From an uncultured bacterium (lineage in GTDB: Bacteria > Actinomycetota > Actinomycetes > S36-B12), in assembly GCA_903909555.1 (NCBI GenBank), contig CAIVWG010000011.1, positions 1 to 42,885 on the forward strand: a DNA stretch of 42,885 nt, in the 5' to 3' direction. The position numbers and the translations under genes were made by a program. Of the stretch, positions 1-42,885 are shown piece after piece. Each line of letters opens with the position of its first letter. Position 1 is the first letter of the stretch. The notes under the pieces are model-generated. The model was not told where the DNA came from and ran no database searches. It was given only the letters and a program-made list of their open reading frames with translations.

Positions 1-332
1 CCCGCGAGCTTGGTCGGGGCCGCGAGGCCCCACTTGTCGTCGACGAGCCCCAGGGCCACGATCACGGCGACCCCCGAGAGCAGGGCGACCGGGGCGCGGG
101 CGTCGTCGACGAACACCGCGCTCATCTGCGGCAATTTGCTCGCGAGCAGCAGCCCGGCGAGGAGCCCCGCCAGCATCGCCAGGCCTCCCAGCCGGGGCGT
201 GGCCGCATCATGGACGTCGCGGTCGCGCACTTCCGCGATGAACCCCCACTTGAGTGCCAGGGCGCGGGCGAGCGGGACCGTGAGGTAGGTCACCGCAGCC
301 GCGGCCGCGAGGCACAGGAGGTACTCGCGCAC
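1..332 (-). CDS. Undecaprenyl-phosphate GlcNAc-1-phosphate transferase (WecA/MraY family), partial, runs off window
   Basis: Reverse-strand translation from GTG at 332 gives VREYLLCLAAAAAVTYLTVPLARALALKWGFIAEVRDRDVHDAATPRLGGLAMLAGLLAG...VALGLVDDKWGL; RxxxxxxxPRxGGxAM and DDxxxL are typical of the family. Confidence 0.8.
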   Translation of the reverse strand, partial: MREYLLCLAAAAAVTYLTVPLARALALKWGFIAEVRDRDVHDAATPRLGGLAMLAGLLAGLLLASKLPQMSAVFVDDARAPVALLSGVAVIVALGLVDDKWGLAAPTKLA

Positions 333-341
333 TGGGGGTCC

Positions 342-1646
342 TTAGACCGTCACCGAGCCGCGATCGTAGGCGGGGAATCGCTCCACGAGCTCGGTCACCT
401 CCGACGCCACCGCCGGAGCCGACGCGGGGTCGGTGACCGCCCTTCCGATCAGCGCCCCGACGACCGCCATCTCGGCCTCCCCCATGCCCTGCGTCGTCAC
501 CGACGGGGTGCCGACGCGGATGCCGGACCCGACCGCAGGCGGCTGCGGGTCATAGGGAATCGCGTTCTTGTTGAGGGTGATCCGGGCCGCGTCGCATCGC
601 GCCTCGGCCTCGGCCCCGGTGACGTCCACGCCGCGCAGGTCGATGAGGGCGAGGTGCGTGTCGGTCCCCCCGCTCACCGGCCGCATCCCCTGCGAGGCGA
701 GCGCCGCGCTGAGGGCCTGGGCGTTGCGGATCACCTGCGCCGCGTACGCCTGGTAGTCGGGGCTCATCGCCTCCTTGAGGGCCACGGCCTTGGCGGCCAC
801 GGCATGCATGAGGGGGCCGCCCTGCATCATCGGGAAGACCGCCTTGTCGATCGCCGCCGCGTGCTCCGCGGTCGTGAGGATCATCCCCCCGCGAGGTCCG
901 CGCAGGACCTTGTGAGTCGTGAAGGTGACGACGTCGGCGTAGGGCACGGGGCTCGGGATGGCCTTGCCCGCCACGAGGCCGATGAAGTGCGCCGCGTCCA
1001 CCATGAGGATCGCTCCGGACTCGTCGGCGATGGAGCGGAACGCCTCGAAGTCGATGAGACGGGGGTAGGCCGTGGCCCCGCAGATGATGAGCCGGGGGCG
1101 GTGCTCGAGGGCGAGGCTGCGCACCTCGTCGTAGTCGATGAGCTCGTTGTCCTCTCGGACTCCGTAGGACACGATGTCGAACCACCGGCCGGAGAAGTTG
1201 ACCTTGGACCCGTGCGTGAGATGACCGCCGTGGGGCAGGCTCATCGCGAGGACCGTCTCGCCGGGCTTGACGAAGGCGGCGTACGCGGCGAGGTTGGCGC
1301 TGGCCCCGCTGTGCGGCTGGAGATTCGCGTGCTCCGCGCCGAAGAGCTCCTTCGCGCGCGCGATGCCGATGTTCTCCGCTCGGTCCACCTCCGAGCATCC
1401 GCCGTAGTAGCGCTTGCCTGGGTAGCCCTCCGCGTACTTGTTGCTCAGCGTGGAGCCGAGTGCGGCGAGGACGGCCGGCGAGGTGAAGTTCTCGCTGGCG
1501 ATGAGCTGGAGGCCGCCACGGGCGCGGTCGAGTTCGGAGAGGACGATGCCGGCAATCTCCGGGTCCTCCGCCACGAGCTGGCCGAAGTCGGGGCCCCAGA
1601 ACGGGACTCCGCTGATGTCGTCGAGTTCACCTGCGGGATTCGCCAT
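342..1646 (-). CDS. glyA: Serine hydroxymethyltransferase
   Basis: 434 aa; LIASENFTSPAVLAALGSTLSNKYAEGYPGKRYYGGCSEVD and PLP-lysine region VVTFTTHKVLRGPRGG. Confidence 0.98.
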   Translation of the reverse strand: MANPAGELDDISGVPFWGPDFGQLVAEDPEIAGIVLSELDRARGGLQLIASENFTSPAVLAALGSTLSNKYAEGYPGKRYYGGCSEVDRAENIGIARAKELFGAEHANLQPHSGASANLAAYAAFVKPGETVLAMSLPHGGHLTHGSKVNFSGRWFDIVSYGVREDNELIDYDEVRSLALEHRPRLIICGATAYPRLIDFEAFRSIADESGAILMVDAAHFIGLVAGKAIPSPVPYADVVTFTTHKVLRGPRGGMILTTAEHAAAIDKAVFPMMQGGPLMHAVAAKAVALKEAMSPDYQAYAAQVIRNAQALSAALASQGMRPVSGGTDTHLALIDLRGVDVTGAEAEARCDAARITLNKNAIPYDPQPPAVGSGIRVGTPSVTTQGMGEAEMAVVGALIGRAVTDPASAPAVASEVTELVERFPAYDRGSVTV

Positions 1647-1656
1647 GCGGCGGAGT

Positions 1657-2316
1657 CTACGGCCCGGAAGGGGACTCCACCTCTGGACACACCTCCTGGA
1701 GCACGGTCAGACCGTAGGCCCCCTCGCGGAGGACCCGGGGGGCATCCCCGGTGAGGTCGACGATCGTGCTCGGGGCGGCCGCGGGGACCGGGCCCGAGTC
1801 CAGGTAGACGGTCACGTCGTCGCCGAGCTGGTCCTCCGCTTCCTCGCATGTGCGGGGCGGGGTGGCGCCCGCCCGATGGGCCCCGGTGACGGCCAGCGGC
1901 CCCGTCGCGGCCAGGAGGTCGAGGGCGACCGGATGCAGCGGCATCCGCACGGAGATCGTTCCGGTGTCGCCCCCGAGGTCCCAGGCCAGCGTCGGCTGCT
2001 CGCGCAGCACGAGGGTGAGGGGTCCCGGCCAGAACGCCTCGATGAGCGCGCGGCCCTCGGCGCCGATGCCGCTCGCCAGTCCGTCCACGGTGCGCACCGC
2101 GCCGACGAGCACGGTGAGCGGAGCGGACACCCCGCGGCCCTTTGCCGCCCGGAGTCGGTCCAATCCACGGGCGGAGAAGGGGTCGGCACCGAGGCCGTAG
2201 GTCGACTCGGTGGGGAACACGACGAGTTCCCCACGGCGCACGGCGGCGGCGGCCGCGGTCACGCCGCGCGCGCGCTCGGGACTCGGGGACGTCCCTACAT
2301 CGATGCGGAAGGGCAT
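1657..2316 (-). CDS. tsaC: L-threonylcarbamoyladenylate synthase (Sua5/YciO/YrdC)
   Basis: 219 aa from ATG at 2316; GELVVFPTESTYGLGADPFS...FWPGPLTLVL...TISVRMPLHP. Confidence 0.9.
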   Translation of the reverse strand: MPFRIDVGTSPSPERARGVTAAAAAVRRGELVVFPTESTYGLGADPFSARGLDRLRAAKGRGVSAPLTVLVGAVRTVDGLASGIGAEGRALIEAFWPGPLTLVLREQPTLAWDLGGDTGTISVRMPLHPVALDLLAATGPLAVTGAHRAGATPPRTCEEAEDQLGDDVTVYLDSGPVPAAAPSTIVDLTGDAPRVLREGAYGLTVLQEVCPEVESPSGP

Positions 2317-2329
2317 CTCGGTCCTCCCG

Positions 2330-3244
2330 TCAGGGAACCCGAATCGCGGTGGTGTAGCGAGGAAGGCGATTGAGATCGAGGTGATCCCGCACGTCCTGCC
2401 AATCGGGCCAGGATCGCAGCAGCCCCGGCAGCCCGTCCTCCCCGGCACCCTCGCCCTGGGCGTCAGCGTGCTCCATGACGAGCAAGCCCCCCGGCCGGAG
2501 CAGGGCCGCCGCCGCCGGGAGCAGGCGCCGGATGACGCCGAGGCCGTCGGGACCGCCGTACAGCGCGATCGGAGGGTCGTGCTCACGCACCTCGGGGTCG
2601 CGCGGCACCGCTCCATCGGGGATGTAGGGCGGATTCGAGGTGACCACGCTCACGCGCCCCGCGAGCTCGTGCAAGGGGTGCCCGGGCTCGGCGCAGGTGG
2701 CGGCATCGGTCGCCACGATGCGCACCTCGCTCCCGCACAGCTCCAGGGCGGGTCCGTGGCGCTCGACATTGGACTGGGCCCACTCGGCGGCCGTCGCGGA
2801 GATCTCGACGCCCACCATGTGCGTCTCCCCGGCCTCGAGGGCCAGCGCGATGGCCAGCGCACCCGACCCCGTGCACAGGTCGACCGCGAGCCGCTCGTCC
2901 GCGGGCAGCGCCCGCAGTGCCTCGAGCGCGGGGACGGCGAGCATCTCGGTCTCGGGGCGCGGGATGAAGACGCCGGGGCCGACCGACACCTCGATGTGCC
3001 GGAAGGGCGCCGTTCCGAGCAGGTGCTGCAGGGGCACCCGTGCGGTGCGCCGACCCAGGAGCCGCTCGTACGCCGTCCTGGTCTCCGGCGGCACGCGGTC
3101 CTGGAGGATGAGCCGGGACCTCGGCACGCCGAGGACGTGGGCGGCGAGGAGGGCGGCCTCGGTCTCCGGAGAGGCCACGCCGGCCGTGGCCAGGCGTCGC
3201 TGGGCGTCAGCGAGGACGTCGCGCAGCGAGACCCATCCCTCCAT
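2330..3244 (-). CDS. prmC: Peptide chain release factor N5-glutamine methyltransferase
   Basis: NPPY motif in VVTSNPPYIPDGAVPRDPEVREHDPPIALYGGPDGL; DLCTGSGALAIALA SAM-binding motif; adjacent to prfA. Confidence 0.95.
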   Translation of the reverse strand: MEGWVSLRDVLADAQRRLATAGVASPETEAALLAAHVLGVPRSRLILQDRVPPETRTAYERLLGRRTARVPLQHLLGTAPFRHIEVSVGPGVFIPRPETEMLAVPALEALRALPADERLAVDLCTGSGALAIALALEAGETHMVGVEISATAAEWAQSNVERHGPALELCGSEVRIVATDAATCAEPGHPLHELAGRVSVVTSNPPYIPDGAVPRDPEVREHDPPIALYGGPDGLGVIRRLLPAAAALLRPGGLLVMEHADAQGEGAGEDGLPGLLRSWPDWQDVRDHLDLNRLPRYTTAIRVP

Positions 3245-3297
3245 GACCCGGGGCGAGGGGCCGCCGGTCGAGCGCGGGTAGGGGCTGCCGGGATCGC

Positions 3298-4413
3298 TCA
3301 CGTGGCATCCCGGCCGGCCGACGCCGAGCCGGCCGTGCCGGACCGCTGTGCGACCTCCAGTGCCGCGGCATCGCCAGCATCGAGGCACGCCTGGATGACA
3401 TCGTCGAGGTTGCCCTCGAGCACCTGGTCGAGGTTGTGGGCCTTGTAGCCGACGCGATGGTCGCTGATGCGGTTCTCGGGGAAGTTGTACGTGCGGATGC
3501 GCTCGCTGCGGTCCACGGTCCGCACCTGTGCGCGCCGCGAGTCGGAGGCTTCGCGGGCCGCCTCTTCCTCCGCGAGGGCCAGGAGCCGAGCGCGCAGGAT
3601 GCGCAGGGCCTGCTCGCGGTTTTGCAGCTGACTCTTCTCGTTCTGGCACGAGACGACGGTTCCGGTGGGCAGGTGGGTGATGCGCACGGCGGAGTCGGTG
3701 GTGTTGACGCTCTGCCCGCCGGGGCCCGACGAGCGGAAGACGTCGATGCGCAGGTCATTGGGGTCGATCGTGACGTCGACCTCCTCGGCCTCAGGGAGGA
3801 CGAGGACGCCAGCCGCGGACGTGTGGATGCGTCCCTGCGACTCCGTGACCGGGACTCGCTGGACCCGGTGCACGCCGCCCTCGAACTTCAGGCGCGCGTA
3901 CGGAGCCTCTCCCGGCTCGGGGACACCCCGGGCCTTCACGGCCACGGCCACGTCGCGATAGCCGCCCAGGTCGGACTCCTCCGCCTCGAGGACGTCGGTG
4001 CTCCAACCGCGACGCTCGGCGTACCTGAGGTACATCCTCAAGAGGTCTCCGGCGAAGAGCGCGGACTCCTCCCCGCCCTCGCCCGCCTTGATCTCGAGGA
4101 TGACGTCCTTGCCGTCCAGGGGGTCGCGCGGGACCAGGAGGGAGCGCAGCCGCTCCGCGGTCTCGTCGCGCCGCTGCTCGAGGACCTCCGCCTCCGCGGC
4201 GAACGCCGAGTCAGCGGCACCCAGCTCGCGTGCCGCGGCAATGTCCTCGCCCAGGGCGACCCACGCTCGGTACTCGTCGATGATGGGGCGCAACTCCGCG
4301 TGCCGGCGCGCGAGGCGACGAGCCTCCGCCGGATCCGCATGGATGTGCGGGTCGGCGAGCCGCTCCTCGATGGTCGCGTACTCAGCCGACAGATCGACGC
4401 AGGCGTCGAACAT
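3298..4413 (-). CDS. prfA: Peptide chain release factor 1
   Basis: 371 aa; GGQ motif in [24 protein letters not shown]. Confidence 0.97.
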
Positions 4414-4440
4414 CGGATGCGACCTCTCTCAGGGGAAGAC

Positions 4441-4692
4441 TCAGGCGTCGGACGCGGCTGGCTCCTCGGCGGGCGCCGAGGTTGCCTTGTTGCCGCCGAA
4501 GCGCTTCTCGAACTTCGCGACGCGACCGCCCGAGTCGAGGATCTTCTGGCGTCCCGTGTAGAACGGGTGGCACTGCGAGCACACGTCGGCATGGATGACG
4601 CCGTTCTTCGCGGTGCTGCGGGTGGTGAACGTCGATCCGCAGGTGCAGGTGACCTCGGTCACGACGTAGTCCGGGTGGATGCCGGCCTTCAT
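4441..4692 (-). CDS. rpmE: 50S ribosomal protein L31 (zinc-binding C+ form)
   Basis: 83 aa [66 protein letters not shown] with paired Cys. Confidence 0.96.
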
Positions 4693-4849
4693 GAGTGCTC
4701 CTCGAGTTCGGGCCTTCACGGCAACGGCCAGGAGGCCATGTCGCTCAGGCAGGGCCGGGTCCGCCGAGGCGGTGAACCGGACTTCAGCAGGGTACGGCAT
4801 GGGACAGTCGCGCGACGAATCCGGATCGGGCCGGGACCGGGAAGAGGCG

Positions 4850-6508
4850 TCAGTCCTCGCTGATCGACGAGGTGACAGAGGGAGTCGTCTTCTGCACCTG
4901 GAGCAGGAACTCGAGGTTGCTCTTCGTATCCCGCAGCTTGGTGAGGAGCAGCTCGATGGCCTGCTGCTGATCGAGGGCGTGGAGCACGCGACGGAGCTTC
5001 CACACGATCTTCAGCTCGTCCGGAGCCATGAGGAGCTCTTCCTTGCGGGTGCCGGAGGCATCCACGTCGACGCTGGGGAAGATGCGCTTGTCGGCGAGCT
5101 TGCGGTCGAGCTTGAGCTCCATGTTCCCGGTGCCCTTGAACTCCTCGAAGATGACCTCGTCCATGCGCGAACCGGTCTCGACGAGTGCCGTGGCGAGGAC
5201 GGTGAGGGAGCCTCCGTGCTCGATGTTGCGCGCCGCGCCGAAGAACTTCTTCGGCGGGTACAGCGCCGTGGAGTCCACGCCGCCGGACAGGATGCGGCCC
5301 GACGCGGGGGCGGCAAGGTTGTAGGCGCGGCCGAGACGGGTCATGGAGTCGAGAAGGACGACGACATCATGGCCGAGTTCGACAAGCCGCTTGGCACGCT
5401 CGATCGCGAGTTCGGCGACGATCGTGTGATCCTCCGCCGGGCGATCGAAGGTCGAGGCGATGACCTCGCCCTTCACCGAGCGCTGCATGTCGGTGACTTC
5501 CTCGGGGCGTTCGTCGACGAGAACGACCATGAGATGGCACTCGGGATTGTTCGCCGAGATCGCATTGGCGATGGACTGCAGGACCATCGTCTTGCCTGCC
5601 TTGGGGGGCGACACGATGAGCCCGCGCTGGCCCTTGCCGATGGGGGCGACGAGATCGATCACGCGAGTGGTGAGGTTGGCGGGTTCCGTCTCGAGGCGCA
5701 GCCGCTCCTGCGGGTACAGCGGGGTCAGCTTCGAGAATTCCGGTCGGTTGCGCGACTGATCCGGCTCGGCGCCGTTGACCGTGTCGATCCTCACCAGGGG
5801 ATTGAACTTCTCACGACGCTCGCCATCGCGGGGCTGGCGCACGGCGCCGGTCACCGCATCGCCCTTGCGCAGGCCGTGACGCTTGACCATCGACAGTGAG
5901 ACGTACACGTCGTTCGGGCTCGGCAGGTATCCCCCGGTGCGCACGAAGGCGTAGTTGTCGAGGACATCGAGGATGCCGGCCACGGGCACGAGCACGTCGT
6001 CCTCGGTTACCTCGACCTCGCCCTCGGAGAATCCACCCGACGGTCGCCGGTCGCGCCGGTCGCGGAAGCGATCCCGCCCGCGGCGGCGCCGGCGACGCGA
6101 TCCGCCTTCACCATCGTCGTCACCGGCGTCCCCCTGTGCCGAGGAGGAGGCATCCGCCGCGCGGTCACGATCGTGCGAGCCTCGGTTCGCGTCCCGTGGG
6201 GGCCGCGTGTCCTGGCGAGCCGTCGGTGCGCTCTCGGCCTTCGCTTCGTCCGCGCCACCCTTCGCCTCGTCCGCGCCGCCCTTGGCATCGTCCGCGCCGC
6301 CCGAACTGTTGCGGGGCGCTCGCTCGCGGCCTGCGCCGCCAGAGCCCCCGGACGATGACTGCTGGGACGAGATCGCCGCGATGAGATCGCTCTTGCGCAT
6401 CCCGCTGGCGCCGGGGATGCCCATCGTCTGGGCGAGTTGCTTGAGCTCGGGCAGGAGCATGCCGGACAGGCCGTTGCCCCGCTCTTTGGTTGCGGTGGTG
6501 TCGGACAC
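4850..6508 (-). CDS. rho: Transcription termination factor Rho, actinobacterial type with N-terminal low-complexity insertion
   Basis: 552 aa, GTG start at 6508; [19 protein letters not shown] Walker [14 protein letters not shown], Arg/Asp/Gly-rich insert. Confidence 0.97.
6241..6303 (-). repeat. Three tandem 21-bp units encoding the heptapeptide GGAD(D/E)AK in the Rho N-terminal domain
   Basis: ttcgcttcgtccgcgccaccc / ttcgcctcgtccgcgccgccc / ttggcatcgtccgcgccgccg. Confidence 0.9.
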
Positions 6509-6529
6509 GAAGGATCCTTACTGATTTTC

Positions 6530-6548
6530 CGGTCCCACGGTGGGACCG
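6530..6548. promoter_or_regulatory. Perfect 9-bp inverted repeat (1-nt centre) upstream of rho
   Basis: cggtcccac g gtgggaccg, 22 nt upstream of the rho GTG. Confidence 0.6.
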
Positions 6549-6725
6549 AGCAGATGCGTTGCCGCCACGATGATCAAGGGAAGCCGTCACAATCGAGGCG
6601 TGGCGGATGATCCATTGACCCCCACACGAGGGGGACGCGCGGTCCGAAAAATGCGGACCTCTTCACCATAGCACCCTTCGGGGGCTCCACACGCGCCGGA
6701 CCCCGGAGCGTGTCCCCGACGCGCG

Positions 6726-7655
6726 TCAGCCGTAGATGTGCACGCGCGCGCCGGCCGTGTCCACCGGGACGACGACCGCCTCCCAGCCGTCCGGGGCCGC
6801 TGCCAGTGCGGTGGCGGACGTGGACGTTGCCGCGAGCGCGAGCACAGACGGGCCGGCACCGGAGATCACCGCGGGGATGCCCTGTGCCCGCAACTCCGCC
6901 ACGAGTTCGTGCGATCGCGGATACGCCGCCGCTCGCGCATCCTGATGGAGTCGGTCCTCGGTCGCGCTCATGAGCAGCGAAGGATCGGCGGTGAGAGCAT
7001 GCACGAGCAGAGCCGATCGACCGACGTTGAACACCGCATCGTCGCGTGCCACCAGGTCCGGGAGCATGCGGCGCGCTTCGTGCGTCGGCATCGACACGGG
7101 CGGCACGACGACCACCGGCACGACCTCCGGGTGCACACGATGCGACACCGCGCGAGCGTGCACGTCCTCCGCTCCGGGAGTCTCGATCCACGCCGTCGTG
7201 AAGCCGCCGAAGAGCGCTGCGGCGACATTGTCGGGGTGGCCCTCCATGCGGGTGGCAAGGTCAAACACCTCTCCCGCGGAGAGGCGATCCTCACCGTCCG
7301 TGACGAGCGCCCGACCGAGCAGGAGCCCCGCGACGATCGCGGCAGCCGACGAGCCCATGCCCCGGCCCTGCGGGATCGCGTTGACGCAGGTGAGCACGGC
7401 CCCGGACGCGGGCACGCCCATGGCTGACCACGCGGCGAGCATGGCCCGCGCGACGAGGTGCGAGTCGTCCCGGGGAAGGATCTCCTCCCCCTCGCCCTCG
7501 ATGTGGACCAGCACACCCGGATCCTCCGTGGCCATCGCGGTCACGCGGTCATGCACGCCGATCGCGAGCCCCAGGCAGTCGAAGCCGGGACCCAGGTTGG
7601 CACTGGTGGCCGGCACCAGCACATCGACGCCGTGCGTGCGCATGTGCCCAGGCAT
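6726..7655 (-). CDS. thrB: Homoserine kinase
   Basis: 309 aa; VPATSANLGPGFDCLGLAI and PQGRGMGSSAAAIVAGLL (GHMP); start overlaps thrC stop. Confidence 0.96.
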   Translation of the reverse strand: MPGHMRTHGVDVLVPATSANLGPGFDCLGLAIGVHDRVTAMATEDPGVLVHIEGEGEEILPRDDSHLVARAMLAAWSAMGVPASGAVLTCVNAIPQGRGMGSSAAAIVAGLLLGRALVTDGEDRLSAGEVFDLATRMEGHPDNVAAALFGGFTTAWIETPGAEDVHARAVSHRVHPEVVPVVVVPPVSMPTHEARRMLPDLVARDDAVFNVGRSALLVHALTADPSLLMSATEDRLHQDARAAAYPRSHELVAELRAQGIPAVISGAGPSVLALAATSTSATALAAAPDGWEAVVVPVDTAGARVHIYG

Positions 7656-8722
7656 CAGCTGTCCCGGAGCCCGAGGGCCTGCGCCGCGACCTCCGCATCG
7701 ACAGGGACAACGGTGGGCTCGGGCGCGTCCGCGAGCGCCCACTGCGGGTCCTTGAGGCCATTGCCGGTCAGCGTGCACACGACACTCTGCCCGGGATCGA
7801 GCAGCCCCCTCTCCTTCATGAGGAGGAGGCCCGCCACGCTGGCCGCACTCGCCGGCTCGCAGAACAGCGCCTCGCGGGATGCCAGGAGCCGGTACGCGGC
7901 GAGGATCTGCTCGTCCGACACCGCATCGATGAGTCCCCCGGAGTCGTCGCGCGCGGCGATGGCGAAGTCCCACGAGGCGGGGTTGCCGATGCGGATCGCG
8001 GTCGCGATGGTCTCCGGCTTGGCCACGGGCCGCCCGGAGACCAACGGCGCGGCGCCCTCGGCCTGGAAGCCCCACATCCGCGGCCGCTTCGCCGCGAGCC
8101 CGTCGTCGGCGTACTCGCGATAGCCCCGCCAGTAGGCCGTGATGTTGCCCGCGTTGCCCACCGGCAGGCAGTGGATGTCCGGCGCATCCCCGAGCATGTC
8201 CACGATCTCGAAACTCGCGGTCTTCTGCCCCTCGATGCGGTCGGGGTTCACGCTGTTGACCAGGGACACGGGATAGCGATCGGCCAGGTCGCGGGCCAGC
8301 GTGAGGCAGTCGTCGAAGTTGCCCTGGACCTGGAGCAGTCTCGCCCCGTGGACGATCGCCTGGGCCAACTTGCCCATCGCGATCTTGCCCTCCGGCACCA
8401 GCACGGCGCAGACCATCCCGGCCTTGACGGCATACGCCGCGGCACTCGCCGAGGTGTTGCCCGTCGACGCGCAGATGACGGCACGCGCACCCTCCTCCGC
8501 GGCCCTGCTGATCGCCATGGTCATGCCGCGGTCCTTGAAGCTTCCCGTCGGGTTGGCGCCCTCATACTTCAGCCATACCTGGCAGCCGGTCATCTCGCTG
8601 AGGACGCAGGCGTAGACGAGGGGCGTGCCGCCCTCGCGCAGGGTCACGTTCGGGGTGGAGGGCCCGACAGGGAGCCGGTCGCGGTACTCGTCGATGAGGC
8701 CGCGCCACTGAGGGGACGTCAT
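7655..8722 (-). CDS. thrC: Threonine synthase
   Basis: 355 aa; [16 protein letters not shown]-lysine motif; [15 protein letters not shown]. Confidence 0.97.
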
Positions 8723-10041
8723 GTGCCGGGTTCTCCCTCCACCCGCATGACGCCGAGGACCCGCTTCACCGCGTCCAGGGTCCGCAGGCGCTCCACCGTG
8801 CGCCGCAGGGCGCCATCGGAGGCCACGTGCGTCCGCACGATCAGCCCCGCGTCGTCACCGTGGCCATCCTGCCGGACGACCTGGATGCTCACGCCCTCGT
8901 CGGCGAAGGCCTGGGCGATCGCGGCCAGGACTCCCGGGCGATCGGCCACGTCGAGGTTGACGTAGTAGCGCGTCATCGCCTCGTCGATGCCGCGCACCGC
9001 GAGGTCGGCGTACGTCGACTCCCCCGGGCCACGCCCTCCGCTCACGCGGTTGCGCGCTGCGGCAACCACGTCTCCGAGCACGGCGCTCGCCGTCGGTGCT
9101 CCTCCCGCGCCCCTCCCGTAGAACATCATCTGCCCGGCTGACTCGGCCTCGACGAAGACCGCGTTGAAGGCGTCGCGGACGCTCGCGAGCGGATGGTCGC
9201 GCGGCACCATCGCGGGATGGACGCGCACGATGACGCCGCTCCCGTCATCGGTGGACTCGGCCACGGCGAGCAGCTTGATGACGAATCCCATGTCGCGCGC
9301 CGCCTGGACGTCGAAGGCGGTGACCTCGGTGATCCCCTCGCAGGACACGTCCTCGGAGGTCACGCGGGTATGGAAGGCCAGCTCGGCGAGGATGGCGGCC
9401 TTCGCGGCGGCGTCGAGGCCGCCGACGTCGGCGGTGGGATCCGCCTCGGCGTAGCCCAGCGCCTGCGCTTCGGCGAGCGCGTCGGAGTAGTCCGCGCCTT
9501 CCTCGTCCATCTTGGTGAGGATGAAGTTGGTGGTGCCGTTGACGATCCCGAGGACCTTGAGAACCCGGTCTCCGGCAAGGGACTCGCGCAGCGGGCGCAG
9601 GAGCGGGATGGCGCCGGCCACCGAGGCCTCGAAGTAGAGGTCGACCCCGTTCTCGGCGGCCGCGCGGTACAGCGTTGCCCCGTCGGCGGCGAGCAGCGCC
9701 TTGTTGGCCGTGACGACGCTCGAGCCGGCCGCCATCGCCGACAGGATGAGGGAGCGGGCAGGCTCGATTCCTCCCATGACCTCGACGACGATGTCCGAGC
9801 CACGGCCGGCGAGTTCCGCGGCGTCATCGGTGAGCAGGGCCGGGGGAACGCCGTCGCGGGGGCGTGACGCGTCCCGCACGGCGACGCCCACGAGTTCGAG
9901 CGGGGCCCCCACGCGGGCGGCGAGGTCGCCGGCGTTGGCCTCGAGCAGGCGCGCGACCTGCCCGCCCACCGTGCCACCGCCCAGGAGGGCCACGGTGACG
10001 GGATGGGTCGCGGACTGCGCGGCCCTGGGCGCGGCGGGCAT
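8719..10041 (-). CDS. hom: Homoserine dehydrogenase with C-terminal ACT domain
   Basis: 440 aa; [72 protein letters not shown]. Confidence 0.97.
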
Positions 10042-10143
10042 CGGACCTCCTCGGCGGAGCGCGGGTGACGGCGCGCGAGTGGGGTGCCACTGCGCGGGAT
10101 AAGGGTCTCAGACGCCCCCGGAGGGCGGCGGCCCGAGCCAGGC

Positions 10144-11571
10144 TCAGGGGAGGGCGGCGCTCACGGCTCCGGGATCCAGCGCGAGCAGGTCGGCCGCCGT
10201 CTCGCGGCGGAGGACCACGTCGGCCATGCCGTGCCGCACGCTCACGACGGCCGGACGTGGAACGTAGTTGTACTGAGAGGCCATCGAGCGGCAGTACGCC
10301 CCGGTGGCCGCGACGGCGAGCAGGTCCCCGGGAGCGAGATCGGAGGGGAGCCAAGCGTCACGCACGACCACGTCACCGCTCTCGCAGTGCTTGCCCACGA
10401 CCCGGCACAGCGTCGACTCGGCATCCGACACCCTGCTCGCCAGCACCACGGTGTAGTCAGCGTCGTACAGCGCCGTCCGCACGTTGTCGCTCATGCCCCC
10501 GTCGACCGAGACGTAGGTCCGAACGTGGCCGTGATCGAGCTCGACCGGCTTGATGGTGCCGACTTCGTAGACCGTGATGCCCGCGGGCCCGACGATGGCG
10601 CGACCGGGCTCGAAGAGCAGGCGAGGGACGGCGATGCCCTCGCGGACGCATGCCTGCTCGACGATGCGCTTGAGTGCCGCGGCCATCTCCGGGACGGGGA
10701 TCGGATCATCATCCGCGACGTAGGCGATCCCCATGCCGCCGCCGAGATCCAGCTCCTCGACGACGATCCCCTGCCGGACCAGGCGCCCGGCCAGGGAGAT
10801 GATGCGCGCGGCCGCCACCTCGAAGCCCGCCGCGTCGAAGATCTGCGACCCGATGTGGGAGTGAAGGCCGCGAAAGCGCAGGCCCGGATCCGCCATGACG
10901 CGCCGCGCCGCCTCCTCCGCGGCACCCGACGCCAGCGAGAGGCCGAACTTCTGATCCTCGTGCGCCGTGGCAATGAACTCATGGGTGTGGGCTTCGACCC
11001 CGACCGTGACGCGGACGAGAACGTCAGCGCACATCCCGCGGGCCGACGCCTCGGCGGATACCAGGTCGATCTCGGCCAGGGAGTCGACCACGATGCGGCC
11101 CACTCCTGCGTCGAGGGCCTCGGCGATCTCCTCACGGGACTTGTTGTTGCCGTGCATGAGTAGTCGCTCACCGGAGGCACCTCCCACCAGGGCCACCGCG
11201 AGCTCGCCACCGGACGCGACATCAATGCCGAGCCCCTCGTCGAGCGCCCATCGCGCGACCGTGGTCGCCAGGAAGGCCTTCGCCGCGTAGAAGACGTTCG
11301 CGCGGCCGCCCTCGTCGCCGTAGGCCGCGCGGAACTGCGCGGCACGCGAGCGGAAGTCCTCCTCGTCCAGCACGAAGAGAGGCGTGCGGTACTCCCCGGC
11401 GAGGTCGCGGACATCGCAGCCGCCGACCGTGAGCACCCCTCCGGGACCGCGCGCCGCGGTGCGTGGCCAGACCGCGGGATCGAGTTCGATCCCGGCCTGG
11501 TCACGACGGGGAGGCGGCCCGGGCGTCGCGACGACGTCTCCGTGCCGGGGCCCCGCGGGATGGGCGCGCAC
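10144..11571 (-). CDS. lysA: Diaminopimelate decarboxylase
   Basis: YRTPLFVLDEEDFRSRAAQFRAAY...VFYAAKAFLATTVARW; LLMHGNNKS; probable GTG start at 11571 (open frame extends to 11667). Confidence 0.93.
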   Translation of the reverse strand: MRAHPAGPRHGDVVATPGPPPRRDQAGIELDPAVWPRTAARGPGGVLTVGGCDVRDLAGEYRTPLFVLDEEDFRSRAAQFRAAYGDEGGRANVFYAAKAFLATTVARWALDEGLGIDVASGGELAVALVGGASGERLLMHGNNKSREEIAEALDAGVGRIVVDSLAEIDLVSAEASARGMCADVLVRVTVGVEAHTHEFIATAHEDQKFGLSLASGAAEEAARRVMADPGLRFRGLHSHIGSQIFDAAGFEVAAARIISLAGRLVRQGIVVEELDLGGGMGIAYVADDDPIPVPEMAAALKRIVEQACVREGIAVPRLLFEPGRAIVGPAGITVYEVGTIKPVELDHGHVRTYVSVDGGMSDNVRTALYDADYTVVLASRVSDAESTLCRVVGKHCESGDVVVRDAWLPSDLAPGDLLAVAATGAYCRSMASQYNYVPRPAVVSVRHGMADVVLRRETAADLLALDPGAVSAALP

Positions 11572-11762
11572 GCAGCGAGGGTACCGAAGAGGAGCGGGCC
11601 GCCGTTCCCGTCCGCGGCCGTCCTCGCCTGTCTGAACCGATCCGTTCGTGTCCGCTTCTGTCCGCATCCTGACCGATCGGCGTGCGCGCGCAGGCGCAGA
11701 GCGGGCCTAGCGTGGCCAGCGATCCGCTACTCCACCGGCCGATACTCCACCGGGAGGCCCTC

Positions 11763-12872
11763 ATGGATGCGACGCAGGCCCCGCAGGCGGCGCCCTCGAC
11801 GAGCGCTCCCGAGACCCCGGCCGATCGTCGCGCGTGGCTGCACTCCCCCATCCCCGAGATCCTGGGCTACGTCGGCGCCGCACTGGTGGGGAGCGCCGCG
11901 CTGAACTTCCTCGCCCAGTCCTGGGAAGGCTGGAGCGACGAGGTCCAGATCACGGTGGTGTCGATCGCCCTCACGCTCCTGCTCGCCTCGGCAGCGGGTT
12001 TCACCGTCGCGGCGCACGGCCCACGGGCTCTCAACGCCCCGGGCAACGATCATTGGCGCCGCGTCGTCGGCCTGTCGATGGCGCTCGCGACGATCGCCGC
12101 CGGCCTCCTCGCCAACCTCATCGTCGACGTCAGCGGCGTAGCTCGAGGCGAGGAGACGGACCCCTGGATCGTCATTCCGGCGGCGGCCGCCTTCGCCGTT
12201 GCTGTCGCCGGAGCCTGGCTGGCCCGCGGGGTCATGACGACGCTCGCGGTCGCGGGCGCATCGGCATTCCTCGCCATCGCCATCGTCAACGTCATCGGGC
12301 CGACGTACGTGTGGGCCTGGCCGGTGGCGGCCTTCATCGGCTGGGGGGCATGGATGGGGCTGGCCCCGCGCATCCTCTCCGTGCCCGTCCTCGCCGAGGC
12401 GCTGGGCATGGCCTGGGTGCTCGTGGCCCTCGCCCCGATCGCGCTGGCCGAGCAGCGAGGCGAGCCCGGTATCGCCATGGAACCGATGCCCGACGACGTG
12501 CTCATCACGATGTGGCTGGCGCGCGCCCTGCTCGGCATCGTGGCGGTCACGGGTCTGGTCGTCTTCGCGCGCGGGGGCTCGTGGGCCTGGGCGGCCGGAG
12601 GCATCGTCGCCGCGGCGATCGCGGCCATGGCCGTGGCCGGGCAGGCGCTGGGCTGGGTGGCCGGGCTGCTCGTGGCAGGCGTGGTGCTCCTCGTGGTGAG
12701 TGGCGTCCTGCTGCTCGCGCGGCGCCGAGAGGCCGACGACGGAGTCGACGGGGACGGCCGCGAGGACGGCCACAAGGCCGACCACGAGGCCGACCACGAG
12801 GCTGGCGACGAGGCCGCGGGAGCACCCGACAGCGCGGCGGGCGACGAGGCCGCGGACGCACAGGCTCCCTAG
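11763..12872 (+). CDS. DUF2157-like polytopic membrane protein with acidic/His-rich C-terminal tail
   Basis: ATG 11763 preceded by gggagg; multiple hydrophobic helices; LGYVGAALVGSAALNFLAQSWEGWSDEVQ; tail ends HKADHEADHEAGDEAAGAP. Confidence 0.75.
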   Translation: MDATQAPQAAPSTSAPETPADRRAWLHSPIPEILGYVGAALVGSAALNFLAQSWEGWSDEVQITVVSIALTLLLASAAGFTVAAHGPRALNAPGNDHWRRVVGLSMALATIAAGLLANLIVDVSGVARGEETDPWIVIPAAAAFAVAVAGAWLARGVMTTLAVAGASAFLAIAIVNVIGPTYVWAWPVAAFIGWGAWMGLAPRILSVPVLAEALGMAWVLVALAPIALAEQRGEPGIAMEPMPDDVLITMWLARALLGIVAVTGLVVFARGGSWAWAAGGIVAAAIAAMAVAGQALGWVAGLLVAGVVLLVVSGVLLLARRREADDGVDGDGREDGHKADHEADHEAGDEAAGAPDSAAGDEAADAQAP

Positions 12873-12882
12873 GCGCGGCGCC

Positions 12883-12924
12883 CTACATGCGGTCGGGTGC
12901 CGACTACATGCGGTCGGGTGCCGA
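12883..12924 (-). repeat. Perfect 21-bp tandem duplication of the argS 3' end, including the stop codon
   Basis: ctacatgcggtcgggtgccga x2; reads SAPDRM* SAPDRM* on the minus strand. Confidence 0.95.
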
Positions 12925-14562
12925 CACTCCGCACAGGCCCAGGCCGTTCGCGAGCACCTGGAGGGTCGCCGCACAGAGCCACAGGCGCGCGACATGCCGC
13001 GGCTCGACCGGCTCGTCGCCGCGTGGAAGCACGCGGCAGCTGTCGTAGAAGCGGTGGTACGCCGTCGCCAGCGACTCCAGGTAGCGGGGGATGCGATGCG
13101 GCTCACGGAGTTCTGCGGCCGCGGTGACGGCCGCCGGGTAGTCCGCGAGCGCGAGCAGCAGATCGCCCTCGCGCTCATGATCGAGGAGGGCAGGGTCGTA
13201 TCCCCGGGATCGCCAGTCGATGCCGAGCTCGCCGGCGTTGCGCAGGACGGAGGCGATCCGCGCATGGGCGTACTGCACGTAGAAGACCGGATTGTCATTC
13301 GTCCGCTGCGTCAGCAGGTCCAGGTCGAGACTGAGCGGCGAGTCCACCGGATAGCGAATCAAGGAGTAGCGTGCCGCATCGACGCCGACCTCCTCGATGA
13401 GATCCTCGAGGGTCACCATCATCCCGGCGCGCTTCGACATCCGGAACTCCTCGCCGCCGCGCATCATCGTGACGAGTTGGCCGATGAGCACCTCGACATT
13501 GCGGTCCATGTCATCGCCGGCGCAGGCGGCGATGGCGCGCAGCCGGCTCACGTAGCCGTGGTGGTCCGCGCCCAGGAGATAGAGGGCCACGTCGAAGCCC
13601 CGAATCCGCTTGTCGACGTAGTAGGCCGTATCCGACGCGAAGTAGGTGAGCTCGCCGTCTGCCTTGATGAGCACCCGGTCCTTGTCGTCTCCGAAGTCGG
13701 TGGTGCGCAGCCAGGTGGCACCGTCGGCCTCGAAGACATGCCCCTGGGCGCGCAGGCGGTCCAGCGCCCGTTCCACCGCGCCCGTGTCATGCAGGGTGCG
13801 CTCGGAGTACCACACGTCGAAGTGCGTGCGGAACAGGTCGAGGACCGCCTTCTGCTGGTCCATCTGTCGGACGTACGCCGCCTCGCGGAACGCGCGCCGC
13901 TGGTCGTCGTCCGGCAGGTCCAGGATCTGCGGCTCGGCCGCCACGATCGCCGCGGCCAGGTCCGCGATGTAGGCGCCGTGGTAGCCGTCCTCGGGGACGG
14001 GCCGCCCCTGGGCCACCGCCGTCACCGAGGCGCCGAACCGGTCCATCTGCACGCCGCGGTCGTTGATGTAGAACTCCCGCGCGACGTCGGCCCCGGCCGC
14101 CGCGAGGACCCGGGCGATCGCATCCCCCACCGCCGCCCAGCGTGCGTGCCCCAGGTGGATGGGGCCGGTGGGGTTGGCGGAGATGAACTCGACGTTGACC
14201 CGCACCCCCGCGAGGGCGTCGTTCTCGCCGTAGGCGATCCCGGACTCGACGATCTGTCCCGCGAGCGCGCCCTGGGCATCAGCGGCGAGCCTGATATTGA
14301 CGAAGCCGGGACCGGCGACCTCCGCGGAGGCGATGCCCGGTTGGGCGGCGAGGCCCCCGGCGATCAGCTCGGCGACCGACCGGGGCGGGACACCGGCGCT
14401 CTTGGCGAGAGTGAGGGCGACCGGCGTGGCGTAGTCCCCGTGCTCCTTGCTCCGCGGTCGCTCGATCACGACGTCGTCGGGCACGGGGCCGGGGAGGTGC
14501 CCGTCGGCGACGAGCGCGACCAGGACGTCCCGGACCGCGCGTGCGAGAGCGTCCGGGGTCAT
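12904..14562 (-). CDS. argS: Arginyl-tRNA synthetase
   Basis: VEFISANPTGPIHLGHARWAAVGDAIARVL (HIGH-like) and C-terminal ...LCGVSAPDRM. Confidence 0.97.
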   Translation of the reverse strand: MTPDALARAVRDVLVALVADGHLPGPVPDDVVIERPRSKEHGDYATPVALTLAKSAGVPPRSVAELIAGGLAAQPGIASAEVAGPGFVNIRLAADAQGALAGQIVESGIAYGENDALAGVRVNVEFISANPTGPIHLGHARWAAVGDAIARVLAAAGADVAREFYINDRGVQMDRFGASVTAVAQGRPVPEDGYHGAYIADLAAAIVAAEPQILDLPDDDQRRAFREAAYVRQMDQQKAVLDLFRTHFDVWYSERTLHDTGAVERALDRLRAQGHVFEADGATWLRTTDFGDDKDRVLIKADGELTYFASDTAYYVDKRIRGFDVALYLLGADHHGYVSRLRAIAACAGDDMDRNVEVLIGQLVTMMRGGEEFRMSKRAGMMVTLEDLIEEVGVDAARYSLIRYPVDSPLSLDLDLLTQRTNDNPVFYVQYAHARIASVLRNAGELGIDWRSRGYDPALLDHEREGDLLLALADYPAAVTAAAELREPHRIPRYLESLATAYHRFYDSCRVLPRGDEPVEPRHVARLWLCAATLQVLANGLGLCGVSAPDRM

Positions 14563-14813
14563 GAGGGGAGGGTAGTCCTGGGAACAGCCCCTCCGCGGAG
14601 GGCATCCGCGTGCTACCGTGAGCGTGGCTGTGCTGCACAAGAACCACCGTTCAAGGAACGCCCGCCGAATCGCCGCCGTGAGCGGCGTCGAGGTGGGCGT
14701 TTCGGCTACCAGGGGTAGATCCCGCGGCCGGGACGTAGGCTCGCACCACCAGCCCGCCGGGCAACCGTCCGGCGTCACGTATCCGCTGGGATAGAACTGA
14801 GGAGTTACCCCGC

Positions 14814-15017
14814 ATGGCACAGGGAACTGTGAAGTGGTTCAACGCCGAGAAGGGCTTCGGCTTCATCGCGCAGGCTGACGGGGGTGCCGACGTGTTCGTG
14901 CACTTCACCGCCATTCAGGCCGATGGCTACCGCTCGCTCGACGAGAATCAGCAGGTCGAGTTCGACATCGTCCAGGGCCCCAAGGGCCCGCAGGCCGACA
15001 ACGTGCGCATCGTCTGA
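14814..15017 (+). CDS. cspA: Cold shock protein (CspA family)
   Basis: 67 aa [36 protein letters not shown] gaggag upstream. Confidence 0.97.
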
Positions 15018-15040
15018 GCACGCCCCACCGGCTCGATCCG

Positions 15041-15070
15041 AGGGCCCGATCCCGTGAGGGGTCGGGCCCT
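15041..15070 (+). terminator. GC-rich hairpin after cspA (13-bp stem with one G-U, GTGA loop, no T-tract)
   Basis: agggcccgatccc gtga ggggtcgggccct. Confidence 0.75.
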
Positions 15071-15138
15071 CGGCCTGTCCGGGCGGCACCTCCCCGGGTC
15101 GCCCCCGGAATCCCGCCCCGCGGCCCTACCCTGTCGCC

Positions 15139-16425
15139 ATGTCGTCGCCCGGCTCCGTCACCGGCCCCGCCGTCAGCAGGCGCAACCGCCTGCTCGCCAC
15201 GAGCGGCGTCCTCATCGAGTGGTACGACTTCATGGTCTACGCCCTCCTGGCGACGACCCTGCAACAGGTCTTCTTCCCCACGGAGAGCACCACCCTGGGG
15301 CTCATCCTCACCTTCGCGACCTTCGCGGTCGGCTACCTCGCCCGCCCGGTCGGCGGCCTGGTGCTCGGGCGCCTGGGCGATACCAAGGGGCGGCGCTACG
15401 CGCTGGTGCTCTCGACGACGCTCATGCTCGTCCCCCTCGCCGTCATCACCATCCTCCCCGGCTACGACACGATCGGGATCCTGGCGCCGATCCTCCTCAC
15501 TCTCATGCGCCTGTTCCAGGGCTTCTCCGTCGGCGGGGAGTACTCCGGCGCGCTCACCGCCCTGAGCGAGTCCTCCGACGCGGCGAGCCGCGGGCGCAGC
15601 ATCTCGCTCGGCCTGGCCACCGCGATGGGCGGCAACCTGCTGGCCTCCCTCGTGGTCCTCCTCACCACCGTGATCTGGGGTGAGGAGGCTCTCGCCGCCG
15701 GCACGTGGCGCATCCCCTTCGCCATCGGCCTCGTGGCGTGCGCGATCTCGGTCATCCTCCAGCGCCGCATGCACGAGACCACCGAGTTCGTGAGCGGGGA
15801 TGAGGACTCCACGGCGAAGAGCCCGTTCATGTCGCTCATCCGGCAGTACCCGCGCGAGACCCTCATGATGACCGCACTCGCCGCCTGGAGCGGCATCACG
15901 GTCTACACGCTCATCTCCTGGATGCCGTCGTTCCTCGAGACGGTCGTCGGGGACAGCGATGCCGAGGCGCAGGCCGTCTCGGCCCTGATCTCGATCATCT
16001 ACGTCGTCGCGGTGTTCCCGGTCGCCGCGCTCGGCGACCGCGTCGGTCGCCAGCGGGTGATGCTCTGGTGCATCGGGCTCTACCTGGTCCTCGCCATTCC
16101 CGCGACGCTGCTCATCGACCAGGGTGCCCTCCTCGCGCTCATCCCCGCCGTGCTCGTCCTCGCCCTCCTGCAGACGGGCGTGGACTCGTCGACCACGACG
16201 GAGATGACGCGGTTGGTCCCCTCATCGGTCCGCTACACCGCGATCGCCATCACCTACGCCCTGGGCATGATCATCGGCAGCTTCACCCCGGCGGTGGAGG
16301 AGGCGCTCATCGGGTACACCGGGAGCGACCTCATGCCGGCGTTCGTCCTCATCGCGATCTCGCTCCTCATGCTGCCGGTCGTCCTCCTCCTGCCCAGGAT
16401 GAAGGCGCGCGCCGGAGAGGCCTGA
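15139..16425 (+). CDS. MFS transporter, metabolite:H+ symporter (MHS)-like
   Basis: 428 aa; GVLIEWYDFMVYALLA, RPVGGLVLGRLGDTKGRR, LMRLFQGFSVGGEYSGA. Confidence 0.9.
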   Translation: MSSPGSVTGPAVSRRNRLLATSGVLIEWYDFMVYALLATTLQQVFFPTESTTLGLILTFATFAVGYLARPVGGLVLGRLGDTKGRRYALVLSTTLMLVPLAVITILPGYDTIGILAPILLTLMRLFQGFSVGGEYSGALTALSESSDAASRGRSISLGLATAMGGNLLASLVVLLTTVIWGEEALAAGTWRIPFAIGLVACAISVILQRRMHETTEFVSGDEDSTAKSPFMSLIRQYPRETLMMTALAAWSGITVYTLISWMPSFLETVVGDSDAEAQAVSALISIIYVVAVFPVAALGDRVGRQRVMLWCIGLYLVLAIPATLLIDQGALLALIPAVLVLALLQTGVDSSTTTEMTRLVPSSVRYTAIAITYALGMIIGSFTPAVEEALIGYTGSDLMPAFVLIAISLLMLPVVLLLPRMKARAGEA

Positions 16426-16469
16426 ACCCCGGGTGGACGGATTCGGCGCCGGCGGGTCACCATGGAGGC

Positions 16470-16769
16470 ATGAGCGACGACATCGAGAAGCTGCTCGCCG
16501 AGGTCGGCAAGTCCACCTCGAGCGCCGCGGGCGGCGCGGCCAGCCCGGCGCGCAAGGACGATCGCACCCCGGCCAAGGCCGGGGACGGAGCTGCCGGCGG
16601 CCGCCTGGCCTTCGCGGTCATCACGGCGCTCGTGCTCGGGGGCGCCGCCTTCGTCGTCGGCCTCATCACCCCCTTCATCCTCAGCGGCCCCTCGATGGGC
16701 GTGGGCGCGGCCCTCGGGGCCTTCTTCACCGCCCTGCTGGCAGGCCCGCCGCGCTGGTTCTCGTCGTAG
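16470..16769 (+). CDS. Small membrane protein, two predicted TM segments
   Basis: 99 aa; LAFAVITALVLGGAAFVVGLITPFIL / GAALGAFFTALLAG. Confidence 0.6.
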   Translation: MSDDIEKLLAEVGKSTSSAAGGAASPARKDDRTPAKAGDGAAGGRLAFAVITALVLGGAAFVVGLITPFILSGPSMGVGAALGAFFTALLAGPPRWFSS

Positions 16770-16806
16770 CCGCCCCGGGCGCGCTGTTAGGCTTCACGAC
16801 GCCCGA

Positions 16807-16878
16807 GCCCCCGTAGCTCAGGGGATAGAGCAGTGGCCTCCGGAGCCATGCGCGCAGGTTCGAATCCTGCCGGGGGCA
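16807..16878 (+). tRNA. tRNA-Arg (anticodon CCG); CCA not encoded
   Basis: gcccccg acceptor pairs cgggggc; anticodon arm gtggc-ctCCGga-gccat; T arm gcagg-ttcgaat-cctgc. Confidence 0.95.
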
Positions 16879-16981
16879 CCCTCCCCGATTCACCTCGTCA
16901 CGCGAACCTTGCGCCCGTGCGAGATGTCGCGGGCCGGCGCGCGCGTCAACGTTGAGCTCGAGCCGCGCCTAGACTTCCGGG

Positions 16982-17938
16982 GTGATTCCCCCCGAGTACG
17001 CCGTGCGGCCGCTGGAGTTCGACGACTCCGCGGGCCTGCCCGACGGCCCGGACGTCGACCTTGCCTACGCGGTCGTCTGCGCGGCCGATGTGGCGATCCT
17101 GGGGGCTCCCGACGAGACCCGCGAGGCCCGGCGTTCCGGCCTCACGTCGGTGGACGCTCTCCGTGACGAGCACCGGCTCGTCCTCGACGACTCGGGCGCG
17201 CCCGTGGGCCTGCTCACCGTGGAGCGGGACCCCGCGCTGCGCTCGATCTTCCTCGAGGCATACGCCGTCCCCGCGCACGGCGCGCTGCTCGGGCCGCTGC
17301 TGGCACGGGGGCTCGATGCGGCGCGGCGCCTCCGCGGCGAGGGCGAGTGGCGCGTCGACACGGCGGCCTTCGCCCAGGACGCGACATCGATCGCGGCGAT
17401 CACCGCGGCCGGCTTCGGCCCGAAGCGCCGCTTCTGGAAGATGGAGGCCGACCTCGCGGGACAGTCCCCGGAGGATCCCCCGCCTCCGCCCGGCGTCACG
17501 CGCACCGTCGCCGTCACCGAAGAGGACTTCCGGCTGCTGCACCGCATCGACCAGGTGTCCTTCGCCGACCACTTCGATTTCGCGCCGCACCCCTACGAGG
17601 AGTGGATGCCGTGGTTCACCGACCGTCGCGATGCGCGGCCGGACCTGTGGTGGCTGGCCTGGCTTGACGGGGAGCCCGTGGGCCTGTGCATGGGCGACGA
17701 TCGGCGGGCAGGCGACGGGGAAGCCTACGTCCGCGTCCTGGGAGTCATCCCCTCCGCGCGCGGGCGCGGCATCGCCACCTGGCTGCTGCTCTCCGCCTTC
17801 GCCCAGGCCGCCCGGGAGGGCCGCACGGCGGTCGCGCTCAATGTCGACAGCGACAACACGACGGGTGCGGTGGGCCTGTACGAGCGGGTGGGGATGCGCG
17901 CCACCGAGGTGGTGGACCTGTACTCCCAGCCGCTCTAG
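16982..17938 (+). CDS. GNAT acetyltransferase, probably two tandem GNAT domains
   Basis: 318 aa, GTG start; VRVLGVIPSARGRGIATWLLLSAFAQAAREGRTAVALNVDSDNTTGAVGLYERVGM. Confidence 0.85.
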   Translation: MIPPEYAVRPLEFDDSAGLPDGPDVDLAYAVVCAADVAILGAPDETREARRSGLTSVDALRDEHRLVLDDSGAPVGLLTVERDPALRSIFLEAYAVPAHGALLGPLLARGLDAARRLRGEGEWRVDTAAFAQDATSIAAITAAGFGPKRRFWKMEADLAGQSPEDPPPPPGVTRTVAVTEEDFRLLHRIDQVSFADHFDFAPHPYEEWMPWFTDRRDARPDLWWLAWLDGEPVGLCMGDDRRAGDGEAYVRVLGVIPSARGRGIATWLLLSAFAQAAREGRTAVALNVDSDNTTGAVGLYERVGMRATEVVDLYSQPL

Positions 17939-18074
17939 CCCGTCGACGCCCACGGCAGTGGGCTCGGGCGGCGCCCCGCTCCCGCCTCCCGGGCTCAGGC
18001 GACCGATCCGCGCACCTGAAGGATTCCGATCGCACTAGGGTCTCGACAACGGCCACCGTCCCGAAGGGAACGTC

Positions 18075-19040
18075 ATGACCTCCGCGCGCGATCGACTCGA
18101 CCCCGCCTCCCGCGAACCCCTCGACCAGCTCCTCCAGGCGGTCCCCGGGGGCTTCAACGCGATCCCCGACATCGTGGAGCGCCGCGCCTTCGTGGCCGGG
18201 CTCCTGGCCCAGATGACCGCAGGCCTGCCGCCCAACGAGAACGTGGTGTTCGAGGACCACGTCGCCCCGGGACCGGCGGGTGCGCCCGACGTCCCGGTGC
18301 GTGTCTACCGTCCCGTGCAGGCCTCGGGCATCGCGCTGCCGGCGATCTTCTTCATCCATGGCGGAGGGATGGTCATCGGAGACATCGAGGGGGAGCACCT
18401 CACGGCGATGATGATGTGCGAGGCCGTGAACGCCGTCGTGATCTCCACCGGCTACCGCAAGGCTCCGGAGGATCCGCACCCCGCGCAGATGGAGGACTGC
18501 TACGCCGCACTGCTCTGGGCCGCGGCAAACTCCGGCACGCTGGAGTTCGATCTGGGCCGCCTGGCGATCTTCGGGGGCAGCGCCGGGGGCAACCTCGCCA
18601 TCGCGACCTCGATGCTCGCCCGCGACCGCGGCGGTCCGGCCCTGTGCTTCCTCATGGCGCCGTACCCCATGATCGACGACCGCAACGAGACGCCCTCCAG
18701 CCACGAGATCCTCGACATCGGCATCTGGGACAGGGCCGGCAACATCGAAGCGTGGGAATGGTTCCTCGGGGGCAAGCCCGCCGACGGGTACGCCGCCCCC
18801 GCCCGCGCCTCGGACCTGGCCGGGCTCCCGCCGGCCTTCATCGACGTCGGTGACATGGACCTGTTCCGCGACGAGGACATCGCTTTCGTCGCGCGGCTCC
18901 TGCAGGCGGGCGTGCCCACGGAGTTCCACGTGTACCCCGGCGCCTACCACGCCTCGGAAGTGTTCGCGCCGCAGGCGGAGCTCAGCCAGCGCATCGTGGG
19001 CAACCGGATCGCCGCACTGCGGCGCGCCCTGCACGGCTGA
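18075..19040 (+). CDS. Alpha/beta hydrolase, HSL-type esterase
   Basis: HGGG oxyanion motif (FFIHGGGMVIGD) and nucleophile elbow GGSAGGNLA. Confidence 0.92.
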   Translation: MTSARDRLDPASREPLDQLLQAVPGGFNAIPDIVERRAFVAGLLAQMTAGLPPNENVVFEDHVAPGPAGAPDVPVRVYRPVQASGIALPAIFFIHGGGMVIGDIEGEHLTAMMMCEAVNAVVISTGYRKAPEDPHPAQMEDCYAALLWAAANSGTLEFDLGRLAIFGGSAGGNLAIATSMLARDRGGPALCFLMAPYPMIDDRNETPSSHEILDIGIWDRAGNIEAWEWFLGGKPADGYAAPARASDLAGLPPAFIDVGDMDLFRDEDIAFVARLLQAGVPTEFHVYPGAYHASEVFAPQAELSQRIVGNRIAALRRALHG

Positions 19041-19041
19041 C

Positions 19042-20100
19042 ATGAAGGCGGCCATCTTCGACGGGACGACGGTCCGGCCCTTCGCTCCCGCGGATGCTCA
19101 GGCCCTCACGACGTCGACGCCGTACGCGTGGGTCGACATCGTGCCGAGCGGTCCGCACGACCCCGAGGTCGTCTCCCTGCTGCAGGGCATGGGATTCACC
19201 AGCATGCTGGCGGCCTACACGACGCGCACCTACTCCGCGGGGATGTTCCAGGCCTTCGGCGACAACATGATGGGGAGCACCTACGCCACGGCCGACTCGG
19301 GCGATACCCCGGTGCTCGTGCACTGCGTATGGAACGCCGGCTGCTTCATCACCATCCACCAAGGTGCCGACCAGGCCATGGCGAAGGCGCTCGAGGACCT
19401 CAAGCCGCGCGCCCCGCAACTCTTCGCGAGCCCCGGCCCCGTGCCGGGGATCCTCATGCAGTTGATCCTCGACAGCATCGACCGGGAGCTCACCGACCTG
19501 CAGACCCAGGTCGGCGTGCTCGACGGCCAGATCATCGTGACGACCAATCCAGGGCAACTGACCCAGCTGCAGCAGTTCCGCACCGCCGCCGAGACCCTCG
19601 GCATCACGCTCCCGGGGTACGCGGAGAACCTCAGCGAGTCGCTCGTCGACCCTTCCTCGCTGCCCGGGATGGACGCCGCAGGGGTCCAGGCCCTGCAGAC
19701 GTACGCCGCCTGCGTGAACGACGTCGTGCAGCGCATCGACAGCCTGGCCGGAGACGTGCGCTCCGCGATCCAGGACTACCAGGGACAGGTGAGCGCGGCG
19801 CAGGGCAACCGCATCAACCAGCTCACCCTGGTGTCCATCATCTTCCTGCCGATCACCTTCATGACCGGCTACTTCGGGATGAACTTCCAATGGCTCGTCA
19901 ACTCCACCGAGACCTTCGGCTCCTGGGTGCTCCTGGGATTCCTCGCGCCCATCGCCGCCGTGATCGTGTCGTCGTGGCTGCTGCGCCGCGGCGGCTTCGC
20001 TCTGGGCCATCGTCATGCGGGCCGCTTCCGCCTCCGCCGACACGCCTCGGCGTCGGGGGGAGGCGGTGCGCCACCCGCCGGCACGCCCGGCGGTGCGTGA
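19042..20100 (+). CDS. CorA-family divalent cation transporter-like protein
   Basis: C-terminal VSIIFLPITFMTGYFGMNFQWLVN (GMN motif) plus second TM. Confidence 0.85.
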   Translation: MKAAIFDGTTVRPFAPADAQALTTSTPYAWVDIVPSGPHDPEVVSLLQGMGFTSMLAAYTTRTYSAGMFQAFGDNMMGSTYATADSGDTPVLVHCVWNAGCFITIHQGADQAMAKALEDLKPRAPQLFASPGPVPGILMQLILDSIDRELTDLQTQVGVLDGQIIVTTNPGQLTQLQQFRTAAETLGITLPGYAENLSESLVDPSSLPGMDAAGVQALQTYAACVNDVVQRIDSLAGDVRSAIQDYQGQVSAAQGNRINQLTLVSIIFLPITFMTGYFGMNFQWLVNSTETFGSWVLLGFLAPIAAVIVSSWLLRRGGFALGHRHAGRFRLRRHASASGGGGAPPAGTPGGA

Positions 20101-20110
20101 TCCCCGCCGC

Positions 20111-21551
20111 ATGACGCGCGTCCTTGCCCTCGACCAGGGCACGTCGGCCACCAAGGCGGTCATCGCCGACGCGGCGGGGCCTTACGTCGACATCGACATC
20201 CCGGTCACGGGCACGACGTACGCCGATCCCCGTGTCGAGCAGGATCCCGGCGCGCTGCTCGACAGCGTGCTCGAAGCCGGCCGGCGCGCCCTCGACGCCT
20301 CGGAGTACCCGGTCGCAGCCGTGGGGCTGGGCAACCAGGGCGAGACCGTGCTCGCGTGGGACCTGCGCAGCGGCGAGCCCCTCGGGCCTGCCCTCTCGTG
20401 GCAGGACCGCCGGTCGACCTCCGTGACCGAGGCGATGCCCGAGAGCACAAGCGACATGCTCCTGCGCCTCACCGGACTCCCGCTGGACCCCTACTTCGCG
20501 GCGCCCAAGATGGCGTGGCTGCGCCGCGAGCTCGGCCGTGCGTGCGGGGAGTCGACGGTGATCACCACCATCGACGCCTGGACGACGTTCCGGCTCACCG
20601 GGGAGTTCGTCACCGATGCCGCAACGGCGTCGCGCACGATGCTGCTCGATCCGGCGACGCTGGACTGGTCCCCGGAGGCGGTCGCCGCGTTCGGCCTCGA
20701 GGGAATGCCCCTCCCCCGGGTCGTCGCGTGCGACGCCGCACTGGGGACGACCACGGCCTTCGGCACGCCGCTGCCCGTGATCGGCGCGATCGTGGACCAG
20801 CAGGCTGCCCTCCTCGCCGAGGACTGCCGAGAGGTGGGTGACGTCAAGTGCACCTACGGCACCGGCGCCTTCCTCCTCGCGAACGTCGGCAACCGGCACG
20901 TGCCCTCGTCGACCGGGCTGGCCACGTCCCTCGCGTGGGCGATGTCGGACGGCACCCGCGCATCCTGCGTCGACGGGCAGGTGTACACCGTGGGCGCCGC
21001 TGTCTCGTGGCTGGAGCGCATCGGGCTCATCGATTCGGCCGAGGACCTCGACGCCGTCGGAGGCTCGGTGGCCGACACGGCAGGCGTCATGTGTCTTCCC
21101 ACGCTCGCCGGGGGTGGGGGCGCCGGCGTGGCTCCCCGACGCGCGGGGCTCCTTTCGGGGCCTCTCACTGTCGACGACCCGCCCGCACCTTGTCCGCGCG
21201 TTCTGCGAGGGAGTCGCCGCGTCGGTCGCGGTTCTCGCCGACGCCGTCGCGGACGACATCGGCATCCCGCTGCGGACCCTGCGCGCGGACGGCGGACTCA
21301 CTCGCTCGCGCCTCGTCATGCAGTTGCAGGCCGACCTGCTCGGTCTCCCCGTCGAGGTCTATCCGCATTCCTGCGCGACGGCGCTGGGCATCGCGGCGCT
21401 CACCCTGCGAGGCCTCGACGGGCCCGGAGCGGAGGAGGAGCTGCTGCGCGGGTGGTCCCCGGCAGCGACGTACTCCCCGGCGGTCGATCGCCACGAGGCC
21501 GGCGAACGCGTGCGCGCCTACGCTCGAGCCATGGCGAAGGCGGGCGGGTGA
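20111..21551 (+). pseudogene. FGGY/glycerol-kinase-like gene, split across two frames by an apparent +1 G in the G5 tract 21110-21114
   Basis: N-terminal frame MTRVLALDQGTSATKAVIADAAG...VMCLPTLAG; C-terminal frame GAPAWLPDARGSFRGLSLSTTRPHLVRAFCEGVAASVAVLADAV...MAKAGG*; removing one G restores one ORF ending at 21551. Confidence 0.8.
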
Positions 21552-22924
21552 GCGGCGCCGGGGCGACGCCGTACGACGTCGCCGTCGTCGGGGCCGGCGC
21601 GGTCGGCTGCGCGATTGCCAGCGCCCTGACCCGGGCGGGCGCCCGCGTCGTCATCGTCGAGGCGAAGTCCGACGTCGGCGCAGGGACGAGCAAGGCCAAC
21701 ACGGCGATCTGGCACACCGGGTTCGACGCCAAGCCCGGGACGCTCGAGGCCCGTCTCGTCGCGCGCGGCCACCGGCTGCTGCGGGAACGCGCCGAGGAGT
21801 TCGGCTGGGCCATCGAGCGGACCGGAGCAGTGCTCGTCGCCTGGGATGACGAGCAGGTCGCGCGCCTCGACGGCATCCTCGAGAGCGCGCGAGCGGTGGG
21901 GTACCCCTCCGCCCGCCCGCTCACGCCGGACGAGATCTACGCGGGCGACCCGCACCTGGGCCCCGGTGCGCGCGGCGGCGTGAGCATCCCCGACGAAGGC
22001 CTCCTCGACCCGTGGACGATCGTCGTGGCGCTCGCCACCGACGCGGTCGTCAACGGTGCCCGCCTCCTGCTCGACGCCCCCGTGACCGCCGTCCGGCGTG
22101 ACGGCGAGGGCTACGTCGTGAACACCCCGCGGGGCGAGGTGTCGAGTGCGTGGCTGGTGAACGCCGCCGGACTCGGCAGCGACATCGTCGATCGTGAGGC
22201 TGGCCACGACGGCTTCACGATCACACCGCGTCGCGGCCAGCTCCTCGTGTTCGACAAATCCGCCCGCGACCTCGTGCGGCACGTGATCCTTCCTGTCCCG
22301 ACGGCCACCACCAAGGGCGTGCTCGTCGCGCCGACGGTGTACGGCAACGTGCTGCTCGGACCCACCGCGGAGGACCTCACCGACCGCACGGCCACGAACA
22401 CGACCACCGAGGGCCTCAACTTCCTGCTCGGCCACGGCCGACGCATCATGCCCGCGCTGCTCGACGTCGAGGTCACGGCTACCTACGCCGGACTCCGTGC
22501 GGCCACCGAGCACGCCGACTACTGCTACGGCGTCTTCGATCGCTACGTGCGCGTCGCCGGCATCCGCTCCACCGGCATCACCGCCTGCCTCGCGATCGCC
22601 GAGCTCGTGACGGCGGACCTCGCGGAGGCGGGCTTGGCGACCACTCCCCTCGCACGGCCGCGCATCGTGCGGATGCCCAACATCGCCGAAGACCGGATGC
22701 GTCCGTACCAGGACGCCGCGCTCATCGCCGCGGACCCGGCATACGGCGACCTGGTCTGCCTGTGCGAGCGCGTCAGCGCCGGGGAGATCCGGGATGCGCT
22801 CGCCTCAGCGGTCCCCGCGCGTGACGTCGACGGCCTGCGCCGCCGCACCCGGGCACTCGCCGGGCGCTGCCAGGGCTTTCACTGCGGGGCCCGTGTCACG
22901 CGCGCACTGGAGAGTGCGCGGTGA
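21548..22924 (+). CDS. FAD-dependent oxidoreductase (DAO/GlpA-like) with C-terminal BFD-type [2Fe-2S] domain
   Basis: GTG start overlapping the restored kinase stop; DVAVVGAGAVGCAIASALTRAGARVVIVEA; tail VCLCERVSAGEIRDAL...RCQGFHCGARV. Confidence 0.88.
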   Translation: MSGAGATPYDVAVVGAGAVGCAIASALTRAGARVVIVEAKSDVGAGTSKANTAIWHTGFDAKPGTLEARLVARGHRLLRERAEEFGWAIERTGAVLVAWDDEQVARLDGILESARAVGYPSARPLTPDEIYAGDPHLGPGARGGVSIPDEGLLDPWTIVVALATDAVVNGARLLLDAPVTAVRRDGEGYVVNTPRGEVSSAWLVNAAGLGSDIVDREAGHDGFTITPRRGQLLVFDKSARDLVRHVILPVPTATTKGVLVAPTVYGNVLLGPTAEDLTDRTATNTTTEGLNFLLGHGRRIMPALLDVEVTATYAGLRAATEHADYCYGVFDRYVRVAGIRSTGITACLAIAELVTADLAEAGLATTPLARPRIVRMPNIAEDRMRPYQDAALIAADPAYGDLVCLCERVSAGEIRDALASAVPARDVDGLRRRTRALAGRCQGFHCGARVTRALESAR

Positions 22925-24138
22925 GCGAGGTCCTGGTCATCGGGGCCGGGCCCGCGGGCCTGGCCGCGGCCGCCACGATGGCGCGCCAGGGACTCGAGGT
23001 GCGCGTCGTGGACCGCGACGAGGAGCCGGGGGGCGTCCCCCGCTCCTCGGATCATCCGGGGTACGGCCTGCGCGACCTGCGCCGACCGCTCAGCGGGCCG
23101 GCGTACGCGCGGCACCTCGCAGATCGGGCCGCCGACGCCGGGGCGCGCATCGACGTGCGCACCACCGTGACCGGGCTGACCCCGCACGACGGCGGTGGCG
23201 CGACAGTGTCCATGACCTCGCCGTCCGGATGTGAGGACGCGCACGTGCGCGCGGTCGTCCTCGCCACCGGCTGCCGCGAGCGCCCGCGCCCCGCGCGCAT
23301 GGTCCCCGGATCCCGCCCCGAGGGCGTCCTCACCACCGGATGGCTGCAGCGACTCGTCCACCTCGACCACGGCTCCCCCGGGACCCGCGCCGTCGTCGTG
23401 GGCGCGGAGCACGTGTCGTACTCCGCCGTCGTCACTCTCGCCGAGGCCGGCTGCCGCACCGTGGCCATGGTGACGGAGGGAGACGCGCACGCATCGTTCG
23501 CGGCCTTCGATCTGGCGGTGCGCGCCCGGTACCGAGTCCCGCTGCTCGCCCGGGCGCGCGTCGAGGAGGTCCACGGCGCCGGCCGGGTGAGCGGGGTCTC
23601 GCTGGTGCGCCACGACGGGGCGCGCGCGTACCTCGACTGCGACACGATCGTCTTCACCGGTGACTGGTACCCGGAGAACGACCTCGTCGTGCGCGCGGGA
23701 CTCCCGCGGCTGACTGCCACGCACGGCCCCAGCGTGGATCCGGCCCTGCGCACCCCCGTCGCGGGAATCCTCGCGGCGGGCAACCTCCTGCATCCGGCGG
23801 CCACGGCCGATGCGTGCGCGCAGGACGGCGCCCGGGTGGCCGGCGCCGCCCTCTCCTGGCTCCGCGCCGGCACGTGGCCCGTGCGCAGCATCCCCCTGGT
23901 GGCCGAGTCACCGCTGCTGTGGGCGACTCCCGACCTCGTGACGCCCGGGGCCGCGGGCCCGGTGCGACTCCAGACGAGCGTCGCGCTCAACCGCCCGCGA
24001 CTGGCGCTGGTGCAGGCCGAACGCACGCTGTGGTCGGGGCGACTGCCCTACATCCGGCCCACCCGGCCCTTCGCCATTCCCGGGGACGCGCTGGCCTCCG
24101 CCGACATGACGGCCCCCGTCCGCGCGGTGATCGCCTGA
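22921..24138 (+). CDS. FAD/NAD(P)-binding oxidoreductase (pyridine nucleotide-disulfide type)
   Basis: VLVIGAGPAGLAAAATMARQGLEVRVVDRDEEPGG; ATGCRERPR. Confidence 0.88.
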   Translation: MSEVLVIGAGPAGLAAAATMARQGLEVRVVDRDEEPGGVPRSSDHPGYGLRDLRRPLSGPAYARHLADRAADAGARIDVRTTVTGLTPHDGGGATVSMTSPSGCEDAHVRAVVLATGCRERPRPARMVPGSRPEGVLTTGWLQRLVHLDHGSPGTRAVVVGAEHVSYSAVVTLAEAGCRTVAMVTEGDAHASFAAFDLAVRARYRVPLLARARVEEVHGAGRVSGVSLVRHDGARAYLDCDTIVFTGDWYPENDLVVRAGLPRLTATHGPSVDPALRTPVAGILAAGNLLHPAATADACAQDGARVAGAALSWLRAGTWPVRSIPLVAESPLLWATPDLVTPGAAGPVRLQTSVALNRPRLALVQAERTLWSGRLPYIRPTRPFAIPGDALASADMTAPVRAVIA

Positions 24139-24158
24139 GGCTGTGGTGGGATGACGCC

Positions 24159-26594
24159 ATGACCGCCGACCTCCCCACTCGGGCCCGCGTCGTCGTCATC
24201 GGCGGCGGAGCGGTGGGCACGTCGGTGGCCTACCACCTCACGGCGCTGGGCTTCACCGACCTCCTCCTGCTGGAACAGGGCCAGCTGTCGTCGGGAACAA
24301 CGTGGCACGCGGCCGGGCTCGTCGGCCAACTGCGTGCCACCGAGTCGGGGACGCGCCTCGTCCAGTACTCCGCGTCCCTCTACGCCTCCCTCGAGGAGGA
24401 GACCGGGCTGGGTACGGGGTGGAAGCAGTGCGGGGGCGTCACGGTCGCGCGCACTCCGGAGCGCATGGAGCAGCTGCTGCGTACGGCTGCCGCGGCGGAG
24501 GCGTACGACCTGGAATGCGAGGTCATCTCCCCCGACCGGGCTCGCGAACTGTGGCCGCATCTGGAGACCGGAGACCTGGTCGGGGCGATCTGGCTTCCCC
24601 GCGACGGCACGGTGAATCCGGCAGACGTGACCCAGGCCCTGGCGAGGGGCGCCCGGCAGCGCGGGGCCGTCATCGCCGAGCGCACTCGCGTGCTCGGCAT
24701 CGACGTGCATGACGGCGTCGCCATGGGCGTGCAGACGGATCGCGGGTCGGTCGAGGCCGAGATCGTCGTCAACTGCGCCGGCCAGTGGGCCCACGCGATC
24801 GGCCTCATGGCCGGGGTCACCGTGCCGCTGCACTCCGCCGAGCACTTCTACGTCGTCACCGAGGCGATCGAGGGCGTGGCGCGGATGACCCCGATCCTGC
24901 GTGACCCCGATGGCTACACGTACATCAAGGAGGAGGTCGGCGGACTCGTCGTGGGCGGCTTCGAGCCGGTCGCCAAGCCGTGGGTGGCTCCCGACGCCAT
25001 CCCGCACCCCTTCGAGTTCAGCCTCCTCGAGGAGGACTGGGACCACTTCTCGATCCTCATGGACTCCGCGCTCCACCGCGTCCCGGTCCTGCAGGAGACC
25101 GGGATCAAGAAGTTCTACAACGGCCCCGAGTCGTTCACGCCCGACAACCAGTTCATCCTCGGGGAGGCGCCGGAGGTCCGGAACTTCTTCGTCGCGGCCG
25201 GTTTCAACTCCGTCGGCATCGCCTCCGCCGGCGGGGCGGGGCGCGCCCTCGCCGAGTGGATTGCCGCGGGCGAGCCCCAGCGCGACCTGGTATCCGTCGA
25301 CATCCGCCGATTCGGGCCGTTCAACAACAATCGGCAGTGGCTGCGCGCCCGCGTGGGCGAGGTCCTCGGCCTCCACTACGCCGTGCCCTGGCCCAACCGC
25401 GAGTTCGACACCGCGCGGCCCTTCCGCCGTTCGCCCCTCCACGGACGGATGGACGACGCGAACGCCGTCTTCGGGTCGAAGTTCGGCTGGGAGCGGCCGC
25501 TGTTCTTCGCGCCGCCCGGCGTCCCCCCTGCGCTGGAGTACACCTGGGGGCAGCCCTCCTGGATCCCGTGGGTCGACGAGGAGCAGCGCGCCACCCGCGA
25601 GGCGGTCGCGCTGTTCGACGAGTCGTCGTTCGGCAAGCTCCTCGTCACCGGGCCGGACGCCGAACTCCTGCTCTCGCGGACCTGCGCCAACGACGTCGCC
25701 GTCCCCCCGGGCCGCATCGTGTACACCGCGGTGCTCAACTCGCGAGGGACGTACGAGGCCGACGTCACCGTCACGCGGATCTCAGACACCGAGTACCTGT
25801 GGATCACCAGCGCCGCGTCGCCGGTGCGCGACGCGGACTGGCTACGGCGTCATATCGGCCCGGGCATGCGCGTCGACGTCGTCGACATGAGCGGTGCCTA
25901 CGCCGTCATCGGCGTCATGGGTCCGGCGAGCCGTGCGCTGCTGTCGCGGGTGAGTGCCGCGGACTTCTCCGACGAGGGCTTTCCGTTCGCTACGAGTCGC
26001 CTCGTCGACGTGGGCGACTTCACCGTCCGGGCCAGCCGGATCACCTACGTCGGGGAGCTGGGGTGGGAGCTCGTGGTCCCCGCGGAGTTCGCGATCGGGG
26101 TGTACGACGCACTCCGGGCGGCCGGGGCTGACCTCGGCGTCCGTGATGCCGGGTACTACGCCCTCAACGCGCTGCGCCTGGAGAAGGGGTACCGCGCGTT
26201 CGGTCCGGAGTTGAACCCCGACTACGGCCCGGTTGAGGCAGGACTCCTCTTCGCGGCCCGGTCCAGCGCTGCCTTTGTCGGGGCGGACGCCCTGACCGAG
26301 GCGCGGAATCGGCCCGCGCAGCGGCGCCTGGTGTCCTGGGTCGCCCGGGACCCCGCCGCGATGCTGTGGGGCGGCGAGTTGATGATGCGTGACGGCGTGA
26401 GCGCCGGGCAGGTCACCAGTGCCGCGTACGCGACGACGACGGGTGCCTTCGTGGGGCTGGGCTACGTGCGCACGCCCGACGGGGAACTCGACCTGTCCGG
26501 GGAGTGGGCGATCAGCGTGGGTGGTCGCCCGGTCCCGGTGACGGTGTCGACCGAGGCGCCGTACGACCCGCGCAACTCCCGCATCCGCCCCTAA
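24159..26594 (+). CDS. FAD-dependent oxidoreductase fused to GcvT-like aminomethyltransferase domain (dimethylglycine/sarcosine dehydrogenase-like)
   Basis: 811 aa; VVVIGGGAVGTSVAYHLTALGFTDLLLLEQGQLSSGTTWHAAGLVGQLR; C-terminal ALFDESSFGKLLVTGPDAELLLSRTCANDV...ITYVGELGWELVVPAEFAIGVYDAL...ALNALRLEKGYRAFGPEL. Confidence 0.92.
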   Translation: MTADLPTRARVVVIGGGAVGTSVAYHLTALGFTDLLLLEQGQLSSGTTWHAAGLVGQLRATESGTRLVQYSASLYASLEEETGLGTGWKQCGGVTVARTPERMEQLLRTAAAAEAYDLECEVISPDRARELWPHLETGDLVGAIWLPRDGTVNPADVTQALARGARQRGAVIAERTRVLGIDVHDGVAMGVQTDRGSVEAEIVVNCAGQWAHAIGLMAGVTVPLHSAEHFYVVTEAIEGVARMTPILRDPDGYTYIKEEVGGLVVGGFEPVAKPWVAPDAIPHPFEFSLLEEDWDHFSILMDSALHRVPVLQETGIKKFYNGPESFTPDNQFILGEAPEVRNFFVAAGFNSVGIASAGGAGRALAEWIAAGEPQRDLVSVDIRRFGPFNNNRQWLRARVGEVLGLHYAVPWPNREFDTARPFRRSPLHGRMDDANAVFGSKFGWERPLFFAPPGVPPALEYTWGQPSWIPWVDEEQRATREAVALFDESSFGKLLVTGPDAELLLSRTCANDVAVPPGRIVYTAVLNSRGTYEADVTVTRISDTEYLWITSAASPVRDADWLRRHIGPGMRVDVVDMSGAYAVIGVMGPASRALLSRVSAADFSDEGFPFATSRLVDVGDFTVRASRITYVGELGWELVVPAEFAIGVYDALRAAGADLGVRDAGYYALNALRLEKGYRAFGPELNPDYGPVEAGLLFAARSSAAFVGADALTEARNRPAQRRLVSWVARDPAAMLWGGELMMRDGVSAGQVTSAAYATTTGAFVGLGYVRTPDGELDLSGEWAISVGGRPVPVTVSTEAPYDPRNSRIRP

Positions 26595-26609
26595 CCCCCG
26601 ATCCTCCGC

Positions 26610-26671
26610 CGTTTGAGTTCCGTGAATGGTTGCTAAGTCGCGACTTAGCAACCATTCACGGAACTCAAACG
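26610..26671. repeat. 62-bp perfect palindrome, zero-length spacer
   Basis: cgtttgagttccgtgaatggttgctaagtcg | cgacttagcaaccattcacggaactcaaacg, exact reverse complements. Confidence 0.97.
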
Positions 26672-26685
26672 AGCTTGGCTTGACA

Positions 26686-26730
26686 CGTGTGTGGGCGGGG
26701 AGAGGCGCAGCCTCTCCCCGCCCACACACG
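26686..26730. terminator. Long hairpin (21-bp stem, 3-nt loop) between convergent genes; likely bidirectional terminator
   Basis: cgtgtgtgggcggggagaggc gca gcctctccccgcccacacacg. Confidence 0.85.
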
Positions 26731-26735
26731 GTGCG

Positions 26736-28439
26736 CTAACTGGACTTGTCGTCCGGCTCCGGGGCGGCATCGTGCTCGCCGGTGAGATAGCCCTGGTGGT
26801 GGTGCTCCAGGGAGATCTCCTCGGCTGACGACACTCCCGCGGGCAGGTCGATCGTCCGCTTCGGGCCCGTGAACCACTTCTTGGCGCTCACATGCCAGGC
26901 GATCCACAGGATGATGAGCGCGCCGATGGTGAGGATGGGCGCGTAGTTCACGAACTTCCACTCGAAGGGAACCTCGCTCGCCGGCGGTGAGCCGTTGAGC
27001 CACCGCAGGAACGGCGGCGTCCCCATCGGGGTCGTCGGCATGATGAAGTAGATCGAGATGATGATGATCTCGATGACGGCGATGGGCGCCATCCACTTCC
27101 ACTTGTTGCCGAGGTTCCACGGACCCTGCTTGAACTTGTTGCCCGCCCGCCACCGCAGGTAGATCGGGATCGCGAAGGCTAGATACAGGCCGATGACCGC
27201 CACCGACACCACCGCGTAGAACGCCGTGGGCACGATGATGGGCGCATCCTCCGTGCCGATGTTGACCTCGACGAGGGCCGGCAGGGTGATGAGGACCGCG
27301 ATGACCGCCGTCGCGATGACCGCATTGGCCGGGACCTGGGACTTCGACAGCTTCGCCCACAGGCTCGCACCGGGGACGGCGCCATCACGGCTGAACGCGA
27401 ACATCATCCGCGAGCAGCTCGTCATGCAGGCCATGGCGCAGAAGAACTGGCCGATGGTGGAGATGAGCAGCACGGCGCCGGCGACCTTGGCATCGAGAGC
27501 CTGGAAGAAGATGACGGCCACGCCACCGCCACCTGCCGTGACGGCCTCCGCGTCCTGCACGGCGAAGAGGAACGACAGCAGGAGGATCCAGCCGCCGATC
27601 GCCGAGTAGAAGATGGACCGCCACATGCCCTTCGCCGCCGAGTCAGCCGCCCCCTGCGTCTCCTCCGACAGGTGCGCCGAGGCATCGAAGCCGGTGATGG
27701 TGTACTGCGTGAGCAGGAAGCCCAGGGGCAGGACGTAGAACCAGAACAGCAGGCCCGAGGTCTCTCCTCCGGCGAGGCCGCCGGAGTTGTTCACCGTCAT
27801 CGTGAAGACGTCGGAGACGCTCATGTGCGTCGGCGGCAGGAAGATGAGGATGAGCACGATGACCGCAGCCCCGATGACGTGCCACCAGACCGAGATGTTG
27901 TTGAGCATGGCCATGAGGGCGCCACTGAAGATATTGAGGATGGACACCGCGGCGAGGACGAGGATGAAGATGACGAAGACCCGCTGCAGCGAGTAGGTCG
28001 CGGCCCAATCCTCGCTGAACGCACTGATGGACAGGTCGAGGAACGTCGCGCACCCGTACGACACCGACGCGATGACCGCCCAGAGGCCGATGAGGTTCAG
28101 CCAGCCCGTGTAGTAGCCGGCCTTGGCACCGCCGAGGGCCGAAGACCACCAGTAGATGCCGCCGGAAGTCGGATACGCGGAGACGAGCTCGGACATCGTG
28201 AAGCCGATGATGAGGATGAAGATCGAGATGAGCGGCCAGCCGATCGAGATCGCGATCGGGCCACCGTTGTTCCAGGCTTGACCGAAGGTGGTGAAGCAGC
28301 CGGCCAGGATGGAGATGATGGAGAACGAGATGGCGAAGTTGGAGAAACCGCTCCAGTTCCGCCGGAGTTCCTGCTTGTAGCCCAGTTCCGCGAGACGCTG
28401 CTCGTCAGCGTTGAGCGATTGCTTCGTGGTATCAGCCAC
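26736..28439 (-). CDS. APC superfamily amino acid/amine permease
   Basis: 567 aa, GTG start; NWSGFSNFAISFSIISILAGCFTTFGQAWNNGGP, SELVSAYPTSGGIYWW, GFDASAHLSEET. Confidence 0.93.
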   Translation of the reverse strand: MADTTKQSLNADEQRLAELGYKQELRRNWSGFSNFAISFSIISILAGCFTTFGQAWNNGGPIAISIGWPLISIFILIIGFTMSELVSAYPTSGGIYWWSSALGGAKAGYYTGWLNLIGLWAVIASVSYGCATFLDLSISAFSEDWAATYSLQRVFVIFILVLAAVSILNIFSGALMAMLNNISVWWHVIGAAVIVLILIFLPPTHMSVSDVFTMTVNNSGGLAGGETSGLLFWFYVLPLGFLLTQYTITGFDASAHLSEETQGAADSAAKGMWRSIFYSAIGGWILLLSFLFAVQDAEAVTAGGGGVAVIFFQALDAKVAGAVLLISTIGQFFCAMACMTSCSRMMFAFSRDGAVPGASLWAKLSKSQVPANAVIATAVIAVLITLPALVEVNIGTEDAPIIVPTAFYAVVSVAVIGLYLAFAIPIYLRWRAGNKFKQGPWNLGNKWKWMAPIAVIEIIIISIYFIMPTTPMGTPPFLRWLNGSPPASEVPFEWKFVNYAPILTIGALIILWIAWHVSAKKWFTGPKRTIDLPAGVSSAEEISLEHHHQGYLTGEHDAAPEPDDKSS

Positions 28440-28549
28440 CGGGTCCTCCTCAGACCACGGTCGGGGGGCGGGCCGATCCGCCCACGTTGGGAGCAGTGTG
28501 CTCCTCCGCGGGCCTCCCGCGCGGCAACACGCCGCAATTGCCTCCGCGG

Positions 28550-29482
28550 CTATGGTCGGCCGACGGCGTCGAGCAGGCCGTCGAGTTCGGGTCCGTCGAA
28601 GGTCGCGACCGCACGGTCGAACTTCTCCAGGCCCCACTCCCAGAAGTCGAAGTCGAGGGGGCTCACCGAGTCCTGGATCGAGGCCCACAGGGTCCAGCCG
28701 TACTGGCTCACGAGTGCCCACAGCCGGGCCCGGGCCCACTTGGCCGGATCAGGCTGACCCCAGTACGCCGTCACCAGGGGCTCCAGCAGGTCGAGGGGAA
28801 GCGTGGACTCGCTCCAGATGTTGCCGATCTCGAAGCTGGCCTCGTTGTTGCCCGAGTACTCGTAGTCGATCAGCCACAGCCGGTCCCCCGCGTCGATGAC
28901 GTTGCGGGCCAGGAGGTCGTTGTTGCAGGGCACGGTGGGCTCGGGATGCTCCCCCATCGCCACCCGGAGGCGCGCGAGGACGGGTAGGAACTCCTCGTAG
29001 CGGGCCGGCATGCGGAAGCCGCGCTCCCGGCACAGCGACAGGTACTGCGCCTGGATGTCGAACATGTTGAAGTCGGAGGCGAACCGCGGCCCCGCATGCA
29101 GCTGACGGCAGGCGGCCGCGATGCGCGGAAGGTTGTCCGGGCGGCGTACGTCGTCCTCGACCCAGGTGCGCCCCTCGAGGAAGCCCACCACCAGGATGCC
29201 GCGCCCGGCCACGAAGTCGACGACGGGCGCGCCCACGCCCGCGAACGCCGCTGCCAGGGAGTTGCGATGCTCGTTGACGCGATCGACGGCGAGCAGCGAG
29301 CTCTCCTCGTCCGAGAGTCGTACGACGAGCGCCCCCTGGGGAGTGTCCACCCGGTAGTTGCGGTTGGTGATTCCTCCGGGCAGCGCCGACAGCATCGTCG
29401 CGCCAGCAAGGCAGGGCAGTCCGGCCAGCCGCTCGGCATCCTGCGGCGGCAGGCCGACCACCAGGGCGTCCAGGCTTGCCAC
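28550..29482 (-). CDS. Choline/ethanolamine-kinase-like phosphotransferase (APH fold)
   Basis: GTG start; PGGITNRNYRVDTPQGALVVRL; catalytic VPCNNDLLARNVID and LWLIDYEYSGNNEASFEIGN. Confidence 0.88.
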   Translation of the reverse strand: MASLDALVVGLPPQDAERLAGLPCLAGATMLSALPGGITNRNYRVDTPQGALVVRLSDEESSLLAVDRVNEHRNSLAAAFAGVGAPVVDFVAGRGILVVGFLEGRTWVEDDVRRPDNLPRIAAACRQLHAGPRFASDFNMFDIQAQYLSLCRERGFRMPARYEEFLPVLARLRVAMGEHPEPTVPCNNDLLARNVIDAGDRLWLIDYEYSGNNEASFEIGNIWSESTLPLDLLEPLVTAYWGQPDPAKWARARLWALVSQYGWTLWASIQDSVSPLDFDFWEWGLEKFDRAVATFDGPELDGLLDAVGRP

Positions 29483-29516
29483 GCTGGGGAGCCTAGCGTC
29501 CGGATAGTGTCAGCGG

Positions 29517-30440
29517 ATGCTCGCCGGCTGGCAGGTGCTCACCCTGGCGGCCGTGGCGGTCTCGGTCATCTTCGCCGTGGTGTGGCACGTTCACGGCGGC
29601 CGTGCCGCGGCAGTCATGCTGGCCCTCTCGGGCGCGGCGCTCGCCTGCGTGTGGATCTCCTACGAGGTGCTCCCCGTCGAGCAGTGGCGTCGCGCCAGCC
29701 TGGTCAACGGCCTCCTCGTCTTCGCCCTCCCCGGCCTCGCGGCCGTCGTCATCGCCGCTGCCACGGCGCGGCGAGGCTGGCGCCTGTCTCGCGACGCGTG
29801 GCTCTACCTCGTCCTCCTGTGGGCGACTCCACCGGTCCTCCTGGCCGTCTCGCAGTGGCAGCCCGCGCGCGGGGGCGGTGACCCGGACTTCGCCAACTCG
29901 CTGTGGTGGTCGTTCTCGACGATCGCGATCTACGTCGCCGTGCCCGTGGGCTACGCCGCGATCGCCCGTCAGTCCGTTCGCGGGTACGGCCTGTCGCTGC
30001 GGTTCGCCAGGACCGAGGGTGCCCTCATCCTCCTCATCGCTCCTGTCGCCCTGGTCATGGTGTGGCTCATCTCCGCCGACGCCCGCTTCCTGCTGACCTA
30101 CCCGTTCTACGACGTCGGCTCGGGCGGCGACGGAGCCTGGGTCAAGCTGCTGCTGTTCGAGATGGCGTACGGCGCCACCTTCGTCGCGTTGGAGTTCTTC
30201 TTCCGCGGCTTCCTCGTCTTCGCTGGGCTGCCCGTGCTGGGGATCCACGCGGTGCCCGTGATGGCGTTCTCGTACTGCCTGCTCCACCTCGGCAAGCCGA
30301 TGCCCGAATGCGCGTCGAGCCTCATCGGCGGCCTCATCCTGGGATACCTCGCGGTGCGGTTCCGGTCCATCGCCGTGGGCGTCGTCGCCCACCTCACCCT
30401 TGCGTGGGGGATGGACGCCAGCGTGCTCAGCCGTCGATAG
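29517..30440 (+). CDS. CPBP-family intramembrane metalloprotease-like protein
   Basis: polytopic; ALEFFFRGFLVF, LLHLGKPMPE, VVAHLTLAWGMD. Confidence 0.8.
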   Translation: MLAGWQVLTLAAVAVSVIFAVVWHVHGGRAAAVMLALSGAALACVWISYEVLPVEQWRRASLVNGLLVFALPGLAAVVIAAATARRGWRLSRDAWLYLVLLWATPPVLLAVSQWQPARGGGDPDFANSLWWSFSTIAIYVAVPVGYAAIARQSVRGYGLSLRFARTEGALILLIAPVALVMVWLISADARFLLTYPFYDVGSGGDGAWVKLLLFEMAYGATFVALEFFFRGFLVFAGLPVLGIHAVPVMAFSYCLLHLGKPMPECASSLIGGLILGYLAVRFRSIAVGVVAHLTLAWGMDASVLSRR

Positions 30441-30443
30441 CGA

Positions 30444-31586
30444 TCAGGAGCCGCGGTGGACGAGCTCCACCGCATCGGCCAGCGCTTCCGGGAAGCGCGA
30501 CGAGTTGCCGAGATAGCCGGCGAGCAGGGCGGCATCGCCGGTGCAGGCGTGCACGACGCCCAGCAGGGCGCCGCGACGGCTGGCCTCGCCGACGTGGCCG
30601 AGCCTGCCGGCGGCAGCCTGGCGAACCGCGTCACCCGACGCGCCGGCGCGGGCACGCTGCCACACCCGGCCGAGAGCGCCGTCGACGCTCGTCGACCAGC
30701 CGGAGAGCTGCGGTGGCACCAGCGGGACCGACGAGCGCATCGCGAGCACGCGGTGGACATCCGATCCCAGTCGCCACACCCCGAAGGCGGGCTCCAGCGT
30801 CGAGGGTCCCGCGGGCACCGCCTCGAGGAGCAACTGGTCACGCGTGCTTCCCCCGCGCCCGAGCAGGACCATCGCGCGGCCGTGCTCGTCGGCGAACGCA
30901 TCGGCGACGCGGTAGCTCGACAGGAGCATGGCTTCGGGCTCGCTCAGGCTCTCCCGGTACAGCGACATCTCGCGCTCCGGATCCTCCGGTGCCACGCGGA
31001 TCACCGTGGTGCCGTTCGCATCCGAGGCCCAACGGGCCGCGACGCGACCGCGTCGGATGCGCCCATCCCGGATGAGGAGGTCCACGGCCCGGGTGCAGCT
31101 CACGCCGGGATCGCGCCGATCCCCCAGGCCGAGTGCCCGGCGCAGGCCCTCGGGGCGGCGTGCGTAGAGGGGCCGTCGCGCGAGGGATCGCACGGCGTCG
31201 CGGTAGGCCTCCCCGACCCCTCGGGCGATCTCGCGTCGCCGGCGGGGCTTGGTCCCCTGCGCCAGGCGCAGCGCGAGGCCGATGACGTCGTACTCCCAGG
31301 GACCCGGAAGGGCATTGTCGACATCGAGGACGTCCAGCGGGCACCCGGCCATCTCCGGGTCGCGGACGACGCCCATCGGCGCATCTCCGACGCACGCGAC
31401 GACGATGCCGGTGCGCGGCAACGCCGCGATGGCGGTCGCCAGGTCGTCCGCCGACGACGGCGGGCCGAGTTCGAAATCCAGGGCGGCGTCGAACGGCACG
31501 GCCCGTCGAAGGGCGCGACCCTCATCCCGCCGATCCCCTGCCGAATCCGCAGGCTGCGGGTCGGCGTACTCGCGCCAGCGACTCAC
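30444..31586 (-). CDS. DUF2252-like protein
   Basis: TGIVVACVGDAPMGVVRDPEMAGCPLDVLDVDNALPGPWEYDVIGLALRL; GTG start at 31586 overlapping upstream gene stop. Confidence 0.7.
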   Translation of the reverse strand: MSRWREYADPQPADSAGDRRDEGRALRRAVPFDAALDFELGPPSSADDLATAIAALPRTGIVVACVGDAPMGVVRDPEMAGCPLDVLDVDNALPGPWEYDVIGLALRLAQGTKPRRRREIARGVGEAYRDAVRSLARRPLYARRPEGLRRALGLGDRRDPGVSCTRAVDLLIRDGRIRRGRVAARWASDANGTTVIRVAPEDPEREMSLYRESLSEPEAMLLSSYRVADAFADEHGRAMVLLGRGGSTRDQLLLEAVPAGPSTLEPAFGVWRLGSDVHRVLAMRSSVPLVPPQLSGWSTSVDGALGRVWQRARAGASGDAVRQAAAGRLGHVGEASRRGALLGVVHACTGDAALLAGYLGNSSRFPEALADAVELVHRGS

Positions 31587-32455
31587 GCGGCGACTCCCAC
31601 CGAGGGCAGGGCGACGTGCAGCGCGACGGCGAAGGTGCGCGAGCGCAGGTACGTCGACTCCAGGTGTGCCGTGGCGAGACGTCCCACCCCCGCGACGGTC
31701 GACGCGACGGTGCGCGCATCGATCCCCGCGAGCACCGGCAGGAAGGCGTCGTGCGCCGCCGGGAATCTCGGGCCCAGGCCCCGGCCGAAGGGGACCGGGT
31801 CCAGCAGGTGCACGACGTTGAGCCAGTGACCCACCCGGGCGTAGGGGAACGCACCGGGCGCGAGCGCGTCGGCGACGGCGGAATGAGCCAGGGGGCTCCC
31901 GGCGGTCACGAGCATCCGAACCCGGACCCGGGGGTCGCCGAGCGCCTCGAGCGCCACCACGCTGCCGAGGGAGTGGCCGACGACGACCACGGGCGGGGGC
32001 GCGTCGAGGAGAGCCGCGATGACGCGCTCCTGCACGGCCGCTCGACGATCCGGGGAGTCGAGGTAGCGACCCACCTGGTCGAGCCCGAACAAAGGCGTGC
32101 GAAGCACCCGCGGGAGAGGCAGGCGATCGGGCAGATCCCCCGGGCGCGGGAGCCCGGCGGGCCAGGTCATGCCGCGCGGGACGGATTCGCCCGCCGCCTC
32201 CAGGGCATCGGCCAGGGCCCGCTGACGCTGGACATACGCCTGCCGATGGACATCGTGAGGAGGGCGCGGAGCAGGGGGCGACACCGGCAACGCGGGAGGA
32301 ACGTCGGCGACGGGCGCGTCGGCCAGGAGATCGGCGTAGTCCACCGCGATGCGCGCGGTGCCGGAGGGAAGGACGTCCCGGAGCGGCTCGTCCCAGCCCG
32401 GACGCGCGCCGCCCACGCCGTGCAGGTACACCAGCGAGCCGGCGGAAGGGGCCAT
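31583..32455 (-). CDS. Alpha/beta hydrolase
   Basis: SLVYLHGVGGARPGWDEPLR; VVVVGHSLGSVVALEAL. Confidence 0.82.
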   Translation of the reverse strand: MAPSAGSLVYLHGVGGARPGWDEPLRDVLPSGTARIAVDYADLLADAPVADVPPALPVSPPAPRPPHDVHRQAYVQRQRALADALEAAGESVPRGMTWPAGLPRPGDLPDRLPLPRVLRTPLFGLDQVGRYLDSPDRRAAVQERVIAALLDAPPPVVVVGHSLGSVVALEALGDPRVRVRMLVTAGSPLAHSAVADALAPGAFPYARVGHWLNVVHLLDPVPFGRGLGPRFPAAHDAFLPVLAGIDARTVASTVAGVGRLATAHLESTYLRSRTFAVALHVALPSVGVAA

Positions 32456-32601
32456 GGAACGAGGGTACGGCGCGCGCGCGGATCGTTGCCGGGTGCCGCC
32501 CGGCCGCGACCGTGACGGCAACGCGTGTGACGCATGCGACGCGGATGACCAGGTGATGACCGCTGGTGCCAAAGTGTGGTGAAATTCCACGGAAAAAGGG
32601 G

Positions 32602-32630
32602 TTGTGCAGCGCCGCAGTAAGGACTAGAAC
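32602..32630 (+). promoter_or_regulatory. Promoter candidate for the intergenic RNA
   Basis: ttgtgc - 17 nt - tagaac. Confidence 0.5.
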
Positions 32631-32636
32631 TAGGAG

Positions 32637-32908
32637 TGTTCCTCCGGCAACGGAGGGGACGGAAGAGAAGCGAAGGTTCCTGAACCGCAAGGGACAGGAG
32701 CGGGGCAACCCGAGGACCGTCGAGTGTCGACGGCGGTCAACCGGAGAGTCTCATCCGAGGGTCCACATGAGGATCCGACGGCGCCCCGGCAACGGGAGCG
32801 ACGGGACCCGGGAGACACCCCAGGGTTCATCCCTCACGGGAAGTCGGATTGATCGAGGACCCAGTGCGAGACCCCTGGAACTCATACTTCCAGGGGTCTC
32901 GTCCTTTT
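32637..32908 (+). ncRNA. Structured non-coding RNA candidate (possibly Ms1/6S-like or new)
   Basis: GCAA-capped hairpins at 32641-32656, 32701-32712 and 32785-32796; 7-bp hairpin at 32717-32733; ends at an intrinsic terminator; no convincing ORF. Confidence 0.65.
32867..32908 (+). terminator. Intrinsic terminator
   Basis: cgagacccctgga actcatact tccaggggtctcg followed by tcctttt; 13-bp perfect stem. Confidence 0.92.
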
Positions 32909-32989
32909 ATAGCCGCCCGCGAACCTCGCGACCGCACGCCACGCCGGGGCGTGAGTCCTTCTCCGCGCCGGGCCGCCGTCGCTGCCCGC

Positions 32990-33997
32990 TCAGCAGTTGC
33001 TGCCCGCTCCTGCGTAGTGAGCCTCGAGGCGGGCGAACCCCTCGTCGAGGCTCACCTCGGGGCACCAGTCCAGCGCCTGGCGCGTGGTCCGCTGGTCGAA
33101 CCAGTGCGCGGTGGCGAGCTGCTCGGCGAGGAACGCCGTGATGGGCGGCTCCCCCGCACGATCGGTGCGCTCCCAGACCGACTCCAGGGCGAGTCCCGCC
33201 GCGCGGGCCACCGGATAGGGGACGTGACGCCGAGGCTCCGGGGCGCCCGCCGCGCGTGCGATGCGGGTGAGCATCTCCGTCACCGTCCGCGGTTCTCCGT
33301 TGGACACGACGAACGCGCGTCCTCGCACGTCAGCGTCCCCTGCCCGCGCCAGAGCCGCCGCCAAAGCCGTGCCGGCATTGTCGATGTACGTCGTGTCGAT
33401 GAGCGCAGCACCCGACCCCACGATCACGAGACGGCCGGCACGCGCACGCGCGATGATGCGCGCCGTGAGCTGCGTGTCGCCGACGCCCCACACGAGGTGG
33501 GGGCGCACCGCCGCCACCGCGAATCCCTCCGCGTCGCAGTCCAGCGCCAGCGTCTCGGCCATCGCCTTGCTTCGCGAGTAGTTCCCTCGTGCGCGCTGCG
33601 CGTCCGCGGGCTCTGCAGCGGCTCCCACGAGTGCGCGTCCTGCATGGGCCACCGACGGGGATGACACGACGACGACCCGGCGTACTCCGCAGGCCCGCGC
33701 CGTGTCCAGGACCGTGCGCGTGCCGTGCACGTTCACGCGCTCGAACTCCGCCCACGGACCGGTGATCTCGACCCGCGCCGCGGCGTGGATCACGCCGTCC
33801 GCACCCGCCGCAGCGCGCGCGACGGCGTCCGCGTCGGTCACGTCTCCCCGGACCACCTCGACCCCCAGGTCGCTCATCCAGGGGGGCGCCTCGCCTCTCT
33901 GCAGGGACACCACGTGGTCGCCCTGTGCGCGCAAGGCGCGCACGGCGGCGGAGCCGACCACGCCCGTGCCGCCGGTCACGACGATGCGATCACCCAT
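32990..33997 (-). CDS. oleD: OleD-like NAD(P)-dependent beta-keto acid reductase (epimerase-type SDR)
   Basis: IVVTGGTGVVGSAAVRALRAQG; NYSRSKAMAE; 3' of oleA-oleBC. Confidence 0.85.
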   Translation of the reverse strand: MGDRIVVTGGTGVVGSAAVRALRAQGDHVVSLQRGEAPPWMSDLGVEVVRGDVTDADAVARAAAGADGVIHAAARVEITGPWAEFERVNVHGTRTVLDTARACGVRRVVVVSSPSVAHAGRALVGAAAEPADAQRARGNYSRSKAMAETLALDCDAEGFAVAAVRPHLVWGVGDTQLTARIIARARAGRLVIVGSGAALIDTTYIDNAGTALAAALARAGDADVRGRAFVVSNGEPRTVTEMLTRIARAAGAPEPRRHVPYPVARAAGLALESVWERTDRAGEPPITAFLAEQLATAHWFDQRTTRQALDWCPEVSLDEGFARLEAHYAGAGSNC

Positions 33998-36644
33998 CGG
34001 CCACCTCGAGGTCGCCGGCAAGCAGGCGCGAGGCGTCCCGCGCCACCGCGGCCCGGTCGATCTTGGACCGATGCCGGATATCCACGGGGAGCGCAGCCGT
34101 GCGCAGGACCGCCGCCACGTCAACCCCGCACTCGCGGAGCACGGCGCGGCGGACGCCGATGGTCGTGTCGATGTCGACGAGCTCCAGGCCGCGCGCATCG
34201 CCCTCCTCGAGCACCACGACCACGGACTGGGTCCCGCGTGGCCCGACGCCCACGCACGCCGCCCGCGCTACGCCGCTCACCGCCTGGGCGACCATCTCGG
34301 GCCCCACCGGGGTGACCGCGCCGCGCGGCGTCGCGATGACATGCGCCAGGCGCCCCTCGACCCACAGCCGCCCCTCGCCGTCGAGGTGCCCCACGTCGGC
34401 GGTGCGGTGCCATCCGGGCGGGGAGTCCGCGTGGGCCTGCGTCGCCCAGCGGCGGTCGTAGCGCGACCTCATCCACGCGCAGCGCACGACGATCTCCCCG
34501 GTGACCCCGGCGGCGGAGACCAGCTCCTCCTCCGATGCCGCGGGTGCGGGGCGACCGATCGAGTCCAGGGGCGCGATGGCCACGTCGACGCCCGCCAGAG
34601 GGCGTCCCACGAGGACGCCGTCGGAGCTCTGCGCGCCCAGGAGTTCCTCCAGCCGGACCTCGGTGAGGGGGAGAGCCTCCGTCATGCCGTAGGGAGTCGC
34701 GATGACGGCCTCGGGCATCACCTCCTGCGCGCGCGCGAGCAGGTCGGCGGGCACGGGCGCACCCGCGACCAGCAGGAGCCTGAGTCGCTCGAGGGCTGCG
34801 CGCTCGTCGGGACCGGCGCTCCCCGCGGTGTCGAGGATCGCGCGCAGGGCCGTCGGCGACGTCCACATGAGGACTCCCCCCGAACTGCCCTCGCGCGGGC
34901 CGACCGCCGCCGCAGCGCGTCCCGCCGTGCTCGCGTTGAGCGTGGAGGCGTCGGTGAGGTCCATGTCGGGGATCGCCGAGGCGATGCCGAGCGCGGGACC
35001 GAGGAGGGCCCACGGCGGGAACGCCGCCACGAGGGCATCGGCCCGCCCTGAGGTCCCGTCCGAGATCCCATACGCCGCGCGCAGTGCGTCGCGCAACGCG
35101 CACAGGCGCTCATGTGTGTAGACGACCCCCTTCGGCGGCCCCGTGGCGCCGGACGTGAAGGCGATGACCGCGTCGGACGTCGGGAGCGACGGGAGGCCGC
35201 GCGCGTCGTCCCCCAGTTCGCGGCCGACGCGGGCGACCTCGGCCAGCGTGACGTCAGCTCCCGGCACCCGCCGGGCCCCGACGACGACATGACGGCCCGG
35301 GATCGCGATCGTGCGCGCCAGTGCGATGCCCGCGGGGATTCCCACCACGTGGTCCGGAGTCGCGGACCGCAAGGCACGGCGCATCCCGCGGACGCCGAGG
35401 CCCGCATCCGCGGCCACGACGACCGCGCCCATGGCCCACGCGGCGTACACGGTCGCGACCAGGTCCGGGCCCGGGGGCACGAGCATGGCGATGCGATCGC
35501 CGGGGCGCACGCCCAACTCGGTCAGGCCGGCGGCGATCTCGCGGGTCCGGCGCGCCAGGAGCGACCAGCTCACGCTGCGTCCCGCGCGCAGGTCCGCGAT
35601 CGCGACGCCGGGGTCGTCGGCGCGCGACTCGAGGGCCGCGCCGATGGGGCGCGTCACCGGGACGGCGCTTCCCTCGCGCGGCGCGGATGACGCCACGCGC
35701 GCGCGACTCCCCACGATCTCGATCCACCGCACGATGTCGTCGACGCAAGCCTGCGCGTCCTCCGTGACGAGATGCCGGGCGCGCTCGTAGCGATGGACAT
35801 CGGCGTGCGGCATGCGCTGGAGCAGGTCGCGAAGGTAGCGGTCGGAGAAGACCGGATCATCGGATCCCCAGGCGAGGAGGACCGGGGTGTCGCCGAGCGC
35901 GCGCACCCCTTCGGCGATCGCATCGAGCGCCGCGGCGCTGGGGTGGTCGTCCTCCAGCGGGATGTCCGCCACGAAGTCCCGTACGGCGACGCGCGACGCG
36001 GCGTCGCCGTACGGCGCGGCGAACGCTGCGGCCACGGTCGGATCCATGGGGCGCAGCGCGCGGAGGGACGGGCGAGACAGGGCGGTCGTGCCGCGCACGA
36101 AGGTCCCTGTCTGCTCGGTGACGGCGCGCAGGATCGGCTTCGAGCGCGCGAGTCGGATCAGGGTCGGAGCCGGGGCCCCCTCGGGCTGGTGGACGGCGGT
36201 GTTAGTGAGGACCACGCCGCGCACCTGGTCCCGATGGCCCAGAACCCATCCGAGGGAGATCGGGCCACCCCAGTCGTGGGCGACCGTGACCACCGGGCCC
36301 CGCACCTCGAGCACGTCGGTGAGGGCGCCGAGGTCGGCGACACGCTGCGCGAGTCGGCGCGGCCGCGCGTCGCCGAGTCGCTCGGAGTAGCCCATGCCCG
36401 CCTGGTCGGGGGCGATCACCCTCCACGTGGGCGGAGCCGTCGCGAGCAGCCGACGCCACAGGTAGGACCAGGTGGGATTCCCGTGGACGGCGATGACCGT
36501 GAGTTCGGGAACGCCGGTGGCGGGCCGCTCGAGCACGTGCCACGTGCCCGCTCCGGGGACCTCGACGAGCCGGGACCACTCCGGCGCGAGGCCGGGCAGG
36601 TCCGGGGGCGGGATACGGGCGGGTCTCGTCGGACCCGCGCTCAC
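33990..36644 (-). CDS. oleBC: OleBC fusion: haloalkane-dehalogenase-like hydrolase (OleB) + AMP-ligase-like beta-lactone synthetase (OleC)
   Basis: 884 aa from GTG 36644; VAHDWGGPISLGWV nucleophile elbow; AFTSGATGPPKGVVYTHE adenylation motif; overlaps the oleA stop. Confidence 0.88.
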   Translation of the reverse strand: MSAGPTRPARIPPPDLPGLAPEWSRLVEVPGAGTWHVLERPATGVPELTVIAVHGNPTWSYLWRRLLATAPPTWRVIAPDQAGMGYSERLGDARPRRLAQRVADLGALTDVLEVRGPVVTVAHDWGGPISLGWVLGHRDQVRGVVLTNTAVHQPEGAPAPTLIRLARSKPILRAVTEQTGTFVRGTTALSRPSLRALRPMDPTVAAAFAAPYGDAASRVAVRDFVADIPLEDDHPSAAALDAIAEGVRALGDTPVLLAWGSDDPVFSDRYLRDLLQRMPHADVHRYERARHLVTEDAQACVDDIVRWIEIVGSRARVASSAPREGSAVPVTRPIGAALESRADDPGVAIADLRAGRSVSWSLLARRTREIAAGLTELGVRPGDRIAMLVPPGPDLVATVYAAWAMGAVVVAADAGLGVRGMRRALRSATPDHVVGIPAGIALARTIAIPGRHVVVGARRVPGADVTLAEVARVGRELGDDARGLPSLPTSDAVIAFTSGATGPPKGVVYTHERLCALRDALRAAYGISDGTSGRADALVAAFPPWALLGPALGIASAIPDMDLTDASTLNASTAGRAAAAVGPREGSSGGVLMWTSPTALRAILDTAGSAGPDERAALERLRLLLVAGAPVPADLLARAQEVMPEAVIATPYGMTEALPLTEVRLEELLGAQSSDGVLVGRPLAGVDVAIAPLDSIGRPAPAASEEELVSAAGVTGEIVVRCAWMRSRYDRRWATQAHADSPPGWHRTADVGHLDGEGRLWVEGRLAHVIATPRGAVTPVGPEMVAQAVSGVARAACVGVGPRGTQSVVVVLEEGDARGLELVDIDTTIGVRRAVLRECGVDVAAVLRTAALPVDIRHRSKIDRAAVARDASRLLAGDLEVADG

Positions 36645-37663
36645 CAGGCGATCTCGATGACGGCGGAGTTGAGACCCGAGCCGATGCCGAGGCAGCCGAC
36701 TCGGTCGCCCTGGCGCAGCTCCGATGCCTGCTGCGCCAGCGTGAACGGGATCGAGGCGGGGCCGATGTTGCCCCGCGTCGGGAAGGTCGTGGGCACGCGA
36801 GCCCCGTCGATGCCCAGGACCGAGGTCACCGCCTCGGTGTGCACCTTGGACACCTGGTGGATGACGTAGCAGTCGAGGTCGTCCCAGTCGAACTGCTCCC
36901 GGGCCTCGGTCCACGTCTCCGCCGAGAGCTCCATGGCGGCCTCGAGTAGGGCCCGCGAGTCGGTGCGCATGCCGTTCATGTCGCCGACGCAGATGTCGTG
37001 ATGCTGGGTCGCCGCACGTCCGACGCCGCCCACGAAGCGGTGTCCCTCCGGATGCTCGCTCGCGCGCCCGAGCACCATGGCGGCGCCGCCCGAGCCGAGC
37101 GTGAGCGAGGCGAAGTTGGAGAACATGTCGGCCACGGTGGTGTCGGGCCCCTGGAGGCGGGCGATGGTGCGCTCCTGGAGCTCGCGGGGGCCCTCGCCGT
37201 CGACGATGATGGCGTAGTCGATCTGGCCGGAGTCGATCATGACGCCGGCGAGCTGCATGCCGTTGACGAACCCGAGGCAGGCATTCGACAGGTCGAAGTT
37301 GAGGCAGTGGGTCGGCAGGCCTAGCTGGTGGTGAACGTCGACCGCCGCGGACGGCTCGAGGTTCGCACGCGACACCGACGTGTCGACGAGCAGGCCGATG
37401 CGCCCGGGATCGACTCCCGAGTCGGCGATGGCCTTGGCGCCCGCCATCGCTGCGGCGTCGGCGAAGCTGACGTCCTCGGGCCACCAGCGGCGCTCGCGGA
37501 TGCCGGCGAGCCCCTCGAGAAGGCCGGGCCGGATGTCCAGGCGCGCGTAGGTGTCCGCGAGTGCCTCGTCGAACTCGGCCGACGTCACGACGATGGGCGC
37601 GTCGGCGACCGAGACCGAGAGCACCGCGGTGTCCCGGAAGCGAAAGACGGCGTTGCCGCTCAT
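36641..37663 (-). CDS. oleA: OleA-like thiolase (head-to-head condensing enzyme)
   Basis: 340 aa; catalytic-Cys region FDLSNACLGFVNGMQLAG; HQVSKVHTEAVTSVLG; GNIGPASIPFTL. Confidence 0.88.
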   Translation of the reverse strand: MSGNAVFRFRDTAVLSVSVADAPIVVTSAEFDEALADTYARLDIRPGLLEGLAGIRERRWWPEDVSFADAAAMAGAKAIADSGVDPGRIGLLVDTSVSRANLEPSAAVDVHHQLGLPTHCLNFDLSNACLGFVNGMQLAGVMIDSGQIDYAIIVDGEGPRELQERTIARLQGPDTTVADMFSNFASLTLGSGGAAMVLGRASEHPEGHRFVGGVGRAATQHHDICVGDMNGMRTDSRALLEAAMELSAETWTEAREQFDWDDLDCYVIHQVSKVHTEAVTSVLGIDGARVPTTFPTRGNIGPASIPFTLAQQASELRQGDRVGCLGIGSGLNSAVIEIAW

Positions 37664-37762
37664 GGGCGATCCTCCTGCGAGCGTCGGCGGGCGGACGCTC
37701 CTATGGACACGGCCGGGGGATCGGCCGCGGCCCGGAATGGTGCCTCCGAGCAGGGATAAGTC

Positions 37763-40105
37763 TCACACGCCCGCCGTCGCCGTCGCCCGGGAGGGATCCA
37801 GGCAGGCCACGGAGACCGGAACGCCGTTGAGCGCCGCGGTGCCGGCGAGCGGGTCGAGAGCGTCGCCCGGGGTGACGATGTTGACGTTGACCCCCGGGGC
37901 CGCGCGGCCGATCTCTCCCCACACGGGAGGGGCGCTCGCGCCGCCCCAGCCGTGCGGGAGGCTCACCACCCCGGGCAGGAGGTCGTCGCTGACCTCGACG
38001 TCGACCTCGACGCTGTCGGCGGCCGACGAGAGAAGGGCCCGGTCGCCCGAGGCGAGCCCACGCCGGGCGGCGTCGTCCGGATGCATGAGGAGGGTGCAGC
38101 GCACGCTGCCCCCGGAGAGCAGGGGAAGGTTGCGCAGCCAGGAGTTCGACGTGCGCAGCTGCCGTCGCCCCACGAGGACGAGTCCTTCGGCGGAGGGCGC
38201 GCTGCTGGTCGCCGCGGCGTCGAGAGCCGCCAACTGTCCGACGATCTGCGGGGGGACGATGTCGATGCGCCCCGACGGCGTGCGCAGGACTTCCGGCAGT
38301 CTCGGCGCCAGCGGTCCGAGGTCGATGCCGTGGGGTGAGGCGAGCACCTCGTCCAAGGTGAGGCCGTGCGGGCCGCCTCGCAGAGAGAGGTCGACCAGGC
38401 GCTCCGCCCCGCGTCGGTCGCCGGACAGCGCGACGATGTCCGCGGGCTCGCGGCCGGCAAGCGGCGACGACGGCGTCGCCGCAATCTGCCGTGCCACCTC
38501 GTACGCCACGACATCGTCGAGTTGCTCCGGGGTGGGCTCGCTCCCCGTGGCGATGCCCACGGCGATGGCCGCCAGCGTGAGCAGCGTCGTGCCCTCGTCG
38601 GGCACCGGACTCTCCACCGCCGTCGGCGAGAAGCGAACCGTGTTGCGCACCGCGAGGTTGGAGAAGACGACGTCGCAGTGGGGGCGCTCCAGCGGGGACG
38701 GGACGGGGAGCACGACGTCCGCCCGCGCATTGGTCTCGGTCACGTAGGCATCCACGCTCACGAGCAGGTCCAGGCTGTCCAGCGCCTCTGCGAGACGCCG
38801 GGCGTGGGGAGTCGAGACCGCGGGGTTGCCGCCGACGACGAGCATGGCGCGGATGCGCTCCCCCGTGGTCGGGTCCGGGGTGTCGATCTCCTCGGCCATG
38901 GCCGAGGCCGGGAACTCCCCGAGGACGCTGGGCAGGCTGCGCACCCGCGTGCGCCGCGCCCCGGGGATGCGCACGCCGCGTCCGCGGCCGGACTCGCCGT
39001 ACGTCGTGGGCCCACCGGTTGCCGGCAGCGGCCACATCGAGCCCCCGGGCCGGTCGAGATTGCCGCTGAGAAGCGCGACGACGTCGACGAGCCAGGAGGC
39101 GACGGTCGCCCCGGCCACGGGCGCCGCGTCCTCGCTCGGCCACCAGGCCGAGGTGGTCGTGCCCATGCGCGCGTAGACGGCGGCGCTGGGCGCGGCGGCG
39201 ATCTCGTCGGCGAGCGCCTCGATCGCGTCGGCGGGGATGCCGGTGATCGCCGCCGCTCGCGCCATGGTGAAGGGCTCGAGCGCCTCGCCGAGCGACGCGA
39301 GCTCATCGGGGTCGACGTACGCCGCCGCCGCGCCCAGGACGGGGCCGCGGTCGAAGATGCGTCGCGCGATGGCCGCGAGGAGGTACGCGTCGGTCCCGGG
39401 CCGGGGGCGCAGATGCACGTCGGCGATGCGGGCCGTGCGCGTCCTCACCGGATCGACGACGACGAGGCGCCCGCCTCGCGCCCGAAGGGCACGCAGGCGC
39501 GCGGGCATGTCGGGGGCGGTCATGAGGCTGCCGTTGGAGACGAGCGGATTCGCCCCGATGACGACGAAGAGATCGGTGCGGTCGATGTCGGGGACGGGAA
39601 CGGACAGTTCCGTCCCGAACATCAGCGCCGCTGCGACCTGGCGGGGCATCTGGTCGACGGTGCTGGCGCTGAATCGGTACGGCGTCGCCAGCGCGCGGAC
39701 GAGCGCGGGCACGTAGAAGGTGCTCTCCACGTTGTGGACGTTGGGGTTGCCGAGGTAGATGCCCAGCGCGGCGGGACCGTGGGCCTCGACGATCGACCGC
39801 AGGCCCTCGCGCACGCGCGCGTACGCCTCGTCCCAGGTCGCGGGTCGGAGTGCTCCCCCGTCCGACACCAGCGGCGTGCGCACGCGCGCGGGATCGTCGT
39901 GGAGCTCCCCCAGGGCCAGGCCCTTGGGGCAGGCGTATCCCCCGCTGAAGACGTCCTCGTCGTCTCCGCGCACCCGGGACACCTGCGGCTCGCGACGACC
40001 CCCGCGCCCCTCCCCCGAGTCGCTCAGCGTGATCTCGAGCCCGCACGTGGCCTCGCACAGCGGGCAGATGCGCGTGACGGTCCGGGCCGTCGCTCCCTCG
40101 TCCAT
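37763..40105 (-). CDS. Molybdopterin-dependent oxidoreductase with N-terminal [4Fe-4S] motif
   Basis: CPLCEATCGLEI...GYACPKGLALGELHDDPARVRTPLV; LVSNGSLMTAPDMPARLR; C-terminal molydopterin dinucleotide-binding region. Confidence 0.92.
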   Translation of the reverse strand: MDEGATARTVTRICPLCEATCGLEITLSDSGEGRGGRREPQVSRVRGDDEDVFSGGYACPKGLALGELHDDPARVRTPLVSDGGALRPATWDEAYARVREGLRSIVEAHGPAALGIYLGNPNVHNVESTFYVPALVRALATPYRFSASTVDQMPRQVAAALMFGTELSVPVPDIDRTDLFVVIGANPLVSNGSLMTAPDMPARLRALRARGGRLVVVDPVRTRTARIADVHLRPRPGTDAYLLAAIARRIFDRGPVLGAAAAYVDPDELASLGEALEPFTMARAAAITGIPADAIEALADEIAAAPSAAVYARMGTTTSAWWPSEDAAPVAGATVASWLVDVVALLSGNLDRPGGSMWPLPATGGPTTYGESGRGRGVRIPGARRTRVRSLPSVLGEFPASAMAEEIDTPDPTTGERIRAMLVVGGNPAVSTPHARRLAEALDSLDLLVSVDAYVTETNARADVVLPVPSPLERPHCDVVFSNLAVRNTVRFSPTAVESPVPDEGTTLLTLAAIAVGIATGSEPTPEQLDDVVAYEVARQIAATPSSPLAGREPADIVALSGDRRGAERLVDLSLRGGPHGLTLDEVLASPHGIDLGPLAPRLPEVLRTPSGRIDIVPPQIVGQLAALDAAATSSAPSAEGLVLVGRRQLRTSNSWLRNLPLLSGGSVRCTLLMHPDDAARRGLASGDRALLSSAADSVEVDVEVSDDLLPGVVSLPHGWGGASAPPVWGEIGRAAPGVNVNIVTPGDALDPLAGTAALNGVPVSVACLDPSRATATAGV

Positions 40106-40206
40106 GCCCGGTGACACTAGACCCGCGAGGGACCAGGCCGGCGCTGACCGACCCGGGAGGACCCAGAACGCGCATCCGGCACGGGGCACGGGCTACGTTC
40201 GTCGTC

Positions 40207-41742
40207 ATGGCGGCGACCGGACGGGCGATGCTGGCGATCGCGACCGCGGTCGCCCTCGGGGCGGCCTGGACCGCCGCGCCGGCCGCGGCCGCGATCCCCG
40301 ACCCGCCGGCAGCGACCACCGACGACGACGGCGAGCGCGGCCGGGCCGTCGCCGCGCGCGCGCTCGACTGGTCCTCCTGCCGCGGCGGCGAGGCGGAATG
40401 CGCCCGCCTGCGCGTGCCGCTGGACTACGCGGACCCGGACGGTCCCACGATCAGCCTGGCGGTGCTCCGGGTTCGCGCGGGCGGCGACGGCCAGGGTGCG
40501 AAGTACCGCGGCCCGCTCGTGATCAACCCCGGCGGCCCGGGAGTGCCGGGACTGGACTATCCCCTCGCCGTGGGGTCCTGGCTCGAGGACGTCGCCGCGT
40601 CGTACGACCTCATCGGCATCGACCCGCGCGGAGTCGGCAGCAGCACGCCGCTGCGGTGCCAGACCAACCGCGAGATGCGCGACTGGTTCCGCGCGGACGG
40701 CACTCCGGACACGCGGTCGGAACGCCGTGCGTTCGCCCGGCTGGCCGCGAGGATCGGGGAGGGCTGCGCGCGCCGTTCCGCGGACCTCCTCCCGCACGTG
40801 GGGACGCGCAATGTCGCGCGTGACCTGGAGTCGCTGCGCATCGCCCTCGGCGCGCCTCGCCTGTCGTTCCTCGGGATGTCGTACGGCACCCTCCTGGGGG
40901 CGACCTACGCCGACATGTTCCCCCACCGCACGGGCCGGGTCGTGCTCGACGGGGCCCTCGATCCCCGCCTGGACCAGGTGGGGATCACCCGGGGCCAGAT
41001 CGCCGGCTTCGACCACGCCGTGCAGCGGATGGCCCGGTCGTGCGCCGACTCGTCGTCCTGCTCGCTCGGCCGCGACGCCGATGCCGTGCTCCAGCGCATC
41101 AACAGGCTGCTGGGGTCGCTGGACTCCCGGCCGGTCGCCACCTCGACCGGGGCGCCGCTCACGCAGACCGAGGCGGTCACCGGGATCCTGGCCGCCCTGT
41201 ACAGCCCCTCACTGTGGTCCACAGCGCTCGCGGAGATCGCGTCGGCGCTCGACGGTGACGGGACCGGCCTCGCCCTGCGCGGCCGCGCCTTCCTCTCCGG
41301 CGATGCCGAGTTCATCTCCACCTTCTACGCGATCTCCTGCGTCGACTCCCCCGCCACGCCGGGACCGGAGGACCTCGCGGCCTGGGCCCGGGACGTGGCG
41401 CGTGACTCCGCCGTACCCGAGCTGAGCCGGTACCTCGCGTGGAGCGTCCTTCCCTGCCACGCCTGGCCCGCGCACCTCGTCGGACCGCTCACGGCGACGA
41501 CGGCTCGAGGTGCAGGTCCGATCCTGGTGATCGGCACCACGCACGATCCGGCGACGCCGCTGTCCTGGGCCCGCGCGCTCACGCGTCAGCTCGACTCCGC
41601 ACGGCTGCTGGAGTTCCGGGCGGACGGGCACGTCGCCGTAGGACGCGGTGCCGTGTGCATCGAGGGCGCGGTGACGTCGTACTTCGTGCGCGGGCTCGTT
41701 CCCCGCGACGGCGCGATCTGCCCGGACTCGGGCATCCGCTAG
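40207..41742 (+). CDS. Secreted alpha/beta hydrolase, tripeptidyl aminopeptidase-like (S33/TAP)
   Basis: signal peptide; GPLVINPGGPGVPGLDY; DLIGIDPRGVGSSTPLRC; FLGMSYGTLLGATYADMFP. Confidence 0.9.
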   Translation: MAATGRAMLAIATAVALGAAWTAAPAAAAIPDPPAATTDDDGERGRAVAARALDWSSCRGGEAECARLRVPLDYADPDGPTISLAVLRVRAGGDGQGAKYRGPLVINPGGPGVPGLDYPLAVGSWLEDVAASYDLIGIDPRGVGSSTPLRCQTNREMRDWFRADGTPDTRSERRAFARLAARIGEGCARRSADLLPHVGTRNVARDLESLRIALGAPRLSFLGMSYGTLLGATYADMFPHRTGRVVLDGALDPRLDQVGITRGQIAGFDHAVQRMARSCADSSSCSLGRDADAVLQRINRLLGSLDSRPVATSTGAPLTQTEAVTGILAALYSPSLWSTALAEIASALDGDGTGLALRGRAFLSGDAEFISTFYAISCVDSPATPGPEDLAAWARDVARDSAVPELSRYLAWSVLPCHAWPAHLVGPLTATTARGAGPILVIGTTHDPATPLSWARALTRQLDSARLLEFRADGHVAVGRGAVCIEGAVTSYFVRGLVPRDGAICPDSGIR

Positions 41743-42653
41743 GCGTTCCCCGCTCGCTCCTCCAGGTCGCGCGCCACGGCGAGCAGCTCGCGCTCCAGCG
41801 TGGTCACCGCGGGCGGCGGAGCCTCGCGACGGACGAGGTCGATTCCGCGTGCGAGACGGACGTCTTCGATCGCGCGAACGACGACCCCGTGGGGCCGGTC
41901 CAGCGCCAGCCTCGGAACGAGCGCGATGCCGAGTCCCGCGGCCACGAACCCGAACGACACCTGGAAGTCGTCGGTGCGCAGGACCGGGCGCGGTGCGAAG
42001 CCGTGCACAGCCGCTGCGCCCAGCAGGGCGAGGTCCACCGGGTCTCCCGGGTCGCGGGCGAGGATCCAGCCCTCATCGGCGAGTTCGCCCAGGCGGACGT
42101 GCGGAGCCTGCGCCAGCGGGTGCGCATCGGGCAGCGCGAGCAGGAAGGGATCCTCCATCAGGCGCGTGCGCGTCCATCCCGGTGGCACCTCCAGTCCGCT
42201 CGACAGGTCGGAGTACACGAGGGCCGCGTGCAGGCTTCCTTCCGCGAGCGCCTCGATGAGCTGCGGGGTCTCCGCCTCGCGCAGTTCGAAGCGGACGCCG
42301 GTCTCCGCCTGGGTGGCGCCCAGGGCGCGCGGCAGGAGCGTGGCCCCCGCGCTGGGGAAGGTCCCGACGCGCAGCGTCGCCACGCCCTGCGACGCCAGGG
42401 CGCGAACCTCGCTCTCGGCCGAGGCGAGCCGCTCCAGGACCGCCGCGCTGTGACCGAGGAGGACCTGCCCAATGTCGGTGAGGTGCGTTCCCCGGGGTCC
42501 CCGCTCCACGAGCTGCGCGCCCAGCCCGCGTTCGAGGGCATCGAGGTGATGGGTGACGGTGGGCTGGGAGACGTAGAGGTCCCGTGCGGCCGCGGCCAGC
42601 GACCCGGTGCGGGCGACGGCCTGGAGGACGGCGAGCTGGCGCAGGTCGAGCAT
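41739..42653 (-). CDS. LysR-family transcriptional regulator
   Basis: LRQLAVLQAVARTGSLAAAARDLYVSQPTVTHHLDALERGLGAQLVERGPRGTHLT. Confidence 0.95.
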   Translation of the reverse strand: MLDLRQLAVLQAVARTGSLAAAARDLYVSQPTVTHHLDALERGLGAQLVERGPRGTHLTDIGQVLLGHSAAVLERLASAESEVRALASQGVATLRVGTFPSAGATLLPRALGATQAETGVRFELREAETPQLIEALAEGSLHAALVYSDLSSGLEVPPGWTRTRLMEDPFLLALPDAHPLAQAPHVRLGELADEGWILARDPGDPVDLALLGAAAVHGFAPRPVLRTDDFQVSFGFVAAGLGIALVPRLALDRPHGVVVRAIEDVRLARGIDLVRREAPPPAVTTLERELLAVARDLEERAGNA

Positions 42654-42687
42654 GGGTCTCCTGGGTTCGGACACTCTTCGGTCATCA

Positions 42688-42702
42688 CCATACCGGGTAT
42701 GG
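42688..42702. promoter_or_regulatory. 7-bp perfect inverted repeat upstream of the LysR gene; candidate operator
   Basis: ccatacc g ggtatgg, 34 nt upstream of the ATG. Confidence 0.5.
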
Positions 42703-42885
42703 AGCAGCATGCAAAAGATCGGACCTTCTCTTTACTACTCAACGCTGGGACCCTCGGGACATGCTGCGCGAAGCAGGCAGCGGCGAAGTCTGCAAGGCCT
42801 GCGCAACCCAGGAGGGAAAGAAGAAAAAACTCAAAAAACTTGCACGGCACACATTGGCAACTGCCCCCCCCACACCGACTCGCCC

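Follow-up and report, generated by a model that had tools for sequence, protein, structure and literature searches.

The window, a stretch of 42,885 nucleotides (nt) from an uncultured actinobacterium, contains at positions 32602 to 32908 of the plus strand a predicted stand-alone gene for a structured RNA of about 270 nt, with its own putative promoter and intrinsic terminator. The RNA itself is predicted to extend from 32637, an estimated start, to the end of the terminator tail at 32908. It is flanked by two open reading frames (ORFs) on the minus strand: an oleD-like dehydrogenase gene that is convergent with the RNA (32990 to 33922; Pfam 3Beta_HSD/Epimerase) and a divergent hydrolase-like ORF (31583 to 32455), for which no Pfam match was obtained and which also adjoins the RNA in other genus-level copies, its conservation beside the RNA being confined to close relatives. 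In the window, oleD lies beside an OleB-OleC-like fusion ORF composed of haloalkane-dehalogenase-like and AMP-ligase-like parts, together an olefin-synthesis-type cluster (32990 to 37484, minus strand). An initial annotation had proposed a folded, stand-alone small RNA of about 270 nt with its own promoter and terminator between these genes; conservation, promoter, and covariation support the proposal, and all sequence elements that it named are found where it had placed them. The observation is correct but understates what is present, and the interpretation given with it is, as a whole, partly supported.

The predicted promoter consists of the −35 hexamer TTGTGC (32602 to 32607), a 17-nt spacer, and TAGAAC (32625 to 32630) within the −10 element TAGAACT (32625 to 32631), preceded by an A-rich stretch (32562 to 32601, AAATTCC..GGAAAAAGGGG) that might function like an UP element. 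Since a generic sigma-70 scan of the window region did not find this promoter, it was judged by its conservation in relatives, which backs the ttgtgc-17 nt-tagaac arrangement of the initial annotation. The family promoter comprises an A-tract, CTTG[CT]G (the form of most −35 elements in relatives), a spacer of 17 or 18 nt, and TA[GC]AA[AC]T, the −10 consensus of 73 relatives; TTG occurs in 73 of 73 scored promoters, a score that itself requires TTG. The score threshold was reached in 73 of 82 copies versus 3 of 82 on the reverse strand, and A/T tracts were found in the 40 nt preceding the −35 element in nearly all relatives. Such a strong-looking A-tract promoter suggests that the RNA is abundant. 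Some copies in multicopy genomes have a degenerate promoter.

The minimum free energy (MFE) of the window RNA was −147.3 kcal/mol (z = −5.95), and none of 200 dinucleotide shuffles was as low; for the full RNAs, the mean z value was −5.4, and −2.5 with the terminator removed. The predicted fold begins with a GNRA hairpin at the 5' end, continues with two domains that a kissing loop connects, and ends with the terminator hairpin, all on the plus strand. The 5' hairpin (32641 to 32656, CCTCCG-GCAA-CGGAGG) has a GCAA tetraloop, and its equivalent in relatives covaries (helix 1). Domain I (32660 to 32757) is closed in the MFE structure by pairing of 32660-32663 with 32754-32757, and its equivalent is closed by the covarying helix 2 of alignment A1 (see below). 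It contains a second GCAA hairpin (32701 to 32712, CGGG-GCAA-CCCG), visible in the sequence and in the MFE structure, and a hairpin (32715 to 32738) with the 8-nt loop AGUGUCGA (32723-32730), which is part of the MFE structure and covaries in relatives (helices 5 and 6). Domain II (32759 to 32862) is closed by the long-range pairing of GGGUCC (32759-32764) with GGACCC (32857-32862), which had been noticed before and forms in the MFE structure; its equivalent, helix 7, has both-side changes in five of six pairs. Within this domain, the MFE structure includes a third GCAA hairpin (32782 to 32800, with CCCG-GCAA-CGGG at 32785-32796 and the loop at 32789-32792), near-invariant across 13 close relatives, and a hairpin (32804 to 32828) with the loop AGACAC (32813-32818). 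The three GCAA hairpins listed in the initial annotation are thus present, and the number of GNRA hairpins exceeds chance, with 2.28 per RNA among 71 copies compared to 0.20 in shuffles (11-fold; the window copy has three). The letters of a hairpin assigned earlier to 32717-32733 are also present, but its register is better read with the 8-nt loop as in the MFE structure, because GUGUC in this loop (32724-32728) pairs with GACAC in the loop of the second hairpin (32814-32818), forming the two sides of the kissing loop.

To score the fold, 33 copies from the window's family were aligned (A1), and the RNAalifold fold was combined with the added loop-loop pairing. Both-side changes were observed in 51 of 79 pairs of the consensus fold, and the covariation score was 0.363, in comparison to 0.183 (standard deviation, 0.006) for shuffled alignments, none of which scored as high in 500 trials, and to ≤0.10 when the pairing partners were slid. 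The window's clade alone has 45 predicted pairs, with compensatory changes in 23. On A1, RNAalifold does not pair either kissing loop, whether or not the constraint is applied. The loop-loop complementarity covaries: it was higher within than between sequences (P = 2e-4, 33 distinct copies), with kissing pairs GUGUC/GACAC in the window, AUGCUG/CAGCAU in locus L012, and AAUGUUGU/ACAACAUU in locus L246. The same test gave P = 0.006 for 10 copies of the window's clade, where several misaligned windows weaken it, and P = 0.017 for five copies of family f7. A covariance model of domain II only, with the terminator excluded (R1), recovered held-out family copies at 1e-24 to 1e-4; within the window's clade it is weak, matching the window in the right place (32762-32863) at E = 0.6. 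Beyond family f1, R1 was significant in one f33 locus only (E = 4e-5, in the 5' part of that RNA); it was marginal in f14 and failed in f7. With respect to the conservation check suggested by the initial annotation, the RNA is kept far beyond close strains and covaries strongly.

The terminator is a stem-loop of 15 bp with the 7-nt loop CUCAUAC (32866 to 32902; loop, 32881-32887), followed by the tail CCTTTT (32903 to 32908), which is seen in the sequence; the intrinsic stem and its tail had been recognized earlier, but the stem had been given as 13 bp. The loop and the CCCCT/AGGGG part of the stem are conserved, and among relatives the loop reads CUCAUAC or CUCAUGC while adjacent stem pairs change together. 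Since the oleD-linked copy L036 has a different closing pair and still has CUCAUAC, it is the loop, and not the whole hairpin sequence, that is kept. The terminator hairpin is therefore predicted to present a nearly invariant U-turn loop. In the window (32905-32911) and in most family copies, TTTATAG or TTTATAC often follows the terminator tail.

A DNA search of 59 related genomes yielded matches in 16, the window's own genome included; most of these matches extended over the 3' half and the terminator. Further loci were gathered by a protein search with the neighboring oleD, in which the RNA was not used, and both sets show the same terminator. The terminator pattern CCCCTNNNACTCATRCTNNNAGGGG, searched with one mismatch allowed, was found in 68 of 168 genomes of the order, 59 of these belonging to the window's family (86 genomes sampled), and a looser terminator pattern was found in 31 of 396 genomes of the class, with carriers including families f11, f14, f19, f20, f26, f33, f37, and f41; the reversed-pattern control gave no hits in either search. 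The pattern was absent from the sampled genomes of two families resembling the Mycobacterium and Streptomyces groups. Outside the order, it was the terminator pattern itself that served to collect copies, and the loop conservation seen there partly reflects how they were chosen, a bias of which the oleD-linked set at the order level is free. The predicted RNA length was 185 to 322 nt, typically 240 to 270 nt, among 71 copies with a scored promoter, 26 homologs having been aligned. Viral contigs contained no exact terminator match and plasmids one chance match only, and a viral or plasmid origin was rejected.

All copies with oleD as a neighbor have it in convergent orientation to the RNA; roughly half of the copies in the family are located elsewhere. 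In other families, the neighbors are genes for a xanthine/uracil permease, GroEL, trigger factor (tig)/clpP, a LacI regulator, a NicO nickel transporter, or MenD. We rejected a link to the oleD pathway, since oleD adjoins the RNA within the window's family only, where many copies lie elsewhere. Some genomes carry two or three copies of the RNA. Because the neighbors are unrelated between families and because of these additional copies, we infer that the RNA acts in trans. Diverged multiple copies comprise L245 and L246 (genome G111), L189, L247, and L249 (G011), L156 (G004), and L220 (G007).

An alternative in which the locus is a 5' leader or an unannotated small protein gene could draw on a 191-amino-acid plus-strand ORF that overlaps the RNA, but the terminator would stop the transcript ahead of any downstream gene on the same strand, the adjacent oleD is convergent, and the structural covariation is strong. 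When all six frames were checked in 70 copies, each was open in just 13 to 25 (17 to 25 for each plus-strand frame), so that no conserved coding frame emerged; a conserved frame is what the initial annotation had named as speaking against an RNA gene. This reading was already disfavored, and we consider it hardly credible. A conserved promoter, a covarying fold, an intrinsic terminator, and no coding frame were found at this locus, as expected of an independent structured small RNA gene. As to its identity, the initial annotation had pointed to a resemblance to Ms1-type RNAs, and a diverged Ms1/6S-type RNA, binding RNA polymerase and replacing Ms1 in the window's order, would be similar in length, structured, and transcribed from an apparently strong promoter. 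Ms1 adjoins the gene for a HAD-IB hydrolase across actinobacteria (PMC9130861). Contig C226 of genome G000 carries the HAD/CpaE pair, with an ORF directly after the HAD gene and no intergenic room for an RNA, and a signature for Ms1 that we derived from canonical intergenic regions, CACCCACGYGN{52,82}ACGCYTGGTNACC (which misses mycobacterial Ms1), was found in neither G000 nor any other sampled genome of the order, in comparison to 37 of 396 genomes of the class. Size alone matches, however. The window gave no match to the Ms1 model (RF02566) at the gathering threshold or at E ≤ 10, while this model scores 296 bits at the canonical Ms1 locus of the Mycobacterium-like genome G213; the window RNA lies beside oleD and the hydrolase-like ORF and not at the HAD-IB (CpaE-adjacent) locus; R1 has no match at Ms1 loci; and instead of the one long hairpin of 6S-like RNAs, the predicted fold comprises two domains and a kissing loop. 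Both the Ms1 signature and the new RNA occur in four genomes, each from a different family (G171, G193, G212, and G246), and therefore the two are separate RNAs. We rejected homology to Ms1 and 6S on the grounds of Rfam, synteny, signature, and coexistence, and we regard even a diverged relationship as improbable. A search of the window and relatives from five families against 4,227 families of Rfam 15 gave chance-level matches only, and no earlier description of the RNA at 32602-32908 was found in the papers searched. We rate the RNA as a new family, a putative actinobacterial family absent from Rfam and distinct from Ms1, for which the mechanisms given below are proposals. Loci L105 (G036) and L109 (G038) belong to two further families of the order in which the pattern of the new RNA was not found; downstream of their HAD-IB gene, at the canonical locus, they have Ms1-like intergenic regions containing elements that resemble a promoter and a terminator.

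With moderate confidence, we favor a protein-bound global regulatory RNA, because searches for targets that could pair with the loop gave negative results. It would most likely act in the manner of 6S, Ms1, or CoRP, its folded body providing a stable scaffold and its terminator loop being recognized together with the CCCCU/AGGGG stem. The concentration of invariant bases in the terminator loop counts against this reading in that it is also expected of a base-pairing RNA, in which CUCAUAC would seed on mRNAs at GUAUGAG, such as where this spans a start codon, and block translation, while the RNA body would merely stabilize the loop. Base pairing was tested because CUCA in CUCAUAC matches YUNR, the U-turn motif by which antisense RNAs classically recognize their targets; the near invariance of the loop beside covarying stem pairs, also in L036 with its different closing pair, is likewise in its favor. 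Yet GGAG-N2-9-GTATGAG, in which GGAG resembles a ribosome-binding site, occurred 20 times in four genomes versus 15 times for the reversed-pattern control, with no gene shared, the 9-nt complement AGTATGAGT occurred in G003, G007, and G015 only within the RNA's own terminators, and the one other GTATGAG of the window is not at a plausible gene start. With no clear excess over the control, the start-codon antisense model was rejected; weaker, shorter, or G-U-rich pairing to mRNAs may occur, and base pairing as a whole seems to us rather unlikely. A third reading takes the terminator hairpin as a mimic of an anticodon arm (C-U-CAU-A-C) that titrates a protein reading CAU-tRNAs, e.g., methionyl-tRNA synthetase or TilS. 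The loop has 7 nt, with U at position 33 and a purine at position 37, and equals six of seven bases of the CAU tRNA loops of the same genomes (CTCATAA), a likeness that is suggestive at most; by our own estimate, a six-of-seven match to some tRNA loop is not very improbable by chance (about 5%). Position 38 differs in every case and the 15-bp stem is unlike a tRNA arm, making titration very improbable. Taken together, a new stand-alone RNA gene whose product is a protein-bound global regulatory RNA is our best joint explanation, to which we assign about even confidence.

In part of the range, the upstream region contains sites resembling DnaA boxes (TTGTCCACA, with at most one mismatch). In 21 copies outside the window's family, 53 such sites were found in 9.3 kb upstream of the RNA versus 2 in 42 kb elsewhere at the same loci, and most copies of families f7, f14, f19, and f37 have one box at −52 or −53 from the −35 element; in the remaining copies the sites are at background, and clusters are absent in the window's family. 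Loci L130-L136 and L160-L172, from families f7, f14, f19, f33, f37, f41, and others, have boxes about 30 to 240 nt upstream of the −35 element. The sequence of the sites suggests that, in several families, DnaA or another factor recognizing these sites would govern transcription, a control not seen in the window's family. Because the clusters suggested a location at oriC, this was considered and rejected: none of dnaA, dnaN, recF, gyrB, and rpmH turned up within about 1.5 kb in crude motif scans, and the neighbor genes that were identified are unrelated. As a speculative proposal to which we give little weight, the RNAs could form a widespread class that, over much of its range, is controlled through DnaA or DnaA boxes and yields an abundant ribonucleoprotein; this would couple a core machine, that of transcription or of translation initiation, to replication or the state of growth, with the CAU-anticodon-like terminator loop as the site of contact.

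Work on actinobacterial small RNAs has mostly dealt with Mycobacterium and Streptomyces, and to our knowledge, large structured RNAs other than the universal ones have rarely been described in actinobacteria. The predicted RNA would add one and, where genomes carry both, would be a second large stand-alone RNA beside Ms1, so that the separate roles of the two can be asked about there. Its conserved promoter, kissing-loop fold, and single nearly invariant loop offer clear experimental handles.

Among known RNAs, 6C RNA (RF01066) is likewise an actinobacterial hairpin RNA, but it has 75 nt and C-rich loops, unlike the loop CUCAUAC described here, and no 6C match was found in the window. 6S RNA (RF00013) shares the length class and presumed abundance, whereas it is a single rod with a central bubble, differing from two domains joined by a kissing loop, and no Rfam match links the two. 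Ms1 (MTS2823, scr3559; RF02566) has about 300 nt and its Streptomyces coelicolor counterpart about 230 nt (PMC9130861, PMC11077062); it is also a stand-alone structured actinobacterial RNA of 230 to 300 nt with its own promoter and terminator, from which the new RNA differs in covariance-model match, neighborhood, motifs, and its two-domain kissing-loop fold. CoRP, an RNA of 516 nt encoded among tRNA genes in Corynebacterium only (PMC11077062), differs in length and neighborhood according to its description; like the new RNA, it is structured, actinobacterial, and without sequence relationship to either Ms1 or 6S, and a global role is suspected for it.
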